DNA of 64,000 nt. It comes from Agromyces sp. LHK192 (GTDB lineage Bacteria; Actinomycetota; Actinomycetes; Actinomycetales; Microbacteriaceae). Shown here in pieces: positions 1 to 64,000 of the stretch. Below the pieces are notes generated by a model, which worked only from the letters and a program-made list of their open reading frames with translations, made no database searches and had not been told where the DNA came from. Each line of letters starts with the position of its first letter. Position 1 is the stretch's first letter. Location of the stretch: positions 2,790,001 through 2,854,000 of the forward strand of contig NZ_CP034753.1 of assembly GCF_004006235.1 (NCBI RefSeq), written 5' to 3'. The position numbers and the translations under genes were made by a program.

Positions 1-3000
1 GACACGAGGTGCTGCACCGTCTCGGGAGGTTCGCCGTACCGGTCGACGAGCTCCTCGACGACGAGGTCGATCTGCCCGTCCTTCGCCGCGGGACCCGACG
101 CCGCGGACAGCTTCTGGTAGGCCTCGAGCCGGAGCCGCTCGGACTCGATGTACTCCTCGGGGATGTGCGCGTCGACCGGCAGCTCGAGGCGCAGCTCGGT
201 CTGCCCCTCGGCGACGTCGCCACGGAACGCCGACACGGCCTCGCCGATCATGCGCAGGTACAGGTCGAACCCGACACCGGCGATGTGGCCGGCCTGCTCG
301 GCGCCGAGCAGGTTGCCGGCGCCGCGGATCTCGAGGTCCTTCAGCGCGATCTGCATGCCGCCGCCGAGCTCGTTGTTCGCCGCGATCGTCGAGAGGCGGT
401 CGTGCGCCGTCTCCGACAGCGGCTTCGCCGGGTCGTAGAGGAAGTAGGCGTAGGCGCGCTCGCGCCCACGACCGACCCGGCCGCGGAGCTGGTGCAGCTG
501 CGAGAGGCCGTACTTGTCGGCGCGGTCGATGATGATCGTGTTCGCGTTCGAGATGTCGAGGCCGGTCTCGATGATGGTCGTCGAGACGAGCACGTCGAAC
601 TTGCGCTCCCAGAAGTCGTTCACGATCTGCTCGAGCACGTGCTCGTTGAGCTGGCCGTGCGCCACCGCGATCCTGGCCTCGGGCACGAGCTCGGCGAGTT
701 GCGCCGCCACCCGGTTGATCGACGAGACGCGGTTGTGCACGAAGAACACCTGGCCTTCGCGCAGCATCTCGCGCCGGATCGCGGCGCCGACCTGCTGCTC
801 GGTGTAAGGCCCGACATAGGTGAGGATCGGATGCCGGTCCTCCGGCGGGGTCGCGAGCGTCGACATCTCGCGGATGCCGGTGACCGCCATCTCGAGCGTG
901 CGCGGGATCGGCGTGGCACTCATCGCCAGGATGTCGACGTTCGTCTTCAGCTTCTTCAGCGCGTCCTTGTGCTCGACGCCGAACCGCTGCTCCTCGTCGA
1001 TGATCATGAGCCCCAGGTCCTTGAAGACGACCTTCTCCGTGAGGATGCGGTGCGTGCCGATCACCATGTCGACGGTGCCGTCGACGAGGCCGGCGAGCGT
1101 CTCGCGCACCTCCCGGTCGGTCTGGAACCGGCTGAGGGGGCGCACGTGCACCGGGAACCCGGCGAACCGCTCGTTGAACGTCTCGAGGTGCTGCTTGGCG
1201 AGCAGGGTCGTGGGCACGAGCATCGCGACCTGCTTGCCGTCCTGGATGGCCTTGAACGCCGCGCGCACCGCGACCTCGGTCTTGCCGAAGCCGACGTCGC
1301 CCGCGAGCAACCGGTCCATCGGGATGGGCCGTTCCATGTCGGCCTTCACCTCGTCGATGGTCTGCAGCTGGTCGTGCGTCTCGGCGTAGGGGAACGCCTC
1401 CTCCAGCTCGTGCTGCCACGGCGTGTCCGGCCCGAACGCGTGCCCCTTCGACGCCATCCGCGCCGAGTACAGCTTCACGAGCTCGACGGCGATATCGCGC
1501 ACGGCCTTGCGGGCGCGGCCCTTCGCCTGCGCCCAGTCACTGCCGCCCATCTTCGAGAGCGACGGAGCCTCGCCGCCGACGTACCGGCTGAGCAGGTCGA
1601 GCTGGTCCATCGGCACGAACAGTCGGTCGCCCGGCTGGCCGCGCTTGGACGGCGCGTACTCGATGACGAGGTATTCGCGCACCGCCGTCGGCTGCGCCGC
1701 GATGCCGGCGGTGCGGCTCGGACCCTTGGGCCGGGTGCCGGTCGCGACCTCGCGCTGCACCATCTCGACGAACCGGCCGATGCCGTGCGTCGAGTGCACG
1801 ACGTGGTCGCCGGGCTTGAGCTGGAGCGGGTCGACGACGTTGCGGCGCCGAGCGGCGAGCTTCTTGCCCTGGCGGGCGTCGTAACCGGCGCTGCGACCGT
1901 AGAACTCGGCTTCGGCGATGAGCCCGAGCTTCGCCTCGGCGACCTCGTAGCCGCGCGAGGCGTCGGCCTGGACGAGGTACGCGACGCCGGGTTCGAGGTC
2001 GGCCGGCACCTCCTCGACGATGCGACCGGCGAGTCCGTGGTCGGCGAGCACGTCGCGTGCGCGTTCGACGAGCCCGATGCCGGCGGCGGCGAGCACGAGG
2101 CTCCAGCCGTCGCGCAGGCGATCGCCCACGTGCTGCACGGCGCCGTCGACGTTGCCCTGGAAGCTCGGCACCGTCGAAGCGCCGACGCGGACGTACGAGC
2201 CGTCGATGCCGCTGTCGGTCGCGGCGTCCTCAGCCGCCTCCCCGGCGTCGAACGCCGAGAAGGTCCACCACACGCGCTGCGGGTCCGCCTCGCCGGGAGC
2301 GCTGAACAGGGCGGCCTCGCGGAGGTCGCGGATGCTCAGGAAGTCGCCCGCGGCGAGGTCGATCGGGGCCTCGGCGCCCATCGTCGCGGCACTCCACGCC
2401 GCACCCAGGAACTCGCGGTTCGTCTCGGCGAGGCTCGCGGCACGGCCGGCGACGCGCTCGGGCTCGACGACGGCGACGGCCGCCTGCTCCGGCAGGTAGT
2501 GGGCGAGGGGCACCAGCCGGTCGAGCAGGGCGGGTGCCAGCGACTCCATGCCCTCGACCGGGATGCCCTCGCCGAGCTTCTCGAGCATGCCCGCGAGCGT
2601 GGGGAACTCGTGCTGCATCTCTCTCGCGCGCTGGCGCACCGCCGGGGTCAGCAGCAGTTCGCGGCTGGGCGAGAGGCGGACGTGCTCGATGCGCTCGGGC
2701 AGCGACCGCTGGTCGGCGACCGAGAACGCGCGGATCTCCTCGACCTCGTCGCCGAAGAAGTCGACCCGCACGGGGTGGTCGGCCGTCGGCGGGAAGACGT
2801 CGAGGATGCCGCCGCGCACCGCGAACTCGCCGCGGCGCGAGACCAGGTCGACGCGCGCGTACGCGAGGTCGACGAGCTGCTCGGCGATGCGCGCGAGGTC
2901 GTGCCCGCGGCCGCCGGGTGCGAGCACGATCGGCTCGAGGTCGGCGAGGTTGTCGGCGATCGGCTGAAGGGCTGCGCGAACCGACGCGACGATGACCAGC

Positions 3001-3374
3001 GGATGCCGCTCCCCCGCGCCCTGCGACCACTCGCGCATGCGGCGCAGCGCGTGCAGCCGGCGCCCGACCGTCTCGGCGGAGGGGCTCAGTCGCTCGTGCG
3101 GCAGGGTCTCCCACGCGGGGAACTCGACGAGCTCGGCGTCGGGCAGGTACGGCGCGATCGCGGCTCGCAGCGCCTCGCCCTCGCGGCTCGTCGGCGTCAC
3201 GACGAGCACGGCGGGCGCGAGCCCGGCGTCGGCGCGGCGCTGCAGCAGGGCCGCGATCAGGGCCGGGTCGAACCCGGTCGGCACCGAGAAGTCGGCGTTG
3301 CGCTGCGCTTCGGCGAGGGCTCGATCGACCGTGGAGGCGCGCGAAAGCGCCGTGTTCAGACCCTGCAGACTCAC
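1..3374 (-). CDS. mfd: Transcription-repair coupling factor Mfd (C-terminus cut by window edge)
   Basis: This is the SF2 translocase that removes RNA polymerase stalled at DNA lesions and recruits UvrA. About 1,124 residues are present and the frame is open to base 1, so the extreme C-terminus lies outside the window. Visible parts in order are a UvrB-like N-terminal region, the RNAP-interaction segment (GDHVVHSTHGIGRF), Walker A LLAGDVGFGKTE, the DEEQRFG box, the SATPIPRT motif and the QLRGRVGRG motif VI. The start is a GTG at 3372-3374 encoding MSLQGLN. It is preceded by TAGACT and a 6-nt gap, so the mRNA is probably leaderless. It is divergent from the RNase H gene. The identity is secure; the start is inferred from the promoter position. 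Confidence 0.96.
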   Translation of the reverse strand, partial: MSLQGLNTALSRASTVDRALAEAQRNADFSVPTGFDPALIAALLQRRADAGLAPAVLVVTPTSREGEALRAAIAPYLPDAELVEFPAWETLPHERLSPSAETVGRRLHALRRMREWSQGAGERHPLVIVASVRAALQPIADNLADLEPIVLAPGGRGHDLARIAEQLVDLAYARVDLVSRRGEFAVRGGILDVFPPTADHPVRVDFFGDEVEEIRAFSVADQRSLPERIEHVRLSPSRELLLTPAVRQRAREMQHEFPTLAGMLEKLGEGIPVEGMESLAPALLDRLVPLAHYLPEQAAVAVVEPERVAGRAASLAETNREFLGAAWSAATMGAEAPIDLAAGDFLSIRDLREAALFSAPGEADPQRVWWTFSAFDAGEAAEDAATDSGIDGSYVRVGASTVPSFQGNVDGAVQHVGDRLRDGWSLVLAAAGIGLVERARDVLADHGLAGRIVEEVPADLEPGVAYLVQADASRGYEVAEAKLGLIAEAEFYGRSAGYDARQGKKLAARRRNVVDPLQLKPGDHVVHSTHGIGRFVEMVQREVATGTRPKGPSRTAGIAAQPTAVREYLVIEYAPSKRGQPGDRLFVPMDQLDLLSRYVGGEAPSLSKMGGSDWAQAKGRARKAVRDIAVELVKLYSARMASKGHAFGPDTPWQHELEEAFPYAETHDQLQTIDEVKADMERPIPMDRLLAGDVGFGKTEVAVRAAFKAIQDGKQVAMLVPTTLLAKQHLETFNERFAGFPVHVRPLSRFQTDREVRETLAGLVDGTVDMVIGTHRILTEKVVFKDLGLMIIDEEQRFGVEHKDALKKLKTNVDILAMSATPIPRTLEMAVTGIREMSTLATPPEDRHPILTYVGPYTEQQVGAAIRREMLREGQVFFVHNRVSSINRVAAQLAELVPEARIAVAHGQLNEHVLEQIVNDFWERKFDVLVSTTIIETGLDISNANTIIIDRADKYGLSQLHQLRGRVGRGRERAYAYFLYDPAKPLSETAHDRLSTIAANNELGGGMQIALKDLEIRGAGNLLGAEQAGHIAGVGFDLYLRMIGEAVSAFRGDVAEGQTELRLELPVDAHIPEEYIESERLRLEAYQKLSAASGPAAKDGQIDLVVEELVDRYGEPPETVQHLV

Positions 3375-3380
3375 CCGACG

Positions 3381-3386
3381 AGTCTA
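3381..3386 (-). promoter_or_regulatory. -10 box of mfd, leaderless
   Basis: TAGACT on the minus strand ends 6 nt before the GTG of mfd. This places transcription initiation at or next to the start codon. Confidence 0.55.
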
Positions 3387-3452
3387 CGCGGGGCCTCCGA
3401 CACCGTCGCCCGCGCGACGCCTGCGCACGAGTCGCCGTGGGTGGGTGCCCGG

Positions 3453-3458
3453 TAGCAT
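3453..3458 (+). promoter_or_regulatory. -10 box of the RNase H gene
   Basis: TAGCAT lies 36 nt before the ATG at 3495, leaving room for a leader of about 30 nt. That leader carries the Shine-Dalgarno TGGAGG at 3481-3486. Unlike many genes here, this mRNA would not be leaderless. Confidence 0.45.
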
Positions 3459-3494
3459 GGGCGCCGCGCACCCGAGCCCCTGGAGGTCCCCCGC

Positions 3495-4262
3495 ATGATC
3501 ATCGCCGCCGCCGACGGATCCGCGCTCGGCAACCCGGGGCCCGCGGGCTGGGCCTGGTTCGTCGACGAGGGATGCTGGGCCGCTGGCGGGTGGACCCGCG
3601 CGACCAACAACCAGGGGGAGTTGAAGGCGGTGCTCGAGCTGTTCCGGGCGACCGCGCACCTCGACGACGACCTGCTCGTGCAGTGCGACAGCCAGTACGT
3701 CATCAACTGCGTCACGAAGTGGATGCCCGGCTGGAAGCGCAAGGGCTGGCGCAAGGCCGACGGCAAGCCGGTGCTCAACCGCGACCTGCTCGAGGAGCTC
3801 GACGAGGCGATCGCCGGGCGCCGCTACCGGTTCGAATGGGTGCGCGGCCACGCGGGGCATCCGGCGAACGAGGCGGCCGACGAGCGGGCGCGCGCCGCCG
3901 CGACCGCGTACCAGCAGGGCGGTCGCGACATCCCGAGCGGCCCGGGGTGGACGGGGGCCTGCGAACCGGCGGATGCCCCCGCGAGCGCACCGGCCGAGGC
4001 ATCCGCCCCGGCCGAGGCATCCGCGCCGGCGGAGGCATCCGCGCCTCCGGCATCCGCCTCGCCAGTGGCATCCGCATCGCCCGTGGCATCCGCCGCCGAC
4101 GATCGCGCCGACGAGGACGCGACCCTGTTCGACTTCGACGACCCGGCCGCCGACTGGCGGTCGATGACGCTGGAACTCACGACCGAGGAGCACTCGCGCC
4201 TCGTCGAGCGCGCCCGCGAGGCCGGGCTCACCCCCGAGGAGTTCCTCCGCGGCCTGATCTGA
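3495..4262 (+). CDS. rnhA: Ribonuclease HI family protein with low-complexity linker
   Basis: RNase HI hydrolyses the RNA strand of RNA-DNA hybrids. Residues 1-140 form the catalytic domain, with the acidic residues D7, E42, D65 and D129 and H119 in GHAGHPANEAAD. Residues 155-205 are an Ala/Ser/Pro/Glu linker built from repeats of the DNA octamer GGCATCCG. The last 50 residues (LTTEEHSRLVERAREAGLTP) form a short extra helical domain not found in plain RNase HI. At 255 residues it is about 100 longer than E. coli RnhA. The SD TGGAGG supports the ATG at 3495. It converges on the ferritin-like gene with a 17-bp gap. Confidence 0.9.
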   Translation: MIIAAADGSALGNPGPAGWAWFVDEGCWAAGGWTRATNNQGELKAVLELFRATAHLDDDLLVQCDSQYVINCVTKWMPGWKRKGWRKADGKPVLNRDLLEELDEAIAGRRYRFEWVRGHAGHPANEAADERARAAATAYQQGGRDIPSGPGWTGACEPADAPASAPAEASAPAEASAPAEASAPPASASPVASASPVASAADDRADEDATLFDFDDPAADWRSMTLELTTEEHSRLVERAREAGLTPEEFLRGLI

Positions 4263-4279
4263 CCGACGCTTCCGGGCCC

Positions 4280-5071
4280 TCAGGCGACGCCGAGCCGGTC
4301 GAGCGCGTCCTGCACGATGGTGAGCCCCTCGAGCCCCGGCATCGCGCTGATCGAGTCGTCGACCTTGCGTGCCTGGCGACGGCCGGCGTCGCCGCTCATG
4401 AGCTGGGTCATCACGTGCTGCACCTCGGCCTTCGGCTGGATGCTCGACCCGACCGGCGCCCAGAACCGTTGCAGCGCGAAGCGCGTGACCTGCTGCGCCT
4501 TCCGGCTCTTCGCGAGCCTCGCCCTGGCCTGCGACGCATAGAACGCAACGTGCCGGGCCTCCTGCTTCGCGATGCGGCCCAGGAGTTCGGCGAGCACCGG
4601 ATCGTGCTCGAGTTCGGCCATCCGCTGGTAGGCCGTGATGGCGCTCCACTCGTTGGCCGCGCCCCACGACATGTGCACGGCGATGAAGTCCTCGCCGACG
4701 AGAGCGCCCGCGATCGACTGCTTGACCGGGTCGAGGCGGTCGCGCCAGCCGAGCTTCAGCCGGTTCGCCTTGAGCGCGTCGTAGTCGACGGTGACGCCGT
4801 GCACGCCCAGCACCGCAGCGAGCGCCTCGCCGTGCCAGAACTCCTCGCGGTTCCACATCGTCATGAACGCGCCGACCTCGGCCTCGCGATGCGACGGCGT
4901 GGTGAGCAGGTCGCGGGTGTAGCAGACCGTGTGGTACTCGACGTCGGCCATGTAACGGAGCGTGCGCAGCGTCGCGGGCGGCAACGGATGCTCGCGGAAG
5001 TGGTCGAGGTCGAGGTCGTCCCAGTCGAGGCGCACGCTCGTGGCGGCGTACCGGTCGATGTCGAACGCCAT
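4280..5071 (-). CDS. Ferritin-like diiron domain protein
   Basis: This 263-residue helical protein has a carboxylate-bridged diiron pattern: E45 in DVEYHT, E77/E78 and H80 in NREEFWHGE, E141 in ANEWS, and E171 and H174 in QEARHVAFY. The layout resembles acyl-ACP desaturase or ferritin-like oxygenases, but the substrate is not predictable. The ATG at 5071 has GGAGG five bases upstream; an in-frame GTG at 5077 overlaps that SD and is unlikely. It is the downstream partner of a degenerate paralog on the same strand, 36 bp away. They probably arose by tandem duplication and share a transcript. Confidence 0.8.
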   Translation of the reverse strand: MAFDIDRYAATSVRLDWDDLDLDHFREHPLPPATLRTLRYMADVEYHTVCYTRDLLTTPSHREAEVGAFMTMWNREEFWHGEALAAVLGVHGVTVDYDALKANRLKLGWRDRLDPVKQSIAGALVGEDFIAVHMSWGAANEWSAITAYQRMAELEHDPVLAELLGRIAKQEARHVAFYASQARARLAKSRKAQQVTRFALQRFWAPVGSSIQPKAEVQHVMTQLMSGDAGRRQARKVDDSISAMPGLEGLTIVQDALDRLGVA

Positions 5072-5107
5072 GCGCACCTCCTCGCGTCGTGCGGTTCGAG
5101 CGTCAGT

Positions 5108-6413
5108 CTAGGTCGGGCGCTCCGCGAGCGGCAGGGCGTCGGCGCGACGTTTGAGGCCGGCGAGCTGGCGCGAGAGCAGCAGGGCGTGCATGCCCGTGCC
5201 GATGACCAGCGCGCGGTAGACCCGGCCCGCGCGCCCCGGGAACTCGGCGAAGGATCGCGCGGCGAGGGTGCAGCCGTCGCCGTGCGGCTCGATGACGTAC
5301 TCCAGCGCGTAGGTCGAGAAGCGGTGGCGGCCGGCGAACCGCACGCGCCGTGCGTCCTGCGCATCGACGACCCTGAACCCAGCCATGGTCGATCCCTCGG
5401 CCAGCGCGCGTCCCGCGCGCCGGTTCGGCTCGGCGCCGACGAGCCGCGCGTACGCCTCGGCGACCACGCGCGGGCCGCCGTCCTGCACCCGGGCCAGCAC
5501 GCGCCACACCGCCTCGGGCGGTGCATCGACGGGCACCCGGTGCTCGTCGATGAACGGCGGCTCGACCGTGTCGGGGCTCAGCCGACGGCGGACCCGCGTC
5601 ACCCCCGCGTCGAGCCCCGGCAGCGCGGCCACCGGCGCGAGGGCATCGGCGAGCGCGTCGGATGCGGGCATCGAGATGGAGGCATCCGCGAACGCGAGCC
5701 GGGCGAACGCCGCCCGTTCGGCGGCATCCCGGTCGGCCAGGCCGAGCGGATAGGCCTCGTCGCGCAACTCGCGCACGGCGAGGCGCACCGCCCGCGGCGA
5801 ACCGACGAGCCGAGCGGATGCCTCGGCCTCGAGGAACCGCCCCTGCCGTTCGTGCACGTCGGCGAAGCGGGTGAACAACGCCTCGGTATCCGGCGTCGCG
5901 GCCCGCCCCGCGAGCACTCGGAACGCGGCCATGAGCACCGCCGAATCGACGGCGAGCGACGCGAGGTGCGCCGCGACGAGCGCGGGTCCGGCGAAGAATG
6001 CGCCGAGAGCGCGCGACCGGGCCGCGCCGGGCGCGAGCGTATCGGGCGGCCCGCACCGATCGACTCGGCGGCGACGATGCGGGCCCGTCGGGCTGACGCA
6101 CTTCGGGTACCGACGGGCCGACCTGCCCGTCTGCCCGCCCGTTCGCCTCGAGCACCGCCCCGAGCGCGTCGGAGATCCAGAACCGCTCGTACGACCAGGT
6201 CACGAGGAACGCGGTGACCCGCGCATCCTTGTGCGTCGGCGTCACGAGCACCCGGCGCAGGTATGCCATGGTGCCGCCCTCGAGGTCGCGCAGGATCGCG
6301 ATCAGGTCGAGGTCGTCGGCGCCGATCCCGCCCACCTCGCCGATCGCCTCGCGGTGGCTGCCGTGCGCGGTCCGGGTGTACTCGCCGAGATCGAACGCGC
6401 GCCTGGTCGACAT
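5108..6413 (-). pseudogene. Degenerate ferritin-like paralog fused to SRPBCC-like domain, with apparent frameshift
   Basis: Translation from the ATG at 6413 gives MSTRRAFDLGEY and TPTHKDARVTAFLVTWSYER, clearly paralogous to TPSHREAEVGAFMTMWNREE in the neighbouring gene. That frame becomes arginine-rich nonsense near 6060. A different minus frame then carries the expected continuation (GAFFAGPALVAAHLASLA, then the 5108-5938 segment), ending in an SRPBCC/START-like C-terminus (VPVDAPPEAVWRVLARV; FPGRAGRVYRALVIGTG). One frame change at about 6055-6080 would join them. The metal ligands are lost (EEFWHGE became ERFWISD). It may be a real pseudogene, a programmed shift or a sequencing error. A -10 box TAGACT lies 7 nt before the ATG. 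Confidence 0.65.
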
Positions 6414-6420
6414 GTCGCGG

Positions 6421-6426
6421 AGTCTA
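6421..6426 (-). promoter_or_regulatory. -10 box of the degenerate ferritin-like gene, leaderless
   Basis: TAGACT on the minus strand ends 7 nt before the ATG at 6413. No Shine-Dalgarno is present, which fits a leaderless transcript serving both ferritin-like genes. Confidence 0.5.
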
Positions 6427-6484
6427 GCGCCGCGCTGCGGTGCGCCTCCCGGTCGGCCCCGCGGCGACGCAGGACACTGCAGAG

Positions 6485-7138
6485 GTGGAGACGAGCACCC
6501 CCGGAACCGCCCCTGCACCTGGGCGCCGCGCGTCGCGGGTCGCGTTCGATACGGCGGATGTCGCCGGCACCGCGGTGTTCGCGGTCGGCGGGGCCGGCAT
6601 CGGCATGGCGGCGGGCCTCGACCTGCTCGGCATCGTCGTCGTCGGGTTCTGCACGGCGCTCGTCGGCGGGGTGCTGCGCGACCTGCTGCTCGGCGACGCG
6701 CCGCCCGCGGCGTTCCGGTCGCCGCTGCGGCTCGCGGTCGCGACCGCCGGAGCGCTCCTCGCGATCCCGCTGCGGCCGGTGCTCGACGCGGAGGCATCCG
6801 TCATCGTGGTGCTCGATGCGATCGCCCTCGCGCTGTTCGCCGTCGCGGGCACCGAGAAGGCGCTCGCCTTCCGGATGAACGCGTTCGTCGCGATCGCGCT
6901 GGGCACCATCACCGCGGTCGGCGGGGGCGTGGTGCGCGACGTGCTCGTCGGCCGACCGCCCGTGGTGCTCACCGAGGGGTTCTACGCCAGCGCGGCGCTG
7001 CTCGGGAGCGCCGCGGTCGTGCTGGCCATCCGAGTGCGGCTCGACGTGCGCTGGGCGATGGCGATCGGCTTCGCCGTATGCCTCGCCGCCCGGCTGGCGG
7101 CGATCGCATTCGGATGGAGCCTGCCGACCTTCGGGTGA
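6485..7138 (+). CDS. Trimeric intracellular cation (TRIC)/UPF0126 channel family membrane protein
   Basis: The protein has an internal duplication typical of the family: three helices then GGVLRDLLLGD, repeated as GGGVVRDVLVGRPP. There are about seven membrane segments in all. Family members form K+-permeable or glycine-linked channels, but the substrate here is unknown. The GTG at 6485 is chosen because it leaves a short Ala/Pro-rich cytoplasmic N-terminus; an in-frame GTG at 6440 would add 15 residues (MRLPVGPAATQ). Neither has a strong SD. It is convergent with pth. Confidence 0.82.
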   Translation: METSTPGTAPAPGRRASRVAFDTADVAGTAVFAVGGAGIGMAAGLDLLGIVVVGFCTALVGGVLRDLLLGDAPPAAFRSPLRLAVATAGALLAIPLRPVLDAEASVIVVLDAIALALFAVAGTEKALAFRMNAFVAIALGTITAVGGGVVRDVLVGRPPVVLTEGFYASAALLGSAAVVLAIRVRLDVRWAMAIGFAVCLAARLAAIAFGWSLPTFG

Positions 7139-7156
7139 ACCGGCACCGGCTTCGCC

Positions 7157-7741
7157 TCAACTCGGCGCGTGGAACCGCTGCTGCGCGGCCACGAGGCCGC
7201 CGTCGACGACGGCCTCGACCGCGTCCGCGGCATCCGCGAGCAGGTTCGGCAGGTTCTGCCGCTCGGCGCCGGCGAAGTCCTTCAGCACGAAGTCGGCCGC
7301 GTCCTGCCGGCCGGCCGGCCGGCCGATGCCGACGCGCACGCGCGTGAACTCGGGCGAGCCGACCGCCTTCTGGATGTCGCGCAGGCCGTTGTGTCCGCCG
7401 TGGCCGCCGCCCGCCTTCAGCTTGATCGTGTCGAAGGGGATGTCGAGCTCGTCGTGCACGACGATGAGCCGGTCGACGCCGAGCCCGTAGAACTTGAGCA
7501 GCGCCGAGACCGGGCCGCCCGACGTGTTCATGTAGCTATTCGGCTTCGCCAGCACGAGCTTCGGGCCGCCGGGGCGCAGGAACCCCTCGGCGACGCGCGA
7601 CGGCGTCTTGTGGCTCTTGAACGTCGCGCCGACGCGCGACGCGAGCTCGTCGAGGGCCATCTGCCCCACGTTGTGCCGGTTGCCGGCGTACTGCGCGCCG
7701 GGGTTGCCCAGGCCGACCACCAGCCAGGTGTTCGCGGCCAT
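7157..7741 (-). CDS. pth: Peptidyl-tRNA hydrolase
   Basis: Pth recycles tRNA by cleaving peptidyl-tRNA released from ribosomes. The 194-residue protein begins [15 protein letters not shown] with catalytic H23 in NRHNVG. It carries [17 protein letters not shown] and [12 protein letters not shown], all signature segments. The ATG at 7741 has GGAAGGA eight bases upstream. An in-frame ATG at 7780 (adding [13 protein letters not shown]) also has a GGAG and cannot be excluded. It lies downstream of rplY on the same strand, separated by a hairpin. Confidence 0.93.
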
Positions 7742-7864
7742 GTCGGCGTCCTTCCGTGCGGCTCGTCTGAACCAAGCCATGCATGCTCCAAGGGGTTGCG
7801 GGCCGATCGACCCGCTTCGAGGGTACCGGCCGTGCGTGCCGGGACGAACGCGACGGGCCCGCCG

Positions 7865-7883
7865 CCGTCCGGGGACCGGACGG
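7865..7883 (-). terminator. Hairpin after rplY
   Basis: This is a perfect 8-bp stem, CCGTCCGG / CCGGACGG, with a 3-nt loop about 40 nt past the rplY stop. There is no U-tract. It may terminate rplY or set the lower expression of pth. Confidence 0.45.
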
Positions 7884-7921
7884 GCGACGGGCCCGCGAAT
7901 GCTCGAACCGAGCGGCGCCGA

Positions 7922-8551
7922 TTACTCGGCGGCTGCCTCCTCGGCGGCCTCGGCCGGGGCCTCGGCGGCCTCGGCCTCGGTCTCGGCGGCGGCCTCTTCG
8001 CCGAGGTCGACCTTCTGCGGCGTGTGGACGTTCACCACGAGCGCCTCGGGGTCGCCCACGAGGGTCGCACCCTTGGGCAGCTCGACCGCGCCGGCGTGGA
8101 TCTGCGTGCCCTCCTCGAGGCCCTCGACCGACACCACGACGTTCTCGGGGATGTGGGTCGCCTCGACCTCGAGCGAGAGGGTGTGCGAGTCGAGGTCGGC
8201 GATGGTGCCGGCGACGGGCTCGCCCTCGAGGTGCACGGGCACCTCGACCTGGACCTTCTCGCCCTTCTTCACGACGATGAGGTCGAGGTGCTCGATGATC
8301 TGGTGCACCGGGTCCTTCTGCACGTCCTTGACGAGCGCGAGCTGGCCCTTGCCGGCGATCTGCAGGTCGAGCACGGCGTTCGCCTTGCGGATCAGCAGGC
8401 CGGTCTCGTGCGCGGGGAGCGTCACGTGCTTCGGCTCGGTGCCGTGGCCGTAGATGACCGCGGGGATCTTGCCGGCGGCGCGGAGCTTGCGCGCCGCACC
8501 CTTGCCGAACGATTCGCGGAGCTCGGCTTCGATCTTGTTGTCGTCGTCCAT
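7922..8551 (-). CDS. rplY: 50S ribosomal protein L25 / general stress protein Ctc
   Basis: This is a 5S rRNA-binding ribosomal protein of the long, two-domain Ctc type (209 residues). The N-terminal L25 domain spans about residues 5-95 (RESFGKGAARKLRAAGKIPAVIYG). The C-terminal beta domain is about 100-185, followed by an acidic Glu/Ala tail of some 25 residues common in actinobacterial forms. The start has a textbook SD, AAGGAGG, seven bases before the ATG. The leader is long and carries an inverted repeat. The rplY-pth order is conserved in many actinobacteria. Confidence 0.94.
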   Translation of the reverse strand: MDDDNKIEAELRESFGKGAARKLRAAGKIPAVIYGHGTEPKHVTLPAHETGLLIRKANAVLDLQIAGKGQLALVKDVQKDPVHQIIEHLDLIVVKKGEKVQVEVPVHLEGEPVAGTIADLDSHTLSLEVEATHIPENVVVSVEGLEEGTQIHAGAVELPKGATLVGDPEALVVNVHTPQKVDLGEEAAAETEAEAAEAPAEAAEEAAAE

Positions 8552-8664
8552 GATGGACCTCCTTCAGGGCTCACCGGCCCGGTTGCTGGGTTCTGTGCTT
8601 CAACTCGAACGCGCGGCTAGCGCTACGTGAGGAACAGCCGGGAGCCGTTCACCGCGTCGATCAC

Positions 8665-8705
8665 GGATGCCTCGCCGCGGGCGGACCCACCGGCACGAGG
8701 CATCC
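8665..8705 (-). promoter_or_regulatory. Inverted repeat in the rplY leader region
   Basis: GGATGCCTCG at 8665-8674 is the perfect reverse complement of CGAGGCATCC at 8696-8705. It sits between a candidate minus-strand -10 box (TACACT, 8729-8734) and the rplY ATG, so it would be an RNA hairpin in a leader of about 170 nt. Confidence 0.4.
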
Positions 8706-8792
8706 CTCGCCGAAGTATTCGGGGATCAAGTGTACCCGATCGGGCGCCGCCGTCGACTCCGCGGCCCTGACCGCCGCCGACGGGCCCGTCGC

Positions 8793-8798
8793 TATCCT
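8793..8798 (+). promoter_or_regulatory. -10 box of the FadR-type regulator, leaderless
   Basis: TATCCT is followed by 6 nt and then the ATG at 8805. The GGAGG directly abutting the ATG is too close to act as an SD, so a leaderless start is favoured. Confidence 0.55.
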
Positions 8799-8804
8799 CG
8801 GAGG

Positions 8805-9521
8805 ATGAGCTCGCGCCTGCACGACCTCGTCGTGGACACCCTCGGCGCACGCATCGTCGGCGGCGAGCTCGCGGCCGGCGACGTGATGATGGCGATCGAC
8901 GTCGAATCCGAGCTCGGCGTCTCCCGGTCGGTGGTGCGCGAGGCCGTGCGCGTGCTGCAGTCGCTCGGGATGGTCGAGAGCGTTCGGCGCGTGGGCATCC
9001 GGGTGCTGCCCGAGCAGTCCTGGACGGTGTTCGACCCGGCGGTGATCCGCTGGCGGCTGGCGTCGGAGCGCCGCGGCGCGCAGCTGCGGTCGCTGACCGA
9101 ACTGCGGATCGCGGTCGAGCCCGCGGCCGCCGACCTCGCGGCGGTGCACGCACCCGGGGCGCTCGCCGCCGAGATCGCCGCGACCGCGGAGCGGATGCGC
9201 GCGGCCGGGCGCACGGGCGACGGCGCGGCGTTCCTCGAGCTCGACATCCGGTTCCATGCGCTCGTGCTGGAGGCGTCCGGCAACGAGATGTTCGCGAGCC
9301 TCGCCGACGCGATCGGCGAGGTGCTGCGCGGTCGCACCGAGCACGGGCTCATGCCCGGGCGCCCGCACGAGGACTCGATGCAGCTGCACGTCGACGTGGC
9401 CGATGCGGTGCTCGCGCGCGACCAGGCGGCAGCGCGCGCGGCGATGGAGCGCATCATGCGGCGCACGGCGGGAGAGCTCGACGCGGCCTGGAGCGGGCAA
9501 CCGCGGTCGGCGGCACCCTGA
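8805..9521 (+). CDS. FadR/GntR-family transcriptional regulator
   Basis: The 238-residue protein has an N-terminal winged helix (residues 5-70, with ESELGVSRSVVREAVRVLQSLGMV as recognition region) and an all-helical FCD ligand-binding domain (about 95-225). The FCD metal-type residues include D and H in ELDIRFHALVLEASGN and the later H in DSMQLHVDVADAV. FadR-subfamily proteins with this layout often sense gluconate or other sugar acids. The next gene is 6-phosphogluconate dehydrogenase, so a gluconate/pentose-phosphate role is a reasonable inference. Confidence 0.88.
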   Translation: MSSRLHDLVVDTLGARIVGGELAAGDVMMAIDVESELGVSRSVVREAVRVLQSLGMVESVRRVGIRVLPEQSWTVFDPAVIRWRLASERRGAQLRSLTELRIAVEPAAADLAAVHAPGALAAEIAATAERMRAAGRTGDGAAFLELDIRFHALVLEASGNEMFASLADAIGEVLRGRTEHGLMPGRPHEDSMQLHVDVADAVLARDQAAARAAMERIMRRTAGELDAAWSGQPRSAAP

Positions 9522-9557
9522 CGTCGGCGCTCGCCGAACCGGCTCCGAGGTCGCGCG

Positions 9558-9599
9558 TTGCAGTCTCCCGCAATACGTATGATTTATTCGCGCTAGACT
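9558..9599 (+). promoter_or_regulatory. Promoter region of gnd with palindrome
   Basis: There are two possible -10 boxes, TATGAT at 9578-9583 and TAGACT at 9594-9599. The AT-rich stretch contains the 8-bp palindrome ATACGTAT (9573-9580), a plausible operator for the adjacent regulator. Confidence 0.4.
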
Positions 9600-9696
9600 G
9601 AAGCCGATCCGGCCGTGGAGGTCGCGCGCGACGCGACCTACGCTGGGTCCCGAATCCACTCACCAGAACGCCGCCGGCGTGCGGCAAGGAGGAATG

Positions 9697-11154
9697 ATGG
9701 CGGAAAGCCAGGCAAACATCGGCGTCGTCGGACTCGCCGTCATGGGCTCGAACCTCGCGCGCAACCTCGCGAGCCGCGAGGGCAACACCGTGGCCGTGTT
9801 CAACCGCTCCCCCGAGCGCACGCGGCTGCTCGTCGACGAGCACCCCGAGGCCGGCTTCATCGCCTCCGAGAGCTACGACGACTTCGTCGCCTCGCTCGCG
9901 AAGCCGCGCACCGCGATCATCATGGTGCAGGCCGGCAAGGGCACCGACGCCGTCATCGACGAACTCGTGCAGCGCTTCGAGCCGGGCGACATCATCGTCG
10001 ACGGGGGCAACGCGCTGTTCACCGACACGATCCGTCGCGAGCAGGCCGTGCGCGAGACCGGCATCAACTTCGTCGGCGCCGGCATCTCCGGCGGCGAGGA
10101 GGGCGCGCTGCACGGCCCGTCGATCATGCCCGGCGGTTCCGACGAGTCGTGGGTCACGCTCGGCCCGATCCTGAAGTCCATCGCCGCGATCGCCGAGGGC
10201 GAGCCCTGCGTCACGCACATCGGCCACGACGGCGCCGGCCACTTCGTGAAGATGATCCACAACGGCATCGAGTACGCCGACATGCAGCTCATCGCCGAGG
10301 CGTACGACCTCATCCGCCGCGGCACCGGCAAGACCCCCGCCGAGATCGCCGCGGTCTTCGCCGAGTGGAACCGCGGCGAACTCGAGTCGTACCTCATCGA
10401 GATCACCGCCGAGGTGCTGAAGCAGGTCGACGCCGAGACCGGAAAGCCGCTCGTCGACGTCATCCTCGACGAGGCCGGCTCGAAGGGCACCGGCGTCTGG
10501 ACCGTGCAGACCGCCCTCGCGCTCGGCACGCCCGTGTCGAACATCGCCGAGGCCGTGTTCGCGCGCGGACTCTCGTCGCACCCCGAGCAGCGCGCCGCCG
10601 CGAAGGGCCTCGCCGGCCCCGACGAGGCCGGGCTCATCGCGGCCGACCAGGTCGACGCGTTCATCGAGGACGTGCGCCTCGCGCTCTACGCGTCGAAGAT
10701 CGTCGCCTACTCGCAGGGCTTCGACGCGATCCGCGCCGGCGCCAAGGAGTACGGCTGGAACATCGACCTCGGGGCCGTGTCGAAGATCTGGCGCGGCGGC
10801 TGCATCATCCGCGCGCAGTTCCTCAACCGCATCGCCGATGCGTACGACGAGACCGCCGACCTCGAGCTGCTGCTCGCCGCGCCGTACTTCGCCGAGGCCT
10901 TCACTCGCGCCGACGCCGCGTGGCGTCGCGTCGTGGTGCGGTCGGTGCAGACCGGCATCCCGGCACCGGCCTTCTCGTCGTCGCTCGCATACTACGACGG
11001 CCTCCGCGCCGACCGCCTGCCGGCCTCCGTCGTGCAGGGCCAGCGCGACTTCTTCGGCGCGCACACCTACAAGCGCGTCGACAAGCCGGGGGTGTTCCAC
11101 ACCCTCTGGTCGGGCGACCGCACCGAGATCGAGACCACGCCGTCGTCGCACTGA
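9697..11154 (+). CDS. gnd: 6-phosphogluconate dehydrogenase, decarboxylating (NADP+)
   Basis: The enzyme oxidatively decarboxylates 6-phosphogluconate to ribulose 5-phosphate in the pentose phosphate pathway, producing NADPH. Of 485 residues, the N-terminal Rossmann motif is GVVGLAVMGSNLARNLA with the NRSPERT loop favouring NADP. The catalytic stretch is GHDGAGHFVKMIHNGIEYADMQLIAEAYDL. The family signature ILDEAGSKGTGVWT and the C-terminal tail HTLWSGDRTEIE are present. The length matches the long dimeric Gnd class. SD AAGGAGG (9686-9692) best fits the second of two adjacent ATGs (9697). Confidence 0.96.
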   Translation: MAESQANIGVVGLAVMGSNLARNLASREGNTVAVFNRSPERTRLLVDEHPEAGFIASESYDDFVASLAKPRTAIIMVQAGKGTDAVIDELVQRFEPGDIIVDGGNALFTDTIRREQAVRETGINFVGAGISGGEEGALHGPSIMPGGSDESWVTLGPILKSIAAIAEGEPCVTHIGHDGAGHFVKMIHNGIEYADMQLIAEAYDLIRRGTGKTPAEIAAVFAEWNRGELESYLIEITAEVLKQVDAETGKPLVDVILDEAGSKGTGVWTVQTALALGTPVSNIAEAVFARGLSSHPEQRAAAKGLAGPDEAGLIAADQVDAFIEDVRLALYASKIVAYSQGFDAIRAGAKEYGWNIDLGAVSKIWRGGCIIRAQFLNRIADAYDETADLELLLAAPYFAEAFTRADAAWRRVVVRSVQTGIPAPAFSSSLAYYDGLRADRLPASVVQGQRDFFGAHTYKRVDKPGVFHTLWSGDRTEIETTPSSH

Positions 11155-11181
11155 CGACCGGGTCCCGGCACTGACCACCGC

Positions 11182-11220
11182 CGAGGGGCGGGTGGGCGCG
11201 CATCGCCCACCCGCCCCTCG
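11182..11220 (+). terminator. Terminator of gnd
   Basis: A perfect 17-bp stem (11182-11198 paired with 11204-11220) has a 5-nt loop CGCAT, 28 nt past the gnd stop. ACCGC/GCGGT flanks can extend the stem. No T-tract follows, as is common in high-GC actinobacteria. Confidence 0.75.
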
Positions 11221-11299
11221 CGGTTCCGGTGCGGCGGGGATGGCGGTCGGCGAGCGGATGCCCCGCCCTCGCCCCGCTCGCAGTCGCATGACCCTCGCG

Positions 11300-11305
11300 T
11301 AGGAT
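11300..11305 (+). promoter_or_regulatory. -10 box of the DUF202 operon
   Basis: TAGGAT lies 20 nt before the ATG at 11326, giving a short leader that contains AGGAAGGGGG as SD. Confidence 0.4.
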
Positions 11306-11325
11306 GCCCGAGGAAGGGGGTGCAC

Positions 11326-11679
11326 ATGGCCGAGCCGAAGTGGCGGACCGAGGGCGAGGACCCCGATTACCGGTTCACGCTCGCGAACGAACGCACGTTC
11401 CTCGCCTGGATCCGCACCGCGCTCGCCCTCCTCGCGGGCGGAGTGCTGCTCCACCAGTTCGCACCCGACGTCGGCCCCCGCGTCGCCGTGACCGTGCTCG
11501 CCGTCGCACTGGCCGTGGTCTCCGCCGTGCTCGGCGTCGTCGCATACACGCGGTGGCGCGCGAACGAGATCGCGATGCGGCACAGCCGACCGCTGCCGTT
11601 CAGCTGGGTGCTGCCGGTCATCTCGGGCGTGTGCCTGCTGACCGCCGCCGTGCTCGCCGTCTTCCTCGTGCTGCCGTGA
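11326..11679 (+). CDS. DUF202 (YidH-type) small membrane protein
   Basis: The 117-residue protein has the DUF202 signature FTLANERTFLAWIRTALALLAGG followed by three hydrophobic segments. The function of the family is unknown; members sit in the inner membrane. The ATG at 11326 follows AGGAAGGGGG; an in-frame GTG at 11320 lies inside that SD. Its TGA overlaps the ATG of the next gene (TGATG), so the pair is translationally coupled. Confidence 0.8.
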   Translation: MAEPKWRTEGEDPDYRFTLANERTFLAWIRTALALLAGGVLLHQFAPDVGPRVAVTVLAVALAVVSAVLGVVAYTRWRANEIAMRHSRPLPFSWVLPVISGVCLLTAAVLAVFLVLP

Positions 11680-12062
11680 TGAACGCCTACCGCATCCCGG
11701 CCGACGGAGACCCCGGGCTCCAGCCGCAGCGCACCGCGCTCTCGTGGACGCGGACCGCACTCGTCATCGCCGTCAACGCGCTACTCGCGTTCCGGTCGGG
11801 CCTCATCGACGGCGAGCCGTGGCTCCTCGTCGTGGGCATCGCGCTCTTCCTCGCCGGTGGAGCGGTCGTCGCGGTCGGCACCGTGCGCCGCCGGCAACTC
11901 TCCGGCGACACGCTGCACATCACACCGCCGCGCGGCGCCCTCGAGCTGGTCGCCGCCGCGACGGTGCTGGCCGCGCTGGCCGGCATCGGGTCGGTCACGA
12001 TCGGAGCGGACGCGGGCGGAACCGATCTGCTCGGAGCGGCCATGTTCGGAGCGGGCCGATGA
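11679..12062 (+). CDS. Second DUF202 family membrane protein
   Basis: The 127-residue protein is a diverged DUF202 member: GLQPQRTALSWTRTALVIAVNALLAF replaces the LANERTFLAWIRT motif, and three membrane helices follow. The start ATG overlaps the preceding stop by one base. Tandem DUF202 pairs are common in actinobacteria, and a heteromeric complex is possible. The stop overlaps the next ATG (ATGA). Confidence 0.75.
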   Translation: MNAYRIPADGDPGLQPQRTALSWTRTALVIAVNALLAFRSGLIDGEPWLLVVGIALFLAGGAVVAVGTVRRRQLSGDTLHITPPRGALELVAAATVLAALAGIGSVTIGADAGGTDLLGAAMFGAGR

Positions 12063-12433
12063 GCGCGCTGCCACCCGAACTCGCACCCGGCGACGACGAC
12101 CTCGAGCCCGAATCGGGCCCGGTGTACGGCGAACGCCGGCGGCGCGCCATCCGCATCGTCGTCGTGATCGCGCTCGCCGCGATGGTGCTGCCGCTCGTGC
12201 TGTCGCTGTTCACCGTGGCCCGCAACGCCGCCGTGAACGCCTGCCGCGTCACGGTCGTGCGCTTCGACGACCACGCGACCGGTGCGCACGTCGAGTTCGA
12301 GCTCTTCGGCCCGGGCGGCGCCGGCTGGATGTGCTATGCCGAACGCGACGGCCACCAGGACCGGCTCATCGCGAACCTCGGCCTGATCCCGAGCGTGCCG
12401 CACGCGGTCGTCCCGGACGAGCGCGAGACCTGA
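12059..12433 (+). CDS. Small membrane-anchored protein, unknown function
   Basis: The 124-residue protein has an acidic N-terminus and one membrane helix at about residues 33-53 (IRIVVVIALAAMVLPLVLSL). A 65-residue extracytoplasmic domain follows, with two cysteines (NACRVTVVRFDD and GWMCYAERDG) that may form a disulfide. It overlaps the previous gene by ATGA, so it is the third gene of the DUF202 operon. I do not recognise the family. Confidence 0.65.
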   Translation: MSALPPELAPGDDDLEPESGPVYGERRRRAIRIVVVIALAAMVLPLVLSLFTVARNAAVNACRVTVVRFDDHATGAHVEFELFGPGGAGWMCYAERDGHQDRLIANLGLIPSVPHAVVPDERET

Positions 12434-12472
12434 CGAGCGAACCGATGCCGCCCGACGCCGGGCGCCGCGCAG

Positions 12473-12943
12473 TCAGCGCTCGTCGGGGAACACCCGCTTG
12501 TACTTCCGCCCGTCGGGCAGTTCGACGGTCTCGGCTCGCAGCAGGCCGCGCGTGACCCGCTGGTAGATCGCCTGCGGCGTGACGCCCAGCCGAGCCGCAG
12601 CCTCCGCCACCGAGAGGCCCGGGAGGTCCTGCGGCCTGGTCGACGGACGCTCGCGCTTGCGCTGCCGGCTCTGCTCCTGCCGCTTCGCGATCTCGTCGTC
12701 GCCGCCGGACCAGCGGTACTTCGCCGCCGAGGCGCTCAGGCCCGCGGCATCCGCCACGTCGTCCCAACCGGCCCCGGCCGCGAGCGCGTCGCGCACCGCG
12801 TCGAGCGCCGCGGGATCGGCGTCGAGCGCCGTCGCGAGCGAGCGGATGCCCCGGAGCCGGTCGAGCGGCGAGGCATGGGTCGCCCGGTGCAGCGCGATCA
12901 GGCGCTCCAGCGCGGCCGAGGCCTCGTCGCCCAGGAACGGCAC
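12473..12943 (-). CDS. Helix-turn-helix domain protein, unknown function
   Basis: The 156-residue protein has a helical N-terminal half (ASAALERLIALHRATHASPLDRLRG) and a second DNA-binding-like segment near residue 80 (AGLSASAAKYRW). A clear C-terminal HTH, LSVAEAAARLGVTPQAIYQRV, precedes a short winged tail ending at the C-terminus. The GTG at 12943 lies two bases past the stop of the acyl-CoA ligase, so it is the last gene of that run. No ligand domain is visible. It may be a regulator or a DNA-structure protein. Confidence 0.65.
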   Translation of the reverse strand: MPFLGDEASAALERLIALHRATHASPLDRLRGIRSLATALDADPAALDAVRDALAAGAGWDDVADAAGLSASAAKYRWSGGDDEIAKRQEQSRQRKRERPSTRPQDLPGLSVAEAAARLGVTPQAIYQRVTRGLLRAETVELPDGRKYKRVFPDER

Positions 12944-12945
12944 GG

Positions 12946-14652
12946 TCAGCCGTTCAGGAGGCCGTTGCGCACCTCGCGGCGCAGCACCTTGCCGATGAGC
13001 GACCGAGGCAGGTCGTCGACCTGCACGATGCGCTTGGGCACCTTGTACGCGGTGAGCTCGTCGCGCGCGAACGCGCGGATCGCCGCCTCGTCGAGGGTCG
13101 CACCCTCGCGCAGCACCACCGCGGCGACGACCTGCTCGCCCGAATGCTCGTCGGGCAGGCCCACGACCGCGACGTCCTCGATGTCGTCGTGGCGGCGCAG
13201 CGCCTCCTCGACCTCGCTCGGCGACACGTTGAAGCCGCCCGTGATGATGAGCTCCTTGATTCGGTCGACGATGCGCACGAAGCCCTCCGCGTCGATCGCG
13301 ACGATGTCGCCCGTGCGGAACCATCGCTCACCGCCGTCGGGGTCGTTCACGAAGACCGCCTCGGTCTCCTCGGGCTTCTTCCAGTACCCCGAGAACACCT
13401 GCGGTCCGCGCACCACGAGTTCGCCCTCGGCACCCGGTTCGACGTCCGACATCGGGTCGTCGGGGTCGACGACGCGGCACTCGGTCGACGGCAGCGGCAG
13501 CCCGACGGTGCCCGCGCGCCGGTTCGGCGCCACCGGGTTCGCCATCAGCACCGGCGAGCACTCCGACAGCCCGTAGCCTTCGACGAGGTATCCGCCGCTC
13601 GCCTCCTCCCACGGTTCGACGACGTCGGCCGACAGCGGCATCGCACCCGAGATCGCGATCTCGATGCCGGCGAGCGAGACGCCGGCGTTCGCGGCCGACT
13701 TCGTCAGCCGGTCGTAGATCGGCGGCACCGCAGGCAGGAACGTCGCCGGATGCCGCTTCACGACCTTGAGCACCAGGTCGGGGTCGAACTTCGGGAACAG
13801 TACGAGCCGCGCGCCCATGCTCATGGCGAACGTCAGGCACAGCGTCAGCCCGTAGGCGTGGAACATCGGCAGCACCGCGTAGACCACGGCCGACCCGCGC
13901 GGCACCTGCGGCACCCACGCGCGCGCCTGGGCGGCGTTGACGAGCAGGTTCGCGTGCGTGAGCGTGGCCCCCTTCGGGCTCCCCGTCGTGCCGCTCGTGT
14001 ACTGGATCAACGCGACGTCGGATGCCTCGGGCGCGATGATGTGCGCGTCGATCGGCGCCGACCCGGTGAGGGACTCCCACTTCGTCGCACCCCGCACGCT
14101 CGTCGTGAGCGCCGCACGCGACTCCCGCGCCTTCGCGATCGGCAACCGCAGGGCGAACCGCGTGCCGAACGGCATCGCGCGCGTGACGTCGACCGAGATG
14201 ATCGTCGGCACCGCGACATCCGCCGGGAACGCCTGGATCGTCGCGACGACCTTGTCCCAGGCGATCACGACGCGGGCACCGTGATCCTCGAACTGGTGGC
14301 GCAGCTCTCGCGGCGTGTAGAGCGGATTGTGCTCGACGACGATGGCGCCGAGGCGCAGCACCGCGTAGAAGGCCGCGATGTGCTGCGGGCAGTTCGGCAG
14401 GACGATCGCGACCGGGTCGCCCTTCTGGACGCCCAGGAGCCGCAGCCCCTCGGCGACCCGGTCGATCTCGGCGATCAGGTCGGCGTAGGTCGTCGTGCGA
14501 CCGAAGAACTCGAGCGCGACGTGGTCGGGGTAGTCGTCAGCGGACTCGCGGATCAGGTCGTACAGCGAACCCGTCGGCGCGTCGACGTCGTCGGGCACGC
14601 CGTCGGCGTAGCTCGCGAGCCAGGGACGGGGAGTGGTGATGGCCTCGCTCAT
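12946..14652 (-). CDS. fadD: Long-chain acyl-CoA ligase (AMP-forming)
   Basis: The ANL-family enzyme activates a fatty acid to acyl-CoA via acyl-AMP. The 568-residue protein has the P-loop motif QYTSGTTGSPKGAT at about 217-230, the A5-type motif EGYGLSECSP, the A7 motif GERWFRTGDIVAID, and the A10 lysine in DDLPRSLIGKVLRRE. The chain-length preference cannot be read. It starts 15 bp after the prs stop on the same strand, so it is probably cotranscribed with glmU-prs, an unusual partner for that pair. Confidence 0.9.
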   Translation of the reverse strand: MSEAITTPRPWLASYADGVPDDVDAPTGSLYDLIRESADDYPDHVALEFFGRTTTYADLIAEIDRVAEGLRLLGVQKGDPVAIVLPNCPQHIAAFYAVLRLGAIVVEHNPLYTPRELRHQFEDHGARVVIAWDKVVATIQAFPADVAVPTIISVDVTRAMPFGTRFALRLPIAKARESRAALTTSVRGATKWESLTGSAPIDAHIIAPEASDVALIQYTSGTTGSPKGATLTHANLLVNAAQARAWVPQVPRGSAVVYAVLPMFHAYGLTLCLTFAMSMGARLVLFPKFDPDLVLKVVKRHPATFLPAVPPIYDRLTKSAANAGVSLAGIEIAISGAMPLSADVVEPWEEASGGYLVEGYGLSECSPVLMANPVAPNRRAGTVGLPLPSTECRVVDPDDPMSDVEPGAEGELVVRGPQVFSGYWKKPEETEAVFVNDPDGGERWFRTGDIVAIDAEGFVRIVDRIKELIITGGFNVSPSEVEEALRRHDDIEDVAVVGLPDEHSGEQVVAAVVLREGATLDEAAIRAFARDELTAYKVPKRIVQVDDLPRSLIGKVLRREVRNGLLNG

Positions 14653-14667
14653 GTCGGATCCGCGGCC

Positions 14668-15645
14668 TTACGCGGCCCCGTCGAACATGCTGGTGACCGA
14701 GCCGTCCTCGAAGACCTCGTGGATCGCCCGTGCCAGCAGCGGGGCGATCGGCAGGATCGTCAGGCGGTCCCAGCGCTTCTCCTCGGGGATCGGCAGCGTG
14801 TCGGTCACGACGACCTCGTCGATGAAGTCGGACTGGAGGATCTCGGTCGCCGGATTCGAGAACACGGCGTGCGTGGCCGCGACGACGACGCCGATCGCGC
14901 CGTTCGCCTTGAGCGCCTCGGCCGCCTTGACGATCGTGCGGCCCGTGTCGATCAGGTCGTCGACGAGCAGGCACACCCGTCCGTTCACCTCGCCGACGAT
15001 CTCGTGGACGGAGACCTGGTTCGGCACCAGCGGGTCGCGACGCTTGTGGATGATGGCGAGCGGGGCGCCGAGCTTGTCGCTCCAGATGTCGGCGACGCGC
15101 ACCCGGCCCATGTCGGGCGAGACGACCGTGAGGGTCTCGGGGTCGAGCTTGGACTTGAAGTGCTCGAGCAGCACCGGCATCGCGAACAGGTGGTCGACGG
15201 GGCCGTCGAAGAAGCCCTGGATCTGCGCCGCGTGCAGGTCGATCGACATGATCCGGTTCGCACCGGCGGCGTGGAAGAGGTCGGCGACCAGGCGCGCCGA
15301 GATCGGCTCGCGGCCGCGGCCCTTCTTGTCCTGGCGGGCGTAGGGGTAGAACGGGGCGACGACCGTGATGCGCTTGGCCGACGCCCGCTTGAGCGCGTCG
15401 ATCATGATGAGCTGCTCCATGAGCCACTCGTTGATCGGCGCGGTGTGCGACTGGATCACGAAGGCGTCCGAGCCGCGGACCGACTCGTCGTACCTCGCGT
15501 AGATCTCGCCGTTCGCGAACGTGCGGGCGTCGGTCGGCACGAGCTCCGATCCCAGCTCCTCCGCGATGTGCTGCGCGAGCTCGGGGTGCGCGCGTCCCGA
15601 CACGAGGACGAGCCTCTTGGATCCGGTGGTCTCGATTCCCGACAT
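14668..15645 (-). CDS. prs: Ribose-phosphate pyrophosphokinase
   Basis: The enzyme makes PRPP from ribose 5-phosphate and ATP for purine, pyrimidine, NAD, His and Trp synthesis. The 325-residue protein shows the flexible-loop/ATP segment YARQDKKGRGREPISARL, the signature DLHAAQIQGFFDGPVDHLFA, and the PRPP loop VDDLIDTGRTI. The ATG at 15645 has AAAGGAC seven bases upstream; a GTG at 15651 is in frame but overlaps the SD spacing. It follows glmU by 31 bp, an arrangement widely conserved in Actinobacteria and Firmicutes. Confidence 0.95.
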   Translation of the reverse strand: MSGIETTGSKRLVLVSGRAHPELAQHIAEELGSELVPTDARTFANGEIYARYDESVRGSDAFVIQSHTAPINEWLMEQLIMIDALKRASAKRITVVAPFYPYARQDKKGRGREPISARLVADLFHAAGANRIMSIDLHAAQIQGFFDGPVDHLFAMPVLLEHFKSKLDPETLTVVSPDMGRVRVADIWSDKLGAPLAIIHKRRDPLVPNQVSVHEIVGEVNGRVCLLVDDLIDTGRTIVKAAEALKANGAIGVVVAATHAVFSNPATEILQSDFIDEVVVTDTLPIPEEKRWDRLTILPIAPLLARAIHEVFEDGSVTSMFDGAA

Positions 15646-15676
15646 GTGCACTGTCCTTTTCCCACCGGCCCCGGTG

Positions 15677-17122
15677 TCAGTCGACGTCGGCGTCCTGCTG
15701 CTGTCCGGCCGCCTCCGCCGCTTCCGCGGCAGCGGTTCCCGGGCGGTGCTGCCCGACCCAACCCTCGATGTTGCGCTGCGGCGCGACGTTCATGCCGAGG
15801 GCCCCGGCCGGGACGTCCTTCCGGACGACCGTGCCCGCCCCCGTGTACGCGCCGTCTCCAATCGTAACGGGCGCGACGAACACGCCGTGCGATCCCGTCC
15901 GCACGTGGGAGCCGATCGTCGTGCGGTGCTTGTTCACGCCGTCGTAGTTCGCCGTGATCGAGCCCGCGCCGATGTTGGCGCCGACGCCGATCTCGGTGTC
16001 GCCGATGTAGGAGAGATGGGGCACCTTGCTGCCATCGCCGATGCGGGCGTTCTTCGTCTCGACGAACGTGCCGATCTTGCCGTCGGCACCCAGGTACGTG
16101 CCCGGGCGGAGATAGGCGAAGGGTCCGACCTCGGCGCCCTCGCCGATCACGGCCAGGGTGCCGTCGGTGCGCTTCACGACCGCGTTCGCCCCGATCTCGC
16201 AGTCGACGAGCGTCGTGTCGGGGCCGACGATCGCCCCCGTCGCGACCGTCGTCGCGCCCTTGAGCTGCGTGCCGGGGCGGATCGTGACATCCGGCTCGAT
16301 GCGCACCGCGAGGTCGATCCACGTCGTCGCGGGGTCCTCGATCGTGACGCCGTTCAGCTGCCAGCCGCGGATGATGAGGGCGTTCAGGCGCGCCGCGGTC
16401 TCGGCGAGCTGGGCGCGGTCGTTGATTCCGGCGACGAGCCACGGCTCCGAGACCGGGAGCGCGGAGACCTCGGACCCGGCGGCCCGCAGCAGCCCGATCA
16501 CGTCGGTCAGGTACTTCTCGCCCTGCGCGTTGTCGGTCGTGAGGTTCGCGAGCTGGTCGCGCAGCGCCGCCGCACCGAACGCGTAGATCCCGGCGTTGAT
16601 CTCGTCGAGTGCGAGCTCGTCGTCGGAGGCGTCCTTCTGCTCGACGATGCGGTCGAACGCGCCGTCGCCGGCACGCACGATCCGGCCGTATCCGCTCGGG
16701 TCGGCGTAGTGCGCCGAGAGCACGGAGCCGGCGACGCCCGTTCCGCGGTGCTGGGCGAGGAAGTCGGCGAGGGTGTCGGCGTTCAGCAGGGGCACGTCGC
16801 CGTTCAGCACGAGCACGTCGCCGTCGAAGTCGTCGGGGAGTGCCGCGAGCGCGAGCTCGACCGCCCGGCCGGTGCCGGGCACGTCGTCCTGGTCGACGAT
16901 GATCGCGCCGGGCAGCTCGGCCTCGACCGCCGCGGCCACGAGGTCGCGCTCGTGCCGCACGACCGCGACCACGCAGTCGGCGTCGAGTGCGCGGGCCGTC
17001 GCGAGCACGTGGGCCACGATCGGCGCACCCGCGAGCGGGTGCAGCAGCTTCGGGACGACGGACTTCATCCGGGTGCCCTGCCCTGCGGCGAGGACGACGA
17101 TCGCGAGCTGTGCATCGGTCAT
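15677..17122 (-). CDS. glmU: Bifunctional GlmU: GlcNAc-1-P uridyltransferase / GlcN-1-P acetyltransferase
   Basis: GlmU makes UDP-GlcNAc for peptidoglycan. The 481-residue protein has the nucleotidyltransferase domain with LAAGQGTRMKS at residues 11-21 and VLNGDVPLL for Mg2+ binding. The left-handed beta-helix begins near residue 250 and ends in ETKNARIGDGSKVPHLSYIGD and ANYDGVNKHRT, the acetyltransferase site. A short Glu/Ala/Gln tail follows. The ATG at 17122 lies two bases past the tRNA-Gln 3' end, so the only SD-like sequence (GGCGGAG) is the tRNA acceptor strand. Confidence 0.95.
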   Translation of the reverse strand: MTDAQLAIVVLAAGQGTRMKSVVPKLLHPLAGAPIVAHVLATARALDADCVVAVVRHERDLVAAAVEAELPGAIIVDQDDVPGTGRAVELALAALPDDFDGDVLVLNGDVPLLNADTLADFLAQHRGTGVAGSVLSAHYADPSGYGRIVRAGDGAFDRIVEQKDASDDELALDEINAGIYAFGAAALRDQLANLTTDNAQGEKYLTDVIGLLRAAGSEVSALPVSEPWLVAGINDRAQLAETAARLNALIIRGWQLNGVTIEDPATTWIDLAVRIEPDVTIRPGTQLKGATTVATGAIVGPDTTLVDCEIGANAVVKRTDGTLAVIGEGAEVGPFAYLRPGTYLGADGKIGTFVETKNARIGDGSKVPHLSYIGDTEIGVGANIGAGSITANYDGVNKHRTTIGSHVRTGSHGVFVAPVTIGDGAYTGAGTVVRKDVPAGALGMNVAPQRNIEGWVGQHRPGTAAAEAAEAAGQQQDADVD

Positions 17123-17123
17123 G

Positions 17124-17195
17124 CTCCGCCACCAGGATTCGAACCTGGTCCTCACAGCTCCAAAGGCTGTCGTGCTGCCGTTACACCATGGCGGA
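17124..17195 (-). tRNA. tRNA-Gln (anticodon TTG)
   Basis: The 72-nt cloverleaf has acceptor TCCGCCA/TGGCGGA, discriminator G and no encoded CCA. The D arm is GTGTAACGGCAGCAC, the anticodon stem ACAGC/GCTGT carries loop CTTTGGA, and the T arm loop is GGTTCGAATCC. Anticodon TTG reads CAA and, with wobble, CAG. Its 3' end is one intervening base from the glmU ATG. Confidence 0.95.
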
Positions 17196-17311
17196 CCGCG
17201 CGTCGACGGGCCCGCCGCACACGCGCCCTCAAGTCTGCCAGACCCGGGCGGATGCCCCACTCCCCGCGCACCGGGCATCCGCCTGCGCTCGCACCGCAGC
17301 CGTGCCCTTCA

Positions 17312-17379
17312 CCTGGGACGGTTCGTGACGCACCGGACGGCCGGACGCCCCCGTCCCGACGGACACGAACCGTCCCAGG
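17312..17379. repeat. 16-bp inverted repeat upstream of the MarR gene
   Basis: CCTGGGACGGTTCGTG (17312-17327) is exactly inverted as CACGAACCGTCCCAGG (17364-17379), with a 36-bp spacer and centres 52 bp apart. The downstream arm ends 13 bp before the -10 box of the MarR gene, so it covers the -35 region. Confidence 0.7.
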
Positions 17380-17392
17380 AGCAACGGGCGCC

Positions 17393-17398
17393 CATAAT
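17393..17398 (+). promoter_or_regulatory. -10 box of the MarR gene, leaderless
   Basis: CATAAT ends 6 nt before the GTG at 17405. No SD is present. Confidence 0.5.
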
Positions 17399-17404
17399 GA
17401 ACAG

Positions 17405-17896
17405 GTGGCCGAAGCTGACGAGGTGGACCGGATCGTCGAGGACTGGGAGCGCGAGCGCCCCGATCTCGACTTCTCGCCGCTGCAGGTGCTCTCGCGCGTC
17501 GGTCGGCTCGGCAAGCACCTGGACCGGGCGCGGAAGCAGGCGTTCGAGCGGTCGGAACTCGAGTCGTGGGAGTTCGACGTGCTCTCGGCGCTCCGCCGGG
17601 CCGGTTCCCCGTACCGGCTCTCGCCGAAGGCGCTGCTCCAGCAGACGCTCGTGTCGAGCGGCACCATGACGAATCGCATCGACCGGCTGGTCGCGCGCGG
17701 CCTCGTCTCACGTCTCACCGATCCGAAGGACGGCCGGGGCATCCTCGTCGAGATGAGCCGGCCCGGGCTCACGCGCGTCGACGCCGCGATCACCCGGCTC
17801 GTCGACGCCGAGGCCGAACTGCTGCGCACGCTGCCGCCCGTCGAGCAGCGCCGGTTGGCCGCGCTGCTGCGCAAGCTCAGCCTCGGGTTCGACTGA
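17405..17896 (+). CDS. MarR-family transcriptional regulator
   Basis: The 163-residue winged-helix dimer shows the dimerisation helix (DFSPLQVLSRVGRLGKHLDRARKQ), the HTH at about residues 75-100 (LSPKALLQQTLVSSGTMTNRIDRL) and the wing LVSRLTDPKDGRGILVEM. A C-terminal dimerisation helix follows. MarR proteins usually bind inverted repeats in their own promoter; a 16-bp repeat sits directly upstream. The GTG start is set by the -10 box. No obvious divergent target exists because glmU and tRNA-Gln run away from it. Confidence 0.88.
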   Translation: MAEADEVDRIVEDWERERPDLDFSPLQVLSRVGRLGKHLDRARKQAFERSELESWEFDVLSALRRAGSPYRLSPKALLQQTLVSSGTMTNRIDRLVARGLVSRLTDPKDGRGILVEMSRPGLTRVDAAITRLVDAEAELLRTLPPVEQRRLAALLRKLSLGFD

Positions 17897-17934
<38 letters not shown>

Positions 17935-17948
17935 AAGCTCGGAGCATC

Positions 17949-18012
17949 GCGCGAACTCCGGAGGATTCCGCCCGAATGGTCCGAGGTACGGGCGGTCCTC
18001 CGAACTTCGCGC
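17949..18012. terminator. Bidirectional hairpin between MarR gene and metI
   Basis: A long imperfect stem pairs GCGCGAA.TCCGGAGGA..CCGCCCG with its inverted copy, with a loop of about 14 nt. It lies between convergent genes and is symmetric, so it could terminate both. Confidence 0.6.
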
Positions 18013-18037
18013 GGCGCAGGAGGTCGCAGCGCACCGG

Positions 18038-18697
18038 TCAGCGGCGCAGCACCTTGCGGGCCAGCCAGTTGCCGAGCGACTGCACGATCTGCACGAACAC
18101 CACGATCAGCAGCACCGCCGCCCACGTCACGACCGGCTCGAACTGCCGGTACCCGTAGAGCTGCGCGAAGTAGCCGAGGCCGCCGCCGCCGATGAACCCG
18201 GCGACCGCGGACATGTCGATGACCGCGATCACGATGAAGGTGTACCCGAGGATCAGCGGGCCGAGCGCCTCGCCCAGCACGACCGTGAACAGGATCCGCC
18301 AGGGACCGGCGCCCATCGAGCGCGCCGCCTCGATCACGCCCGGCCGCACCGTGAGCAGGTTCTGCTCGACGATGCGCCCGATCGCGAACGACGCCGCCAG
18401 CGACAGCGCGAAGATCGCGGCGTCGTTGCCGATGCCCGTGCCGATCACGGCCCGGGTCACCGGCTGGATCGCCGCGATGAAGATGATGAACGGGATCGGG
18501 CGGAAGAAGTTGATCACGACGTTCAGGACGGTGTACACGGCTCGGTTCGGCAGCAGGCTCCCGGCCCGGCTCACGTAGAGCCCGATACCGAGCAGCAGGC
18601 CGCCGGCACCGCCGAACAGCATCGTCAACCCGACGATGTACAGCGTCTCGCCGGCGGCCTTCCAGAACTCGGGCCCGAGTTCGAGCAGCGCGTCCAT
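18038..18697 (-). CDS. metI: Methionine ABC transporter permease MetI
   Basis: The 219-residue inner-membrane protein has five hydrophobic segments and the coupling EAA loop GVIEAARSMGAGPWRILFTVVLGEALG (residues about 119-145). Other typical MetI segments are NVVINFFRPIPFIIFIAAI and the FIGGGGLG loop. Its ATG overlaps the metN stop by one base, showing coupled translation. With MetN and MetQ it forms the D/L-methionine importer. Confidence 0.93.
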   Translation of the reverse strand: MDALLELGPEFWKAAGETLYIVGLTMLFGGAGGLLLGIGLYVSRAGSLLPNRAVYTVLNVVINFFRPIPFIIFIAAIQPVTRAVIGTGIGNDAAIFALSLAASFAIGRIVEQNLLTVRPGVIEAARSMGAGPWRILFTVVLGEALGPLILGYTFIVIAVIDMSAVAGFIGGGGLGYFAQLYGYRQFEPVVTWAAVLLIVVFVQIVQSLGNWLARKVLRR

Positions 18698-19752
18698 CAG
18701 CGCACCTCCCCTGCCGAGGCATCCGAACCGGCCTCGTTCACCTCGACGTGCTCGCCGAGCTTCGCGAGCACGCCGTCGACCGCGGCATCCGTGCCGCGCA
18801 GCGCGAGCGTGAGGTGACCGAACGCCCGGCCGCGGATGTCGTTGATGCCGCCGTAGACGAGCTCGAACTCGACGCCGGCCGCGGCGAGGTCGAGGAAGAC
18901 CTGCGCCTGCGAGGCGTCGCCGTCGCGGAACGAGAACGTCACGATGCGTCCGGCGTGGCGTTCGCGCAGCACCGCAAGCTCGGCGGGTGAGGGCACGCCC
19001 TTGACCACCGTCGAGACGAACCGCTGCGAGGCCGGGTGCTGCGGCGCCGAGAACACGTCGAACACGTCGCCGTGCTCGATGACCCGGCCGCCGTCCATCA
19101 CGGCGACCTTCGTGGCGATCGACTGGATGACGTCCATCTCGTGCGTGATGACGACCATCGTGACGCCCTGCTCGGTGTTGACGCGCTTCAGCAGCGCCAG
19201 CACCTCCTGGGTCGTCTCGGGGTCGAGGGCGCTGGTCGCCTCGTCGGCGAGCAGGATCGAGGGCCGGGTCGCGAGGGCCCGCGCGATCCCGACGCGCTGC
19301 TTCTGGCCGCCCGAGAGCTGCTCGGGGTAGGCCTTCGCCTTGCTCGCGAGCCCGACGAAGTCGAGCAGTTCGGCGACGCGCGCCGTGATCTCGGCCTTCG
19401 ACCAGCCGGCGACCTTCAACGGGTACGCGACGTTCGCCTGCACCGTCTTCTGGTCGAACAGGTTGAACTGCTGGAAGATCATGCCGATGCCGAGCCGGAT
19501 GCCCCGAAGCTCCCGCTCGGGAAGCCCCGAGATCACCCGGCCGTCGACCGTGACGGTGCCGGCGGTGACGGGTTCGAGCGCGTTGATGAGACGCACGAGC
19601 GTCGACTTGCCGGCGCCCGAGTAGCCGATGATGCCGTAGACGTCGCCCGGCTCGATGTCGAGCGTGACGTCGTCGACCGCGACGACGGGGTCACCGCCGC
19701 GATCCGGCGACGGATACGACTTGCCCACGTTCGCAAGGCTCACGATGGCCAT
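18697..19752 (-). CDS. metN: Methionine ABC transporter ATP-binding protein MetN
   Basis: The 351-residue protein has Walker A GYSGAGKST (about 43-51), signature LSGGQKQRVGIARALA, Walker B ILLADEATSALD, and the H-loop VVITHEMDV. Residues about 265-340 form the C-terminal ACT-like NIL domain (VTFSFRDGDASQAQVFLDLA), which in E. coli MetN binds intracellular methionine and inhibits transport. SD GGAGGA precedes the ATG. Two strong hairpins lie in the 167-bp gap from metQ. Confidence 0.95.
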   Translation of the reverse strand: MAIVSLANVGKSYPSPDRGGDPVVAVDDVTLDIEPGDVYGIIGYSGAGKSTLVRLINALEPVTAGTVTVDGRVISGLPERELRGIRLGIGMIFQQFNLFDQKTVQANVAYPLKVAGWSKAEITARVAELLDFVGLASKAKAYPEQLSGGQKQRVGIARALATRPSILLADEATSALDPETTQEVLALLKRVNTEQGVTMVVITHEMDVIQSIATKVAVMDGGRVIEHGDVFDVFSAPQHPASQRFVSTVVKGVPSPAELAVLRERHAGRIVTFSFRDGDASQAQVFLDLAAAGVEFELVYGGINDIRGRAFGHLTLALRGTDAAVDGVLAKLGEHVEVNEAGSDASAGEVR

Positions 19753-19778
19753 GCGGTTCCTCCTCCCGAACGCGCCGA

Positions 19779-19807
19779 CCGGGCGACGCGCGCTGCGCGT
19801 CGCCCGG
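19779..19807 (-). terminator. Intercistronic hairpin 1, metQ-metN gap
   Basis: A perfect 13-bp stem CCGGGCGACGCGC / GCGCGTCGCCCGG has a 3-nt loop 27 nt before the metN ATG. It may act as an attenuator or as an RNase-blocking stem that stabilises the metQ message. Confidence 0.6.
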
Positions 19808-19829
19808 TGGCGGTTCGTGCGTTCGTGCG

Positions 19830-19854
19830 GGTCGGCCCGGGTTGCGGGCCGACC
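19830..19854 (-). terminator. Intercistronic hairpin 2, metQ-metN gap
   Basis: A perfect 10-bp stem GGTCGGCCCG / CGGGCCGACC has a 5-nt loop and lies upstream of hairpin 1 in the same gap. Confidence 0.55.
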
Positions 19855-19919
19855 GCCCTATTCTGTCCCGTCGCGCGGGTGATCGTCGCGCCGGCCGCGC
19901 TCGCGGGCCGGCCCCTCGA

Positions 19920-20828
19920 TCAGCCCTGTGCGGCGGTGTCCTCCTCGACGTCGGCGAGCGACTGCTCGAGGTCGGCCACGGGCACGACCAGCGAGACCCC
20001 GGTGCCGCCGGATGCCTCGTCGAGGCCGGCCTGCACGTCGGCGTTCGTCTGGAAGATCTCGACCAGCTTCAGGTAGGTCTCGTTGTCCTTGTCTTCAGCG
20101 CGTGCGGCGAAGATGTTGACGTACGGGAGGGCGTTCGGGTCCTCGGGGTCGTCCTGCGCGATCGCGTCGTCGAAGCTGAGACCGGCGTTCTCCACGAAGT
20201 CGTTGTTGATGATCGCGGCGGCGACGTCCGGCAGCGAGGTCGCGGTGAGCGCGGCCTCGAGCGTCTTGACCTGGACCTTCGACTTCGCCTCGTCGATGTC
20301 GGCGAGCGTGGAGAAGATCGAGCCGCCGTCGGTGAGCTCGATCAGGCCGGCCGACTGGAGCACGAGGAGCGCGCGGGCGAGGTTCGACGGGTCGTCGGGG
20401 ATCGCGACGGTCTCGCCCTCGGGGATGTCCTTCACCGAGTCGTACTTCGTCGAGTAGAGGCCGAGGGGGTAGATCTGGGTCGAGCCGATCGGGGTGAGGT
20501 CCTCGTCGGCGTCGACGTTGTACCCGGCGAGGTAGACGATGTGCTGAAACTGGTTGAGGTCGAGCTCGCCCTCGGTGAGCGCCGGGTTGGGCTGGTTGTA
20601 GTCGCCGAAGTCGACGAGTTCGACGGTGATGCCCTCCTCGGCGGCGGCCTCGACGAACGGGGCCCACTGCGGGTCGGACTTGCCGACCACGCCGATGGTC
20701 ACGACGTCGTCGTCACCGCCCGAACCGGAGTCGCCCGAGGCGGAACCGCCGGCGCAGCCCGCGAGGGCGACGACGAGCGGCACCGCGGCGAACGCGGCGA
20801 GGATGGACGTGGAACGGCGACGTGACAT
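19920..20828 (-). CDS. metQ: Methionine-binding lipoprotein MetQ (NlpA family)
   Basis: The 302-residue lipoprotein has a signal peptide MSRRRSTSILAAFAAVPLVV and lipobox ALAGC with C25 lipidated. The mature protein starts with a Gly/Ser/Asp linker. The binding fold follows: VTIGVVGKSDPQWAPF, VDFGDYNQPNPAL and LDLNQFQHIVYL, segments typical of NlpA/MetQ. The ATG at 20828 has AGAGGAA upstream; an in-frame extension to 21002 lacks coding character. It is the first gene of the operon, ahead of metN and metI. Confidence 0.93.
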   Translation of the reverse strand: MSRRRSTSILAAFAAVPLVVALAGCAGGSASGDSGSGGDDDVVTIGVVGKSDPQWAPFVEAAAEEGITVELVDFGDYNQPNPALTEGELDLNQFQHIVYLAGYNVDADEDLTPIGSTQIYPLGLYSTKYDSVKDIPEGETVAIPDDPSNLARALLVLQSAGLIELTDGGSIFSTLADIDEAKSKVQVKTLEAALTATSLPDVAAAIINNDFVENAGLSFDDAIAQDDPEDPNALPYVNIFAARAEDKDNETYLKLVEIFQTNADVQAGLDEASGGTGVSLVVPVADLEQSLADVEEDTAAQG

Positions 20829-21100
20829 GGGGATTCCTCTCTCGGTGGCACCGCGATCGGACCGCTGGTCGGCGTGCGTGGGCACGGCTCCGCCCACTCG
20901 GGATATCGGGTGGGGAGGCATCGGTGCCGCAGATCGCGGGTGCCGTTCCACCATACGTGAAGCATCTGCGCCGACCGCGCCAGCAGGGTCACGTTCCGTC
21001 ACAGATCCTTCGATGCGTCACGGGAAGCAACACGGATGCTGCAACGCGTGCCCTCGCGGGCCTCTGCCCGCGCGGGCGCACCGATCCGACGCGACCGTGC
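20829..21100 (-). promoter_or_regulatory. metQ upstream region
   Basis: This 272-bp non-coding stretch lies between metQ and the end of the Uup gene. A weak minus-strand -10 candidate TATGGT is at 20950-20955. Three GTGAC words cluster at about 20984-21022 on the minus strand. I looked for the SAM-I riboswitch pattern and did not find it. Confidence 0.35.
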
Positions 21101-22990
21101 TCAGGACTCGAGCGACTCCGAGACCTCCAGCCACCGCGTCTCGAGATCGGCGACGGATGCCTCGAGCTGCGCGAGCTCGTCGCCGAGCGCGGCGAGGCCG
21201 ACGTAGTCGGACTGGTCATGGCGTGCGAGCCGCTCGTGGTGTGCAGCGATCTCGACCTGCGACTTCTCGAGCCTCCGGTCGATCGACGCGAGCTCCTTCT
21301 CGGCGGCGCGGCGCTCCGCGCCGGCGAGCGCCGGGGCCGACGACGAAGCCGCGCCGCTCGCGGGTCGGCCAGCGGCCCCGGCCGCGGGCGCGACCGATCC
21401 CCCGGCCGCGCCGGCACCGCCCGCACTCCGCCCGGCCGCGGTACCGGGCGCCGCGGCATCCGACTGCCTCCGCAGCTCGAGGTACTGGTCGACGCCGCCC
21501 GGCAGGTGCCGCAGGTGCCCGTCGAAGATGCCGAACTGCTGGTCGGTGACCCGCTCGAGCAGGTACCGGTCGTGCGAGACGACGAGGAGCGTGCCCGGCC
21601 AGGAATCGAGCAGGTCCTCGATCGCCGCGAGCATGTCGGTGTCGAGGTCGTTCGTCGGCTCGTCGAGGATCAGCACGTTGGGCTCCTGCAACAGGATGAG
21701 CAGCAGCTGCAGCCGCCGCCGCTGGCCGCCCGAGAGGTTCTTCACCGGCGTCGAGAGCTGGGCGTTCGAGAACCCGAGGCGCTCGAGCAGCTGACCCGGC
21801 GAGAGCTCGACGGCCTTCGAGCCGCTGCCGATCGTGTAGCTGCGCTTCTGCTCGGCGACCACCGCGCTGACGCGCTGGTCCGCCCATTCGGCGAGCTCGG
21901 CGAGCTCTTGGCTGAGCGTCGCGATGCGCACGGTCGTCCCGCGCTTGACCCGCCCGGCGGTCGGCTTCACCGCCCCGGTGACGAGGCCGAGGAGCGTCGA
22001 CTTCCCGGCGCCGTTCACGCCGAGGATGCCGGTGCGCTCGCCGGGCGCGATGCGCCACTCGACGTCGCGCAGCACCGTGCGGGTGCCGCCGTCGGGGGCC
22101 GGGTACTCGACGCCGGCGTCGAGCAGGTCGACGACGTCCTTGCCGAGTCGGCTCACCGCGAGGCGGCTGAGCTCGACCTTGTCGCGCACGGGCGGCTCGT
22201 TCTCGATGAGCTGGTTCGCCGCATCGATGCGGAACTTCGGCTTCGACGTTCGCGCCGGGGCGCCGCGCCGCAGCCAGGCGAGCTCCTTGCGCATCAGGTT
22301 CTGCCGCTTCGCCTCGGATGCCGCGGCCATGCGGTCGCGCTCGACGCGCTGCAGCACGTACGCGGCGTATCCGCCCTCGAACGGCTCGACGATGCCGTCG
22401 TGCACCTCCCAGGTGTCGGTGCACACCTCGTCGAGAAACCAGCGGTCGTGCGTCACGACCGCGAGCGCGCCCGAGGTCTTCGCCCAGCGCTGCTGGAGGT
22501 GGCGGGCGAGCCACGCGATGCCCTCGACGTCGAGGTGGTTCGTCGGCTCGTCCAGGAACAGCACGTCCCAGTCGCCGATGAGCAACGCCGCGAGCGCGAC
22601 CCGCCGGCGCTGCCCGCCCGAGAGGTCGCCGACCCGGCCGTGCCACGGGACATCCGCGAGGAGCCCCGCGATGACGTCGCGCACCTTCGCGTCGCCCGCC
22701 CAGACGTGCTCGTCGATGCCGCCGACGACCGCGGCGGCGACGGTCAGGTCCGGATCGACGGTGTCGGCCTGGTCGAGCATGCCGATGCGGATGCCCCGCC
22801 GCACGGTGACCCGTCCGCCGTCGGGTTCGAGGCGACCGGCGAGGAGCTTCAGCAGGGTCGACTTGCCGTCGCCGTTGCGTCCGACGATGCCGACCCGATG
22901 CCCCTCGTCGAGCCCGAGGGTCACCTCGTGGAAGACGACTCTGGTGGGGAACTCGAGATGCAGGCGCTCGGCGCCGAGGAGATGTGCCAT
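21101..22990 (-). CDS. uup: ABC-F family ATPase, Uup-like
   Basis: This soluble ABC protein has two nucleotide-binding domains and no membrane segments (629 residues). NBD1 has GRNGDGKSTLLKLL and LSGGQRRRVALAALL with LFLDEPTNHLD. NBD2 has GVNGAGKSTLLGLV and LSGGQRRRLQLLLIL with LILDEPTNDLD. The linker between them is short. An Ala/Gly-rich hinge precedes a C-terminal coiled coil (AAEKELASIDRRLEKSQVEIAAHHERL), the Uup hallmark linked to DNA and ribosome binding. A -10-like TAGGCT lies nine bases before the ATG. Confidence 0.88.
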   Translation of the reverse strand: MAHLLGAERLHLEFPTRVVFHEVTLGLDEGHRVGIVGRNGDGKSTLLKLLAGRLEPDGGRVTVRRGIRIGMLDQADTVDPDLTVAAAVVGGIDEHVWAGDAKVRDVIAGLLADVPWHGRVGDLSGGQRRRVALAALLIGDWDVLFLDEPTNHLDVEGIAWLARHLQQRWAKTSGALAVVTHDRWFLDEVCTDTWEVHDGIVEPFEGGYAAYVLQRVERDRMAAASEAKRQNLMRKELAWLRRGAPARTSKPKFRIDAANQLIENEPPVRDKVELSRLAVSRLGKDVVDLLDAGVEYPAPDGGTRTVLRDVEWRIAPGERTGILGVNGAGKSTLLGLVTGAVKPTAGRVKRGTTVRIATLSQELAELAEWADQRVSAVVAEQKRSYTIGSGSKAVELSPGQLLERLGFSNAQLSTPVKNLSGGQRRRLQLLLILLQEPNVLILDEPTNDLDTDMLAAIEDLLDSWPGTLLVVSHDRYLLERVTDQQFGIFDGHLRHLPGGVDQYLELRRQSDAAAPGTAAGRSAGGAGAAGGSVAPAAGAAGRPASGAASSSAPALAGAERRAAEKELASIDRRLEKSQVEIAAHHERLARHDQSDYVGLAALGDELAQLEASVADLETRWLEVSESLES

Positions 22991-23067
22991 GACCGGACGA
23001 GCCTACTTCGCGCCGGCTCCCCCCGCGGCATCACCTCCCTCCCGCCCTCCTCCCGCACTCCTCCGCC

Positions 23068-23124
23068 GAGGTGACGGAAACGTCCCGGGTCGGGGCGGCC
23101 CGACCGGGAGGTTTCCGTCACCTC
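23068..23124. repeat. Palindromic repeat copy A
   Basis: The left arm (23068-23094) begins GAGGTGACGGAAAC and the right arm (23099-23124) ends GTTTCCGTCACCTC, with near-perfect pairing over 26 bp and a 4-nt loop. It is followed by AGC, as in copies B and C. It lies between divergent genes, so it is not simply a terminator. Confidence 0.75.
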
Positions 23125-23237
23125 AGCGCACGGGCGCTCCGTGCGACCGGTCCTCCACACCCGGGCTTGGACGGCCTGGGAACCCGAGGAGGCGGGAATC
23201 CGACGGGATCCGAGCGGGCCGCGGCGATCATCGGCGG

Positions 23238-24170
23238 ATGCGCTCGCCCGCCCCACTCCCCGCACCGCTCGGCGACCGTCCGGCCTTCACGACCCGAGAG
23301 GCCCTCGAACTGCAGGTGCCCGCCATGCGGCTGTCCCGCCGAGATCTCGACGCGCCGTTCCACGGAGTCAGGGTCCGGGCCGGCGCGTCGCTCGACGATC
23401 GACTTCGCATCGTCGCCTACGCGAAGCGGATGCCCCAGCCGCAGTTCTTCTCCCACGCGACGGCCGCGATGATCCACGGCATCCCGTTGCCGCTCGCGGT
23501 CCAGCGGCGCACGACGCTCGATGTCGCCGTCGTCAGGGGCGACCACCCGCCCTCGGCACGGGGCGTGATCCCGCACGTGCTCGAGGCATCCGCCTGCCGT
23601 GTCATCGGAGTCGGCGGGCTCCGGGTGACCGACCCCCGAACCACGTGGCGGGTGCTCGGCGCGCTGCTCGGACTCGACGATCTCATCGCCGCGACGGATG
23701 CACTGATCACCGGCGCTGCGCCGATCGGCGGCACCTTGCCGCTGTGCACCAGGGACGACCTCGACGCCGAGTTGCGATCGAGCCGCGGGCATCGGGGCGT
23801 CGTTCGGCTCCGGGCCGCGCTCGAAGCCGCCCGCGAGGGATCGGTGTCCCGGCAGGAGACCTTCACCCGGCTGGCGCTGACGCGCGGCGGGCTCCCCGAT
23901 CCCGAGCTCAATCATCCGGTCGTCGTCCGGGGTCGCCGCATCGCGGTACTCGACCTCGCATACCCCGACCACCGCGTCGGAATCGAGTATCAGAGCGACT
24001 TCCACACCACGCCGCAGCGCTATCGCGCCGACCTCGCGCGCCTCGAACGGCTCGCCGACCTCGGCTGGCTCATGGTCCAGGTGACCGCGAGGGACCTCGC
24101 AACCCCGGCGAGCCGAGCCGCGCTCGTCCGTCGGGTCGCCGCCCGGCTCGCCTCGCGAGCGTCGAGGTGA
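23238..24170 (+). CDS. DUF559-like restriction-endonuclease-fold protein, bracketed by palindromes
   Basis: The 310-residue protein has an N-terminal winged-helix-like region resembling the AbiEi/antitoxin-like leader seen in actinobacterial DUF559 proteins (FTTREALELQVPAMRLSRRDLD). A middle region contains FFSHATAAMIHGIPLP. The C-terminal PD-(D/E)XK-like domain has LDLAYPDHRVGIEYQSDFH and YRADLARLERLADLGWLMVQVT. The usual EYDG is replaced by EYQSD, so catalytic status is uncertain. The ATG at 23238 follows GGCGG. The stop codon lies inside the left arm of palindrome copy B. Function is unknown. Confidence 0.7.
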   Translation: MRSPAPLPAPLGDRPAFTTREALELQVPAMRLSRRDLDAPFHGVRVRAGASLDDRLRIVAYAKRMPQPQFFSHATAAMIHGIPLPLAVQRRTTLDVAVVRGDHPPSARGVIPHVLEASACRVIGVGGLRVTDPRTTWRVLGALLGLDDLIAATDALITGAAPIGGTLPLCTRDDLDAELRSSRGHRGVVRLRAALEAAREGSVSRQETFTRLALTRGGLPDPELNHPVVVRGRRIAVLDLAYPDHRVGIEYQSDFHTTPQRYRADLARLERLADLGWLMVQVTARDLATPASRAALVRRVAARLASRASR

Positions 24171-24220
24171 CGCCAAGCTCCCGGTTCGGAACGTCTGCAC
24201 CGGGAGTTTCCCGTCACCTC
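24164..24220. repeat. Palindromic repeat copy B
   Basis: Left arm 24164-24185 (GAGGTGACG..CTCCCGGT) and right arm 24199-24220 (ACCGGGAGTTTCCCGTCACCTC read inward) flank a 13-nt loop. The left arm contains the TGA stop of the DUF559-like gene. It is followed by AGC, as in the other copies. Confidence 0.75.
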
Positions 24221-24226
24221 AGCGAA

Positions 24227-24277
24227 GGGGGATGGGTGGGGATGGGGTGGGTGTGGGTGTGGGTGTGGGTGTGGGGG
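24227..24277 (+). repeat. G-tract repeat, G-quadruplex candidate
   Basis: The + strand has at least eight runs of three or more G separated by 1-3 bases, mostly GGGTGT units. It ends exactly at the ispE stop codon. On the ispE transcript the strand is C-rich. Confidence 0.7.
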
Positions 24278-25222
24278 TCAGACGGGGAGGACTCGAGCGC
24301 CGTGGACGGGGCCGTGCGCGTGCACCGCCGTGATCCGGGCGGCAGACAACCCGACCTGGAGGGCGATGGCGTCTTCGCTCGACTCGGCCAGGAACGCCAC
24401 GGTCGGTCCCGAGCCGGAGACGATGCCGGCCAGCGCCCCGGCCTGCTCCCCGAGGTCGATGAGCTCCGCCAGCGACGGCGAGAGCCGCACGGCCGCGGCC
24501 TGGAGGTCGTTGTGCAGGGCCGCCGCGAGATGGGCGGCGTCGCCCGCGCGGAGCGCGTGGAGCACGGCCGCGTCGACGCTCGGCGAACCGGCGGGGGCGC
24601 TCCACGGCATCGGGCGTCCGGCCTCCTCGACGCGGAGCACGTCGAGCTCCCGGTACACCTGCGGCGTGGAGAGTCCGTGGTCGGCGATCGCCAGCACCCA
24701 GTGGAACGAGCCCGTCGCCAGGGCGGGGCTCAGCCGGTCGCCGCGCCCCGTGCCGATGGCCGTTCCACCGGTCAGGGCGAAGGGCACGTCGGCACCGAGC
24801 TTCGCGGCGAGCGCGTGGAGTTCCTCGCGCGGCAGCGCCGTGCCCCAGAGCGCGTCGCAGGCGACGAGCGTGGCCGCGGCATCCGCCGACCCGCCGCCCA
24901 TGCCGCCCGCGATCGGGACGTGCTTCGTGATCTCGAGCCGAACGCCCTCGGGTACGCCGGTGGCCTTGGCGAGCAGCTTCGCGGCCTTGACGGCGAGGTT
25001 CGAGCCGTCGGTCGGCAGGCCCGCGGTGTCGACGGTGCCGGTGAACGAGACCGAGATGCGGTCGTCGGGCCAGGCGCGCAGGTCTTCGTAGAGTGAGACG
25101 GCCTGATAGGCGGTGGCGACGTCGTGGTAGCCGTCGGCGCCGGCCTCGCCGACGCGCATGAAGAGGTTGATCTTGCCCGGCGCCCGGACGTGCACCGACT
25201 CGTCGGCCGCCGCGATGGTCAT
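24278..25222 (-). CDS. ispE: 4-diphosphocytidyl-2-C-methyl-D-erythritol kinase
   Basis: This GHMP kinase phosphorylates CDP-ME in the MEP isoprenoid pathway. The 314-residue protein has [14 protein letters not shown] (substrate Lys and Asn), the glycine-rich ATP loop [15 protein letters not shown] and the C-terminal motif [19 protein letters not shown] lies 6 nt before the ATG, suggesting a leaderless transcript, though GGAGCC in the gap is SD-like. rsmA ends 28 bp upstream on the same strand; the rsmA-ispE order is conserved in actinobacteria. Confidence 0.95.
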
Positions 25223-25250
25223 GGCTCCACGCTAGTCGAATGGTTCGCGT

Positions 25251-26126
25251 TCAGTCGCGAACGACCGCCCGCGCGATACGCAGGAAGTCGTCGACGGCGA
25301 GTTGCTCGCCGCGCGCCTGCGGGTCGACCCCGGCGCGCTCGAGCACCTCGGTCGCCGAGGCGGCGGAGCCGCCGAGCACGCCCGAGAGGGCCTGCCGGAG
25401 CATCTTGCGCCGCTGCCCGAATGCGGCGTCGACGAGTTCGAACGTGGCCCGGCGTTCGGCCTCGTCACCCGGTTCGCCGTGCCGGTCGAAGCCGACGAGC
25501 ACGGAGTCGACGTTCGGCACCGGCCAGAACACCATGCGGGAGACCTGTCCGGCGGTGCGCCAGTCTCCGTACCAGGCGGCCTTGACGCTCGGCGCGCCGT
25601 ACACCTTCGAACCGGGCTCCGCGGCGAGCCGGTAGCCGACCTCGGCCTGCACCATGACGATGCCCGACCGCAGCGAGGGCACGTGCTCGAGCAGGTGCAG
25701 CAGCACCGGGACCGACACGTTGTACGGCAGGTTGGCGACGAGCCGCACGGGTTCGCCGGGGAGGTCGCGCACCTTGAGCGCGTCCTCGTGGACGACGGTG
25801 AGCGACGTGCCCGGTTGCATCAACGTCGCCGTATGGGGCAGCTGCGCTGCGAGGCGGCCGTCGATCTCGACGGCGATGACGGATGCCCCGGCCTCGAGCA
25901 GCCCGAGCGTGAGCGATCCGAGCCCCGGGCCGATCTCGAGCACCGTCTCGCCGCGTTCGACGCCTGCGGCCTGCACGATGCGGCGCACCGTGTTGGCGTC
26001 GTGCACGAAGTTCTGGCCGAGCTTCTTCGTCGGCGTGACGCCGAGGAGCTCGGCGAGGTCGCGGATCTCGGCGGGGCCGAGCAGCCGCGGGTGGGCCGGC
26101 GCCTGCTCTGCCTCGTGGCGATGCAT
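25251..26126 (-). CDS. rsmA: 16S rRNA dimethyladenosine transferase RsmA/KsgA
   Basis: The enzyme dimethylates A1518 and A1519 of 16S rRNA during small-subunit maturation. The 291-residue protein has [22 protein letters not shown] motif [17 protein letters not shown], the acidic [10 protein letters not shown], and the catalytic [15 protein letters not shown]. The C-terminal helical domain carries [13 protein letters not shown]. It lies just downstream of tatD in a metG-tatD-rsmA-ispE run typical of Gram-positive bacteria. Confidence 0.96.
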
Positions 26127-26127
26127 G

Positions 26128-27051
26128 TCAGGCCCCGTCCGCGTCGACGAATCCGCTGGTCACGGGGTCATCCTGCCATGAGCCGTACACGCGGACGGTG
26201 TTCGACGCGAGGTCGGCGCAGAGTTCGTCGAGCGGCGCGCCGAGCACGTCGGCCATGAATCGCACGGTCACGGGCACGAGGTACGGCGCGTTGGGTCGTC
26301 CGCGCAGCGGCGCCGGCGTGAGGTACGGGGCATCCGTCTCGACGAGGATCAGCTCGCGCGGCAGCACGCGCAGCGCCTCGCGCAGGTTCTCGGCGTTCTT
26401 GAACGTCACGTTGCCGGCGAACGAGCAGTACCAGCCCTCGGATGCCGCGAGCCGCGCGAGTTCCTCACCGCCGGAGAAGCAGTGGAACACGGTGCGTTCG
26501 GGCGCTCCGACGCGGCGCAGGGTCTCGACGACGTCGTCGTGGGCGTCGCGGTCGTGGATCTGCAGCGCGACGCCGTGGCGCTTGGCGATGTCGATGTGCG
26601 CCTCGAAGGCGCGGAACTGGGCGGGCCGCCCCTCCTCGCCGGTGCGGTACCAGTCGAGGCCGGTCTCGCCGACGGCCCGCACGCGCGGCCGCGCGGCGAG
26701 CTCGTCGATGACGGCCAGGGCGTCGTCGAGGGCGCCGGATGCCTCGAGCTCGGGGGCCTCGTTCGGGTGGAGGGCGACGGCCGCGAGCAGGCGCCCGTCA
26801 CGGTCGGCGGCGTCTGCCGACCACCGACTGGTCGCGACATCGGTGCCGACCTGCACGGCGCCCGCGATGCCGACGGCCTCGGCGCGATCGAGGTGCTCGG
26901 CGACCGAGAGCGGCAGCGCGCCGTCGGCGATCTCGAGGTGGGTGTGGTTGTCGTACACCGGCACCGCGAGCCCCTCGGGCGCGGGCGGGTAGTCGGGCGC
27001 GGGCTTGCCGTCGCGCGCGCCGTCGGAGCGGTTGCGGAGGTGCTCGGTCAC
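26128..27051 (-). CDS. tatD: TatD family metal-dependent hydrolase
   Basis: This TIM-barrel hydrolase (307 residues) has the metal motif NHTHLE near residue 35, [44 protein letters not shown] and [11 protein letters not shown], the full set of TatD metal ligands. Family members act as 3'-5' exonucleases on DNA or as D-aminoacyl hydrolases; the substrate here is unassigned. The GTG at 27051 is the first credible start after the metG stop 47 bp upstream. The stop is two bases from the rsmA start. Confidence 0.92.
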
Positions 27052-27097
27052 GCGCACCCCGCGGCGGCGATCCGGTCCACCTCGGCGGAGCGCAACG

Positions 27098-28657
27098 TCA
27101 CCCGGCGACCTCGATGCGCGGGAACAGCGCCTCGAGCGCGGAGACCTGCTCGCCGAGTCGCACCTCGTCGGCCCGGTCGATGCGCTGCTCCTGCACGGTG
27201 CCGGGTGCGCCGAGCGCGGTCCACAGCTTCGCCGTCGCCTTGGGCAGGACCGGCGACAGCAGCACGGCGAGCGTGCCGAGCCCGTGGTACGCGACGGCGA
27301 GCACGGTCTCGAGTCGGTCGCGCTGCGCCGGGTCCTTGGCGAGCGCCCACGGCTCCTCGCTCGTGAGGTAGCCGTTGAGCGCGTCGACGAGCTCCCAGGC
27401 GGCCGCGATGGCCTCGTGCACGGCGAGGCGGCCGATCGCCTCCCATGAGCGCTCGGTGGCACGGCGTTCGATCGACTGGATCTCGAGGTCGGCGGCGGTC
27501 AGGGTCGCGGCGGTCGGCACGGCGCCGTCGCAGTAGCGCGCGATCATCGCGACGACGCGTGACGCGAGGTTGCCGAACCCGTTCGCGAGCTCGGCCTGGT
27601 AGCGCGCCGCCAGGTCCTCCCACGAGAACGAGCCGTCCTGGCCGAACCCGATCGCGGAGAGGAAGTAGAAGCGGAACGCGTCCGAGCCGAACGTGTCGGT
27701 GATCTGCGACGGTGCGATGCCGGTGAGCTTGGACTTGGACATCTTCTCGCCGCCGACGAGGAGCCATCCGTGCCCGAAGACCCCGCGCGGCACCTCGAGG
27801 CCCGCGGCCATCAGCATGGCCGGCCAGATCACCGCGTGGAACCGCAGGATGTCCTTGCCGACGATGTGCTGGGCGGGCCAGCGGCGCGCGAACTCGGCGT
27901 CGTCCTGCCCATAGCCGACGGCGGTGATGTAGTTGAGCAGCGCGTCGAACCAGACGTAGACGACGTGGCTGTCGTCCCACGGGACCTTCACGCCCCAGTC
28001 GAACGTCGAGCGCGAGATCGAGAGGTCGTCGAGACCCGAGCGCACGAACGAGACGACCTCGTTGCGGGCCGACTCGGGCTGCACGAAGTCGGGGCGCTCC
28101 TCGTAGAGGGCGAGCAGCCGGTCGGCGAACGCCGACATGCGGAAGAAGTAGTTCTTCTCGTTGAGCAGCTCGACCGGCTTCGAATGGATCTCGCAGACCA
28201 GCTGGCCCTCGAACTCGCCCGTGCCGGGCACCAGCTGCGAGTCGGTCTTGTACTCCTCGCATCCGACGCAGTAGTAGCCCTCGTACTCGCCCGTGTAGAT
28301 GTGCCCCTCGTCGAAGAGGTGCTGGAGGAACTTCTGGACGTTCTGCTCGTGTCGCTCGTCGGTGGTGCGGATGAAGTCGTCGTTGGCGATGTCGACGGTC
28401 TCGAGCAGCGGCTTCCACGCCTCGGCGACGAGCTTGTCGGCCCACTCCTTCGGCGTCACGTCGTTGGCGGTCGCGGTGCGCAGGATCTTCTGGCCGTGCT
28501 CGTCGGTGCCGGTGAGCATCCACGTGTCCTCGCCCGCCTGCCGGTGCCACCGCGAGATGACGTCGGCGGCCACCTCGGTGTACGCGTGCCCGATGTGGGG
28601 CACGTCGTTGACGTAGAAGATGGGCGTGGTGATGTAGAACGAGGAGCCGTCGGCCAT
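27098..28657 (-). CDS. metG: Methionyl-tRNA synthetase
   Basis: This class I synthetase has 519 residues. The HIGH motif is HIGH in VNDVPHIGHAYTE, the KMSKS motif is EKMSKSKLTG, and the connective peptide contains YYCVGCEEYKTDSQLV, with one zinc-knuckle-like CxxC. The length fits the short form lacking the C-terminal tRNA-binding dimer domain. TAGGAT lies 7 nt before the ATG with no SD, so the message is probably leaderless and a T-box leader is ruled out. Confidence 0.96.
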   Translation of the reverse strand: MADGSSFYITTPIFYVNDVPHIGHAYTEVAADVISRWHRQAGEDTWMLTGTDEHGQKILRTATANDVTPKEWADKLVAEAWKPLLETVDIANDDFIRTTDERHEQNVQKFLQHLFDEGHIYTGEYEGYYCVGCEEYKTDSQLVPGTGEFEGQLVCEIHSKPVELLNEKNYFFRMSAFADRLLALYEERPDFVQPESARNEVVSFVRSGLDDLSISRSTFDWGVKVPWDDSHVVYVWFDALLNYITAVGYGQDDAEFARRWPAQHIVGKDILRFHAVIWPAMLMAAGLEVPRGVFGHGWLLVGGEKMSKSKLTGIAPSQITDTFGSDAFRFYFLSAIGFGQDGSFSWEDLAARYQAELANGFGNLASRVVAMIARYCDGAVPTAATLTAADLEIQSIERRATERSWEAIGRLAVHEAIAAAWELVDALNGYLTSEEPWALAKDPAQRDRLETVLAVAYHGLGTLAVLLSPVLPKATAKLWTALGAPGTVQEQRIDRADEVRLGEQVSALEALFPRIEVAG

Positions 28658-28664
28658 GCCGACA

Positions 28665-28670
28665 ATCCTA
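28665..28670 (-). promoter_or_regulatory. -10 box of metG, leaderless
   Basis: TAGGAT on the minus strand is followed by TGTCGGC and the ATG at 28657. Confidence 0.55.
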
Positions 28671-28721
28671 CGGGCGCGCGGCTGCGCGTCCGCCTCCATG
28701 ACGGATGCCCCCGGGCGGTGC

Positions 28722-29801
28722 TCAGTCCGGCTCGTGCCCTGCGCGGTGCCGTCGGCGCACGCTGCCGTCGCCGATCGCGGCCGGCACCTGCTCCTCGACG
28801 TCCATGTGGTCGTGCGGGGTCGCGACGCCGAGCGTGACGTCCTGCTCCTTGATCGCGGGTTCGCGCACGCGCTGGCCGGGGTAGTCGACCGTGCGCAGGC
28901 CGAGCACGATCTTGCCGGGCGCATCGCGCCGGTCGAGCGCACGGTACGCGTCGACGATGTCGTCGAGGGGGAAGATGTCGGCGATCGGCAGTCGCACGCG
29001 ACGGTCGGCGACCTGCCTGGCGACGCGCGCGAGCAGGATCGAGTCGCCCGGTTCCACGAGCACCGCGCCGCGCTCGGCGACGGCGTCCCAGTCGAGGGTG
29101 GTGAGGACGCGCGGCGCGGGCACGCCGAGCTCGATCGCCGCGTCGACCTCCCCGCCGAGGAAGTCGAGGAACGCGGTGATCGGGCGCCCTCCCGCGGCCA
29201 GTCGCGCGCGCTCGACCAGCCCCGGCCCGTAGGCCAGCGGGATCACGCCGAACTGGCGGAGGAAGTCGAACCTGGCGTCGGCGCTCGTGCCGAGGACCAT
29301 GGCGCCGCGCAGGCGCGCGAACTGCGCGGCGAGGCATCCGACTCCACCGGCGGCCGCCGTGATGACGACGGTGTCCGCTGCGCCCAGCCCGAGGCCCTCG
29401 ACGGCCGACCAGGCGGTCGTGCCGGCGATGTGCAGCGAGCCGGCGACCTCCCACGAGACTCCCGCCGGCCGCTGCACGAGATCCGTCGCGCGCGCGACGA
29501 CGTGCGTCGCCTGTGCGCCGCCGTCGACGTAGCCCATGACCTCGTCGCCCTTCGCGAACGCGACCGACCCCGGGCCGACCGCTGCGACGACGCCTGCGAT
29601 CTCCTGGCCGACACCCGCGGGCAGTTCGACCGGCCATCGCTCGGGATGGGACCCGCGCCGGACGACCGAGTCGACCGGGCTCAGCCCTGCCGCGAAGACC
29701 TCGACGAGGACCTCGCCGTCACCCGGTTCGGGTTTCGGCACCTCGACGACCTCGAGGACCTCGGGACCACCGTGGGTGGAGAATCTGACCGCTCGTGACA
29801 T
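28722..29801 (-). CDS. Zinc-independent NADP-dependent alcohol dehydrogenase / quinone oxidoreductase (MDR family)
   Basis: The 359-residue medium-chain dehydrogenase/reductase has VRFSTHGGPEVLEVVEVP at the N-terminus and EVFAAGLSPVDSVVRRG, and the Rossmann motif VITAAAGGVGCLAAQFAR. It lacks the catalytic and structural zinc cysteines. The C-terminal 35 residues (DVTLGVATPHDHMDVEEQVP) extend beyond the family end. GGAGG lies six bases before the ATG at 29801. The substrate is not predictable. Confidence 0.82.
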   Translation of the reverse strand: MSRAVRFSTHGGPEVLEVVEVPKPEPGDGEVLVEVFAAGLSPVDSVVRRGSHPERWPVELPAGVGQEIAGVVAAVGPGSVAFAKGDEVMGYVDGGAQATHVVARATDLVQRPAGVSWEVAGSLHIAGTTAWSAVEGLGLGAADTVVITAAAGGVGCLAAQFARLRGAMVLGTSADARFDFLRQFGVIPLAYGPGLVERARLAAGGRPITAFLDFLGGEVDAAIELGVPAPRVLTTLDWDAVAERGAVLVEPGDSILLARVARQVADRRVRLPIADIFPLDDIVDAYRALDRRDAPGKIVLGLRTVDYPGQRVREPAIKEQDVTLGVATPHDHMDVEEQVPAAIGDGSVRRRHRAGHEPD

Positions 29802-29913
29802 GTCGCACCTCCGGCGCCGCAATGCGCCGGTTCCATTGTCCCTCGAACGGGGGTGGTGCGCACCCCTTTTTCGCGCAGCCGGGTCGCATGATCGCGAGCG
29901 CACGCGCCCGGAT

Positions 29914-30735
29914 TCAGCCCCGACGCGCGTCGAGCGCCCCCTCGTACAGGTCGCGGCGACTGAGCCCGGTCTCCGCGGCGACCAGCGCCGCCGCGTCCTT
30001 CAGCCGGGTTCCGGAGGCCGCGAGCTCCAGCACGCGCCGCAGCGCGTCGTCGGGGTCGGATGCCTCTGCCGCCCCCCCGCCGACGACGACGCAGATCTCC
30101 CCTCGCACGCCCTCCTCGGCCCAGGCCGCGAGTTCGGCGAGCGGACCCCGGCGCACCTCCTCGTGCAGCTTCGTCAACTCGCGGCAGACCGCCGCGGGAC
30201 GCTGCGGCCCGAACGCCTCGGCGAGCGCGGCGAGGCTCGCGGCGAGCCGGGTCGGCGCCTCGAAGAGCACGAGCGTGCGCCGGTCGCCGGCGAGTTCGGC
30301 GAGCCGTCGCGACCGCTCCCCCGCCTTGCGCGGCAGGAATCCCTCGAACGCGAACCGGTCGGTCGGCAATCCCGAGACGGCGAGCGCCGTGATCACCGCG
30401 CTCGGCCCGGGCAGCACCGTGACGTCGACGCCGGCGGCGACCGCCGCCTGCACGAGCGGGAACCCCGGATCGGAGACGGTCGGCATGCCCGCGTCGGTCA
30501 GCAGCAGCAGGTCCTCGTCGCGGGCGAGTTCGACGATCTCGTCAGCCTTCTGCCGTTCGTTGTGCTCGTGCAGCGCGATGAGTCGGGGCCGGTTGGCGAT
30601 GCCGAGTCCGGCGAGGAGGCGCTGGGTGACGCGCGTGTCCTCGGATGCCACGACGCGCGCCTGCTCGAGCGCCTCGCGCAGCCGCGCCGACGCGTCGCCG
30701 AGGTTGCCGATGGGGGTCGCGGCGAGGATGATCAT
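29914..30735 (-). CDS. rsmI: 16S rRNA (cytidine-1402-2'-O)-methyltransferase RsmI
   Basis: This SAM-dependent tetrapyrrole-methylase-fold enzyme modifies C1402 in the decoding centre. The 273-residue protein has ILAATPIGNLGDAS at the start, ASEDTRVTQRLL, LLTDAGMPTVSDPG, the VLPGPSAVITALAVSGLP loop and FEGFLPRKAGER. It is divergent from the PMT gene with a 28-bp intergenic region. GGAGGG precedes the ATG. Confidence 0.95.
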   Translation of the reverse strand: MIILAATPIGNLGDASARLREALEQARVVASEDTRVTQRLLAGLGIANRPRLIALHEHNERQKADEIVELARDEDLLLLTDAGMPTVSDPGFPLVQAAVAAGVDVTVLPGPSAVITALAVSGLPTDRFAFEGFLPRKAGERSRRLAELAGDRRTLVLFEAPTRLAASLAALAEAFGPQRPAAVCRELTKLHEEVRRGPLAELAAWAEEGVRGEICVVVGGGAAEASDPDDALRRVLELAASGTRLKDAAALVAAETGLSRRDLYEGALDARRG

Positions 30736-30751
30736 GCCCTCCAGTCTGGCC

Positions 30752-30757
30752 TAGGGT
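30752..30757 (+). promoter_or_regulatory. -10 box of the PMT gene, leaderless
   Basis: TAGGGT ends 6 nt before the ATG at 30764. Confidence 0.5.
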
Positions 30758-30763
30758 TGGCCC

Positions 30764-32491
30764 ATGGCTGCTGACCCCGACGCCCCCGCGCGCGACACGG
30801 CCCGGGCATCCGAGGCGGCGGCAGCATCCGAGGGAGAGGCAGCATCCGAGGGGGCGGCAGCATCCGAGGCGCCCGTGTCGGCGGCGGCATCCGAGCCGGC
30901 CGAGGCGGCAGCGGCATCCGAGTCCTCTGCGGCCGAACCCGTGCCCCGCGGCACGCGACTCGACGCGTGGTGGGCGCGCACCCTCTCCCCGCCGCGCCGT
31001 CGGGCGCTCTGGTACTGGGGCGGCCCGCTCCTCGTGACGCTCCTGGCCGCCGTGCTGCGGTTCTGGAACCTCGGGCATCCGCACCAGGTCGTCTTCGACG
31101 AGACGTACTACGTGAAGGACGCGTGGACGCTCTGGCAGAACGGCTACGAGACGACCTGGCCCGAAGGGTCCGACGAGGCCTTCGCCGACGGCGACGTCAC
31201 GGGGTTCGAGACCGACGGCAGCTACGTCGTGCACCCGCCGCTCGGCAAGTGGATGCTCGGCCTCGGCATGGCGGCGTTCGGCGCCGGCGACCCGTTCTGG
31301 TGGCGTGCGTCGACGGCGCTCGCCGGCACCATCGGCGTCCTGATCGTGACGCTGCTCGCGCGGCGCCTCACGGGTACCACGATCGTCGCGGTGATCGCCG
31401 GCCTGCTGTTCGCGGTCGACGGCAACGCGATCGTGATGTCGCGGGTCGCGCTGCTCGACAACTGGCTCATGCTGTTCGCCCTGCTCGGGTTCTGGTTCAT
31501 CGTGCTCGATCGCGACCGGAGCGAGCGCCTGCTCGTCGCGAAGCTCGCCGACGCCGCTGCGGCGGGCCGCGAACCCGGGTACGGCCCCGCCCTGTGGGCG
31601 CGGCCCTGGGTGCTCGCAGCGGGAGCCGCGTTCGGCGCCGCGTGCGCGGTGAAGTGGTCCGGCGTCTGGTTCCTCGCCGCCTTCGGCCTCTACCTCGTCG
31701 TCGTCGACGCGCTCGCCCGACGACGGGCCGGTGTGCCGTTCTGGCTCAGCGGCGCGATCCTGAAGCAGGGGCCGATCACGTTCCTCGTGCTCGTCCCCGT
31801 CGCGCTCGCGGTCTACCTCGCGTCGTGGACCGGGTGGATCCTCACCGACTACGGGTACAGCCGGCACTGGGCCGACGACCCGGCGAACCAGGCATCCGGC
31901 GTGTTCTCGTGGGTGCCGCTGTGGGCGCAGAGCCTCTGGCATTACCACCAGTCGGCGTACTCGTTCCACATCGGCGTGCACGGCGACCACCCGTGGCAGT
32001 CCAACCCGCTCACGTGGCTGTTCATGATCCGTCCGACGAACATGTACTACCGGGAGGTCGCGGGCTGCGGCGACGTCTGCGCCGAGTCGATCATGGGCAT
32101 CGGCAACCCGCTGATCTGGTGGGCCGGCGCGGTCGCCGTGTTCTACCTCGTGTACCGGCTCGCCCGCTACCGCGAGTGGCAGGTCGGCGTCGTGCTGCTC
32201 GGCCTCGCGGCCGGGTACGCGCCCTGGCTCGGATACCTCGACCGCACGGTGTTCCAGTTCTACTCGATCGTGTTCCAGCCGTACCTGGTGCTCGGCACGG
32301 CGATCGCGATCGGCATCATCCTGGGCCGGGCCGACGCCCCGACGTGGCGTCGCCAGCGCGGCATCGCGACCGTCGCCGTGTTCCTCGTCGGCGTGGTGCT
32401 GGTGAGCATCTGGTTCTACCCGATCTGGTCCGGGATGCCGATCGATCCGGTCGTTCGACGCCTGCACTTCTGGTTGCCCAGCTGGGGCTGA
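30764..32491 (+). CDS. pmt: Dolichyl-phosphate-mannose-protein mannosyltransferase (PMT, GT39)
   Basis: This polytopic membrane enzyme transfers mannose from polyprenyl-phosphate-mannose to Ser/Thr of secreted proteins. Of 575 residues, 1-60 are an Ala/Ser/Glu tract made from six GCATCCGAG units. The first loop has the catalytic DE pair in PHQVVFDETYYVKDAW, then VHPPLGKWMLG, about ten membrane segments, and C-terminal WLGYLDRTVFQFYSIVFQPYL. Pairing divergently with rsmI is the standard actinobacterial arrangement. Confidence 0.93.
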   Translation: MAADPDAPARDTARASEAAAASEGEAASEGAAASEAPVSAAASEPAEAAAASESSAAEPVPRGTRLDAWWARTLSPPRRRALWYWGGPLLVTLLAAVLRFWNLGHPHQVVFDETYYVKDAWTLWQNGYETTWPEGSDEAFADGDVTGFETDGSYVVHPPLGKWMLGLGMAAFGAGDPFWWRASTALAGTIGVLIVTLLARRLTGTTIVAVIAGLLFAVDGNAIVMSRVALLDNWLMLFALLGFWFIVLDRDRSERLLVAKLADAAAAGREPGYGPALWARPWVLAAGAAFGAACAVKWSGVWFLAAFGLYLVVVDALARRRAGVPFWLSGAILKQGPITFLVLVPVALAVYLASWTGWILTDYGYSRHWADDPANQASGVFSWVPLWAQSLWHYHQSAYSFHIGVHGDHPWQSNPLTWLFMIRPTNMYYREVAGCGDVCAESIMGIGNPLIWWAGAVAVFYLVYRLARYREWQVGVVLLGLAAGYAPWLGYLDRTVFQFYSIVFQPYLVLGTAIAIGIILGRADAPTWRRQRGIATVAVFLVGVVLVSIWFYPIWSGMPIDPVVRRLHFWLPSWG

Positions 32492-32500
32492 GCCCGGCCG

Positions 32501-33532
32501 TCAGCGCGCGGCGAGCACGAGCTTGCCCCGCACGCCGCCGGCGAGGTACGTCTCCACCGCGTGCGCGGCCTCCGAGAGCGGCATCACCCGGTCGATCATC
32601 GGGCGGATGCCTCCGGCGGCGAGCCGCCCGAGCAGGTCCTCGAGGATCGCGGTGTCCCTGCCTGCGGCGAGCGGCTTCAGTCGTGCCGGCGTGAACGGGT
32701 TCCGAAGCGTCGCGCCGAGCAGGCGCGGGATCGGCCCGAGCAGCCCGTCGCCGCCGCCGGCCGAGAGCACGACCGTTCCGCCGCGTCGCACGAGCCGTGC
32801 GAGCTCGCCGAGCGACTGCCCTCCGCCGAGGTCGAACACGGCGTCGTAGGAGCCGGCAGGCTCCGCGGCGGGCCACGCGGTGCCGCGATCGAGCGTGCGC
32901 TGCGCACCGAGCGCGAGCACGTGCTCCGACTTCGACGGGCTGCAGACGCCTACGACCTCGCACCCGGCCGCGCTCGCGAGTTGCACCGCGAACCCGCCGA
33001 CGCCGCCGGACGCCCCGATCACGAGGAGCCTCGGACGCGCCTCGCCCGGGCCGCCCATCGGGTCGATGCCCGCGAGCCGAAGCCCCTGCACGGCCGTTCC
33101 GCCCGAGACCGGGAGCGTGGCGGCGTCCGCGAACGGCAGCCCGTCGGGGATCGGCACCGCGAACCGCTCGGGCAGCACCGCGTATTCGGCCCAACCGCCC
33201 TGCGCGGTCTCGCCGCACACCCGGTCGCCGACCGCGAAGCGGGTCACGTCGGCGCCGACGGCCGCGACGACCCCGGCGACGTCGCGCCCGACGGTCGGCA
33301 CCCGCGGCCGGCGCAGGCCGAAGAACAGCCGCATGAGCTTGGGCTCGCCCCGCATGACGCGCACGTCGCCCGAGGCGATGTCGACGGCGTGCACCTCGAT
33401 CAGCACCTCGTCGGGCTTCGGCACAGGCCTCGCGACGGCCTCCAGCCCGAGCACCTCGGGGCCCCCGTACCGGTGCTGCGTGACGGCCCGCATGGCGGTC
33501 CCCGTCGCTGTCGTTGTCTGCGTCTCGTTCAT
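32501..33532 (-). CDS. NAD(P)-dependent alcohol dehydrogenase / quinone oxidoreductase (MDR family)
   Basis: The 343-residue protein has an N-terminal GroES-like fold (MRAVTQHRYGGPEVLGLE), VGRDVAGVVAAVGADVTRFAVGD, the nucleotide motif VIGASGGVGGFAVQLA, and a C-terminal helix VETYLAGGVRGKLVLAAR. No zinc ligands are visible. The ATG at 33532 follows GGAG and lies six bases past the XRE regulator's stop, so it belongs to that regulator's operon. A second ATG at 33493 is possible. Confidence 0.85.
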   Translation of the reverse strand: MNETQTTTATGTAMRAVTQHRYGGPEVLGLEAVARPVPKPDEVLIEVHAVDIASGDVRVMRGEPKLMRLFFGLRRPRVPTVGRDVAGVVAAVGADVTRFAVGDRVCGETAQGGWAEYAVLPERFAVPIPDGLPFADAATLPVSGGTAVQGLRLAGIDPMGGPGEARPRLLVIGASGGVGGFAVQLASAAGCEVVGVCSPSKSEHVLALGAQRTLDRGTAWPAAEPAGSYDAVFDLGGGQSLGELARLVRRGGTVVLSAGGGDGLLGPIPRLLGATLRNPFTPARLKPLAAGRDTAILEDLLGRLAAGGIRPMIDRVMPLSEAAHAVETYLAGGVRGKLVLAAR

Positions 33533-33538
33533 GGTCGT

Positions 33539-33760
33539 TCACTCCCCGTCGGGGTACTGGAAGACCGCGTCGAGGGTCACCCCGAACGCCCTCGCGATCT
33601 GGAAGGCCAGTTCGAGCGACGGCGAGTACCGGCCCTGCTCGATGGCGATGACGGTCTGGCGCGTGACGCCGATGCGCGAGGCGAGCTCGGCCTGGGTCAT
33701 CTCGCCGTTCGCGAAGCGCAGGGTGCGGATCGCGTTGGTCACGCGGGTCGGCTTCACCAT
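33539..33760 (-). CDS. XRE-family HTH regulator (short, YozG-like)
   Basis: The 73-residue single-domain repressor-type protein has the [25 protein letters not shown] and the tail [24 protein letters not shown]. Such short XRE proteins often repress their own operon together with an adjacent membrane protein. Its ATG overlaps the upstream gene's stop by 7 bases. The operon promoter carries paired TGTCAAG operators. Confidence 0.88.
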
Positions 33761-34185
33761 TGCTGGAACCCCCCGGTGCGGTAGGCCGCGAGCTTCGCGA
33801 GGCTCGACAGGATGCCCGAGATCACGAAGCACAGGTACAGCGCGTTCGCGATCCAGAACCAGTCGAGTTCGAACCACGCCATGACCAGCGCGGCGAGCGC
33901 GCCGATCACGATGATCGAGTTCCCGACCCGATCGCCGGCGCGCTCGATCTCGCGATCGCGCTGGTCGGCCCGGGTCGATTCGCTGGGCGCGACCACCTCG
34001 ATCAGGATCCGGAGCACGATGCCGGCGACGATCGCGCCGCCGATGGTCCACACCATCGGCCACACGTAGTCGACCTCGCCGATCGGCGTCCCGGCGAGCC
34101 GCGGGATCACCAGTACGAGGTAGACCGCGTACCCGATGACGGCGATGGCCAGGAACGACCAGACGCCCTTCTCCTCGTACGACAT
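33754..34185 (-). CDS. Four-helix integral membrane protein paired with XRE regulator
   Basis: The 143-residue protein has membrane segments at about residues 8-28, 45-65, 92-112 and 113-133, with a charged loop ([17 protein letters not shown]) between the second and third. The architecture resembles DUF2178/YozG-partner proteins, but I cannot assign a function. The ATG at 34185 (MSYEEKGVW) has GGGGAG upstream; the longer frame to 34233 runs into the operator. It is the first gene of a three-gene operon. Confidence 0.75.
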
Positions 34186-34237
34186 GCGCTGCTCCCCTGC
34201 CTCGTCGGCGTCGGGACCCGGTGCCCGACGCATCCGA

Positions 34238-34301
34238 TGTCAAGGATTCTTGACACGTTCAAGGTAAGGGATTCTCGACACCGTGTCAAGAATTTCTTAC
34301 A
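34238..34301 (-). promoter_or_regulatory. Promoter and paired operators of the XRE operon
   Basis: On the minus strand -35 TTGACA (34284-34289) and -10 TACCTT (34261-34266) are separated by exactly 17 bp. The palindrome TGTCAAG-GATT-CTTGACA (34238-34255) covers the predicted start site. A related palindrome (34284-34301) covers the -35 box, and another half-site pair (CTCGACA, 34274-34280) lies between. Confidence 0.8.
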
Positions 34302-34313
34302 CCGCGGGCCCGT

Positions 34314-34370
34314 GAGGTGCAGGAAATCTCCCGATCAGCGCAGGGCGAACCGGGAGTTCTCCGTCACCTC
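34314..34370. repeat. Palindromic repeat copy C
   Basis: Left arm 34314-34336 (GAGGTGCAGGAAATCTCCCG) and right arm 34347-34370 (ending CTCCGTCACCTC) match the arms of copies A and B, again followed by AGC. It lies between gdx and the XRE operon promoter. It could also terminate gdx. Confidence 0.7.
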
Positions 34371-34420
34371 AGCAGGGGTGATGCCGGGCGGGGCCGCGGG
34401 CCGGGTGGGAAACGCGGTGG

Positions 34421-34750
34421 CTAGTGGCCGGCGCCGCCGTCGACGAACTTCAGGCCGACGACGCAGCCGACGAGCCCGACGAGGAGCGCGAGCTTGACCC
34501 ACGAGACATCCGAGTCGCCCGTGATCATGGCCCAGACCACGGTGAGGGCCGCGCCGATGCCGACCCAGACCGCGTACGCCGTACCGGTCGAGATGTCGCG
34601 CATGGCCCACGCTAGCCCGCCCATCGAGAGCGCGAGCGCGCCGAAGAAGATCACCGACGGCCACAGCTTCGTGAAGCCCTCGGACTTGCCGAGCGCGGTG
34701 GCCCAGACGGCCTCCAGGATTCCGGACGCGATGAGGATGATCCACGACAT
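34421..34750 (-). CDS. gdx: Guanidinium exporter Gdx (SugE-type small multidrug resistance protein)
   Basis: The 109-residue four-helix dual-topology dimer exchanges protons for guanidinium. It has the central glutamate in ILEAVWA (E13) and the Gdx-type signature KSEGFTKLWPS, which distinguishes guanidinium exporters from EmrE-type drug pumps. STGTAYAVWVGIGA in helix 3 is also typical. The message carries a guanidine-III riboswitch whose 3' end abuts the ribosome-binding site. It is a single-gene unit. Confidence 0.94.
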   Translation of the reverse strand: MSWIILIASGILEAVWATALGKSEGFTKLWPSVIFFGALALSMGGLAWAMRDISTGTAYAVWVGIGAALTVVWAMITGDSDVSWVKLALLVGLVGCVVGLKFVDGGAGH

Positions 34751-34757
34751 GACGGTT

Positions 34758-34812
34758 CACTCTCCTGAGTGCCAGTCTTGTCGCGTTCCGGGTACTGGGT
34801 GCCCTCGTCCGG
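34758..34812 (-). ncRNA. Guanidine-III riboswitch (ykkC-III) upstream of gdx
   Basis: The leader contains, in order, CCGGACGAGG, GUACCCGG and GACAAGAC, the invariant core blocks of the guanidine-III aptamer, with the short variable segments between them. CCGG pairs with CCGG (P1) and CCAGU with ACUGG (P2). Directly downstream, CACUC/GAGUG forms a hairpin with the SD AGGA in its loop. The P2 strand overlaps that stem, so ligand binding could free the SD. Confidence 0.88.
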
Positions 34813-34838
34813 ATGCCGCGTGCTGCGGCATTCACGGA

Positions 34839-34844
34839 AGACTA
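34839..34844 (-). promoter_or_regulatory. Candidate -10 box of gdx
   Basis: TAGTCT on the minus strand lies about 20 nt before the aptamer. No good -35 is seen. Confidence 0.4.
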
Positions 34845-34881
34845 CGGCACCTGCCTGCTCAAACGCTGTGCAATCCCGGGC

Positions 34882-35178
34882 TCATGCCACGTGCACGGTC
34901 TCGAAGTGCTCGACGACGGGGAACGGCTCGTAGAAGCCGTGCAGCAGTTCGCGCCACCGCTGGTACTCGGGCGAGCCGCGGAATCCGTGCTCGTGCGCCT
35001 CGACCGACTCCCAGCGCACCAGCAGCAGGTACTCGCTCGGCGACTCGATCGACCGCGACAGGCGAAGGTCGACGAAGCCGGGCATCGACGCGATGATCGC
35101 CTTCGCCTGGCCGAAGGCGGCTTCGAACTCGCCCTCGCGACCGGGGACGACGGGCAGGATCGCGTGCTCGAGGATCAT
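34882..35178 (-). CDS. Antibiotic biosynthesis monooxygenase (ABM) domain protein
   Basis: The 98-residue dimeric ferredoxin-like fold protein (MILEHAILPVVPGREGEFEAAF at the start, SPSEYLLLVRWESVEAHEHGFR in the middle) is of the YgiN/ABM superfamily. Members act as cofactor-free oxygenases or heme-degrading enzymes; the substrate is unknown. The ATG overlaps the stop of the PaaK-like ligase gene (ATGA), so the two are coupled. Confidence 0.82.
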   Translation of the reverse strand: MILEHAILPVVPGREGEFEAAFGQAKAIIASMPGFVDLRLSRSIESPSEYLLLVRWESVEAHEHGFRGSPEYQRWRELLHGFYEPFPVVEHFETVHVA

Positions 35179-36638
35179 CGGGCGAGCCTATCCGGATGCT
35201 TCGCCGAGCGACGATTCGGGTGCGCCGCCGGATGCCCCGCCGCAGCCGCGCTCCGATATCGCCGGGGCTTGCCCTCCCCGAGGTCGCCGAGGCGCGGCAC
35301 GCGCCGCACCGGGACGGGCCGACCGAGCAGCGCCTCGAGCGCCCGCGCGGCGGCGTCGGCGTCGCCGCCGGCGATCGTCGCGCGGACGTCGCCCGCGGCA
35401 TCCTGGTCGACGGTCCATCCGTGCGCGCCGTTCGCCTGGAGCAGCTGGGTCAGGTCGACGCAGGCGACCAGGCTCCCGTCGCCGGCGAGGAAGCGGGTGT
35501 GCTCGCGCCCCTCGAGGTCGGCGATGCCGACGGCGCCGTCGGGCAGCCGCACGATTCTGCCGTGGTCGCCGGTGCGGTAGCGCACGAGCGGCAGCAGGGG
35601 GTTCTCCCCCGCGGTCACGACGATCTCGCCGACGTCGCCGTCGGCGACGGGCGCGCCGTCGGCATCGAGGGTCTCGACGAGCACCCGCCGCCCGAGCACG
35701 CGGAACGGCCCGTCGTCCGTGCGGACCCCGATCGGCCTGGTCTCGTGGAGTCCGTACACGTCGAAGACGGGGCATCCGAACGCCGCCTCGAGTTCGGCGC
35801 GCAGCGGCGCGGCCAAGGCCATGGCGCCCGAGAACAGGGCGAGGGGGCGCACCGCGTCGCGCAGGTCGGGCGCCAGTAGCTCGGCGAGGCTCGTAGGGTC
35901 GCCGGTGATCACCTGCGGGTCCTGGTCGAGCAGGAACGCGCGACGGGTCGCGCCCGCGGGCCACTGCCCCTGGTGGAGGTTGACCCGGGCCATCGTGCGC
36001 TGGTCGAACCCGCTGATGACCGAGGCGTACGTGAACGCCTGGCGCTGGTGCACGACGTGGGCGATGGCCATCCGCTCGCCGTCGGGCCGCCAGTCGACGC
36101 CCTCGGCGCGGACCAGGTCGACGAGGAGGTGGAACCCGCGGGCGACCTCCTCGACGTCGTCGGGCAGCACCAGGGCGGCTCCGGTCGAGCCCGAGCTCGT
36201 GCCGTGCAGCATCCGCCCGTAGTCCGCGTCGAGCGGCACGAACGCGGCGATGTCGTGCACGAGGTCGGCCCGCGAGATCGTCGGGAAGTCGGCCAGCTCG
36301 GCCAGTCCACCCCGGTCGCGGCGCTCACGATAGTGCAGCAGCCGCCGAGCGCGGGCGAGGTGCTCCTCCAGCCAGCCGTCGAGCGGCAGCGGATGCCGCG
36401 TGCGCTCGACCTGCTCGGCCGTGAGCCGGTCGCCGGTCGCGTGCGTCCAGGTCGGTGCGTGCGGATGCCGCCGCAACCGCTCGAGCCGTTCGGCGCCCGC
36501 GGCACCGAGCGTCGGCCAGCGCTCGTCGTCACCGAGCACCGCGGCGACGTGCGGGGTGTACTCCGCCAGGGCGAGCGGGTCGGATTCGTCGCGTCCGCTC
36601 ACGCGGGCACCCCGAACGGATGCCGCCGGGCCGCGCAC
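35175..36638 (-). CDS. PaaK/coenzyme F390 synthetase-like adenylate-forming ligase
   Basis: The 487-residue ANL-type protein has TSSGSTGAALVLPDD as the phosphate-binding loop, VYGLHETRPIG as the A5-like motif, VRYRTGDHGRIVRLPDG as the A7-like motif, and a C-terminal domain containing the lysine of EGKPRRYRS. The acid substrate is unknown. The start is uncertain: a GTG at 36638 or one at 36599 (VSGRDESD) with GGGG upstream. It begins 31 bp after the helical gene of the MoxR operon. Confidence 0.75.
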   Translation of the reverse strand: MRGPAASVRGARVSGRDESDPLALAEYTPHVAAVLGDDERWPTLGAAGAERLERLRRHPHAPTWTHATGDRLTAEQVERTRHPLPLDGWLEEHLARARRLLHYRERRDRGGLAELADFPTISRADLVHDIAAFVPLDADYGRMLHGTSSGSTGAALVLPDDVEEVARGFHLLVDLVRAEGVDWRPDGERMAIAHVVHQRQAFTYASVISGFDQRTMARVNLHQGQWPAGATRRAFLLDQDPQVITGDPTSLAELLAPDLRDAVRPLALFSGAMALAAPLRAELEAAFGCPVFDVYGLHETRPIGVRTDDGPFRVLGRRVLVETLDADGAPVADGDVGEIVVTAGENPLLPLVRYRTGDHGRIVRLPDGAVGIADLEGREHTRFLAGDGSLVACVDLTQLLQANGAHGWTVDQDAAGDVRATIAGGDADAAARALEALLGRPVPVRRVPRLGDLGEGKPRRYRSAAAAGHPAAHPNRRSAKHPDRLAR

Positions 36639-36669
36639 GCCCCCGTGCTCGCCTCACTCACTGCTCGCC

Positions 36670-37311
36670 TCATTCACGCGTGTACCTCGCGGCCGCCTCC
36701 TTGGCGCGGGCCTCGGCGAGGCGGCGCGCGACCTCCGCGCGGTGCCGATGCTCCGCGTACGCCTCGTTCAGCGCCCGGTTCTGGGCGAGCGAGTCGATCG
36801 CGGCCAGCATCGAGCGCGCGGTCTCCGCATCCTCGCCCGCGGGCAGGCGACCCGACCAGAGCAGGAGCGTGCGGGCGGCCTCCTCCCGGCGGGTGTCGTC
36901 GGCGAGCCAGTCGAGCGGGTCGCTCGCGCTCGCGACGCGCAGCGCCAGCGCGTCGATCGCGAGCGCACGCGCGGCCTCCGGGTTCGCGGCGACCAGCGGC
37001 GGCTCGAGCGGCCCGACGAGTTCGTCGGACGCGAGCACCCACAGTCCGATTGCCGCGCCCAGCCGTACCTCCGCATCTCCGGCGTATTCGAGGCACGAGA
37101 GCTGCGTCGCCCCGGTTCGGCCGAGCACGTCGGCGGCGAGCGCGGGCAGCTGCACCCGCTCGTCGAGGAACGGGCGCGGCACGCTCGAGATCCTCGAGGC
37201 GACGGCGGCGACGGATGGACCTGGCGCGAGCTGCTCCCACCGCACCGGGTCGTCCGCGTCTGCGGCGACCCGCTGCGTCCAGCGGGCGAGCCGTTCGTCG
37301 GGTTCAACCAT
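36670..37311 (-). CDS. Helical protein of the MoxR-VWA operon, unknown function
   Basis: The 213-residue protein is rich in Ala, Leu and Arg, with helical-repeat character: TGATQLSCLEYAGDAEVRLGAAIGLWVLA and ARTLLLWSGRLPAGEDAETARSMLAAID recall HEAT-type arrays. A charged C-terminal coiled coil ends it (AEHRHRAEVARRLAEARAKEA). The ATG at 37311 overlaps the VWA gene stop by 8 bp. It may be a scaffold or partner of the VWA protein; this is inference from position only. Confidence 0.6.
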   Translation of the reverse strand: MVEPDERLARWTQRVAADADDPVRWEQLAPGPSVAAVASRISSVPRPFLDERVQLPALAADVLGRTGATQLSCLEYAGDAEVRLGAAIGLWVLASDELVGPLEPPLVAANPEAARALAIDALALRVASASDPLDWLADDTRREEAARTLLLWSGRLPAGEDAETARSMLAAIDSLAQNRALNEAYAEHRHRAEVARRLAEARAKEAAARYTRE

Positions 37312-39163
37312 GCAGCACCTCCGCGAGCCTGACGCACGCGGCCGGTGCGTCGTCCATCGAGTCCAGGTAGATCACGTCGTAGCCGGCGTCGGCGGCGGCC
37401 GCCTCGACGCTGCGGCGCGGGTCGAGCAGCAGCAGGGTGCCGGTCGAGAGCTTGGCGCGCACCTCGGCCGCGACGTGCTCGAAGCCGGGGTTCCACCGGC
37501 CGAACATCGAGTCGAGACCCTCGTCGGAGAGCACGACCACGTGCCGCCGCTCGCCCTCGCGGAGCGACATGAGCTTGGCGTACCGCTCGCCGTAGAGGTC
37601 GAGCGGGAACGAGGTGCCGCCGGCGAAGAACGTCGCGAGCCCCTCGATCACGAGCTTCGGGTCGCGGACGAACCACTCCGTCCCGGCGACCTGCCGCGGA
37701 CCGGAGAAGCTGGTGACGCGCACCCGGCCGCCGCCGCGCAGCACCGACAGCGCGAGGATCGTCCCCGCGAGCACCGCGGGCGAACCGGTGACGGGGTTCG
37801 GCATCGACCCCGACGAGTCGATGTAGAGGTCGAGCTCGATGCTGGCCTCGACCGGTTCGGGGTCGCCCTCGATCCAGCTCCGCCGACGGGTCGTGACGCC
37901 GGGGATCGGCGTGATGGACCCCTGCATCGTCGTCGGCCAGTCGATCTCGGCGAGGTCGTCGCCGACCTCCCACAGCTCGGACGGGCCGGGGAGTTCGATC
38001 GACGGCCGCGCGTCGCGCCGCTGGGTGAAGGGCCGAACCCATCGGGCGGCGTCGAGGCGGTAGCGCTCGGCGAGGCCGGCCCGATCGTCGACGCTGTACA
38101 ACCCCCGGGTGTCGGCCGTGCCGTAGCCCTGCCCGCCCGCACCATCCTTCGCACGCCCTGACGAGCCCGCACGAGCCGCCGCGTCGCGCGGATCGACGGG
38201 TGCCTCATGCAACCGCCGGTCCGCGAGGATCCGGCCCGTCTCCTCGGTGCTCGGCGCCGAGTCGTCGGCGTCGCACACGCCCATGCCGAACGCGATGAGA
38301 CCGGCCGTGCGCCCGAGCAGGCGGTCGACCTCGATGAGGTACGGCGCCGCGAGCATGCCGAAGCGGAGCGCGCCCGACACCGGGTCGATCGCGAAGGTCC
38401 GCACGGTGTCGGCGACGAGCGCGGCGTCGAGCTCGGGGCGGGTCATCGCGAGCTCGATCAGCTCGTCCTCGATCCGGTCGGCGGCGGCCCGCGCCTCCTG
38501 CAGCTCGCGCTCCTGCTCGGCATAGCGTTCGCGCGTCCGGGCCGTGAAAACGACGGGCGCCTGGTCGGCGCCTGTCGGCGCGGCCTCGCGCTCGGGAAGC
38601 GCCGGCGGCCGGGGCGGGCACATCGTGCCGGCCGGCCGGCGCCAGAGGAGTTCGTACGTACGCCGGTAGACCCACCAGAGGCGGTCCTCCGCGTCGAACG
38701 AGCGATGGAACATCAGGCGCATCATGCGCGCGAGGCCGGGTTCGGCCTCGTCGGGCGCGGCGCGGCGCTGCAGCTCGGCGACGCGGGCGTTCACGAGCAG
38801 GTCGCTCCAGAGGTTCGCGAGGTAGCCCTGCCTGGCCGGGTCCTCCGCGCCCCCGGAGGCGACGAGCGCGCGGCCCATCTGGTGCCGGATCTTCAGCGAG
38901 TCGATACGGGTGCTCGGGGAGAGCACGTGGTGGCCGAGTTCGTGTGCGAACACCGACTCGAGCTCGCCGCCGATGCCGTCCGCCTCGAGCATCGCGGGGT
39001 CCACGGTGATCGCCGGCGGGAACTCGAACCATGCCGCGGCCCCGTGCGCGTCACCGGCGCCGGGCAGCAGCTTCGGGTCGTGCATCTCGACGCGCCACAG
39101 CGCCTGCGCCGCGATCCAGGCGTCGCGCGCCGCGTCGTCCAGCGCGCCGCCTCCGGCGTCCAT
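37304..39163 (-). CDS. Zincin-like metallopeptidase fused to VWA domain (COG3864/DUF2201-like)
   Basis: The 619-residue protein has an N-terminal zincin motif HELGHH at residues 74-79, followed by NLWSDLLVNARV (117-128), matching the N..xD...N pattern of DUF2201 peptidase-like domains. A charged helical middle segment spans 200-260. A C-terminal VWA domain has the complete MIDAS: D449-x-S451-x-S453, T517 in GGTSF and D547 in VVVLSDEGLD. The ATG at 39163 overlaps the previous stop (TGATG), which is preferred over a GTG at 39190. Partnership with the MoxR ATPase is typical, but the process is unknown. Confidence 0.8.
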   Translation of the reverse strand: MDAGGGALDDAARDAWIAAQALWRVEMHDPKLLPGAGDAHGAAAWFEFPPAITVDPAMLEADGIGGELESVFAHELGHHVLSPSTRIDSLKIRHQMGRALVASGGAEDPARQGYLANLWSDLLVNARVAELQRRAAPDEAEPGLARMMRLMFHRSFDAEDRLWWVYRRTYELLWRRPAGTMCPPRPPALPEREAAPTGADQAPVVFTARTRERYAEQERELQEARAAADRIEDELIELAMTRPELDAALVADTVRTFAIDPVSGALRFGMLAAPYLIEVDRLLGRTAGLIAFGMGVCDADDSAPSTEETGRILADRRLHEAPVDPRDAAARAGSSGRAKDGAGGQGYGTADTRGLYSVDDRAGLAERYRLDAARWVRPFTQRRDARPSIELPGPSELWEVGDDLAEIDWPTTMQGSITPIPGVTTRRRSWIEGDPEPVEASIELDLYIDSSGSMPNPVTGSPAVLAGTILALSVLRGGGRVRVTSFSGPRQVAGTEWFVRDPKLVIEGLATFFAGGTSFPLDLYGERYAKLMSLREGERRHVVVLSDEGLDSMFGRWNPGFEHVAAEVRAKLSTGTLLLLDPRRSVEAAAADAGYDVIYLDSMDDAPAACVRLAEVLHG

Positions 39164-39981
39164 CAGCCCGGCTCCGGCGTCCAGAGCCACGCCAGGTGGG
39201 TGTCGGTCCGCAGCACGACGTTCACGCCCGGGAGCCCGACGGCGGCCGGCCGGTCCCGCGCGAGGTCGGATGCCTCATCCGCCTCGGCCCGCGCGCATCG
39301 CCCACCCCACACGTCGCCGTCGACCCGCCACCACTCACCGGCGGCGAACACGGCGAATCCGCCGGTCGCGTCGAGCGGATGCCACTGCTCCGGCGGGGCG
39401 ACCCAGGCGTCGCCGAATCCGGCGAAGCCCCCGACGCTCCACACGAATCCGTTCGCCGCCGACCGACCCGGCCACCAGTACCGGTCGGTCGCCTGCCGAT
39501 CGAGGAACTCGTCGAGGCCGGACGCCGCGGACGCACCCGAGATCGCAGAGGCACCGGATGCCGCCGACGCACCCCATGCCTCAAGCCCGAGGACGGCGGC
39601 CGCGACGCGAGCGCGCCCCTCCGCGAAGCGCATCGCCTCGCACCGGGCGAGCGCATCCTCGCGCAACGCCACGACCCCGGCCCGCCAGCCCGCGAGGGCG
39701 GCGACGTCGAGCAGGGCCTCACGGGCCGGCCGCAGCGTCACGCCCGGGGCATCCGTCGTCACGCGCCCGTCGGCGGCGTCGGCGAGCATCGAAACGCCCG
39801 CACCGAGCGCCGCACGGAACGCGCGCTCGCGGCCTCCGCGGCGCACGACGTTCGCGACGGCGAGTGCAGGGTCGAGTCCGGCCGCGGCGAGCGCATCGAC
39901 GGCGCGGGCCTCGGCCGCGGCATCCGGTTCGGTCAGCGGGCGATACGTCGAGTCGGCCAGCACGCTCGGCCGCGCGATCAT
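39163..39981 (-). CDS. Unknown protein of the MoxR-VWA operon
   Basis: The 272-residue protein has a helical N-terminal half (DAAAEARAVDALAAAGLDPALAVANVV). A short Gly/Ala/Ser linker (SAASGASAISGASAASG) leads to a tryptophan-rich beta C-terminal half (DRYWWPGRSAANGFVW, DAWVAPPEQWHPLD, GEWWRVDGDVWGG, THLAWLW). I recognise no family. The ATG overlaps the MoxR stop by 4 bp and its own stop overlaps the VWA start. This tight coupling suggests stoichiometric assembly with both. Confidence 0.6.
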   Translation of the reverse strand: MIARPSVLADSTYRPLTEPDAAAEARAVDALAAAGLDPALAVANVVRRGGRERAFRAALGAGVSMLADAADGRVTTDAPGVTLRPAREALLDVAALAGWRAGVVALREDALARCEAMRFAEGRARVAAAVLGLEAWGASAASGASAISGASAASGLDEFLDRQATDRYWWPGRSAANGFVWSVGGFAGFGDAWVAPPEQWHPLDATGGFAVFAAGEWWRVDGDVWGGRCARAEADEASDLARDRPAAVGLPGVNVVLRTDTHLAWLWTPEPG

Positions 39982-41549
39982 CCGGCCCGCTCCGCCCAGC
40001 GCAGGTAGGCGGTGTACCGCTGGTGCAGGTACTTGAGTGCGGTGAGGTCGTCGAAGTTGCGGCCGTACAGCTTGCCGGTCGCCGCGATCGTGCGGATGCG
40101 CGATTCGATCTCGGTGATGCGGCGCGACGCCTCGACCGGGGACAGTCCGTCGAGGCCGGCGTCGAGCTGTGCGAGCAGGTCGACGACCGGGTCGTCGACG
40201 CCGAGCCCGAGGGCCGCGAACTGCCGGCGGGACTGGGCGAACAGGTCGGCGAGCCAGCTCATCGGGTCGGTCGCGAGCTCGCGTTCGGCGCCGACGTCGA
40301 ACCGCGGGTGCGTCGGATTCGGCAGCAGCTTGCCGCGCAGCGCGAACGGCAGCACCGCGGCGATGTCGTCGAGGCCGACCTCGTCGCGCCCGCGGAACCA
40401 CGCCATCGCCTTCGCGTAGATGATGAGCGTCTGCAGCGGCCGCACCGACAGCCCGTTGAGCGTCTGCGCCCCGAGGTCGGCCTCGAGGTCGGCGCCCGAG
40501 TTCTGCTCGATCACCTCGTTGACCCGCCCGCCCGCGGTCGTGACCGTGTCCTTCGTGCGGTATTCGAACCGGCGCCCGCCGTGCTGCACGAACTCGAACT
40601 GGCCGAAGAAGAACTCGAGCTGGCGGCGCACCTGCGCTGGCAGCGGCAGCGCGCGGATCTCGGCGCGCATCCGCGCGCGCTCGTCGGCCGTGAACACGAG
40701 CTCGTCGGGCACGTGCTCCTCGGGCTTCTCCCCGGCCTCGACGCGGGCGACCAGCTCGTCGAAGAAGTGGGCGTTGAAGCCCGCCGCCGGCACGGTCACG
40801 TCCATGCGGTCGCGCAGGGCCTGGATCACGGGGAACGTGCCGCCGCCCGCGTCGTCGTTGGCGGTGAAGTACCAGCTCTCGACCCCGCCGTCGGCGTTGG
40901 TGCGCAGCATCTGGTCGTGGCTCTCGACGTAGCCCTCGGCGACCATCGTGAGCAGCGCCGACTGCGTCTTCGTCGGGATCCGGTTGTACTCGTCGATGAT
41001 CTTCACCGGCCGGCCGAGCCATTCGCGCCAGGCGATGCGGATGTCGGCGAGCCGCTCGGCGTTCATGAGGTCGCGCGGCAGCGGGATGCCGACGAGGTCG
41101 CTGACGCCCAGCTGCGGATGCCCCTGCTGCACGCCCCGGCGCACGTCGTCGGGCGACGAGCCGGCGAGCACGCCCATGAGCACGGCGACGGTGGTCTTGC
41201 CGCGTCCCGGTCCGCCGATGAGGAGGCACTTGCCGCCGACGGCGAATGTGATGAGCGGCATGAGGACGTTCGACGAGAAGGAGGCGTCGCTCGGCAGGTT
41301 GAGCTCCGCCCCGGCGTCGCCGAGGGCGAATGTCACGGGTGCGCCGTCGGAGAACTCGAGGTCGTAGTACGGCGAGATCACGGCCCGGTTGACGATCCAG
41401 TAGTACGCCTGGCGCAGCTTCTCGTCGAGCTGCGGTGCGGCCTGCGCGTCGGGCGCGAGGAACAGGTCCTCTGCCGTGATCGACGTCGATGCACCGGGTC
41501 CGGCGGGGGCGGTGGGGGACGCGGAGACCTTGTGCCATCGATCCGACAT
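39978..41549 (-). CDS. MoxR-family AAA+ ATPase
   Basis: The 523-residue protein has Walker A GGPGRGKT (112-119), Walker B KIIDE (183-187) followed by YNRIPTKTQSALLTMVAEG, sensor-1-like YFTANDD (227-233) and arginine-finger-like LRDRMD (245-250). The C-terminal 250 residues form the lid and a helical extension. MoxR ATPases act as chaperones with VWA partners to insert metals or remodel complexes. TAGGCT ends 6 nt before the ATG, so this gene heads its own leaderless transcript. Confidence 0.9.
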   Translation of the reverse strand: MSDRWHKVSASPTAPAGPGASTSITAEDLFLAPDAQAAPQLDEKLRQAYYWIVNRAVISPYYDLEFSDGAPVTFALGDAGAELNLPSDASFSSNVLMPLITFAVGGKCLLIGGPGRGKTTVAVLMGVLAGSSPDDVRRGVQQGHPQLGVSDLVGIPLPRDLMNAERLADIRIAWREWLGRPVKIIDEYNRIPTKTQSALLTMVAEGYVESHDQMLRTNADGGVESWYFTANDDAGGGTFPVIQALRDRMDVTVPAAGFNAHFFDELVARVEAGEKPEEHVPDELVFTADERARMRAEIRALPLPAQVRRQLEFFFGQFEFVQHGGRRFEYRTKDTVTTAGGRVNEVIEQNSGADLEADLGAQTLNGLSVRPLQTLIIYAKAMAWFRGRDEVGLDDIAAVLPFALRGKLLPNPTHPRFDVGAERELATDPMSWLADLFAQSRRQFAALGLGVDDPVVDLLAQLDAGLDGLSPVEASRRITEIESRIRTIAATGKLYGRNFDDLTALKYLHQRYTAYLRWAERAG

Positions 41550-41555
41550 CGCGCC

Positions 41556-41561
41556 AGCCTA
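41556..41561 (-). promoter_or_regulatory. -10 box of the MoxR operon, embedded in the nadR stop codon
   Basis: TAGGCT on the minus strand begins with the TAG stop codon of the nadR-like gene and ends 6 nt before the moxR ATG. Confidence 0.6.
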
Positions 41562-42707
41562 TCCGCCGGGTGCGACGCGGACGTCGACGCCGTCGTCGAG
41601 GTCGGCGCGCACGCCGGATGCCTCGGCCGAACGCCGCTGGATCTCCTCCTGCTCGGCCTGCGACCGGGCTTCGAGCGGCAGCGCGAACTCGAGCCTCGCG
41701 GCCATCGTCCGGCGCGCGGCCGGCAGGGACGCGGCGACGCGCTCGGGTACGGATCCGTGCACCTCGAGCCACGGCACCGGCTGGGCGGCGAGCACGTCGC
41801 GGAACCGCTGCTGCATGTCGTGGCGCAGGTGCTCGCCGTCGCGCGTGCCGTCTTGGACGAACGGGATCTCGTCGCCCGTGAGCAGGTACAGGTCGGGCCG
41901 GTGGCCGGCCGCGCGGTCGACGATGCGCGGCGACGGATGCCCCACGTACCGCTCATGCCAGAGCGCGGTGGCGAGCACGTCGGTGTCGCATACCAGCACC
42001 GGCGCGGGCACCCGCCGCAGCGCGGCCGCCTCGAGCTCGATCTGCCGGTCGACGATGAGGTCGAACTCGTCGCTGCGCCACGGCTCGTCGAGGCCGCCGT
42101 CGGCGCCGACGCCGCGGGTGATCGAGTGCTCGCGGCCGTACTCGGGCACCCAGTGGGTGCCGAGCGCCTCGGCGAGCGCCTCGGCGAGCGTGGTCGAACC
42201 GGTCGACTCGGCGCCGAGCACGACGATGCGCGCGGCGAGCGAGGCGCGCACCGACGGTGCGAGCTCGTGCCAGTGCGCGGCAGGATCGGCGCGCACCGCG
42301 GTGCCCGACACCGGGTTGACCCGGCGGCCGGGGTCGACCTGCACCCAGGCCGCGCCGAGCCGCTCGGCGAGTTCGGCGCCGTACCCGTCGCTCGTGAACA
42401 CCGCGTCGACGGGCCCGGCCGGCGACCCGTCGGCGAGCGCGGCGATGAGCGCGGTGTGCGCGGTCCACGCGGCATCCGACGCGAAGTCGACGGGTGCGTC
42501 GTCGAGCGCCGCGACGACCCGGGCCGTCGGATGCTCCTCGCGGACCCAGTCGGCACGCACCTCGAACGGGACCGACTCGACGCTGGAACCCAGCACCTCG
42601 ACCGTTACGGCGTCGCAGGCGCGCAGCGCCGTGCGGATCAGGTGCGAGTGCCCGGCGTGCAGCGGGTAGAACTTGCCGATGACGAGGCCGTGGCGGAACT
42701 CAGGCAC
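41559..42707 (-). CDS. nadR: NadR-like bifunctional NMN adenylyltransferase / ribosylnicotinamide kinase
   Basis: The enzyme phosphorylates nicotinamide riboside and adenylates NMN to NAD. The 382-residue protein has the nucleotidyltransferase motif GKFYPLHAGHSHLI near residue 10 and a second P-loop VLGAESTGSTTLAEAL near residue 165 for the kinase, with YLLTGDEIPFVQDGTRDGE later. It lacks the N-terminal HTH of enteric NadR. The GTG at 42707 overlaps the pnuC stop; the longer ATG frame starting in a 9-bp repeat (MPRMPRMPRR) is rejected. Confidence 0.9.
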   Translation of the reverse strand: MPEFRHGLVIGKFYPLHAGHSHLIRTALRACDAVTVEVLGSSVESVPFEVRADWVREEHPTARVVAALDDAPVDFASDAAWTAHTALIAALADGSPAGPVDAVFTSDGYGAELAERLGAAWVQVDPGRRVNPVSGTAVRADPAAHWHELAPSVRASLAARIVVLGAESTGSTTLAEALAEALGTHWVPEYGREHSITRGVGADGGLDEPWRSDEFDLIVDRQIELEAAALRRVPAPVLVCDTDVLATALWHERYVGHPSPRIVDRAAGHRPDLYLLTGDEIPFVQDGTRDGEHLRHDMQQRFRDVLAAQPVPWLEVHGSVPERVAASLPAARRTMAARLEFALPLEARSQAEQEEIQRRSAEASGVRADLDDGVDVRVAPGG

Positions 42708-43374
42708 CGGTCGCGGCCCTCGCCGTGGCATCCGTGGCATCCGTGGCATCCGACTGTTCAGCGCCGGCGGGTCCGTCCGGTGCGTTCCCGCGCTGCTGCC
42801 GCTGCTCGCGCTCCACGCGGAGCCAGGAGCGCCAGCTGACCGCGCAGATCACGATGAACCCGGCGTACAGCACCGCCGTGATCCACAGCCCGGTCGCGAT
42901 CGCGAGCCCGACGAACGCGATGTCGACCGCGATCCAGACCGCCCAGTTCTCGATGCGCTTGCGGTTGAGCAGGTACTGCGCGACGAGGCTCGCGGCCGTG
43001 GTCGCGGTGTCGGCGAGCGCGACCTGCGAGTCGGTGAACGTCGCGAGCACCCACCAGAGCAGTACGGTGCCACCGACGCCGGCGAGCACGAGCCACGGCA
43101 CCTGGCGTCGGGGCGTTCGCGCGATGAAGCCGCGGTCGTGCTCGGCTCCGCGCGTCCACCGCCACCACCCGTGCACGCCGAACGCGAGGTACACGACCTG
43201 CAACCCGGTCGCCGCATAGAGGCCGGAGCTCGCGAACAGCACGATGAACACGAGGTTGTTCGCGATGCCGATCGGGTAGTTCCACACGTTGCGCCGGCCC
43301 GCGAGCACGACGCACAGGGCACCGGTCGCGAAGCCGAGCACCTCGGTCCAGTGCGCGAGCAGCCATTCGATCAC
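42700..43374 (-). CDS. pnuC: Nicotinamide riboside transporter PnuC
   Basis: The 224-residue membrane protein has about seven helices. Substrate-pocket segments are VWNYPIGIANNLVFIVLF, YLAFGVHGWWRWTRG and LLNRKRIENWAVWIAVDIAFVG. Its C-terminus (SDATDATDATA) is encoded by three 9-bp units containing GGCATCCG on the opposite strand. The uptake is made unidirectional by NadR kinase, encoded by the overlapping downstream gene. The GTG start has TAGGCT six bases upstream. Confidence 0.93.
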   Translation of the reverse strand: MIEWLLAHWTEVLGFATGALCVVLAGRRNVWNYPIGIANNLVFIVLFASSGLYAATGLQVVYLAFGVHGWWRWTRGAEHDRGFIARTPRRQVPWLVLAGVGGTVLLWWVLATFTDSQVALADTATTAASLVAQYLLNRKRIENWAVWIAVDIAFVGLAIATGLWITAVLYAGFIVICAVSWRSWLRVEREQRQQRGNAPDGPAGAEQSDATDATDATARAATGA

Positions 43375-43380
43375 CGGGAC

Positions 43381-43386
43381 AGCCTA
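43381..43386 (-). promoter_or_regulatory. -10 box of pnuC-nadR, leaderless
   Basis: TAGGCT on the minus strand ends 6 nt before the GTG at 43374. A leaderless message leaves no room for an NAD riboswitch. Confidence 0.55.
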
Positions 43387-43486
43387 GGGGCCGCGCCGGC
43401 CCGGGTCCTCCGGACCGGCAGGACATCGACGGCCGTCGTCCGTCGCCGAGGGGCGCGCCGCAGCCCCCGTGGGCGAGGATGAGGGC

Positions 43487-44074
43487 ATGGACCTGCAGCC
43501 GAACGCCGCCCTCATCGTCATCGACGTCCAGCAGGGCTTCGACGACCCGTACTGGGGCGACCGCGACAACCCCGGAGCCGAGGCGAACATCGCCGCCCTC
43601 GTCGAGGCGTGGACGTCGTCGGGCCGGCCGATCGTGCTTGTCCGGCACGACTCGCGCAGCGCCGGGTCGCCGCTCGAGGCCGGCACTCCCGGCAACGCGT
43701 TCAAGCCGGTCGTCGCCGACGCCCCGCACGAGCTGCTCGTCTCGAAGCACGTCAACTCCGCCTTCTACGGCGACCCCGACCTCGACGGATGGCTGCGCGG
43801 ACGCGGCATCGATGAGGTCGTGGTCGTCGGCATCCAGACCAACATGTGCGTCGAGACCACCGCGCGGATGGGCGGCAACCTCGGTTACCGCGTCGTCGTG
43901 CCGCTCGACGCCACGCACACGTTCGACCTCGTCGGCGGCGACGGGCACCGGCTGGCGGCGGCCGACCTGGCGCGGGCCACGGCCGTGAACCTGTCGGGCG
44001 GCGGCTTCGCCGAGGTCGTCGACACCGCATCGGTGGTCGCCGCAGCGGGCGCGGCATCCGACGAGGCGAACTGA
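43487..44074 (+). CDS. Isochorismatase-family cysteine hydrolase
   Basis: The 195-residue protein has the catalytic triad D13 (LIVIDVQQGF), K87 (LLVSKHVNSAF) and C121 (GIQTNMCVETTARMG) of nicotinamidase/isochorismatase-type amidohydrolases. The cis-peptide region before C121 is present. Its divergent neighbours are pnuC-nadR, so a nicotinamidase-like role in NAD salvage is plausible, but the canonical nicotinamidase metal site DxHxxH is not visible. The substrate is open. The ATG at 43487 has GAGGAT six bases upstream. Confidence 0.83.
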   Translation: MDLQPNAALIVIDVQQGFDDPYWGDRDNPGAEANIAALVEAWTSSGRPIVLVRHDSRSAGSPLEAGTPGNAFKPVVADAPHELLVSKHVNSAFYGDPDLDGWLRGRGIDEVVVVGIQTNMCVETTARMGGNLGYRVVVPLDATHTFDLVGGDGHRLAAADLARATAVNLSGGGFAEVVDTASVVAAAGAASDEAN

Positions 44075-44139
44075 CCTCGCGAATGCAGTATCCGTTGCCC
44101 CGCGTTACAGCACCGGGCGGATGCCTCCCCCGCGCCGAC

Positions 44140-44145
44140 TAGCGT
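44140..44145 (+). promoter_or_regulatory. -10 box of metY, leaderless
   Basis: TAGCGT is followed by GAACGC and the ATG at 44152. Confidence 0.55.
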
Positions 44146-44151
44146 GAACGC

Positions 44152-45447
44152 ATGGCAGACCGCGAATACGGCTTCAAGACGCGTGCGATCCACGCGGGAA
44201 CCATCCCCGACCAGGTGACCGGCGCGCGTGCGCTGCCGATCTACCAGACGAGCGCCTTCGTCTTCGACGACACGTCGGATGCCGCGGCCCGGTTCGCCCT
44301 GCAGAAGTACGGCAACATCTACTCGCGCCTCGCGAACCCGACGGTCGCGAGCTTCGAGGAGCGCGTCGCGAGCCTCGAGGGCGGCCTGGGCGCCGTCGCG
44401 ACGGCATCGGGCCTGTCGGCGCAGTACATCACCTTCGCGTCGCTCGTCGGAGCCGGCGACCACATCGTCGCCTCGGCGAACCTCTACGGCGGCTCGATCA
44501 CGCAGCTCGACGTGACCCTGCGCCGCTTCGGCGTCGAGACCACGTTCGTGGCGAGCGCCGACGCCGAGGACTATGCGGCCGCGATCACCGACAAGACCAA
44601 GGCGCTGTTCGTCGAGACCATCGCGAACCCGTCGGGCGAGATCGCCGACCTCGAGGCGCTCGCCGACGTCGCGCACGCCCACGGCATCCCGTTCATCGTC
44701 GACTCGACGATCGCGACGCCGTACCTCAACCGTCCGATCGAGTGGGGCGCCGACATCGTCACGCACTCGGCGACGAAGTTCCTCGGCGGCCACGGCACGA
44801 CGCTCGGCGGCGTCGTCGTCGAGTCGGGCCGGTTCCACTGGCACTCCGAGAAGTTCCCGCTGTTCGGGCAGCCGGTGCCCAGCTACGGCGGCCTCGAGTG
44901 GTCGGGCAACTTCGGCGAGTACGCGTTCCTCACGCGCCTGCGGGCGGAACAGCTGCGCGACATCGGCCCCGTGCTGGCGCCCCACTCGGCCTTCCTGCTC
45001 GCGCAGGGCGTCGAGACGCTGCCGTACCGCATCCAGGCGCACATCGACAACGCGCGGGCGGTCGCCGAGTGGCTCGAGCAGGACCCGCGCATCGAGCGCG
45101 TGTTCTGGGCCGGCCTGCCGAACCACCCGCACCACGACCGCGCGCAGAAGTACCTGCCGCTCGGCCCGGGCTCGGTGTTCAGCTTCGAGGTGAAGGGCGG
45201 CCGTGCCGTCGGCCAGAAGCTCATCGAGTCGGTGGACCTCGCTTCGCACCTCGCGAACATCGGCGACGCGAAGACGCTCATCATCCACCCGGCGTCGACC
45301 ACCCACGCGCAGCTCACCGAGCAGCAACTCGTCGACGCGGGCGTCCTGCCCGGCGTGGTGCGACTCTCGGTCGGCATCGAGGACGCCGACGACATCATCT
45401 ACGATCTCGACCAGGCGCTCGACGCCGCTACGGGAGGTGCACGATGA
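44152..45447 (+). CDS. metY: O-acetylhomoserine/O-acetylserine sulfhydrylase
   Basis: This PLP enzyme makes homocysteine from O-acetylhomoserine and sulfide. Of 431 residues, the Schiff-base lysine is K209 in [17 protein letters not shown], the YSRLANPT segment binds PLP, and the Arg in [12 protein letters not shown] binds the carboxylate. The internal insertion after K209 is typical of MetY rather than MetB. It overlaps the following CoA-binding gene (ATGA). Together with metQNI it covers methionine synthesis and uptake in this window. Confidence 0.94.
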
Positions 45448-46052
45448 CCCTGACGACGGATGCCGCCGCCACCGGCACGACGACCGAGGCCGACCTCGAG
45501 ACGGTCCGCTTCGCGAACGGGCTCTCGTGCGAGCTGCCCGCGAGTTCGCCCCTCGCGAAGCTGCTGAAGTCGCAGCGCACGTGGGCCGGGCCCGACGCGA
45601 AGCAACGCCTGCGCATCCTGAACGCGGCGAAATCGGTCGCGATCGTCGGCGCCTCGCCCAAGCCCCAGCGATCCAGCTACTTCGTGGGCACGTACCTGCA
45701 GCAGTCGAGCGACTACCGCCTGTACTTCGTGAACCCGAACGAGTCCGAGATCCTCGGTGAACCGGCGTACGCGAGCCTGAAGGACCTGCCGGAGGTGCCC
45801 GACATCGTCGTGGTGTTCCGCCGCGGCAGCGACATCCCGCAGGTCATCGACGACGTGGTCGCCGCCGGCGCCAAGACCATCTGGGTGCAGCTCGGCATCT
45901 GGAACCAGGACGCCGCCTACTACGGCGAGGAGCAGGGCCTGACCGTCGTCATGGACCGCTGCATCAAGGTCGAGCACGCCCGTTTCCATGGCGGCCTGCA
46001 CCTGCTCGGCTTCGACACCGGCCAGATCACGAGCCGCAAGACCATCCGCTGA
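45444..46052 (+). CDS. CoA-binding (YccU-like) protein
   Basis: The 202-residue Rossmann-fold protein has SVAIVGASPKPQRSSYFVGTYL, FVNPNESEILGEPAYASLKDLP, IVVVFRRGSDIPQVIDDVV, VWVQLGIWNQDAA-like and VVMDRCIKVEHARF. Such proteins sit directly after metY in many actinobacteria and are thought to bind CoA or a persulfide carrier. The ATG at 45444 follows GGGAGG and overlaps the metY stop. Confidence 0.85.
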   Translation: MTLTTDAAATGTTTEADLETVRFANGLSCELPASSPLAKLLKSQRTWAGPDAKQRLRILNAAKSVAIVGASPKPQRSSYFVGTYLQQSSDYRLYFVNPNESEILGEPAYASLKDLPEVPDIVVVFRRGSDIPQVIDDVVAAGAKTIWVQLGIWNQDAAYYGEEQGLTVVMDRCIKVEHARFHGGLHLLGFDTGQITSRKTIR

Positions 46053-46059
46053 CGCGGGC

Positions 46060-46479
46060 ATGCCCCGCGACCTCGAGTTCTCGACCGATCCGGAGCGCCT
46101 CGATCGGCAGTTCGTGCACCGGATGCTCTCCGAGCACGCGTACTGGGCGCTCGGCCGCACGCGGGAGACGCAGGATGCGGCGATCGACGGGTCGCTCAAC
46201 ATCGGCGGCTACGACCGGGCGACCGGTGGGCAACTGGCGTACGCGCGGGTCGTGACCGACGGGGTCACCTTCGCGTGGCTGTGCGATGTGATCGTCGACC
46301 CCGGCGCGCGCGGCGACGGCATCGGGGTCGCGCTCGTGGACTTCACGCTCGCCGAACTCGACCGTCGAGGCGTCCGCCGTGTCGTGCTGCGCACGGGCGA
46401 CGCGCACGAACTCTACCGACGGTACGGATTCGGGCCGATCGAACGACCCGACGACTGGATGGCGCGGACCCGCGCCTGA
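46060..46479 (+). CDS. GNAT-family N-acetyltransferase
   Basis: The 139-residue protein has the acetyl-CoA site VDPGARGDGIGVALVDFTL (motif A) and the C-terminal DAHELYRRYGFGPIERPDDWM typical of small GNATs. The substrate is unknown. It starts seven bases after the CoA-binding protein's stop, likely as the third gene of the metY operon. Confidence 0.85.
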   Translation: MPRDLEFSTDPERLDRQFVHRMLSEHAYWALGRTRETQDAAIDGSLNIGGYDRATGGQLAYARVVTDGVTFAWLCDVIVDPGARGDGIGVALVDFTLAELDRRGVRRVVLRTGDAHELYRRYGFGPIERPDDWMARTRA

Positions 46480-46604
46480 TCACTCGGGCGGCGCCGCCGG
46501 CGCCTGCACCGACTCCTTCCGGCACCGTGGTGACCGGATGCCCCGGCCGACCCGGGCTTGACCGCTCGAGCGCGGCGAGCCGCTCGTCATGACGAACCCG
46601 CCGG

Positions 46605-46610
46605 TAGGCT
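46605..46610 (+). promoter_or_regulatory. -10 box of the AfsR-like regulator, leaderless
   Basis: TAGGCT is followed by CGACCGC and the GTG at 46618. Confidence 0.55.
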
Positions 46611-46617
46611 CGACCGC

Positions 46618-49600
46618 GTGCCGACCGCCGCCGAAACCGTCCGGGTGCGCGTGCTGGGCCCGGTGCGCGTCGCCGATGCCGACGGCAGGCTCGTAGAGCC
46701 GCCCGGCGCGCGGCTGAAGGCCCTCGTCGTCGCCCTCGTCGTGCTCCCCCGGCACCCCGGCGGCGCGATGTCGGACCCAGTGTCGACGGCCGGGCTCATC
46801 GACGAACTCTGGGGCGACGAGCCACCTCGCGACAGCCGCGCCGCGCTCCAGACGCTCGTGTCGCGGTTGCGGCGGATCGCGCCGTCTCTCGTCGTGTCGA
46901 CGGCCGCGGGATACGCGCTCGGCGCCTCCGCCGACGAGGTCGACCTGTTGCGCGCCGAGGCGGCCGCCACCGGGGCCGCAACCGACGGCGGACTCGGCGG
47001 CGGAGCCGGACTCGACGCCGCGCTGGCGCTCTGGCGGGGCGATCCGGGTGCCGATCTGGGCGAGGCCCCCGTCGTCTCGGTGCTCGCCGACCGTGCCGGC
47101 GCGGTCCGCGACGAGCTCCTCGAAGCGCGGGCTCGGGCGCGTGCCGCGGCCGGCGACCACGACGGGGCGCTCGCCGACCTCGAACCGCTGCTCGCGGCGC
47201 ATCCGTTCGACGAGCAGCTCGCGCGAAGGCACCTCGAATGGCTCGCGGCATCCGGTCGCGGCGCGGAGGCGGCGGCGGCGTTCGCGACGTTCCGCGCCCG
47301 ACTGGCCGACCAGTACGGCACCGATCCCGGTCCTGAGCTCATCGCCGCGCACGCGCGGATCCTTCGCGACGCCGGCTCACCGCCGGCCGGCGCCGACCCT
47401 GAGATGCCTGTCCGCATCGGGCTGCGCTCGGCGCCCAACGAGCTCATCGGTCGCGGCGACGACCTCGATCGCGTGCGCGAGCTCCTCGCCGCGCACCGGC
47501 TCGTCACCCTGCTCGGTGCCGGGGGGCTCGGGAAGACGCGCCTCGCGCAGGCTGTGGCGGCGAGCTCGACCGCGCCGGCCGTCGTCGTGGTCGAGCTCGC
47601 GAGCATCCGCACGGATGACGACGTCGCACTCGCGCTCGCCACGACGCTCGGCGTGCGCGACTCGGGTACCGCGACGCGGCTCGCCGACGGACGTGCGCCC
47701 GACGTCCGGCGGCGCATCGTCGACGAGCTGGCCGAGCGGCCGACCCTGCTCGTGCTGGACAACTGCGAGCAGGTGATCGGCGGTGCAGCGCAGTGGGTGT
47801 CGGAACTGCTCGCCGACGCGCCGGAGCTCCGCGTCCTCACGACCAGCCGCAGTCCGCTCGCGATCGGGGCCGAGCACGTGTACCCCCTGTCGCCCCTCTC
47901 CTCTGCGCCCTCCTCGGCATCGCCCGACGAGGTCCCGCCCGACGCAGCCCCGCCCGGCGGGGCGGCGCACGATGCCGCCGGCCCGGCCGTGCGGCTGTTC
48001 CTGGAGCGCGCGCGTGCGGTCCGCCCGACCGCAGACCTCCCCGTCGACGCCGTGGCCCGACTGTGCGATCGCCTCGACGGGCTGCCGCTCGCGATCGAGC
48101 TCGCCGCCGCGCGCATCCGATCACTGACGGTGGAGCAGATCGAGACCCGGCTCGCGAACCGGTTCGCGCTGCTCGACACGGGCGACCGTGCGGCGCCTGA
48201 GCGCCAGCGCACGCTGCTGGCCGTCATCGAGTGGAGCTGGGCGCTGCTCTCGCCCGGCGAGCGCCGCGCCCTGTTGCGCCTGTCGTGGTTCGTCGACGGG
48301 TTCGACCTCGATGCGGCGTCGGCGGTGCTGGCGCCGGACGACGCGTTGCGCGCCGTCGACGGCCTCGTCGGGCAGTCGCTGCTCGGCGTGCGCGAGGACG
48401 CCGCGGGCGCGGTCCGCTACCGGATGCTCGAGACGGTGCGCGAGTTCGGCCGGATGCGCCTCGCGGAGGACGCGGCCGAACAGGACGCGGTCGCCGGCGC
48501 CGTCGACTCGTGGGCCGTCGCGCTCTGCCGCCGCGCGGTGGTCCGGTTGCGCGACCGCCGCCAGCTCGAGGCGATGGCCGAACTGGTCCGCGAGGAGGAC
48601 AACCTCGTCGACGTGATGCGGGGGGCGATCGAACGCCGTGCCGCCCCCGTCGTCTTCGACGTGTTCGCCGCGCTCGGGCTGTTCTGGACCCTGCGGACCG
48701 CGCACACCGAGGTGATCGCGTTCAGCGAGCCGGTGCTCGATGCGACCCGGGGTGCACGTCCGGCGTCCGGCGCCGCGACCGGACCGGCGCTCGCACTGTG
48801 CCTCATCGCGATGACCGGCCTCGTGGTGCGTGAGCGCTTCGGGCTCAGGGCGCTCGTTCGCCTCCGCAAGCTCGACGCGACGGCCGGCGGGTTGCCGGCG
48901 TGGCTCGCGGCGACGATGGGGTTCCTGCGGGAACTCCCCGACTTCGACCGGGCCGGGCGCGAGGTCGAGGCGATGACCGGGTCGGCCGACGACGCGACGG
49001 CGCTCCTGGGCAATCTCGTGGCGGCGCAGTTCGCGGAGAACGACGGCACCCCCGAGCTCGCGATCCGGCGGGCGACCCGGGCGTACGAGCTCGCGGTGCG
49101 CACCGGCGACGTGTGGGCCGAGGCGATGGTCGGCATGATGCTCGCCCAGCTCGAGTCGCAGAGCGGACGGCCGGAGTCCGCGCTGGTCGGGGCGCGTCGG
49201 GCGCGCGAGCAGCTCGAACGCATCGGCGCCGAGCAGGACCTGCACCAGGCCGACTGGACCATAGCCGCCGCGCTGTTGTCGGCCGGTCGCCCGGCGGAGG
49301 CGGCGCCGCTGCTGGCAGCGCTGCATGCCGGCCGCCATGATTCGCCCGACGGCGTCGAGATGAGCCGGATCGCGGCCCTGGGAGAGGTCGAGCTCGCCAG
49401 GCTGGAGGGCCGGACCGCCGACGCGGAGGCGACGGCGCGGAACCTCGTCGACGAGTTCGGCCGGGCCGGGCTCCGCGGCTCTCCGTGGTTCCTGCTGACG
49501 CTCGCGACGTTAGTCGCGGCCGGGGTCCGCGACGGGTGGGAAGACGCCACCGTCGCCGCGTGGGCGGATGCGCTGCGACGGCGGGCGGCCGCGACGCTGC

Positions 49601-49902
49601 GAGCGGATCCGCAGCTGATCGACAAGCCGATCCTCGGTTCGATCCTCGCCGGGTGGAGCACGTGGGCGGTGGGGCATCCGTCGCTCGCCGATCGCGCGAC
49701 CGAGCTGTTCACGCTCGCCGAGGCGCTGCATGCCAGGCAGGACCTGCCGGCGCTCGATCTCGACGGCATCGCGTCGGTGGTCGTCGCGGCGGTCGGCGTG
49801 GAACGGCTCGACGAGGCCCGGCGACGCACCGCGGCGCGATCCGCCGCCGAACGCGCGGAACGGGCCGCCGACCTCGTCAAGCGGCCCGTCCGCGCGGGCT
49901 GA
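46618..49902 (+). CDS. SARP/AfsR-type regulator with BTAD, NTPase and TPR-like regions
   Basis: The 1,094-residue protein has a winged-helix OmpR-type domain (residues about 5-95, VRVLGPVRVADADG and RAALQTLVSRLRR), BTAD (about 100-245), and an NB-ARC-like NTPase with Walker A GAGGLGKT (300-307) and LLVLDNCEQ (377-385). The GLPLAIELAAARI motif follows. The C-terminus is a long helical TPR-like region. This layout is that of large secondary-metabolism and stress regulators. The GTG start is fixed by the -10 box. It converges on a DrrAB-type exporter, a possible target. Confidence 0.9.
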   Translation: MPTAAETVRVRVLGPVRVADADGRLVEPPGARLKALVVALVVLPRHPGGAMSDPVSTAGLIDELWGDEPPRDSRAALQTLVSRLRRIAPSLVVSTAAGYALGASADEVDLLRAEAAATGAATDGGLGGGAGLDAALALWRGDPGADLGEAPVVSVLADRAGAVRDELLEARARARAAAGDHDGALADLEPLLAAHPFDEQLARRHLEWLAASGRGAEAAAAFATFRARLADQYGTDPGPELIAAHARILRDAGSPPAGADPEMPVRIGLRSAPNELIGRGDDLDRVRELLAAHRLVTLLGAGGLGKTRLAQAVAASSTAPAVVVVELASIRTDDDVALALATTLGVRDSGTATRLADGRAPDVRRRIVDELAERPTLLVLDNCEQVIGGAAQWVSELLADAPELRVLTTSRSPLAIGAEHVYPLSPLSSAPSSASPDEVPPDAAPPGGAAHDAAGPAVRLFLERARAVRPTADLPVDAVARLCDRLDGLPLAIELAAARIRSLTVEQIETRLANRFALLDTGDRAAPERQRTLLAVIEWSWALLSPGERRALLRLSWFVDGFDLDAASAVLAPDDALRAVDGLVGQSLLGVREDAAGAVRYRMLETVREFGRMRLAEDAAEQDAVAGAVDSWAVALCRRAVVRLRDRRQLEAMAELVREEDNLVDVMRGAIERRAAPVVFDVFAALGLFWTLRTAHTEVIAFSEPVLDATRGARPASGAATGPALALCLIAMTGLVVRERFGLRALVRLRKLDATAGGLPAWLAATMGFLRELPDFDRAGREVEAMTGSADDATALLGNLVAAQFAENDGTPELAIRRATRAYELAVRTGDVWAEAMVGMMLAQLESQSGRPESALVGARRAREQLERIGAEQDLHQADWTIAAALLSAGRPAEAAPLLAALHAGRHDSPDGVEMSRIAALGEVELARLEGRTADAEATARNLVDEFGRAGLRGSPWFLLTLATLVAAGVRDGWEDATVAAWADALRRRAAATLRADPQLIDKPILGSILAGWSTWAVGHPSLADRATELFTLAEALHARQDLPALDLDGIASVVVAAVGVERLDEARRRTAARSAAERAERAADLVKRPVRAG

Positions 49903-49925
49903 CGGCATCCCGCGGATGCCCGGCA

Positions 49926-50750
49926 TCACGCCTTGCGCATGTACGCCTTCACCGTCAGCGGGGCGAACACCGCGACGATCACGGCCGCGCCGACGAGCGA
50001 CCAGCCCGCGTCGGCGCCGATGCCGGCCCCGTTGACGAGGTCGCGCACGGCGGTGACGAGGTGCGACACCGGGTTGATGTCGGCGAACCAGGCCAGTGGC
50101 GCGGGCATCGTCGACGGGTCGACGAACGCGTTCGAGAGGAACGTGAGGGGGAACAGCACGATCATCGAGATGCCCTGCACGCTCGACGCGCTGCGGGCGA
50201 TGACGCCGAAGAAGGCGAAGATCCACGACAGGCTCCAGGCGCACACGATCACGAGCAGCGACGCCGCGACGACGCCGAGCATCCCGCCCTCGGGGCGCAA
50301 CCCCATGACGAACCCCATGGTGAAGGTCAGGGTCGTCGCGATCAGGTAGCGCACGGTGTCGGCGAGCAGTGCGCCCGAGAGGGGCGCGATGCGGGCGATC
50401 GGCAGGGACCGGAACCGGTCGAACACGCCCTTCTCCATGTCCTCGCGCAACTGCACGCCGGTGACGATCGACGTCGAGATGACGGTCTGCACGAGGATGC
50501 CGGGGATGATGACCGGCAGGTAGCTCTGCACGTCCCCGGCGACGGCGCCGCCGAAGATGTAGGTGAACATCACGGTGAAGATGATCGGCTGGAGCGTCAC
50601 GTCGAACAGCTGCTCGGGGGTGCGCTTGATCTTGAGGAGGCCCCGGTGGGCCATTGTGAGCGTGTGCGCGAGGGTCTCGCGCAGGCCCACCCGGTTCTTC
50701 AGGTCCCGCTGTGCGGCCGGGACGATGCCGGTGGCGGCGATGGCGCTCAT
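49926..50750 (-). CDS. ABC-2 type exporter permease (DrrB-like)
   Basis: The 274-residue protein has six membrane segments and the ABC-2 signature region (GVFDRFRSLPIARIAPLSGALLADT; MIVLFPLTFLSNAFVDPSTMPAPL) characteristic of daunorubicin-resistance-type permeases. Its ATG overlaps the ATPase gene stop (ATGA). The exported compound, drug or lipid, is unknown. Confidence 0.88.
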   Translation of the reverse strand: MSAIAATGIVPAAQRDLKNRVGLRETLAHTLTMAHRGLLKIKRTPEQLFDVTLQPIIFTVMFTYIFGGAVAGDVQSYLPVIIPGILVQTVISTSIVTGVQLREDMEKGVFDRFRSLPIARIAPLSGALLADTVRYLIATTLTFTMGFVMGLRPEGGMLGVVAASLLVIVCAWSLSWIFAFFGVIARSASSVQGISMIVLFPLTFLSNAFVDPSTMPAPLAWFADINPVSHLVTAVRDLVNGAGIGADAGWSLVGAAVIVAVFAPLTVKAYMRKA

Positions 50751-51778
50751 GCCCGGCTCCCTTCGTATTCGACGGATGCCTCGGGCTCGGCGCCCGACGC
50801 GCCGGCGGCGTCGTCGTGGTCGACGCCGTGGCCGGTGAGGGTGAGGAAGACCTCGTCGAGGGTCGGCTTCTGCACGCTCATCTCGGCGAGGTGGATGCCC
50901 GCGTCCCTGAGGGTCACGAGCAGGTCGGCGACCCGGTCGGCGTCCTGCATGGGCGCGGTGACGCGCGCGGCCTCGGGCGAAACGGTGGCACCGACGCCCA
51001 GCACGCGCTCGATCGCGACGCGGACGTCGTCGATGTCGGCCGGCGACTCGGGTCGCAGGTGCAGTGTCGACGTGCCGACGGACGCCTTGAGCTCGTCTCC
51101 GGTTCCCTCGGCGACGACGTGGCCGCGGTCGATCACGGCGATGCGGTCGGCGAGCTGGTCGGCCTCGTCGAGGTACTGCGTCGTGAGCAGCACGGTCGAG
51201 CCCGAGGCCACCAGCCGGCGGATGGTGTCCCACATCTGCGCGCGGGTGCGCGGGTCGAGGCCCGTGGTGGGCTCGTCGAGGAAGATGAGGGGCGGCTGGG
51301 CGATGAGGCTCGCCGCGAGGTCGAGTCGGCGACGCATGCCGCCCGAGAACTGCTTGAGCGGCCGCTTGGCCGCCTCGGTCAGGCTGAACTCCTCGAGGAG
51401 CTCGGCGGTCTTGCGCTTCGCGTCGCGAGCAGACAGGCCGAGGAGCCGGGAGAACAGCATGAGGTTCTCGTTCGCCGAGAGCGTCTCGTCGACGGAGGCG
51501 TACTGGCCGGTGACGCCGATGAGCTGGCGGACGACCTGGCTCTCGCGCTGCACGTCGTGGCCGAAGATCCGGGCGGAGCCCGCGTCGGGGCGCAGCAGCG
51601 TGGCGAGCATCGAGATGGTGGTGGTCTTGCCGGCGCCGTTCGGGCCGAGCACGCCGTAGACGCTGCCGGTCGCGACGCGGAGGTCGACGCCGTCGACGGC
51701 GCGGTTGCGGCCGAAGACCTTGACGAGGCCGTCGGCTTCGACGGCCCAGCGGCCGTCGCGGGATGCGGATGCGGTCAT
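50747..51778 (-). CDS. ABC transporter ATP-binding protein (DrrA-like)
   Basis: The 343-residue protein has Walker A GPNGAGKTTT, Q-loop GVTGQYASVDETLS, signature FSGGMRRRLDLAASL and Walker B LIFLDEPTTGLD. The 100-residue C-terminal domain (VQKPTLDEVFLTLTGHG) is of the DrrA type that contacts the permease. SD AAAGGGG supports the ATG at 51778. The upstream region holds two copies of a CTCCCG-N5-CGGGAG element. Confidence 0.9.
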   Translation of the reverse strand: MTASASRDGRWAVEADGLVKVFGRNRAVDGVDLRVATGSVYGVLGPNGAGKTTTISMLATLLRPDAGSARIFGHDVQRESQVVRQLIGVTGQYASVDETLSANENLMLFSRLLGLSARDAKRKTAELLEEFSLTEAAKRPLKQFSGGMRRRLDLAASLIAQPPLIFLDEPTTGLDPRTRAQMWDTIRRLVASGSTVLLTTQYLDEADQLADRIAVIDRGHVVAEGTGDELKASVGTSTLHLRPESPADIDDVRVAIERVLGVGATVSPEAARVTAPMQDADRVADLLVTLRDAGIHLAEMSVQKPTLDEVFLTLTGHGVDHDDAAGASGAEPEASVEYEGSRA

Positions 51779-51790
51779 CGCGATCCCCTT

Positions 51791-51866
51791 TCGTTCGTGG
51801 TGGGCTCCCGTGGTGCGGGAGCGGTACCGGGCCTCCCGGTTCACGGGAGCGGTACGTCACGAACGA
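51791..51866 (-). promoter_or_regulatory. Duplicated operator upstream of drrAB-like genes
   Basis: GCTCCCG-TGGTG-CGGGAGC (51804-51822) and CCTCCCG-GTTCA-CGGGAGC (51832-51850) are tandem copies 28 bp apart, each followed by GGTAC. The block is framed by TCGTTCGTG (51791-51799) and CACGAACGA (51858-51866). This looks like a two-site repressor or activator region; the rest of the 254-bp gap to 52033 shows nothing else clear. Confidence 0.6.
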
Positions 51867-52032
51867 GTGTGCGCGGGGTCGCTGGCACGGCACTTGCACC
51901 GCGCTGACATGGCGCTGACACGGCGCCGTCACGGCGCCGGTGGGCCACGCCGACGCGCCGGATGCCCCGACCGCCCCGGGCCTGAACGGCTCGAGCGCGG
52001 CCGGGGCGTCCGGGTCGCGGGGCGGCGGCGCG

Positions 52033-53505
52033 TCAGTGGTCGCTGCGCTCGACGGCGACCTCGTTGCCGTCGGCGTCGATGAGCTTGCCGCCGACGTAGG
52101 CGTCGCCCTCCTCGAGCGCGTCGAGCTGCTCCACCCGGATGCTGCGCGTCGGTGCTGCGGCGAACACCGAGGGCCTGCGCGGCGTGCCGAACTTCAGGTG
52201 GTTGAACAGCAGGTTCAGGAGGATCGCGACGACCGCGGCCGAGCTGATGCCCGAGTCGAAGATGATGCGGAACCACTCGGGCATGCCGTGGTAGATGCCG
52301 GGCGCGGCGATCGGGAGCATGCCGAACCCGATGGCCGACGCGACGATGACCAGGTTCATGTTGCCGCGGTAGTCGACCTTCGCGAGCGTGCGGATGCCGC
52401 TCGCGGCGACGCTGCCGAACAGCACGATGCCGGCGCCGCCGAGCACGGGCGGCGGGACCGCGGCGACGACGCGGCCGAGGACCGGCAGCAGGCCGAGGAT
52501 CACCAGGACGACGCCGCCGGCGGTGACCACGAAGCGGCTCTTCACGCCGGTGATGGCGACGAGGCCGACGTTCTGCGCGAATGCGCTCTGCGTGAACGAA
52601 CCGAAGATCGGCGACACCGCGCTCGACAGCATGTCGGCCCGCAGGCCCGCGGCGATGCGCTTGGAGTCGACCTTGGTGCCGATGATCTCGCCGACGGCGA
52701 GGATGTCGGCGGTGGTCTCGGTGAGGGTGACCAGGATCACGATGAGCATCGAGATGATCGCGGCGATCTCGAACGTCGGCAGGCCGAACGCGAACGGGGT
52801 CGGGAGCGCGAAGATCGGTCCGTCGCCGACGCTCGAGAAGTCGGCGATGCCGAGCGCGGCGGCGACGATGGTGCCGACGACGATCGACAGCAGGATCGAC
52901 AGGCGCGAGATGGCGCCGACGCCGATCTTGCTGAGCACCAGCACGACGACGAACGTCAGGCCGGCCAGGCCGAGGAAGGCCGGCGAGCCGTAGTCGTCGG
53001 CCGACGGGTTGCCGCCCTGCGCCCACATGGCGGCGACCGGGATCAGCGTCAGGCCGATAGTGGTGATCACCGACCCCGTCACGACCGGTGGGAAGAACCG
53101 GATGACGGTGGCGAACACGGGCGCGATCAGCAGGCCGATGAGGGATGCCACGATCACGGAGCCGAATACGGCTGGGAGTCCGCCGCCGCTGGTGACGATC
53201 GCGCCCATCGTCGCGACGCCGGAGAACGACACGCCCTGCACGAGCGGCAACTGCGAGCCGAACCACTTCACGCCGACGGTCTGGAGGATCGTGGCGAGTC
53301 CGCCGACGAACAGGCAGGCGGCGATCAGCACGCCGATCTCGGCCTGGTCGAGGCCCGCGGCCGACCCGATGATCAGCGGCGGCGCGATGATGCCGCCGTA
53401 CATGGTGAGCACGTGCTGGAGTCCGTAGGCGAAGGTCATGCCGATCGGCAGGCGCTCGTCCTCGGGGCGGGCGACGCGTTCGGCGGTGCGCTCGGTTCTC
53501 TTCAT
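52033..53505 (-). CDS. NCS2 family purine/xanthine-type permease
   Basis: The 490-residue protein has about 14 membrane segments, the N-terminal YGLQHVLTMYGG, the QTVGVKWFGSQLPLVQGVSF helix, and SAFAQNVGLVAITGVKSRFVV, the NCS2 substrate motif (FxQNxGxxxxTGVxSR). This subgroup takes up xanthine, uric acid or other oxidised purines with protons. It lies downstream of a guanine/8-oxoguanine deaminase gene, supporting purine use. The C-terminal 35 residues are a hydrophilic tail. Confidence 0.9.
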   Translation of the reverse strand: MKRTERTAERVARPEDERLPIGMTFAYGLQHVLTMYGGIIAPPLIIGSAAGLDQAEIGVLIAACLFVGGLATILQTVGVKWFGSQLPLVQGVSFSGVATMGAIVTSGGGLPAVFGSVIVASLIGLLIAPVFATVIRFFPPVVTGSVITTIGLTLIPVAAMWAQGGNPSADDYGSPAFLGLAGLTFVVVLVLSKIGVGAISRLSILLSIVVGTIVAAALGIADFSSVGDGPIFALPTPFAFGLPTFEIAAIISMLIVILVTLTETTADILAVGEIIGTKVDSKRIAAGLRADMLSSAVSPIFGSFTQSAFAQNVGLVAITGVKSRFVVTAGGVVLVILGLLPVLGRVVAAVPPPVLGGAGIVLFGSVAASGIRTLAKVDYRGNMNLVIVASAIGFGMLPIAAPGIYHGMPEWFRIIFDSGISSAAVVAILLNLLFNHLKFGTPRRPSVFAAAPTRSIRVEQLDALEEGDAYVGGKLIDADGNEVAVERSDH

Positions 53506-53656
53506 GTCGACCTCTTCGTCGTTCGGGCCGCCTCCGGCGGCCGGGTGGTGATGCTGGTGCGTTCGGTTCGGTTGGTGCGTCTCGTTCGGTGTCGGTCAGG
53601 TGGTCTGGTCGGGTGCTCGGGTCAGGTGGGCCGGTTCGGTTCGGATGCCCCTCCGC

Positions 53657-55018
53657 TCACCCGTGCCGGGCGAGCAGGTCGCTCGCGGCCTCGGAGTGGT
53701 GGGCGATCAACTGCTCGAGGTCGAGGCCCTCGATCGCCCCGTCGACGACGCGCCACCGGCCGCCGACCATGACGCGGTCGGCGCGCTCGGCGCCGCAGAG
53801 CAGGAGGGCGGCGACGGGGTCGTGGCTCCCGGAGAAGCGCAGGTCGTCGAGCGTGAACATCGCGAGGTCGGCCTGCTTGCCGGGTGCCAGCACGCCGAGG
53901 TCGGAGCGACCGAGCGCGCGGGCGGAGCCCGCGGTCGCCCAGCCGAGCGCGCGCTCGGGCGTCACGCTCGCGGCGCCGTAGCGCAGTCGCTGCAGGTAGA
54001 GGGCCTGGCGGACCTCCTGGATGAGGTTCGAGCCGTCGTTGGACGCGGAGCCGTCCACTCCGAGCCCGACCGGAGCTCCGGCCTCCTCGAGTTCGACGGC
54101 GCGGGCGATGCCCGATGCGAGCCGCATGTTCGAGGTCGCGCAGTGCGCGACGGCGGTGCCGGCCGCCCCGAGCCGGGCGATCTCGGCGTCGTCGAAGTGG
54201 ATGCCGTGGGCGAGCCACGACCGGTCGGAGAGCCATCCGACGCTCTCGAGGTAGTCGACGGTGCGCAGAGCGAAGCGCTCGCGGCAGAAGTCCTCCTCGT
54301 CGAGCGTCTCGGCGAGGTGGGTGTGCAGGCGCACGTCGAGCCGTTCGGCGAGCTGTGCCGTCTCGCGCATGACCTCGGTCGTGACGGAGAACGGCGAACA
54401 GGGTGCCAGGCCGATCTGCACGAACGCGCCGTCGCCGCGCTCGTGGTACGCGCCGATCAGCCGCTCGCTGTCGGCGAGGATCGTCTCGGCGTCCTGCACG
54501 GTGGTCTGCGGCGGCAGCCCGCCGTCGTCCTCGCCGAGCGACATGGATCCGCGCGTCAGGGTGGCGCGCATGCCGAGCCGCCTCACGACGTCGACCTGGA
54601 CGTCGATGCCCTGTTCCAGACCGTCGGGGAAGAGGTAGTGGTGGTCGGCCGCGGTCGTGCAACCCGAGAGCAGCAGTTCGGCGAGCGCGGCGGTGGTCGC
54701 GAGCTCGAGGTCGCGCGGCGTGAGGCCGGCCCAGACGCCGTACAGGCCCTTCAACCAGGGGAAGAGCTCGGCGCTCACGACGGGCGTCCAGGCCCGGGTG
54801 AGCGTCTGGTAGAAGTGGTGGTGCGTGTTGATGAGGCCCGGGATGACCACGTGCCGCGAGGCGTCGAACACCTCGTCGACGGGGTGCGTCGGCTCGGAGC
54901 CCCTCGGCACGACCTCGACCACCTCGGCCCCGCGGATCACCAGGCCGGCCGAGGCATCCGCGTCGTCGCCCGTGAAGATGCCGAGCGGCTGCTTCAGCCA
55001 GGTCGTGGTGGGGGTCAT
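53657..55018 (-). CDS. 8-oxoguanine/guanine deaminase-like amidohydrolase
   Basis: The 453-residue metal-dependent TIM-barrel deaminase has HxH metal ligands in NTHHHFYQTLTRAW (H66, H68), HTHLAETLDEEDFCRER, WLAHGIHFDDAEI and the catalytic GVDGSASNDGSNL. The HHHFYQTLTRA and HCATSNMRL segments match the 8-oxoguanine deaminase subgroup of COG0402. It converts (oxo)guanine to (uric acid) xanthine, matching the NCS2 permease 151 bp downstream. The gap between them is a degenerate GGTTCGGT-rich tract. Confidence 0.87.
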   Translation of the reverse strand: MTPTTTWLKQPLGIFTGDDADASAGLVIRGAEVVEVVPRGSEPTHPVDEVFDASRHVVIPGLINTHHHFYQTLTRAWTPVVSAELFPWLKGLYGVWAGLTPRDLELATTAALAELLLSGCTTAADHHYLFPDGLEQGIDVQVDVVRRLGMRATLTRGSMSLGEDDGGLPPQTTVQDAETILADSERLIGAYHERGDGAFVQIGLAPCSPFSVTTEVMRETAQLAERLDVRLHTHLAETLDEEDFCRERFALRTVDYLESVGWLSDRSWLAHGIHFDDAEIARLGAAGTAVAHCATSNMRLASGIARAVELEEAGAPVGLGVDGSASNDGSNLIQEVRQALYLQRLRYGAASVTPERALGWATAGSARALGRSDLGVLAPGKQADLAMFTLDDLRFSGSHDPVAALLLCGAERADRVMVGGRWRVVDGAIEGLDLEQLIAHHSEAASDLLARHG

Positions 55019-55168
55019 GCAGCGGCTCCGATCCGGTGGTGCGTGGTGCGAACCGGAGGCCGGCCCGCGCGGGGGCCAGCTCAGTGATGCCCTGTCTGCT
55101 GATCCAGGTCCCTCCCGCGCTGGAAGGTGCATCCAGAAGTACCATCGGCTTCACCGCGCCGTCAATAG

Positions 55169-55230
55169 TTTTTCACAGGCCGAATGTCTTTTTTCACATT
55201 GTGGATATCTTGAATGGATCCAATCACGCG
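55169..55230. promoter_or_regulatory. AT-rich divergent regulatory region with repeated TTTTTCACA
   Basis: TTTTTCACA at 55169-55177 recurs at 55190-55198, 21 bp apart. CACATTGTG (short palindrome) and TGAATGGATCCAATCA (one mismatch from perfect) follow. The block lies between the deaminase-permease operon and the MFS gene and is strikingly AT-rich for this genome. Confidence 0.5.
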
Positions 55231-55239
55231 CCACGTCGA

Positions 55240-55245
55240 TACGAT
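55240..55245 (+). promoter_or_regulatory. -10 box of the MFS gene
   Basis: TACGAT ends 8 nt before the GTG at 55254, giving a leaderless or near-leaderless transcript. Confidence 0.45.
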
Positions 55246-55253
55246 GAATCGAC

Positions 55254-56462
55254 GTGGCCAGCTACACCGATCTCCTGAAGACCCCGGGCGTCGCGCGAAT
55301 CATCGCGGCGCAGCTGACCGCGCGCTTCCCCAGCGGCATGCTCTCGCTCGCGTTCCTGCTGCACGTCGAGCAGCAGACCGGGTCGTACGGCTCCGCGGGG
55401 CTCGTGCTCGCCGCGACCTCCATCGGCCAGGCGGTCGCCGGACCCCTCACCAGCCGCCTCATGGGGCGGTTCGGCATGCGGCCGGTGCTGATCCTCACGC
55501 TCGCCGTCTGCGCGACGGCCGTCGTCGCGATCGCCGTGCTCCCGCTCACCGTGCCGCTGTACATGACGATCGGGCTCGTCTGCGGACTCGCCACCCCGCC
55601 CGTGCAGCCGGCCGTGCGCACCATCTACCCGAAGATGGTGAACTCCCGGCAGCTCACCCCGCTGTTCTCGCTCGACGCCTCTGCGCAGGAGATCATCTGG
55701 GTCGTCGGCCCCGTCGTCACCACCTTCATCTCGACGCAGATCGGCACGACGTGGGGCATCCTCGCCGCCGCGGCAATGATGATCGGCGGCGGCATCTGGT
55801 TCATCGCCTCCCCCGAGCTCGGCCGCGTGCGCATCCCCCGCTCGAAGCGCCGGTTCGGCGTCGTGCTCACGCGGCCGCCGGTGCTGCTCGCCACCGTCGT
55901 CGGATTCCTCCTCATCGCAGCGTGCGCGGCGATCGAGGCCGGCGTGGTCGCCGTCTTCGGCCACGACGGCGCCGAGGCCGGCATCGTCCTCGCGATCTTC
56001 TCGGTCGGCAGCCTCGCCGGCGGCCTGCTGCTCGGCCACACGCCCATCGGGCCCTGGTCGACCGCGCGCCGCATGGCGATCGTCATGGTCGGCACCGTCG
56101 TCGCCGGGTTCGGCATGAACTTCCCGTGGCTGTCGGTGTCGCTGTTCATCGCCGGCATCGGCATCGCGCCCGCGCTCGCGGTGCTGTTCGCGATCGTCTC
56201 GGCGAGCGTGAAGTTCTCCGACACCGCCGAGGCGTACGGCTGGGTCGGCACCGGACAACTGATCGGCGCGGCGATGGGGTCGGCGCTCGCCGGGTTCCTC
56301 ATCGACGAGTTCACCGCCGTCGGCGCGTTCTGGGCGGCCGCCGGGTTCGCCGTGGTCGGCGTGATCGTGCCGGCCGTGTTCGTGCGCTGGCATCCCGACC
56401 TGCGCGGCCGCGACGCGAGCCCGCTGCCCGACACCGAACCGGTGGAGATCACGCCGACATGA
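55254..56462 (+). CDS. Major facilitator superfamily transporter
   Basis: The 402-residue protein has 12 predicted membrane segments and the motif-A-like SRLMGRFGMRPVLIL between helices 2 and 3. No substrate signature is recognisable. A GTG start is set by the -10 box; there is no SD. The stop overlaps the aldo/keto reductase ATG (ATGA). Its divergent neighbours handle purines, but a functional link is only positional. Confidence 0.85.
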   Translation: MASYTDLLKTPGVARIIAAQLTARFPSGMLSLAFLLHVEQQTGSYGSAGLVLAATSIGQAVAGPLTSRLMGRFGMRPVLILTLAVCATAVVAIAVLPLTVPLYMTIGLVCGLATPPVQPAVRTIYPKMVNSRQLTPLFSLDASAQEIIWVVGPVVTTFISTQIGTTWGILAAAAMMIGGGIWFIASPELGRVRIPRSKRRFGVVLTRPPVLLATVVGFLLIAACAAIEAGVVAVFGHDGAEAGIVLAIFSVGSLAGGLLLGHTPIGPWSTARRMAIVMVGTVVAGFGMNFPWLSVSLFIAGIGIAPALAVLFAIVSASVKFSDTAEAYGWVGTGQLIGAAMGSALAGFLIDEFTAVGAFWAAAGFAVVGVIVPAVFVRWHPDLRGRDASPLPDTEPVEITPT

Positions 56463-57316
56463 CCGGAGCCTCCATGCCACCGCGCCCGTCCACCCCGCCC
56501 CCGTCGCCGCTGCTGCCGCTCGCCGACGGCGCAGCCATCCCCCAGCTCGGCTACGGCCTGTACAAGGTGCCGGCCGCTGACGCCGGCGCGCTCTGCCGCT
56601 CCGCGATTGAGATCGGCTACCGCCACCTCGATACGGCCGCGTTCTACGGCAACGAACGCGAGACCGGGCAGGCCGTGCGCGAGGCATCCGTGCCGCGCGA
56701 CGAGCTGTTCGTGACGAGCAAGGTCTGGAAGGACGACAACGGCTACGACTCGACGCTGCGCGCGTTCGACGAGTCGATGCAGCGGTTCGGCCTCGACGCG
56801 CTCGACCTGTACCTCATCCACTGGCCCGTGCCGTCGACCGACCGCTACGTCGACACCTGGCGCGCGCTCGTGCGGCTGCAGCAGGACGGACGCGTGCGGT
56901 CCATCGGCGTCGCCAACTTCCACGCCCACCACCTCGAGCGCATCATCGGGGAGACCGGCGTCGCCCCGGTGGTCAACCAGGTCGAGCTGCACCCCTGGCT
57001 GCCGCAGACCGCGCTCCGCGCGTTCCACGACGCGAACGGCATCCGCACCGAGGCGTGGTCGCCGCTCGCCCGCGGACGCATCCTCGACGACCCGACGCTC
57101 GCCGCGATCGCCTCGAAGCACGACCGTTCGGTCGCGCAGGTGACGCTGCGCTGGCACGTGCAGCTCGGCAACATCGTCATCCCGAAGGCGTCCTCGCCCG
57201 AACGCCAGCGCGAGAACCTCGACGTGTTCGACTTCGCGCTCGACGATGACGACCTCGCCGCGATCGGCACGCTCGAGAGCGGCGAGCGGACGGGGCGCGA
57301 CCCCGAGTTCGACTGA
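56459..57316 (+). CDS. Aldo/keto reductase (2,5-diketogluconate reductase type)
   Basis: This NADPH-dependent TIM-barrel reductase has 285 residues. It has GYRHLDTAAFYGNE (catalytic D and Y), the catalytic K in VTSKVWKDDNGYD, and H in LYLIHWPVP. VNQVELHPWLPQ and the cofactor segment VIPKASSPERQRENLDVFDF complete the AKR5-type set. The first 20 residues are Pro/Ser-rich; a second ATG at 56474 is possible. It is coupled to the MFS gene. Confidence 0.92.
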   Translation: MTGASMPPRPSTPPPSPLLPLADGAAIPQLGYGLYKVPAADAGALCRSAIEIGYRHLDTAAFYGNERETGQAVREASVPRDELFVTSKVWKDDNGYDSTLRAFDESMQRFGLDALDLYLIHWPVPSTDRYVDTWRALVRLQQDGRVRSIGVANFHAHHLERIIGETGVAPVVNQVELHPWLPQTALRAFHDANGIRTEAWSPLARGRILDDPTLAAIASKHDRSVAQVTLRWHVQLGNIVIPKASSPERQRENLDVFDFALDDDDLAAIGTLESGERTGRDPEFD

Positions 57317-57345
57317 CGCCGGACGACGGATGCCGCCGTCCGGCG
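57317..57345 (+). terminator. Terminator of the MFS-AKR operon
   Basis: CGCCGGACG (57317-57325) pairs perfectly with CGTCCGGCG (57337-57345) around an 11-nt loop, beginning at the base after the stop codon. Confidence 0.6.
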
Positions 57346-57465
57346 GCCCGGCGAACGTGCGGGTCCCGAGCTTCGTTGGGGCCGTTCGACGACTCCCAGC
57401 GAACCGCAACCCGACCGTGACCGGACTCCCAGTCCGCCCCCAGACATCGACGTCCGACCCGGCCC

Positions 57466-57471
57466 TAGCCT
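57466..57471 (+). promoter_or_regulatory. -10 box of the DUF4349 lipoprotein gene, leaderless
   Basis: TAGCCT is followed by GACCGC and the ATG at 57478. Confidence 0.55.
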
Positions 57472-57477
57472 GACCGC

Positions 57478-58374
57478 ATGACTCGACGACTCGCATCCGC
57501 GGCCGCAGCCGCCGCGCTCCTCGCCCTCCTGCTCGCGGGCTGCTCCGCGGGCGCCGGTTCGGATTCCTCGGCGCCGATGTCCGGCACGGCCGAGCACGCC
57601 CCCGCCGAGCCCGGGGACGGCGGCGGTTCCGCCGAGGGGTTCGTCGCCACGGGCGAGGCAGCCGCCGACGAAGCTGCCGGGGCGTCCGACGCCGACCGCA
57701 GCGTGATCCGCACCGGCTCGATCTCGATCACCGTCGACGATCCGATCGCGTCCGCCGACGACGTGGCCGACCTCGCGACCGGTGCGGGCGGTCGCATCGA
57801 CCAGCGCACCGAGCAGCCCGGCACCGACGGCATGACGGCGAGCGCCGACCTCGTGCTGCGGATCCCGGTCGACGGCCTCGACGCGGTCGTCGACGACCTG
57901 CGCGAACTCGGCGAGGTGAACCGCATCGCGCTCGAGGCATCCGACGTGACGCAGCAGCGTGAAGACCTCGACGCGCGGATCGAGGCGCTGGGCGCCTCCG
58001 TCGACCGGCTCACCGCACTGCTCGGCCAGGCGACGACGACCGCCGACCTCATCGAGATCGAGTCCGAGCTCACGACCCGGCAGGCCGAGCTCGACAGCCT
58101 CACCCAGCAGCGCGACCTGCTCGTCGACCAGGTCGAGTTCTCGACGCTGTCGGTCTCGCTCGTCACCGAGGAGCAGGCGCCGGATGCCCGCCCCGACACG
58201 TTCCTCGACGGTCTCGCCGCGGGGTGGGAGAGCCTCATGGCGTTCGGCGCGGGCCTGCTCGTCGTGCTCGGCGTGCTGCTCCCGTGGATCGGCCTGCTCG
58301 CACTCGTCGCGGCGATCGTCGTGGGCGTCGTGCTGCTCGTGGCCCGCGGACGGCGGCGCCCGCCGCAGGCGTAG
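57478..58374 (+). CDS. DUF4349 lipoprotein
   Basis: The 298-residue protein has a signal peptide with lipobox LLAGC (C21) and a low-complexity Gly/Ala/Ser linker to about residue 75. The DUF4349 domain follows (VIRTGSISITVDDPIASADDV, LVLRIPVDGLDAVVDDLRELGEV), then a coiled coil (DLDARIEALGASVDRLTALLGQ; ELDSLTQQRDLLVDQVEFSTL). A C-terminal membrane hairpin leads to a basic tail. It should span from the outer face of the membrane back inside. The function is unknown. Confidence 0.85.
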   Translation: MTRRLASAAAAAALLALLLAGCSAGAGSDSSAPMSGTAEHAPAEPGDGGGSAEGFVATGEAAADEAAGASDADRSVIRTGSISITVDDPIASADDVADLATGAGGRIDQRTEQPGTDGMTASADLVLRIPVDGLDAVVDDLRELGEVNRIALEASDVTQQREDLDARIEALGASVDRLTALLGQATTTADLIEIESELTTRQAELDSLTQQRDLLVDQVEFSTLSVSLVTEEQAPDARPDTFLDGLAAGWESLMAFGAGLLVVLGVLLPWIGLLALVAAIVVGVVLLVARGRRRPPQA

Positions 58375-58377
58375 GCT
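58372..58377 (+). promoter_or_regulatory. -10 box of the acyl-CoA dehydrogenase gene, embedded in the upstream stop codon
   Basis: TAGGCT begins with the TAG stop of the DUF4349 gene and ends 6 nt before the GTG at 58384. Confidence 0.6.
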
Positions 58378-58383
58378 GACGCC

Positions 58384-59559
58384 GTGACCGCTGCGACGTC
58401 GCCCATCGAATCCGTGCTCACCGTCGACCTGCTCGACCGGATCCGCGAGCGGGCGGCCGACCTCGACGAACGCAACGCCTTCTTCGACGAGGACCTCGCC
58501 GACCTCCGTGATGCCGGCTACCTTCGCGCCCTCGTGCCCGAATCGCTCGGCGGACTCGGCTGGAGCCTCGAGGACGCGGTGCGCGCGCAGATGCGGCTCG
58601 GCGGCGCGGCGCCGGCGACCGCGCTCGCGATCAACATGCACCTCGTGTGGACGGGAGTCGCGAAGGTGCTCGCCGACCGCGGGGACGACACGCTCGGGTT
58701 CCTGCAGCGCGAGGCCGCAGACGGCGAGGTCTTCGGCTTCGGCATCTCGGAGGCCGGCAACGACCTGATGCTCTTCGGGTCGCGCACGGTCGCGGAACCG
58801 CAACCGCGCGGCGGCTACCGGTACACCGGTCGCAAGATCTTCACGTCGCTGTCGCCCGCGTGGACCAGGCTGGGCACGATGGGCCTCGACACCGCGTCGG
58901 AGGACGCCCCGAAGATCGTCTACGGGTTCATCGACCGCGAGGACCCCGACGTGAAGGTCCTCGACGACTGGAACACGCTCGGCATGCGGGCGAGCCAGAG
59001 CCGCACGACGGTGCTCGACGGCGCATTCGCCGCACCCGACCGCATCGTGCGCCGACTCGACCCGGGGCCCAACGCCGACCCGATGGTCTTCGGGATCTTC
59101 GCCTGCTTCGAGCTGCTGCTCGGCGCGGTCTACACCGGCATCGGCGCCCGGGCCCTCGAGCTCGCGATCGCCGCCGCAAGGCGGCGCACGTCGATGAAGC
59201 ACGACGGCAGGCCGCTCGCCGACGACCCCGACATCCGGTGGCGGATCGCGGATGCCGCGCTCGCGCACGACGCGATCGAGCCGCAGCTGCGCAGCCTCGC
59301 GCGCGACGTCGACGATCTCGCCGACCACGGCGCGTTCTGGTACGCGAAGCTGTCGGGCGCGAAGGTGCGGGCGACCGAGACCGCGAAGCACGTCGTCGAC
59401 CAGGCGGTGCGCGTCGCGGGCGGCTCGAGTTACTTCGCGGGGAACGAGCTCGGTCGCCTGTACCGCGACGTGCTCGCGGGGATCTTCCACCCCTCCGACG
59501 ACGAGTCCGCGCACGCGACGATCGCGAATGCGTGGATCGGCCCGGTGTCGCAGGGCTGA
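58384..59559 (+). CDS. Acyl-CoA dehydrogenase family protein
   Basis: The 391-residue flavoprotein has the N-terminal helical domain, the middle beta domain (FGFGISEAGNDLML; GYRYTGRKIFTSLSP), and the C-terminal helical bundle ending in RVAGGSSYFAGNELGRLYRDVLAGIFHPS. The usual catalytic glutamate of short/medium-chain enzymes is not evident at the expected place, so it could be of the Acad-like oxygenase/hydroxylase type (DszC/HpaA-like). The substrate is unknown. Confidence 0.85.
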   Translation: MTAATSPIESVLTVDLLDRIRERAADLDERNAFFDEDLADLRDAGYLRALVPESLGGLGWSLEDAVRAQMRLGGAAPATALAINMHLVWTGVAKVLADRGDDTLGFLQREAADGEVFGFGISEAGNDLMLFGSRTVAEPQPRGGYRYTGRKIFTSLSPAWTRLGTMGLDTASEDAPKIVYGFIDREDPDVKVLDDWNTLGMRASQSRTTVLDGAFAAPDRIVRRLDPGPNADPMVFGIFACFELLLGAVYTGIGARALELAIAAARRRTSMKHDGRPLADDPDIRWRIADAALAHDAIEPQLRSLARDVDDLADHGAFWYAKLSGAKVRATETAKHVVDQAVRVAGGSSYFAGNELGRLYRDVLAGIFHPSDDESAHATIANAWIGPVSQG

Positions 59560-59665
59560 CCTGCGCCGCGTCCGCATCCGCCCCGTGGACCGCGCCTCGA
59601 TAGACTCGGGATCAGGACCGCGCCGACGCACCCGTCAGGCGCCGACAGCGCTGCTGGAGGGCTTC

Positions 59666-59845
59666 GTGAACACCATCCTGTTCCTCATCACCATGGCGAT
59701 CTTCGTCTTCGGCATGTGGCTCATGGGCAACGCGTCCCACATCGCGGGCTTCGAGGCGATCATCTTCATCGCCGGCATCCTCTGCATCGCGATCGCGATG
59801 GCGATCCCGATCAACGTCCTCGGCCGCGGCGCCAAGGGCAACTGA
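59666..59845 (+). CDS. Small two-helix membrane protein
   Basis: The 59-residue protein has two hydrophobic helices (TILFLITMAIFVFGMWLMG and AIIFIAGILCIAIAMAIPINVL) and a basic C-terminus. The GTG start has SD TGGAGGG four bases upstream. The AlaX-like gene starts three bases after its stop. The family is unassigned. Confidence 0.65.
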   Translation: MNTILFLITMAIFVFGMWLMGNASHIAGFEAIIFIAGILCIAIAMAIPINVLGRGAKGN

Positions 59846-59848
59846 TCG

Positions 59849-60772
59849 GTGGTCTCGGGAATCCCCGTCGCCGACACCCGCGTCACCTATCCGACGGGTG
59901 AGGTGCACGCCCACGCCCGAGTCGTCGCGGTCGTCCCGGTGGCCGCGTCGGGCGAGTCGGGAGCTGAGCACGTCGCCGTCGTGACCGACGTCACCAGCAT
60001 CCATCCGGTGGATGCCTCGTGGCCCGACCAGCCCGCCGACCGCGGCGGGCTGCGCACCGCCGACGGCACCGCCCTGCCCTTCGTCGACGCCGTGGTCGCC
60101 GCGACCGACGGGGCGGAGCTGCACCTCGGCGGAGATATCCCGGTGCGCAAGGGCACCGAGGGCTGGGCCTTCGTCGTCGCCCACCTGATCGACTCGGCCG
60201 ACGCGGCGCGAGTCGCCGTCGGCGACGACGTCGACCTCGAGGCGGATGCCGCCTACCGCCGCGCCCTCTCGGTCGGGCACACCGCGTGCCACCTCGCCTC
60301 GCTCGCGCTGAACCGCGCACTCGCCGACCGTTGGAGCAAGGACGCGCGGCCGGATGCGCTCGGCGCGCCCGACTTCGACGGCGCGGCGATCGAGTCGTCG
60401 CGCATCGCCCCCGACGGCTCCGTCGACCGCTTCCGCCTGAACAAGTCGTTGCGGCGGGCGGGCTTCGACACCGCGAGCCTCGTGGACGCCTCCGACGCCG
60501 ACCTCGCGGCACTCGCGGCACTCGTGAACGCGACGCTCGCGACCTGGACGGGCTCGGGCGCGGCGATCCGAATCGACCGCGACGGTGAGGGGCTCACCGA
60601 CCGGCGCCGATGGATCGCCGAACTCCCCGACGGCGTCGCGAGCATCCCCTGCGGCGGCACCCACGTCGGCTCGGCCGACGACCTCGGCGAGGTGCGCGTT
60701 TCGTTCGAACGCGTCGACGACGGCGGCACGCCGGTGCTCGTGATGACGACTTCGGCGGCACCGCGCGGATAG
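59849..60772 (+). CDS. AlaX-like freestanding tRNA editing / metal-dependent hydrolase
   Basis: The 307-residue protein has the zinc site of the alanyl/threonyl-tRNA synthetase second additional domain: H144-TAC-H148 and C268-GGT-H272. The N-terminal region resembles the AlaX beta-barrel. Such proteins deacylate mischarged Ser-tRNA(Ala) or related species. The region between the two zinc motifs is longer than in minimal AlaX, so another substrate is possible. GTG start 59849. Confidence 0.85.
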   Translation: MVSGIPVADTRVTYPTGEVHAHARVVAVVPVAASGESGAEHVAVVTDVTSIHPVDASWPDQPADRGGLRTADGTALPFVDAVVAATDGAELHLGGDIPVRKGTEGWAFVVAHLIDSADAARVAVGDDVDLEADAAYRRALSVGHTACHLASLALNRALADRWSKDARPDALGAPDFDGAAIESSRIAPDGSVDRFRLNKSLRRAGFDTASLVDASDADLAALAALVNATLATWTGSGAAIRIDRDGEGLTDRRRWIAELPDGVASIPCGGTHVGSADDLGEVRVSFERVDDGGTPVLVMTTSAAPRG

Positions 60773-60811
60773 TCCACGCCTCCACGTGCCCGGGCAACCT
60801 CCCCGCGGGGT

Positions 60812-60817
60812 TACGAT
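60812..60817 (+). promoter_or_regulatory. -10 box of khtT-khtU, leaderless
   Basis: TACGAT is followed by 7 nt and the GTG at 60825. An upstream in-frame ATG at 60816 lies inside the -10 box and cannot be the start if this promoter is used. Confidence 0.5.
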
Positions 60818-60824
60818 GACGGGC

Positions 60825-61319
60825 GTGGGAATTCGCATCGAGAAGGTCGACCTGCCGGGCATCGGCATCCGGCACGACCTGGTGACCGAGGGCGGTCGCC
60901 GGATCAGCGTCGTGTCGCACCGCGACGGGGAGCGCGACCTCGGGTTCTTCGACGAGGACGATCCCGACGCGTGCCGCGACTCCATTCCGCTCAACGACGA
61001 CGAGGCGGCCGCGCTCGCCGACGTGCTGGGCGCCTCGGTGATGCTGTCGCGACTGACGAGCCTGTCCGACGAGACCGCGGGCCTCTACACCGAGCAGATC
61101 GCACTGCCGACCGATTCGCCGTACCTGAACCGCACGCTCGGTGACACGAAGGCGCGCACCCGGACGCACGCGTCGATCGTCGCGATCGTGCGCGACGGCA
61201 CGGTCATCCCCTCGCCGACTCCCGCGGAGCGGCTCCGCGCGGGCGACGTCATCGTGGTCGTCGGCACACGTGAAGGACTCGACGGGGTCTCCCGCCTGCT
61301 CGCCAACGGCCCAGACTGA
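60825..61319 (+). CDS. khtT: KhtT-like TrkA-C regulatory subunit of K+/H+ antiporter
   Basis: The 164-residue cytosolic protein has an N-terminal domain (IRIEKVDLPGIGIRHDLVTEGGRRISVVSHRDG) and a C-terminal RCK_C/TrkA-C domain (THASIVAIVRDGTVIPSPTPAERLRAGDVIVVVGT). It gates the adjacent antiporter, in Bacillus KhtT in response to pH and c-di-AMP. The GTG start is inferred from the promoter. KhtU follows 11 bp downstream. Confidence 0.88.
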   Translation: MGIRIEKVDLPGIGIRHDLVTEGGRRISVVSHRDGERDLGFFDEDDPDACRDSIPLNDDEAAALADVLGASVMLSRLTSLSDETAGLYTEQIALPTDSPYLNRTLGDTKARTRTHASIVAIVRDGTVIPSPTPAERLRAGDVIVVVGTREGLDGVSRLLANGPD

Positions 61320-61330
61320 CCGGCGGCGGC

Positions 61331-62512
61331 ATGCACGAGACCACGCTGCTCCTGATCGAAGTCGGCGCGCTCCTCCTCGGCATGAGTCTGCTCGGGCGCC
61401 TCGCCGGAATCCTCGGCATCTCGGCGATCCCGTTCTACCTGCTCCTCGGCCTGTGCTTCGGCGACGGCGGATTCGTCCCGTTCGAGGCGAGCGAGGAGTT
61501 CTTCCAGATCGGATCCGAGCTCGGCGTCATCCTGCTGCTCGCCCTCCTCGGTCTCGAGTACACGGCCGACGAGCTCTTCGGGAGCCTGAAGTCGTCGCGC
61601 ACCGCGGGCATCGTCGACGCGTTGCTGAACGCGGTGCCGGGTGCAGCCCTCGCGCTCCTGCTGGGCTGGGGACCGATCGCGGCCGTGGCACTGGCCGGCG
61701 TCACGTGGGTGTCGTCGTCGGGCGTGATCGCGAAGCTCATGCGCGACCTCGGCCGCCTCTCCAACCGCGAGACCCCCGGAGTCCTCGCGATCCTCGTGAT
61801 CGAGGACCTCGCGATGGCGTTCTACCTCCCGATCCTGTCGGCGCTCGTCATCGGCGTGAGCCTGTGGCAGGGTGTGGTGTCGGTCGCGGTCGCCGTCGCG
61901 GTGGTGAGCCTGATCCTGTTCATCGCGCTGCGGTTCGGCGGGTTCATCTCGAAGCTGTTCCCCGCCGACCAGTACGAGCCGCTGCTGCTCGGCGTGCTCG
62001 GCCTCACGATGCTCGTCTCGGGCCTCGCGGCGGAGGTGAACGTGTCGGCCGCGGTCGGTGCGTTCCTCGTGGGAATCGCCCTGTCTGGCCGGGTCGCCGA
62101 GAACGCGAGCCAGGTGCTGACCCCGTTGCGCGACCTGTTCGCGGCGATGTTCTTCGTGTTCTTCGGCCTCACGACGAACGCGGTGGACCTGGTGGACATG
62201 CTCCTGCCCGCGGCGGCGCTCGCGCTCGTGACGATCCTCACGAAGCTCGCGACCGGGGTCTTCGCGGCACGGCGCGCCGGGGTCGGCACGCTCGGCCAGT
62301 GGCGCGCCGGCTTCGCACTCGCGCCGCGCGGCGAGTTCTCGATCGTGATCGCCGGCCTCGCGGTCGGCGCCGGGGTGGCGCCGCAGCTCGCGCCGCTCGC
62401 GACCGCCTATGTGCTGTTCACGATCTTCGCCGGCACGTTCCTGGCCCGCCTGCCCGACGCGGACTGGTTCCGCGAGGCGGTGCGCCGGCGGCGTGTGGCG
62501 AAGACGGGCTGA
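61331..62512 (+). CDS. khtU: CPA2-family K+/H+ antiporter (KhtU-like)
   Basis: The 393-residue protein has about 12 membrane segments and no C-terminal RCK domain, consistent with a separate KhtT subunit. Key segments are LLALLGLEYTADELFGSLKSS, SSSGVIAKLMRDLGRLSNRETPGVLAILVIEDLAMAFYLP (ion-site D in VIEDLAMA) and FFVFFGLTTN. It probably exports K+ under alkaline or osmotic stress. Confidence 0.9.
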   Translation: MHETTLLLIEVGALLLGMSLLGRLAGILGISAIPFYLLLGLCFGDGGFVPFEASEEFFQIGSELGVILLLALLGLEYTADELFGSLKSSRTAGIVDALLNAVPGAALALLLGWGPIAAVALAGVTWVSSSGVIAKLMRDLGRLSNRETPGVLAILVIEDLAMAFYLPILSALVIGVSLWQGVVSVAVAVAVVSLILFIALRFGGFISKLFPADQYEPLLLGVLGLTMLVSGLAAEVNVSAAVGAFLVGIALSGRVAENASQVLTPLRDLFAAMFFVFFGLTTNAVDLVDMLLPAAALALVTILTKLATGVFAARRAGVGTLGQWRAGFALAPRGEFSIVIAGLAVGAGVAPQLAPLATAYVLFTIFAGTFLARLPDADWFREAVRRRRVAKTG

Positions 62513-62515
62513 GCG

Positions 62516-63589
62516 TCACCCGACCGCGTCGGATGCCTCCCCGCCAGCCACGGCATCCCGCTCGGCGAGCAGCTCGCGCACGCGGGGCACGACCTGCGTG
62601 GCGTACCGCTCGATGCTGCCGAGCATCGCCTCGTGCGGCAGGGTGCCGTTCGAGTACTTGAGGTCGAAGCGGCTTGCGCCGATCGCCTGCACGGCACCGG
62701 CGATCTTCTGCGCGACGGTCTCGACCGACCCGGCGTAGAGCGCGCCGTGCCGGGCCTCCTGCTCGAAGTGCGCCCGCGAGGTCGGCGCCCACCCGCGCTC
62801 GCGGCCGATGCGGTCGATGATCACCTGGTAGTGCGGCCAGAGGGTGTCGAGCGCCTCCTCGTCGGTGTCGGCGACGAAGCCGGGCGAGTGGATCGCGATG
62901 GGCTGGAGCGGATGTCCGAACTGGTCGAGCGCGCGGCGGTACAGGTCGGCGAGCGGCGCGAACCGCGCGGGCGAGCCGCCGATGATGGCGAGCACGAGGG
63001 GCAGCCCGTAGTGGGCCGCGCGGACGACCGACTCCGGGCTGCCGCCGACGCCGACCCAGGTCTTCAGCGGGCCGTGCTCGACGGTGGGGTACACCGAGAG
63101 CCCGTCGATGGGCGGGCGCAGCGTGCCGGCCCACGTCACGGGCTCCTGCGGCAGCAGCGCCGCGAACAGCTGCAGCTTCTCCTCGAACAGTTCCTGGTAG
63201 GCGCCGAGGTCGTAGCCGAACAGCGGGAACGACTCGATGAACGACCCTCGCCCGAGGATCACCTCTGCACGTCCGCCGGAGATTCCGTCGAGGGTCGCGA
63301 ACCGCTGGTGAACGCGCACCGGGTCGTCGGAGCTCAGCACGGTGACGGCCGAGCCGAGGTGGATCCGCTCGGTGCGCGCGGCGATCGCGGCGAGCACGAC
63401 CTCCGGTGCCGAGACGGCGAATTCGTGGCGGTGGTGTTCGCCGACGCCGAAGAAGTCGAGGCCGAGCCGGTCGGCCAGCTCCGCCTCCGCGACGACGTTG
63501 CGCAGCACCTGGGCCTGCGACAGCAGTTCGCCGTCCGGGCCGACGGTCACGTCCCCGAAGGTGTCGAGGCCGAATTCGACGTGCGTCAT
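62516..63589 (-). CDS. LLM-class flavin-dependent oxidoreductase
   Basis: The 357-residue luciferase-like TIM-barrel protein has FFGVGEHHRHEFAVSAPEVVLAAIAART, HLGSAVTVLSSDDPVRVHQRFATLDGISGGRAEVILGRGSF and a C-terminal GASRFDLKYSNGTLPHEAMLGSIE. These segments are shared with a large group of FMN- or F420-linked LLM proteins. The ATG at 63589 has GGGGGAG upstream; the longer in-frame start at 63634 is less likely. Convergent with khtU. Confidence 0.87.
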   Translation of the reverse strand: MTHVEFGLDTFGDVTVGPDGELLSQAQVLRNVVAEAELADRLGLDFFGVGEHHRHEFAVSAPEVVLAAIAARTERIHLGSAVTVLSSDDPVRVHQRFATLDGISGGRAEVILGRGSFIESFPLFGYDLGAYQELFEEKLQLFAALLPQEPVTWAGTLRPPIDGLSVYPTVEHGPLKTWVGVGGSPESVVRAAHYGLPLVLAIIGGSPARFAPLADLYRRALDQFGHPLQPIAIHSPGFVADTDEEALDTLWPHYQVIIDRIGRERGWAPTSRAHFEQEARHGALYAGSVETVAQKIAGAVQAIGASRFDLKYSNGTLPHEAMLGSIERYATQVVPRVRELLAERDAVAGGEASDAVG

Positions 63590-63643
63590 CGATGTGTCTC
63601 CCCCACTTGCGCGGTCAATTCCATGTTCATGCATCGATATGCT

Positions 63644-63661
63644 CGAACGGGCGGCCGTTCG
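63644..63661. promoter_or_regulatory. Palindromic operator candidate
   Basis: CGAACGG-GCGG-CCGTTCG is a perfect 7-bp inverted repeat with a 4-bp centre in the intergenic region between the divergent LLM oxidoreductase and the NAD(P)-binding gene. Confidence 0.5.
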
Positions 63662-63773
63662 AGACTATTCCCGGCGCGGCATCCGCGGCCAGTCGTCGCC
63701 GGCTCGGCGCCGGTGAGAGGATGCCCTGGGGAATGCCCGGCTCGCCTAGGGCGTTGTGCGGGAGGTGGAACTG

Positions 63774-64000
63774 GTGAGGGACAGACCTGTGGTCGGCATC
63801 TTCGGCGCCGGCAAGGTCGGCACCGCGCTGGCCCGACTGCTGCTCGCCTCGGGGCACCGCGTGCTCATCGCCGGTTCGCCCCGACAGACCGCGCTCAGCC
63901 TCGTCGTCGACGTCGTCGCTCCCGGCGCCGAGGTCGCGACGCCCGAGGCGCTGGTCGAGGCATCCGACGTCGTGATCCTCGCCGTGCCGTTCGGCAAGGT
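63774..64000 (+). CDS. NAD(P)-binding protein, F420-dependent NADP reductase-like (partial)
   Basis: Only the first 75 residues are present; the window ends inside the gene. It begins with a Rossmann motif (VVGIFGAGKVGTALARLLLASGH) and continues VLIAGSPRQTALSLVVDVVAPGAEV and DVVILAVPFGK, as in NPDP/F420 oxidoreductases and NADP-binding YcdF-like proteins. GGGAGG lies eight bases before the GTG. The divergent LLM oxidoreductase would fit an F420-related pairing, but this is inference. Confidence 0.75.
   Translation, partial: MRDRPVVGIFGAGKVGTALARLLLASGHRVLIAGSPRQTALSLVVDVVAPGAEVATPEALVEASDVVILAVPFGK

Follow-up and report, generated by a model that had tools for sequence, protein, structure and literature searches.

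Both NorQ/NorD and CbbQ/CbbO consist of a MoxR ATPase and a large protein whose C-terminal VWA domain carries a full MIDAS. In the parts of the reports available, NorQ acts on the NorD linker for metal insertion (PMC13036017), most MIDAS mutants of CbbO lost Rubisco activation, and one acidic residue on the Rubisco surface is needed (PMC4660213). The MoxR-vWA ternary conflict systems (VMAP, iSTAND, FtsH, beta-propeller), as set out in the accessible portion of PMC7159879, encode MoxR and vWA proteins together with further conserved proteins. In the window, which is the whole 64,000-nucleotide stretch of Agromyces DNA analysed here, we found a block of five genes (g1-g5) that resembles all of these in its MoxR-vWA core, and NorQ/NorD and CbbQ/CbbO in having a large protein (g3) with a C-terminal VWA domain and a full MIDAS. 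Unlike NorQD and CbbQO, the block has a g3 whose N-terminal half is of the HExxH type, and it is accompanied by g2, g4, g5 and an NAD-salvage pair, pnuC and nadR (Table 1); we saw no sign at the block of a client for metal insertion or of Rubisco as a client. The PaaK-like g5 and the association with PnuC and NadR, both missed by the earlier note, are the most telling about the setting of the block. A search of the open-licence literature by title and start of abstract found no description of this gene set or of a link between NadR/PnuC and a MoxR-VWA pair.

Table 1. Features of the g1-g5 block and the adjoining salvage genes, in window positions
Feature	Position	Strand	Description	Basis or remark
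TAGGCT before pnuC	43381..43386	-	leaderless-type -10 element, 6 nt 5' of pnuC GTG	sequence
pnuC	42700..43374	-	nicotinamide riboside importer	PF04973, TIGR01528
nadR	41559..42749	-	NMN adenylyltransferase + ribosylnicotinamide kinase	TIGR01526, AAA_28
TAGGCT before moxR	41556..41561	-	putative leaderless -10 element, 6 nt 5' of moxR ATG	overlaps nadR stop codon
g1	39978..41549	-	MoxR-type AAA+ ATPase, 523 aa	ORF call and Pfam
g2	39163..39981	-	protein of no known family, fast-evolving, 272 aa	ORF call
g3	37304..39163	-	metallopeptidase-VWA fusion, 619 aa	motifs, DUF2201 profile, structure matches of VWA half
HELGHH of g3	38927..38944	-	residues 74-79	sequence and alignment
MIDAS stretch of g3	37525..37819	-	contains D449, S451, S453, T517, D547	sequence and alignment
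g4	36670..37311	-	small protein, predicted helical; charged C-terminal segment ending in RYTRE; 213 aa	
g5	35175..36638	-	PaaK-like adenylate-forming enzyme, 487 aa as called	PF00501; conserved beside g4

According to the earlier note, positions 36670-41549 hold four minus-strand genes, each overlapping the next: g1/g2 by 4 bp, g2/g3 by 1 bp and g3/g4 by 8 bp. Both the ORFs and the overlaps were found in the window sequence as claimed. With start codons picked by script, the related loci showed a 4-bp overlap of g1 and g2 in 58/63 cases, a 4-bp overlap of g2 and g3 in 59/62 and an 8-bp overlap of g3 and g4 in 50/63; in the window, CTG stands at the corresponding codon and ATG follows one codon later, which leaves g2 and g3 an overlap of 1 bp. 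The four-gene extent itself proved too narrow, as g5 (whose true start is possibly slightly downstream of the called one), nadR and pnuC also lie in the conserved neighbourhood. Among the window proteins g1-g4, g1 alone was above a Pfam cut-off, and searches of these four against NCBIfam and PADLOC gave weak, uninformative matches for g1 and none for g2, g3 and g4.

The leaderless promoter that had been proposed for the transcript is supported by conservation, since a putative -10 element (TANNNT) lies 6-7 nt 5' of the moxR (g1) start in 37/37 Microbacteriaceae loci scanned. These 37 include 7/7 loci without upstream nadR, and the background rate is 0.0008. A Microbacterium MAG outside the 37-locus scan (L079) has no TANNNT before moxR, and many loci outside Microbacteriaceae lack it at this position. 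A similar -10 element occurs at some possible start in 26/39 pnuC genes, a loose test that allows up to 11 possible starts per gene, and a sigma-70 promoter scan found nothing. Because the moxR start of the window lies 9 nt after the nadR stop, read-through from pnuC into moxR is also likely.

Species genomes were scanned with the g3 alignment, which gave 67 loci, and their gene content was assigned by iterated profiles of the window genes. The results showed that g1-g2-g3-g4-g5 occur in the same order and on the same strand in 59/67 loci; these counts are not independent, because most of the loci come from Microbacterium and a small number of other genera. According to the earlier note, the absence of g2 and g4 from other such loci would speak against one conserved system; both were matched, in order with the other genes, in these 59 loci, indicating that the block is one system, with a very weak g2 match (29-35 bits) in three gammaproteobacterial loci. 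Short or cut contigs account for four of the other eight loci (L056, L079, L100 and L102), distant relatives with one or two block genes for three (L103, L105 and L106), and a rearranged locus, L096, for the last. In L096 (8788-17422, Mycolicibacterium houstonense), g3 stands before moxR and the matches to g3, g4 and g5 are repeated, for which an assembly error is possible. A distant MoxR and VWA pair (L108-L112), matched over the VWA part only, was seen in 17/396 genomes of a phylum survey, mostly in one family, and no g2 or g4 matches were found in the five loci inspected.

The pnuC-nadR pair lies 5' of the block in 38/59 complete loci and 3' of it in 3/59 (Saccharospirillum and two Marinobacter, all gammaproteobacterial), and neither gene is nearby in the remaining 18/59. 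At the chromosomal site of the window, three genomes held different combinations: G194 has pnuC-nadR and no block, G615 has no block and a nadR that adjoins the gene found 3' of g5 in the window, and G631 has the block with pnuC-nadR elsewhere in the genome. The block and pnuC-nadR are thus two separable modules at one site. The stop of g5 lies within a 4-bp overlap with a small ABM-domain gene (34882-35178). This gene seems to belong to the site and not to the system, because its region adjoins nadR in the block-less G615.

For g1, AAA_lid_2 was above the Pfam cut-off and AAA_3 (E 1.1e-4) below it, and the Walker A, Walker B and sensor 1 patterns were present in 66/66 relatives. Intact Walker motifs, a VWA gene in the same operon and a complete MIDAS, the features by which a MoxR/VWA pair is recognised, were all found. 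The HELGHH motif and the complete MIDAS that had been read in g3 are real: H74, E75, H78, H79, N117, D121 and N125, together with the MIDAS residues D449, S451, S453, T517 and D547, were invariant in 41/41 aligned relatives. The COG3864-like call for g3 was likewise borne out by profile-profile comparison with DUF2201 proteins, in which hhalign gave a single colinear match (prob 95.3, E 2.3e-8, columns 51-539) with a score of 74.8 vs at most 20.7 in 40 shuffles. This match uses five DUF2201 rows; a mis-framed sixth row was removed, and with it the match splits in two (prob 72.7 and 13.7).

Like the DUF2201/COG3864-like proteins, g3 has an HExxH domain, an N-x3-D-x3-N helix and then a C-terminal VWA domain; unlike the DUF2201 proteins, it has no PF13203 match, and the homology is remote only. 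The window g3 matched no Pfam family, and PF13203 was also absent from the genome of the window. At the level of sequence profiles, g3 appears as a remote relative of the DUF2201 (COG3864-like) peptidase-VWA proteins, whose role, to our knowledge, is not established. The locus gives a relative of this class fixed neighbours, among them one enzyme of its own, and a metabolic partner that can be measured (nicotinamide riboside to NAD). In a Foldseek search with the g3 model, NorD accounted for three of the four matches at E <=0.001 and a calcium-channel subunit for the fourth; over the whole g3 model the NorD matches are weak (TM 0.23-0.24 by query length). The VWA half also matches the MIDAS domain of midasin, with generic VWA domains within 1 Z unit of it, and the zincin half had no fold match of its own in the structure search. 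The matches of the VWA half to NorD (NorQD) and to midasin support, as a predicted function, the remodelling role suggested for the MoxR-VWA pair. In public records, some g3 relatives are labelled, for example, 'NAD/NADP transhydrogenase alpha subunit', a probable misannotation.

No Pfam family was found in the window g2, in agreement with its description as a protein without a recognised family. Its predicted model has a pLDDT of 87.5, and no clear fold match emerged from structure comparison. Public names of g2 relatives, for example 'potassium transporter Kef', are probably misannotations. The C-terminus of g4 is RYxxE in 54/62 relatives, and its last residue is Glu in 61/62, with L104 as the exception (L096 was left out of both counts). 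By analogy, this terminal Glu is a candidate MIDAS ligand, and as a near-invariant residue it offers a one-residue handle on how such machines grip a partner.

PF00501 was above the Pfam cut-off for g5. Like phenylacetate-CoA ligases, g5 has the adenylation motifs, and its profile matches their solved structures (best E 1.4e-14); among its relatives, the ANL motifs were found in 61/61 (A3), 60/61 (A7), 57/61 (A5) and 56/61 (A10). Unlike PaaK, it is far under the NCBIfam cut-offs for both the PaaK and the DVU_1553 family. Identification as a phenylacetate-CoA ligase proper was rejected, the TIGR02155 score being 38 of 646 bits and below the cut-off.

Pfam searches over 39 g2, 41 g3 and 29 g4 relatives named no credible effector, VMAP, FtsH or propeller domain, and no HEAT family in g4, which the earlier note had described as HEAT-like; one g3 relative touches fvmX3, of the FtsH-ternary type, at E 0.06. 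PADLOC gave no match below E 0.01 for the core genes and pnuC/nadR, and no plasmid, phage or viral-contig match was found for the genes tried. The block also has no variable effector slot, as g5 is always the same enzyme. These results make it unlikely that the block is a MoxR-vWA ternary system for biological conflict (anti-phage or programmed-death) whose NAD module would replenish NAD after damage, even though the block is patchy (4/60 genomes in the genus and 8/199 in the family), g2 is a fast-evolving component and such ternary systems are described in the available text of PMC7159879. Unlike the ternary systems, as far as that text presents them, the block contains no Pfam-recognised VMAP, iSTAND, FtsH or beta-propeller component, of which remote versions may be present, and it has a constant PaaK-like partner and a link to NAD salvage.

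The window PnuC (PF04973, E 1.7e-49) is above the TIGR01528 cut-off (78 vs 42.45 bits), and its NadR matches TIGR01526 over residues 19-332, covering both domains (E 5.9e-53), as well as AAA_28 (E 1.1e-29). In these respects the pair is like PnuC-NadR salvage; unlike the standard form, its NadR is below the TIGR01526 equivalog cut-off (180 of 341 bits) and a MoxR-VWA block is associated with it. Of the genomes first examined that carry the block, 12/12 had NadR. In six the gene lies in trans, and these six trans NadRs share 38-48% identity with that of the window. At the five trans sites inspected, a PnuC gene was adjacent in four and within ~3 kb in the fifth (G360). A further sample comprised 20 genomes lacking a cis NadR at the locus (L073 and L078 are not included, and some genomes, such as L080/G173, recur between the two samples). 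Full-length NadR was found in 16/17 of its genomes with the block, cut and rearranged blocks included; the exception was a Leptospiraceae MAG (L102) with a partial block and no NadR. The three partial relatives had no NadR in two cases and the kinase part only in one.

We then consider the association by taxon, with p values that ignore kinship and genomes dominated by a few related genera. In the genus of the window, g3 occurred in 4/60 and NadR in 8/60 genomes; all four g3 genomes have NadR, in cis in three (Fisher p 1.4e-4). Across the family, g3 was found in 8/199 and NadR in 15/199, so that NadR accompanies 8/8 genomes with g3 vs 7/191 without it (p 1.2e-10), or 2/191 when only full-length NadR is counted (p 8.5e-13); the eight NadRs are in cis in four and in trans in four. 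A second genus, around G652 (the genome with L082), had g3 in 2 and NadR in 11 of 60 sampled genomes, giving NadR in 2/2 with g3 vs 9/58 without (p 0.03). After enlargement with nine Mycolicibacterium/Mycobacterium genomes picked for carrying the block, the ratio became 11/11 vs 9/58 (p 9e-8). The nadR gene also occurs in genomes without the block. Since NadA was present in 60/60 congeners, lost de novo NAD synthesis (auxotrophy) is an unlikely cause in the genus of the window.

A tree of NadR placed the cis copies of actinobacteria together in one starred group, along with the copies of the block-less G194 and G615. A second group joins four trans copies from Microbacteriaceae with two copies from genomes that lack the block. 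G360 is on its own and the three gammaproteobacterial copies lie apart, the deep joins being unsure on account of long branches. One could suppose from the adjacency of pnuC-nadR in 41/59 complete loci that the salvage module is the client, so that the MoxR/VWA/peptidase proteins would remodel or degrade NadR or PnuC and control NAD salvage. We regard this as quite improbable, given that the block accompanies NadRs of 38-48% identity from separate tree groups and distant sites, and that g5 is left unexplained. Because the accompanying NadRs are clearly different, a metabolic link is more likely than physical contact with one particular NadR.

The link could also be a by-product of ancestry or of ecology, both modules being retained in bacteria from similar habitats, with the block serving an unrelated pathway such as g5 maturation for lipid or aromatic-acid use. 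The one-sided dependence of block on NadR repeats in two clades, in the second with NadR in trans, and the side of the block on which pnuC-nadR is found differs between two phyla; such a by-product therefore seems rather unlikely, while still deserving some weight, as both modules are patchy and separable at one site and the statistics ignore the kinship of genomes that are not independent.

The order and overlaps of the genes, their AAA+, MIDAS, HExxH and adenylation motifs, and the co-occurrence of NadR in cis or in trans are kept, which is why we propose that g1-g5 form a NorQD/CbbQO-like remodelling machine that needs NR-to-NAD salvage in the same cell, the most likely of the readings considered but itself about evenly poised between right and wrong. 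In this machine, the MoxR hexamer would drive the VWA adaptor g3, and the C-terminal Glu of g4 would dock on the MIDAS metal, like the acidic client residue with CbbO. The metallopeptidase domain of g3 may hold or trim a client peptide. The client or output enzyme would be g5, the simplest candidate for a client, with ATP-dependent activation of a carboxylic acid as its presumed reaction. The device or its product would consume or release a pyridine nucleotide that PnuC and NadR restore; the need for salvage could come from use of NAD or NMN, from release of NR or NMN, or from a pyridine-nucleotide product. If the NadR link is causal, chemistry linked to NAD would join metal insertion and Rubisco activation among the tasks of MoxR-VWA machines.

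A more specific and distinctly doubtful proposal is that the block makes or services a cofactor or modification derived from a pyridine nucleotide. Imported NR would be converted through NadR to NMN and NAD, and g5 would either activate an acid for attachment to the nucleotide or take the adenylyl group from NAD and return NMN to NadR. The MoxR/zincin-VWA proteins would then load a client enzyme with this product or with a metal, much as NorQD does with iron. If true, two phyla or more would share a pathway of cofactor maturation that is new.

Finally, the kinase P-loop of NadR (window 41559-42749 and the NadRs of L040-L104 and L116-L124) has the sequence GAESTG[ST]T in 39/42 operon copies, which therefore lack the lysine normally found there; the other three have it. 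This lysine was also absent in 8/9 copies at loci where no block adjoins.
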